Origin: Candidatus Hydrogenedentota bacterium
Lineage (GTDB): Bacteria > Hydrogenedentota > Hydrogenedentia > Hydrogenedentales > JAGMZX01
NCBI GenBank assembly: GCA_029556545.1
Contig: JAKQEQ010000133.1
Span: 1 to 7,161 of the forward strand
DNA length: 7,161 nucleotides
Direction of reading: 5' to 3'
Shown here: in pieces, positions 1 through 7,161 of the stretch
Numbering within the stretch: position 1 is the stretch's first letter
Layout of the letters: every line of letters starts with the position of its first letter
Program-made: the position numbers and the translations under genes
The notes under the pieces: model-generated
The model's database searches: none
The model's input: only the letters and a program-made list of their open reading frames with translations
Told to the model about the DNA's origin: nothing

Positions 1-738
1 CGTGGCGTAGGTGCAGCAGCATGTGAACTGGCTGACCGTACGCATACAAATAATCTGGATCCGCAGATAAGCATCGGAGAAGGTGAAGGAGAAGGTGAAG
101 GTGAAGGTGAAGGTGAAGGTGCGGCACCTGAACCTCTGAGCATCGTAGCGCATCCCAGCAATGCCGCAGTCTACGAGGGCGCGTCACACACGTTCAGGAT
201 CGTGGTGGCAGGCGGGGTGATCTCAATAGAATATGACTGGAAGAAGGACGGCGTAACTCTCGGCGCTCCCAGCCAGGCAACATATTCAATCGCCTCCGCG
301 ACTCAGGATCACGCCGGGACCTATCGCTGCACCGTTTCAGATGAGATGACGTCACTTGAGTCCAACGAAGCGGTTCTAACCGTATTTGAACGCCCCCTGG
401 GAGGGAGCCACACGGCGGACCAGGACGGTGACTTCCTTATTGCTCTGACGGAGTTGCTTCGAGTCATCCAGTTCTTCAACTCGAGCGGATTCCATTGCGC
501 TGACGATCCGGGAAGCACGGAAGACGGCTACGTGCCCGGTCCGGGGGCGAATGAGTCCTGCGACCAGCACGCGAGCGACTACGCACCGCACAATTGGCGC
601 ATCGAACTGACCGAGTTACTCCGCGTCATCCAGTTCTACAATTCCGGGGGCTACCGTCCGTATTGCGGCACGGAGGACGATTTCGCGCCCGGCCCCGGTG
701 TCAGCCAACCTTGCGAGGCGGAAGGGGCGAAGCGTTGA
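1..738 (+). CDS. C-terminal part of a secreted/surface modular protein: Gly-Glu linker, Ig-like domain, two EF-hand-like ELLRVIQF modules (5' partial)
   Basis: The reading frame is open from the first base and ends with TGA at 736-738, giving 245 residues; the start lies upstream of the window. An internal ATG is not needed, because the frame reads continuously through the linker into the Ig domain. Seen in order: residues 26-40 are an alternating Gly-Glu linker. Residues about 42-122 form an Ig-like domain with the core Trp80 and the hallmark DHAGTYRC at 103-110; the usual first core Cys is missing. Residues 140-245 hold two related modules centred on ELLRVIQFFN (151-160) and ELLRVIQFYN (205-214), each followed by a TED..PGPG stretch and a Cys. 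The first module has an EF-hand-like loop, D140-x-D142-x-D144 with Glu151 at position 12, so calcium binding is plausible. From memory, such C-termini close large exported proteins in Hydrogenedentota. The function of the whole protein cannot be told from this fragment. Its base composition is visibly less GC-rich than that of the genes downstream. Confidence 0.85.
   Translation, partial: RGVGAAACELADRTHTNNLDPQISIGEGEGEGEGEGEGEGAAPEPLSIVAHPSNAAVYEGASHTFRIVVAGGVISIEYDWKKDGVTLGAPSQATYSIASATQDHAGTYRCTVSDEMTSLESNEAVLTVFERPLGGSHTADQDGDFLIALTELLRVIQFFNSSGFHCADDPGSTEDGYVPGPGANESCDQHASDYAPHNWRIELTELLRVIQFYNSGGYRPYCGTEDDFAPGPGVSQPCEAEGAKR
76..120 (+). repeat. Hexanucleotide tandem repeat coding for a (Gly-Glu) linker
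   Basis: About seven and a half copies of a six-base unit (GGTGAA, with GGA as an alternative Gly codon) are read in frame as Gly-Glu dipeptides, residues 26-40 of the partial surface protein. The linker separates whatever lies upstream from the Ig-like domain. A repeat whose unit is a multiple of three can change in copy number without breaking the frame, so linker length may vary between strains; that is inference. It has no spacers and is not a CRISPR array. Confidence 0.9.
418..720 (+). repeat. Internal duplication: two EF-hand-like ELLRVIQF modules
   Basis: Residues 140-187 and 193-238 of the partial surface protein are two diverged copies of one module. Their cores share LTELLRVIQF, an aromatic residue and Asn-Ser, with a 54-residue offset. 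The tails share TED, then PGPG, then a Cys, with a 51-residue offset. The first copy keeps an EF-hand-like DxDxD loop. In the second, the DYAPHNWRIELTE stretch takes its place, with fewer acidic ligands. The DNA of the copies has diverged at many third positions, so the duplication is old. The arrangement resembles dockerin-type paired calcium loops, but it is not a canonical dockerin. Confidence 0.75.
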
Positions 739-777
739 GAGAAGCGAACTGCATTTTGATGGCCTTGAGGCAACGAA

Positions 778-1497
778 ATGCCGAACAAGCCTGATCCGGC
801 CCGATACCTCTTGTTCGGCTTGTTCGCGGTTGCGGCGGCGTACAGCGTTGTCGCGTGCCTGATAGGCGCGTTGCCTATGACCGCCTTCCTGCGCGCGCTG
901 CCGACCCTGTTGCTGGTGGTCGCGGCGGCGTTATGGTCGCGGCGGCGATACGGTCTGCTTGTCGCCTTGGGATTGCTCTGCGGGGCATGCGGCGATTATT
1001 TCCTCGCGTCGGCGGCGCGGGACTGGTTCCTGCCGGGCTTGGCGGCGTTTCTGATCGGCCACGTGTTCTACGTCGTTGCGTTCGCGCCGGCGCGCCGTGT
1101 CACGGGCGGGCGGCTCGCGGTGGTGGCCGTGACGGCGCTCGGCGTTGCGGCGCTGACCGCGACGGTCGGGCAGCGCCTGGTCGCGACGGGCGAAACGCGC
1201 CTGCTGGCCCCTGTCATCGCATACAGCGCGGTGATCCTCGCCATGGCCGCCGCCGCCGTGCTGCATGCCTGCGCCACGCCGCTCATCGCCGTCGGGGCGT
1301 TGATCTTCGTTGTCTCCGACGCGCACATCGCCGTGAACCACATGCTGCGCGAAACGCCCCACCTCGCCCTGACCGTCTCCGGATACGCAACGTACTACCT
1401 CGGGCAAGGGCTTATCGCCGCAGGCGCGGTTATCGCCGCTTCCGACTCGTCGCAGTGGACGAATGCCGCGGCGCGAACTCTCCCAATTGCGGAATAA
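778..1497 (+). CDS. YhhN/TMEM86-family integral membrane protein, putative lysoplasmalogenase
   Basis: This complete 239-residue protein is strongly hydrophobic, with about eight predicted membrane helices (roughly residues 10-30, 38-54, 60-78, 84-102, 113-130, 143-163, 168-187 and 197-220). The family signatures are in the right order: GDYFL with Asp73, GHVFY at 94-98, FVVSD with Asp181, and YYLGQGLI at 206-213. Length and helix number fit the YhhN family. Characterised members hydrolyse the vinyl-ether bond of lysoplasmalogens, giving a fatty aldehyde and a glycerophospho-alcohol; the conserved aspartates are thought to be part of the active site. The ATG at 778 is preceded by GAGG at 767-770 with a seven-base gap, which supports this start. 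It lies 39 bases after the surface-protein gene and shows no functional link to either neighbour. The family call is firm; the enzymatic activity is inferred from the family. Confidence 0.88.
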   Translation: MPNKPDPARYLLFGLFAVAAAYSVVACLIGALPMTAFLRALPTLLLVVAAALWSRRRYGLLVALGLLCGACGDYFLASAARDWFLPGLAAFLIGHVFYVVAFAPARRVTGGRLAVVAVTALGVAALTATVGQRLVATGETRLLAPVIAYSAVILAMAAAAVLHACATPLIAVGALIFVVSDAHIAVNHMLRETPHLALTVSGYATYYLGQGLIAAGAVIAASDSSQWTNAAARTLPIAE

Positions 1498-1515
1498 GGC
1501 ACTTGGTGCTACACT
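1487..1515 (+). promoter_or_regulatory. Weak candidate sigma-70-type promoter ahead of the TPR gene
   Basis: TTGCGG (1487-1492) and TACACT (1510-1515) are 17 bases apart. TACACT is preceded by TG one base upstream (TGCTACACT), an extended -10 arrangement common in GC-rich bacteria. The -35 box matches the consensus at only three positions and overlaps the end of the upstream gene. If real, transcription would start near 1522 and leave a leader of about 100 bases before the GTG at 1624. No sigma-54 type -24/-12 site was found here. Confidence 0.35.
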
Positions 1516-1577
1516 AAGCGCGTAACGGGATATGCTTTAAGCACAAGATGTTGTGGCCTGAAGCAGTGTAGCGCCAG
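1503..1577 (+). repeat. Imperfect 13-bp inverted repeat with two small inner palindromes in the intergenic gap
   Basis: The arm TTGGTGCTACACT (1503-1515) can pair with AGTGTAGCGCCAG (1565-1577). Eleven pairs are Watson-Crick and two are G-U, with eight contiguous perfect pairs next to the loop. The 49-base loop contains the palindrome TGCTTTAAGCA (1533-1543) and, overlapping its end, a small hairpin CACAA-GATG-TTGTG (1542-1555). No T-run follows the right arm, so it does not look like an intrinsic terminator. The left arm contains the candidate -10 box, so the element could be an operator-like site or an RNA structure in read-through transcripts. Its role is unknown. Confidence 0.5.
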
Positions 1578-1623
1578 CGCCGCTCAACATGTGGTGCGCT
1601 AACCAAACGCTCCGGGAACGAAA

Positions 1624-4584
1624 GTGGCCGAGGAAAAACAGCGTGACCCGCCGAACGGCGAGGAACAGCCGGAAGCAGCCGCGTCGAACGACGACCCGGC
1701 TGCGGATCGTTCCGATGCGCCCGGCACCGCAGCGGAAACCGACGCGGCGCCGACGCCGCTCGACATCGAGGGTCCGGCCACTGTGGCGCCGGGAGAAACC
1801 GCGTCGGATAGGGAGATTCCCGATGCGGCGGCGGAGGCCGACGCCCGGTTGGGCGTCGATGACCTAGAGGCGCTCCTTACCGCTGTCGAGGGAAAGACGC
1901 GCGGCGGTCCCACGCTGGACGATAGCGAGGAAGGCGGGCCCATCACACAGGATGTGCTCGATGCGCTGATCGCCGAGATGACCGCGTTGGAAATGCCGGC
2001 GGCGCCGGAATCGGTCTCCGCCCCGTCGTTTGCCGAATTGGAAGACGATGAGCCGCTCGACGACAAGCGCATGGAGGACGCGCTGACGGCGCCCGGTCCC
2101 GAGGCCGTGACGGAACCGCCATCGGCGGCGCTGCCTCCCGTCTCGACGCCGGCGGATACAACTCCCGCCGAGGCGGCCGTATCGGATGCGATATCCGCGC
2201 CTTCGCCGGACGACGCCGCTCCGGTTGCGCCCGTGGCTCCGACTCCATCGCCGACGTCGGCGGAAGATGCAGGCCTGCTTTCCCAGGCTGACCTGGACGC
2301 CCTTATCGAGCAGGCGCTCAAACAGGACAGCGAGCCGCCCTCGGCAGAGGCGCCGCCGCCGATCGTCGAAGGCGCGATACCTGAAACGGCGCCCGAACCA
2401 ACACGCGAGGCAGCGCCCAAATCCCCTGCCCATAAGCCGCCCGGCGCGGTCGGCGTCTGGATTCAACAGTACTTCCCGCGACTGGCCGCGTCGTTGATTG
2501 TCGGGTTGATGGCCGCGATGGGCACGTTCACCCTCTTGTACCGACACCAGGAGCAAGTTCCCGACCTTGCCGCCCTCGGCGCGCCTGAAGCGACACAATC
2601 CATAGAAGAGGCGCTGGTCCTGGCGCGGGAATGTTTCGCCGCGGGGGCCTATGGCGAAGCGGTCCAGATGCTCGATGAAGCGCTGGCAACGGCGCCGCCC
2701 GGCGCGCCGCGTGTGGACGCGGCGTATCTGCGCGTCGAGGCGCGCTACCGGTTACTGTCGGCGGACGCGGCGCGGCCGGACCTCGATGCCGTAATCACGG
2801 AAATCGACCGGGCCGTCGAGGGGGCGCGCACCCATGCCAAGGCGCCCGAAGCCCTGGCGTGGAAGGCCGAACTCTACGAGCGCATGGGCAACCTCTCGGC
2901 GGCGCAGGCAGGCTATGAGCACGTGGTCGCGTATTACGCGGATGCGCCCAACGCGGACGCGGCCTTGTTCCACGCCGCGCGCATCGCGCTGGCCCGCAAG
3001 GAGGCGCGCGACAGCGTCGACTTCGCCCGGCGGCTCCTCCAGCAGTTCCCGAACTCGCCCCGGACCGACGAGGCGGAGATGCTCATCGCGGACGCCTACG
3101 CGCTCACCGGGATGACCAGCGAGGCGCGAACCCTTTACGCGCGCACGGCGCAGGAAGTCCCGAGCACGCCGATGGGCGCGCAGGCTTACTTGCGGCTCGG
3201 CGAGATGGCGCTACGGGACGGCGACTTCGAGGCGGCGATCCGCTACTTCGAGTCGCGCCTGCGAACCGCCACGACGACAGCGGGCAACGACCGGGTCCAT
3301 CTCCAACTCGCGCGGGCCTACCGCGCGGCGGGCCGCATCGAGGACGCGCGCAACACCCTGAACGACCTCATCAACTTCTTCCCCGTCGGCGAGGTCACGC
3401 CGCACGCCTTCGTCGAACTGAGCCAAGTGCTCGATGCGCTGGGCCGACGCGATGAAGCCGTTCAACTCGCACTGCAGTCCGCCGCGCGATTCCGGGACAA
3501 CCCGGCGGTGCTTCGCAACGCGGGCGAACTCCTCGGCCTCGCGGGGCGGCCCGGTCCCGCGGCGGAGATGCTGGTCGCCGCCGACGAGGCCGGCGCGGGC
3601 GACCCCGCCCTGCTTATCGCGGCGGGACGGCACTTTCGCACGGCGGGCCGCATCGAGGAGGCGTTCGCCGTTTACGAGCGGGTGCGCAGTCGCTATCCGC
3701 GCGCGCCGCAGGCCGTCACGGGCGGCATCGAGGGCGCGGCGGCTCTGTATGATCTGGGCCGCGTCTCCGAGGCTGTGGACCGCCTCGAAACGCTTGCCAA
3801 AACCACCGCGGGCACGCCGCATCATCTGGCCGCCGTTACCGGTCTCACGCGCATTTATCAGGCGCTGGGGCTGCGCCGGCGGGTTACCGAACTCGCGCAG
3901 GAACTCGCGGGGGCCTCCTCCGAGCCGGAAATCCTCGCTCAGGCCGCCCTCGACCTCTTCCGCGCGGACGCCGTCGATGCGGCGCGCCAGTTGTCCGAGC
4001 GTATCGACTTGACGCGCCTCAAGAACGACACCGCATATGCGCTTCTTACGGCGGAAGGCGCGGCGCTGACCGAGTCGGACCCGCTCCGCGCGGTCGAGAA
4101 ACTCGAGACCGCCGCGTTGAGTTACGCCGACGCCCGCAAGCCGGAAGGCGACGTGGCGTTGTTGCGGGCGTATCTCCGCACGGACCGCCGCGCGGCCGCA
4201 CGGCGCGTGGTCATGGAGCTGGACGGCCACGTGCGCGCGCAGCCGGTGGATGCGCCGTGGCTGGCGAAGGCGGCGGTCGTATGGGGCGATCATCTGCTTT
4301 CCATCGGCGACGCGCGAGAAGCCGCGAACGCATACGCGCTGGTCGCGGACATCGACCCCGGTCCCGGCGGCTTTGACAAGGAGACGCAACGAAACCTCGA
4401 CTGGGCGAAGTTCCAGCGGGCGAATGCGCTGCTGGCGCTTCGCGATTACGCCTCGGGGCTCTCCCTCCTCGAGGAGATCGCGCGGTCGACCACGCCGTGG
4501 GCGGCGGAGGCCGCGTTGAAGGCCGAGTACGCGCGGGTCGAGCAACGACTGCGGGGAGCGACCCCGCCGCGCGGACAAGGGTGA
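1624..4584 (+). CDS. Single-pass membrane protein with acidic disordered N-terminus bearing FliM-like LSQxxLDAL motifs and a large TPR solenoid
   Basis: This is a 986-residue protein. The GTG at 1624 is the first possible start after an in-frame stop at 1600-1602 and has a modest GGGA six bases upstream. Residues 1 to about 275 are rich in Ala, Pro, Glu and Asp and look disordered. They contain three short amphipathic motifs: VDDLEALLTAVEG (78-90), ITQDVLDALIAEM (107-119) and LLSQADLDALIEQ (218-230). One membrane helix follows at about 287-306, flanked by R286 and by R307-H308. From about 325 to 970 the protein is a long helical solenoid of TPR-like units, for example A-x-Y-L-R-L-G-E-M-A-L-R-D-G-D-F-E-A-A-I near 519-539 and LARAYRAAGRIEDARNTL near 562-579. 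The most likely topology is N-terminus inside and TPRs in the periplasm. TPR domains bind proteins and have no catalytic residues to find. The gene heads a tight cluster with a helical protein, a histidine kinase and a sigma-54 regulator. Its function is not known; a scaffold linked to motility or signalling is an inference from the motifs and neighbours. Confidence 0.85.
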   Translation: MAEEKQRDPPNGEEQPEAAASNDDPAADRSDAPGTAAETDAAPTPLDIEGPATVAPGETASDREIPDAAAEADARLGVDDLEALLTAVEGKTRGGPTLDDSEEGGPITQDVLDALIAEMTALEMPAAPESVSAPSFAELEDDEPLDDKRMEDALTAPGPEAVTEPPSAALPPVSTPADTTPAEAAVSDAISAPSPDDAAPVAPVAPTPSPTSAEDAGLLSQADLDALIEQALKQDSEPPSAEAPPPIVEGAIPETAPEPTREAAPKSPAHKPPGAVGVWIQQYFPRLAASLIVGLMAAMGTFTLLYRHQEQVPDLAALGAPEATQSIEEALVLARECFAAGAYGEAVQMLDEALATAPPGAPRVDAAYLRVEARYRLLSADAARPDLDAVITEIDRAVEGARTHAKAPEALAWKAELYERMGNLSAAQAGYEHVVAYYADAPNADAALFHAARIALARKEARDSVDFARRLLQQFPNSPRTDEAEMLIADAYALTGMTSEARTLYARTAQEVPSTPMGAQAYLRLGEMALRDGDFEAAIRYFESRLRTATTTAGNDRVHLQLARAYRAAGRIEDARNTLNDLINFFPVGEVTPHAFVELSQVLDALGRRDEAVQLALQSAARFRDNPAVLRNAGELLGLAGRPGPAAEMLVAADEAGAGDPALLIAAGRHFRTAGRIEEAFAVYERVRSRYPRAPQAVTGGIEGAAALYDLGRVSEAVDRLETLAKTTAGTPHHLAAVTGLTRIYQALGLRRRVTELAQELAGASSEPEILAQAALDLFRADAVDAARQLSERIDLTRLKNDTAYALLTAEGAALTESDPLRAVEKLETAALSYADARKPEGDVALLRAYLRTDRRAAARRVVMELDGHVRAQPVDAPWLAKAAVVWGDHLLSIGDAREAANAYALVADIDPGPGGFDKETQRNLDWAKFQRANALLALRDYASGLSLLEEIARSTTPWAAEAALKAEYARVEQRLRGATPPRGQG

Positions 4585-4590
4585 CGCGCC

Positions 4591-5031
4591 ATGCCGCACG
4601 AAGACCTCGTCGCGCGCGTCAAGCGGCACCTCGAACACCAGATAGTCTGGCTGGAAAAGACGCTGCGCAACCTCGAACGCATCGAGCACGACCTCGACGA
4701 AGCGGTATTGGACGAGGTCGCCGAACGCCACGCGCACGACGCGGCGCTCACGGCGCAGTACCTTCGCGAATGCGAGGCGCTGCTGCACGAATGGGGCCAC
4801 GTGGAGGACATCGCCGACGCGGACCGCGAAGAGGTGCGCGCCCTGGCCGACCGCGTCGAGGAGCTGATCGCGAAGGTGACCCGGCGATATGAAGAAGCGG
4901 CGCGGATTGCGGGCGAACGTCTCGACGGTCTGCGCGAAGCCTACGGCGCGCTCCACCGAAGCCGGCAAACCCTGCGGCGATACCGGCCCGGCGGCGACCA
5001 CGAGCCGGGATTCCTGGACAAGAAGGCCTGA
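4591..5031 (+). CDS. Small helical coiled-coil protein, possibly a FlgN-type flagellar export chaperone
   Basis: This 146-residue, highly charged, almost entirely helical protein has no signal peptide and no membrane segment. Heptad-like leucine spacing runs through residues 5-40, 50-67 and 79-130, suggesting a helical hairpin or bundle. The C-terminus switches to a flexible stretch, RYRPGGDHEPGFLDKKA (130-146). Size, helical layout and a tail of the form Y-x-P...F-L-D-K-K-A recall FlgN-like chaperones, which hold hook-filament junction proteins before export, but no single diagnostic residue proves this. The ATG at 4591 lies six bases after the TPR gene's stop, with AAGGG (4577-4581) nine bases ahead, so the two are probably translated from one message. 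A kinase of FleS/FlrB type follows directly, which fits a flagellar role. The gene itself is well supported; the function is a guess from form and context. An unrelated coiled-coil adaptor is the main alternative. Confidence 0.6.
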   Translation: MPHEDLVARVKRHLEHQIVWLEKTLRNLERIEHDLDEAVLDEVAERHAHDAALTAQYLRECEALLHEWGHVEDIADADREEVRALADRVEELIAKVTRRYEEAARIAGERLDGLREAYGALHRSRQTLRRYRPGGDHEPGFLDKKA

Positions 5032-5042
5032 ATCGACATCGC

Positions 5043-6203
5043 ATGACGCCTCACGATCACGATAGCGCCATCGACGTGGCCGCGCTTGCGCAAGCCATGA
5101 GCGCCTTTACCCAGGCGACCTCGACGATGGAGGAGGCCTACCGCCGCCTCGAGGAACGGGTCCAGAGCCTGGACCGTGAACTTGCGGAAAAGAACCGGCG
5201 GCTCGCGCTGACGACCGAGTACCTCACCAGCCTGCTCGAGAGCATCTCGGACGGATGCATCGCGATTGACGCCGCCGGCGCGATCACCCACTTCAACCAC
5301 GCCGCCGGCAGTATCCTCGGATACGGTCCGGACGACATGATCGGCCGTGATTTCGCACAAGTGTTTGGCCGCGACTTCTTCCAGCCCAGCATCCCCGGCG
5401 TCACGCATCTGCGCGCCAAGAGCGGGCGGCCCGTACCCGTGAACGAACGCAACTCGCCCATCGCGGACCGCCAGAACCGGCGGCTCGGCCACGTAAAAAC
5501 GTTCCAGGACCTCAGCGAAATCATCGCGTTGCGCGAGCAAATGCGCCAAGTCGATCGGCTCGCCGCCATCGGCGAGATGGCGGCGTCTGTCGCCCATGAA
5601 ATCCGCAATCCGCTCGGCGGCATCCGCGGCTTCGCCGCCTTGCTCGCGCGGGACATCCCCGAAACCGACCCGCGCCACAGACTGGTCGAGAAGATCATCG
5701 CCGGGACGGAGAGTCTCGATCACGTCGTCAACGAACTACTCGAATACACGCGCCCGGTCGAGTTGCGGCTTCGCCCAACACCGTGCGCGGACGTCGTCAC
5801 CGCGGCCCTGACGTTTATCGACCTTGGCGCGAAGGATGTAGCGATGCGCAACGAGGTCGATCGAGGATTGAAAGTCCTGGCCGACCCCGAGAAACTGCGT
5901 CAAGTGTTTCTGAATATCCTGCTGAACGCCGTGCAGAGTATTGACCGGGCGGGGGAAGTCCGCGTGCGCGCGGATGCGGACGAACGCTTCATCACCGTGA
6001 CCATCGAGGATACCGGTTGCGGCATGACGCCTGAACAACGTGACCGCATCTTCTCGCCCTTCTACACCACGAAAGAAAAAGGCACCGGCCTCGGGTTGGC
6101 GGTGTCGCTCAAGATTGTCGAAGCCCACGGCGGCGCCATCGAGGTTGCCACGGAACCGGGCCGGGGCGCCGCCGTGTCGGTGATCCTGCCTCGGGCCGAA
6201 TAG
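5043..6203 (+). CDS. Soluble PAS-domain sensor histidine kinase (FleS/FlrB/AtoS-like)
   Basis: This 386-residue protein has no membrane helix, so it should sense a cytoplasmic signal. A coiled coil spans about residues 25-60 (MEEAYRRLEERV onward). A PAS domain at about 61-160 starts with YLTSLLESISDG and includes the FNHAAGSILGY segment. The HisKA domain has the H-box AHEIRNPLGG with the phospho-acceptor His185. The ATPase domain has an N-box with N291 and N295, the G1 box DTGCG (323-327), the F-box FSPFYTTK (337-344) and the G2 box GTGLG (347-351). All catalytic motifs are intact. A TM-less coiled-coil plus PAS sensor next to an NtrC-type regulator matches FleS and FlrB, the kinases that switch on sigma-54 flagellar genes. 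General NtrB/AtoS-like kinases are the alternative. The ATG at 5043 is 11 bases after the preceding stop but has no clear ribosome-binding site; Val12 or Met19 could be start points, with no better signal. Translational coupling may explain the weak start. Confidence 0.9.
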   Translation: MTPHDHDSAIDVAALAQAMSAFTQATSTMEEAYRRLEERVQSLDRELAEKNRRLALTTEYLTSLLESISDGCIAIDAAGAITHFNHAAGSILGYGPDDMIGRDFAQVFGRDFFQPSIPGVTHLRAKSGRPVPVNERNSPIADRQNRRLGHVKTFQDLSEIIALREQMRQVDRLAAIGEMAASVAHEIRNPLGGIRGFAALLARDIPETDPRHRLVEKIIAGTESLDHVVNELLEYTRPVELRLRPTPCADVVTAALTFIDLGAKDVAMRNEVDRGLKVLADPEKLRQVFLNILLNAVQSIDRAGEVRVRADADERFITVTIEDTGCGMTPEQRDRIFSPFYTTKEKGTGLGLAVSLKIVEAHGGAIEVATEPGRGAAVSVILPRAE

Positions 6204-6204
6204 C

Positions 6205-6224
6205 GGCGGACCGGTTTGTCCGCC
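6205..6224 (+). other. Perfect 7-bp hairpin between kinase and regulator genes
   Basis: GGCGGAC (6205-6211) and GTCCGCC (6218-6224) form a perfect GC-rich stem with the six-base loop CGGTTT. It starts two bases after the kinase stop and ends just before the regulator's GGAG (6226-6229). There is no T-run, so it is unlikely to end transcription by itself. Its position suggests an effect on ribosome access or mRNA processing between the two genes. This is inference; short GC-rich stems also arise by chance in such DNA. Confidence 0.5.
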
Positions 6225-6235
6225 CGGAGATTACA

Positions 6236-7161
6236 ATGTCCAGATACCGCGTCATGGTAATCGACGATGACGAACTCATGCGCGAATACGTCCACGAGGC
6301 GATGACGCGCGCCGGACACGACGTCGACGCGGCCGCAAGCGGCCCCGAAGCCCTCGCGCGCATGGAAACGACCGCCTATGACGTCGCGATCACCGACCTG
6401 AAGATGGCGCCCATGGACGGCCTCGAAGTGCTGCGCCGGGTCCGCGCCGCCGGCCCTGACACCCAAGTCATCGTGATGACCGCCTACGGCACCATCGAAA
6501 CCGCCGTCGCCGCCCTCAAGGAAGGCGCCGCCGATTACATCCTGAAGCCCTTCACGCCCGACGCCCTCGAGGTCGCCGTGGACCGCTGCCTCGAGCGCGC
6601 GCGTGTCGCCCGCGAGAACCGCTACCTCCGCGATGAGGTCGATGCTCGCTACGACTTCGGCGCCATGGTCGGCGACAGCCCGGCCATGCGCGCCGTCTAC
6701 GAGCAGATTCGCAAAGTCGCCGACAGCCGCGCCACCGTGCTCATTCGCGGCGCAACGGGCGTCGGAAAGGAACTCGCCGCCCGCGCCATCCACTTTGCCG
6801 GCGCACGGCGCGACAAGCCCTTCATCAAGGTGAATTGCGCGGCGCTGAGCGCGGGCATCCTAGAAAGCGAACTCTTCGGCCACGAGAAGGGCGCTTTCAC
6901 GAGCGCCCATGACCGGAAGATCGGGCGTTTTGAACTCGCAGACACGGGTACACTGCTCCTCGACGAGGTGAGTGAAATTCCGGTCGATCTCCAGCCCAAG
7001 CTCCTGCGCGCTCTTCAGGAACGCGAATTCGAACGCGTCGGCGGCAACACGCCCATCCAGGTCGACACGCGCATCGTGGCCACCTCGAACCGCGACCTCG
7101 AATCCGCCGTCCGGGAAGGCAAATTCCGCGAAGACCTCTTCTACCGCCTCAACGTGGTGGT
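6236..7161 (+). CDS. NtrC-family sigma-54-dependent response regulator, receiver plus AAA+ domain (3' partial, GAFTSA variant)
   Basis: Translating from the ATG at 6236 gives 308 residues open to the window end. GGAG at 6226-6229 sits six bases ahead and supports the start. The receiver domain (about 4-120) has the acidic triad region D10-D12, phospho-acceptor D54, T82 and K104. The AAA+ domain begins near VGDSPAMRAVYEQI (145-158). It has Walker A as GATGVGKE (172-179), the sigma-54 contact loop as GAFTSA (219-224) where GAFTGA is usual, GRFELAD (230-236), Walker B as LLLDE (240-244), a sensor I region VATSNRDL (281-288) and FREDLFYRLNV with the arginine-finger candidates R298 and R304. The family hydrolyses ATP to open sigma-54 promoters once phosphorylated, here presumably by the kinase encoded 32 bases upstream. 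The LLLDEVSE and SNRDL wording resembles FleR and FlrC more than NtrC proper, pointing to flagellar control, but target genes cannot be read from here. The rest of the AAA+ domain and the expected DNA-binding helix-turn-helix lie beyond the window. Confidence 0.92.
   Translation, partial: MSRYRVMVIDDDELMREYVHEAMTRAGHDVDAAASGPEALARMETTAYDVAITDLKMAPMDGLEVLRRVRAAGPDTQVIVMTAYGTIETAVAALKEGAADYILKPFTPDALEVAVDRCLERARVARENRYLRDEVDARYDFGAMVGDSPAMRAVYEQIRKVADSRATVLIRGATGVGKELAARAIHFAGARRDKPFIKVNCAALSAGILESELFGHEKGAFTSAHDRKIGRFELADTGTLLLDEVSEIPVDLQPKLLRALQEREFERVGGNTPIQVDTRIVATSNRDLESAVREGKFREDLFYRLNVV
6890..6907 (+). other. Codons for the GAFTSA loop (variant of the GAFTGA sigma-54 contact motif)
   Basis: The codons GGC GCT TTC ACG AGC GCC encode G219-A-F-T-S223-A224. 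The glycine normally found at the fifth position is Ser, encoded by AGC at 6902-6904. The surrounding ELFGHEK and GRFE signatures are intact, so this is a real substitution within an otherwise normal domain and not a frame error. Confidence 0.9.

Follow-up and report, generated by a model that had tools for sequence, protein, structure and literature searches.

Does a membrane protein encoded at this locus carry, in several copies, the short peptide through which FliM binds CheY, and if so, what would dock there? The window, by which we mean the whole stretch of DNA analysed, is an entire contig of 7161 bases (C147) from a draft genome of 6.1 Mb that is 96% complete. On its plus strand the tail end of an Ig-domain protein comes first, then a gene of the YhhN family, then a close-packed cluster of four genes:

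1624..4584, plus strand: gene of the membrane TPR protein that carries the motif array (ORF with a GTG start, 986 aa; Pfam TPR families)
4591..5031, plus strand: 146-aa coiled-coil protein with three helices, a probable FlgN-type export chaperone (Pfam FlgN among orthologues)
5043..6203, plus strand: PAS histidine kinase of the AtoS/FlrB/FlgS type (Pfam, NCBIfam; synteny)
6236..7161, plus strand: sigma-54 response regulator, truncated by the contig end (receiver and Sigma54_activat domains)

In NCBIfam/Pfam-type model searches the FlgR and FlbD models matched the sigma-54 regulator at 6236. The upstream Ig-domain protein (window 1-738), likely secreted, contains a GEGEGE repeat and two LTELLRVIQF(F/Y)NS repeats.

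An AlphaFold2 (AF2) model of the window TPR protein, built on a 40-orthologue alignment, divided it into three parts:

1624..2448, plus strand: acidic disordered N-terminus, residues 1-275, predicted cytoplasmic (AF2 pLDDT mostly <50)
2449..2544, plus strand: lone membrane-spanning helix, residues 276-307, with a hydrophobic core at 287-305 (hydropathy peak, AF2 helix)
2602..4551, plus strand: TPR superhelix, residues 327-976, predicted periplasmic (AF2 pLDDT mostly >90; Pfam TPR)

Across the orthologues the N-terminal tail had a net charge of -0.14 per residue, and Lys plus Arg beside the membrane helix stood at 4.2 on the N side versus 1.8 on the C side, with the N side the richer in 39/46 orthologues. 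Because Arg and Lys are enriched on that side of the helix, we predict that the array is cytoplasmic and the TPR domain periplasmic. The window TPR protein had no match to the FliM domain (PF02154), and a Foldseek search with its TPR domain returned mostly generic, unrelated TPR superhelices. Within the tail, three islands resembling the FliM peptide were found:

1855..1896, plus strand: island 1, VDDLEALL at residues 78-85 (nucleotides 1855-1878); predicted helix 78-91 (AF2; score 10.9)
1939..1989, plus strand: island 2, PITQDVLDALI at residues 106-116 (nucleotides 1939-1971); predicted helix 109-122 (AF2; score 23.6)
2275..2331, plus strand: island 3, LLSQADLDALI at residues 218-228 (nucleotides 2275-2307); predicted helix 221-236 (AF2; score 25.8)

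These are the three peptides that an earlier note had placed on the ORF at 1624-4584, and each was confirmed at its residues and coordinates. The model contained exactly three helices ahead of the membrane helix, one at each island, the remainder of residues 1-275 being disordered; the note's view of the islands as the sole ordered segments of a tail of about 275 residues is thus borne out, each being a short predicted helix inside a disordered segment. By a position matrix built from all array copies, the window's own included, the next-best site in the whole window protein scored only -0.8. Island 1 was the weakest and lacks the Gln; its counterpart in the congener is LHLEDIEALI, while that of island 2 is VTQEVLDALIAEMTAL. 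Island 3 is membrane-proximal, lying 68 residues ahead of the membrane segment, and in many orthologues the last island lies 55-108 residues ahead of it.

A weak fourth match proposed in the same note, DDKRMEDAL (residues 146-154; nucleotides 2059-2085), was rejected as an island, being non-helical in the AF2 model and scoring below the listed sites. It may instead belong to a possible separate motif, PLDxxD(M/L)(D/E)xxL, seen by eye at window 2044-2094 and in L055, L060, L068, L069, and L083. A regular expression for PLDxxDMD mainly retrieved the islands again and did not separate the two, and the motif therefore remains an impression.

The known FliM motif is LSQxEIDxLL (PMC5677366), and islands 2 and 3 of the window protein have this consensus together with its contact residues. 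In E. coli, the FliM residues that contact CheY are L6, Q8, I11, D12, L14, and L15 (PMC3774744), and these correspond to the near-invariant array positions L1, Q3, (I/L)6, D7, L9, and (L/I)10; array positions 4 and 8, which vary, are outside the contact table of that paper. Over all copies the array consensus was L-S-Q-(D/S)-(D/E)-(L/I)-D-A-L-(I/L). The FliM proteins of array-bearing genomes start mostly with MADILSQ(D/E)EVDLLL, and that of the window genome, on contig C142, has the motif LSQDEVDLLL. When a matrix was built from the arrays only, the FliM N-terminal motif was the best site in 28/28 FliM proteins, with scores of 17.9-20.3 and a second-best FliM site of at most 5.2, and kinase, regulator, chaperone, and TPR-domain sequences mostly scored low. 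Two high scores with this matrix, in the regulator of L084 (inside the sigma-54 domain) and the kinase of L058, were judged to be chance, as single cases.

Of the phylum's 68 genomes, 46 had an orthologue of the TPR protein, and we examined 46 N-termini from 45 genomes, one genome having two copies and one orthologue without an N-terminus (L085) being left out. The core pattern [LIVMF]xQxx[ILVM][DEN]x[LI][LIVMF] matched 178 times in these N-termini versus 0.075 expected from composition-preserving shuffles, a ratio that is descriptive because the pattern was written after inspection of the sequences. The excess of core motifs is far beyond chance. At least one was found in 43/46 N-termini and at least two in 34/46, with three orthologues having no strict core motif; by the position matrix the islands numbered 0-18 per protein, with a spacing that was often 28-33 residues. 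Together with the FliM match in 28/28 proteins, these counts uphold the proposal of a multi-copy, FliM-type motif in the disordered tail of a membrane TPR protein.

The number of islands grows through tandem duplication, and the islands are evidently held by purifying selection while, as judged from substitution patterns, the linkers drift. Between neighbouring tandem copies, pN/pS was 0.10 for islands and 0.56 for linkers. Between the window protein and that of its congener, pN/pS was 0.32 for islands, 0.80 for linkers, and 0.24 for the TPR domain, with identities of 73%, 29%, and 78%, respectively, the island figures resting on 30 codons. Selection on the islands, which had been argued from their order alone and for which equal drift of islands and flanks was the alternative, thus has direct support. 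Based on these data, the TPR protein carries a real, conserved, selected, and multivalent array of FliM-type peptides.

Several observations were made alongside. Of five sites with the core pattern in the window's own genome, the convincing ones were in FliM and the TPR protein, and the other three, in unrelated or doubtful frames, were rejected; across the phylum the pattern gave scattered matches among the matches listed. A search for related loci among the contigs of the genome gave one locus. One genome (G025) has two near-identical TPR genes, L070 and L078, each on its own contig, with a one-island difference between their arrays; either recent duplication or the assembly could account for the pair. 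In G022, two more motif matches lie right at the beginning of another contig (G022:C281:29-150), with 99 bases between them, and are probably the missing part of the array whose protein runs off its contig end in that genome. A second conserved tail motif, (V)GSEN(L/I)AAA, had 35 matches in 33 orthologues (e.g. L044, L051, and L065) versus 0.19 expected, and is not in the window protein.

The distribution of the TPR protein followed that of FliM. Both it and FliM were present in 43 of the 68 genomes and neither in 19, with 3 + 3 discordant (Fisher p 6e-11, taking the genomes as independent and uncorrected for phylogeny), and 5/6 of the discordant genomes were under 90% complete. The gene order TPR protein, coiled coil, kinase, regulator recurred in most loci; no regulator was found beside the kinase in L043, L048, or L044, the last of which is truncated by the end of its contig. 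The last two genes make up a pair of the FlgS-FlgR/FlrB-FlrC type, namely a PAS kinase with a sigma-54 receiver regulator, and the flagellar cluster that goes with such a pair was seen in three genomes of a distant lineage (L143-L145), in which a shorter TPR homologue in the same gene order is followed by flgB, flgC, fliE, and fliF. The 146-aa protein scored 16.2 bits against PF05130 (FlgN) in the window (cut-off 30.5), FlgN was the commonest Pfam match among the coiled-coil orthologues (7/20, best E 1.9e-4), and the syntenic protein of L145 scored 32.5 bits versus the cut-off of 30.5; a fold search gave nothing significant, with FliT and a FlgN structure listed at E 0.5-0.6. The protein is probably a FlgN-type chaperone, and gene content and context mark the TPR protein as flagellum-linked. 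In the distant homologues of L143-L145, whose N-terminus is short, no motif array was seen, which looks like either a gain in the phylum of the window or a loss in the distant lineage. Because these homologues keep the TPR protein and its operon without the array, the array is not the basic function of the TPR protein.

Whether CheY itself is bound depends on the chemotaxis genes, and here the locus departs from the simplest expectation. Searches of the window's genome and of its congener (G000 and G001, each 96% complete) for CheA, CheW, and MCP (PF02895, PF01584, PF00015) gave 0 matches, so that no classical chemotaxis system was found in the window's genome, FliM being present; G037, of another family, likewise had none of the three and kept the array. 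The FliM of all three genomes has the CheY-binding motif, and on gene content they apparently combine flagellar motility with a lack of chemotaxis. Since the array persists in these genomes, it outlives chemotaxis, and the islands stay constrained between the window's genome and the congener. Copy number did not rise significantly with the presence of chemotaxis (p 0.14). In genus g22, a genome without CheA or CheW had 3 core motifs versus 8, 12, and 17 in the others (n=4, one cut at a contig end), a difference that is suggestive only. The docking of CheY proposed earlier therefore stands as to flagellar context and motif match, but in the window organism a chemotaxis CheY is weakened as the partner because CheA, CheW, and MCP are absent there and in the congener.

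In chemotaxis-bearing relatives the situation is different. A CheY with Tyr106, Lys109, and Lys119 was encoded near CheA in 8/9 such genomes examined; none lay within the flanks of the short CheA loci L121-L130, and these proteins were found in larger stretches of the 8/9 genomes. A fitting partner therefore exists, and we propose this canonical CheY as the natural one in those relatives, where it would bind the array. The window's genome has 71 receiver matches in total, and the few short receiver ORFs examined there included no canonical CheY. In the genomes without chemotaxis, it would appear, either the array docks some other CheY-fold protein or something else also reads the FliM motif.

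From these sequence comparisons we infer, as the reading that is on balance probable, that the array is a membrane-anchored, multivalent dock that mimics FliM and receives a CheY-fold receiver. The TPR protein would sit in the inner membrane in association with the flagellum, with a cytoplasmic tail, one helix, and a periplasmic TPR superhelix. Each island would become a short, amphipathic helix lodged in the receiver's alpha4-beta5-alpha5 groove, as the FliM N-terminus does, and the array could concentrate the receiver at the motor, hold it back, or compete with FliM for it. In the window's genus the partner would be another receiver, outside classical chemotaxis. A more specific and tentative form of the docking model makes the array a sponge or antenna that gathers CheY-fold proteins at the motor and is tunable by copy number, in which tandem duplication of the docking peptide would set the amount of receiver retained, and which, where CheA, CheW, and MCP have been lost, would serve a chemotaxis-independent receiver acting on FliM.

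The alternative that survives best, albeit an unlikely one, is that the array binds a flagellar partner other than a receiver, such as a rotor or export component, which reads the FliM N-terminus for assembly or anchoring. It would account for the retention of the FliM motif in genomes without detected CheA or CheW, the window's included (LSQDEVDLLL), for islands that remain constrained between two chemotaxis-less genomes, and for an array whose presence follows FliM. The conserved array positions, however, coincide with the CheY contacts, and the searched literature yielded no non-receiver protein that binds the FliM motif.

The receiver encoded in the same cluster, at 6236, had been named as a candidate partner, and the array might tether this sigma-54 regulator at the membrane until a flagellar checkpoint frees it, feeding the kinase-regulator pair in the manner of FlrD. 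The compact operon of TPR protein, FlgN-like protein, kinase, and regulator suits such a tether, as does the precedent of FlrD, an inner-membrane protein proposed to inform FlrB, the flagellar kinase of the Vibrio sigma-54 cascade, as its membrane partner (PMC3930126), and the receiver does have equivalents of Asp13, Asp57, Thr87, Tyr106, and Lys109 in 33/33 sequences. Against this, the position of CheY Lys119, which pairs with the motif Asp (PMC3774744), is Ala in 30/33, and the residues at positions 91, 92, 95, and 99 are not those of CheY either; because of these groove changes the operon receiver is disfavoured as the partner. Moreover, the distant lineage has the kinase-regulator pair and a TPR neighbour without the array, and the three loci in which no regulator was found beside the kinase are likewise hard to reconcile with a tether. 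We regard it as quite improbable. FlrD and the window protein share an inner-membrane location, but FlrD has signal-transduction membrane-protein domains and no TPR superhelix with a motif array (PMC3930126).

A convergent likeness to FliM, with the islands serving as amphipathic helices that self-associate or touch the membrane, is very unlikely; the hydrophobic positions 1, 6, 9, and 10 and the low-complexity setting would allow it, yet amphipathicity leaves Gln 3 and Asp 7 unexplained, the islands are acidic, and the match to FliM is specific. A chance or low-complexity artefact, which the Ala-rich, acidic composition might suggest, has a negligible probability given the shuffling result, purifying selection on the islands, and AF2 helices at the islands only.

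The CheY-binding peptide is known in single copy from FliM (and FliY), with a related form in CheZ. The latter, the C-terminal CheY-binding peptide, is acidic and amphipathic with a Q..(V/I)D.LL core, and is carried singly by a phosphatase; the window TPR protein had no match to a CheZ-like domain. The array and the FliM motif are alike in consensus, contact residues, disordered flank, helix, and linkage to flagellar genes. In contrast, FliM has one copy at its extreme N-terminus and belongs to the soluble C-ring, whereas proteins of the window type have up to 18 copies in the membrane-anchored tail of an unrelated TPR protein. In Caulobacter, the Cle CheY-like proteins read the FliM motif under c-di-GMP control (PMC5677366), which sets a precedent for partners that act independently of classical CheA signalling, Cle being a reader and not a carrier of the motif. 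One candidate relative of the TPR domain is the PflA/PflB-type scaffold, made of TPR proteins in the periplasmic part of the Campylobacter flagellar motor; in the Foldseek list, which unrelated TPR superhelices dominate, this scaffold (9hmf_K) was at rank 13, with TM-scores of 0.21-0.26. The FliM motif was already known; its multiplication on a TPR carrier was described nowhere in the papers searched, which were largely open-access ones.

If the docking model is true, the TPR protein would connect chemotactic signalling with the motor through an additional node whose copy number can evolve. An array that runs through the phylum would be a natural system for the effects of multivalency on CheY control of switching, and the window's genus, which has the motif on FliM and in the array without a detectable chemotaxis core, can reveal other readers of the FliM N-terminus.
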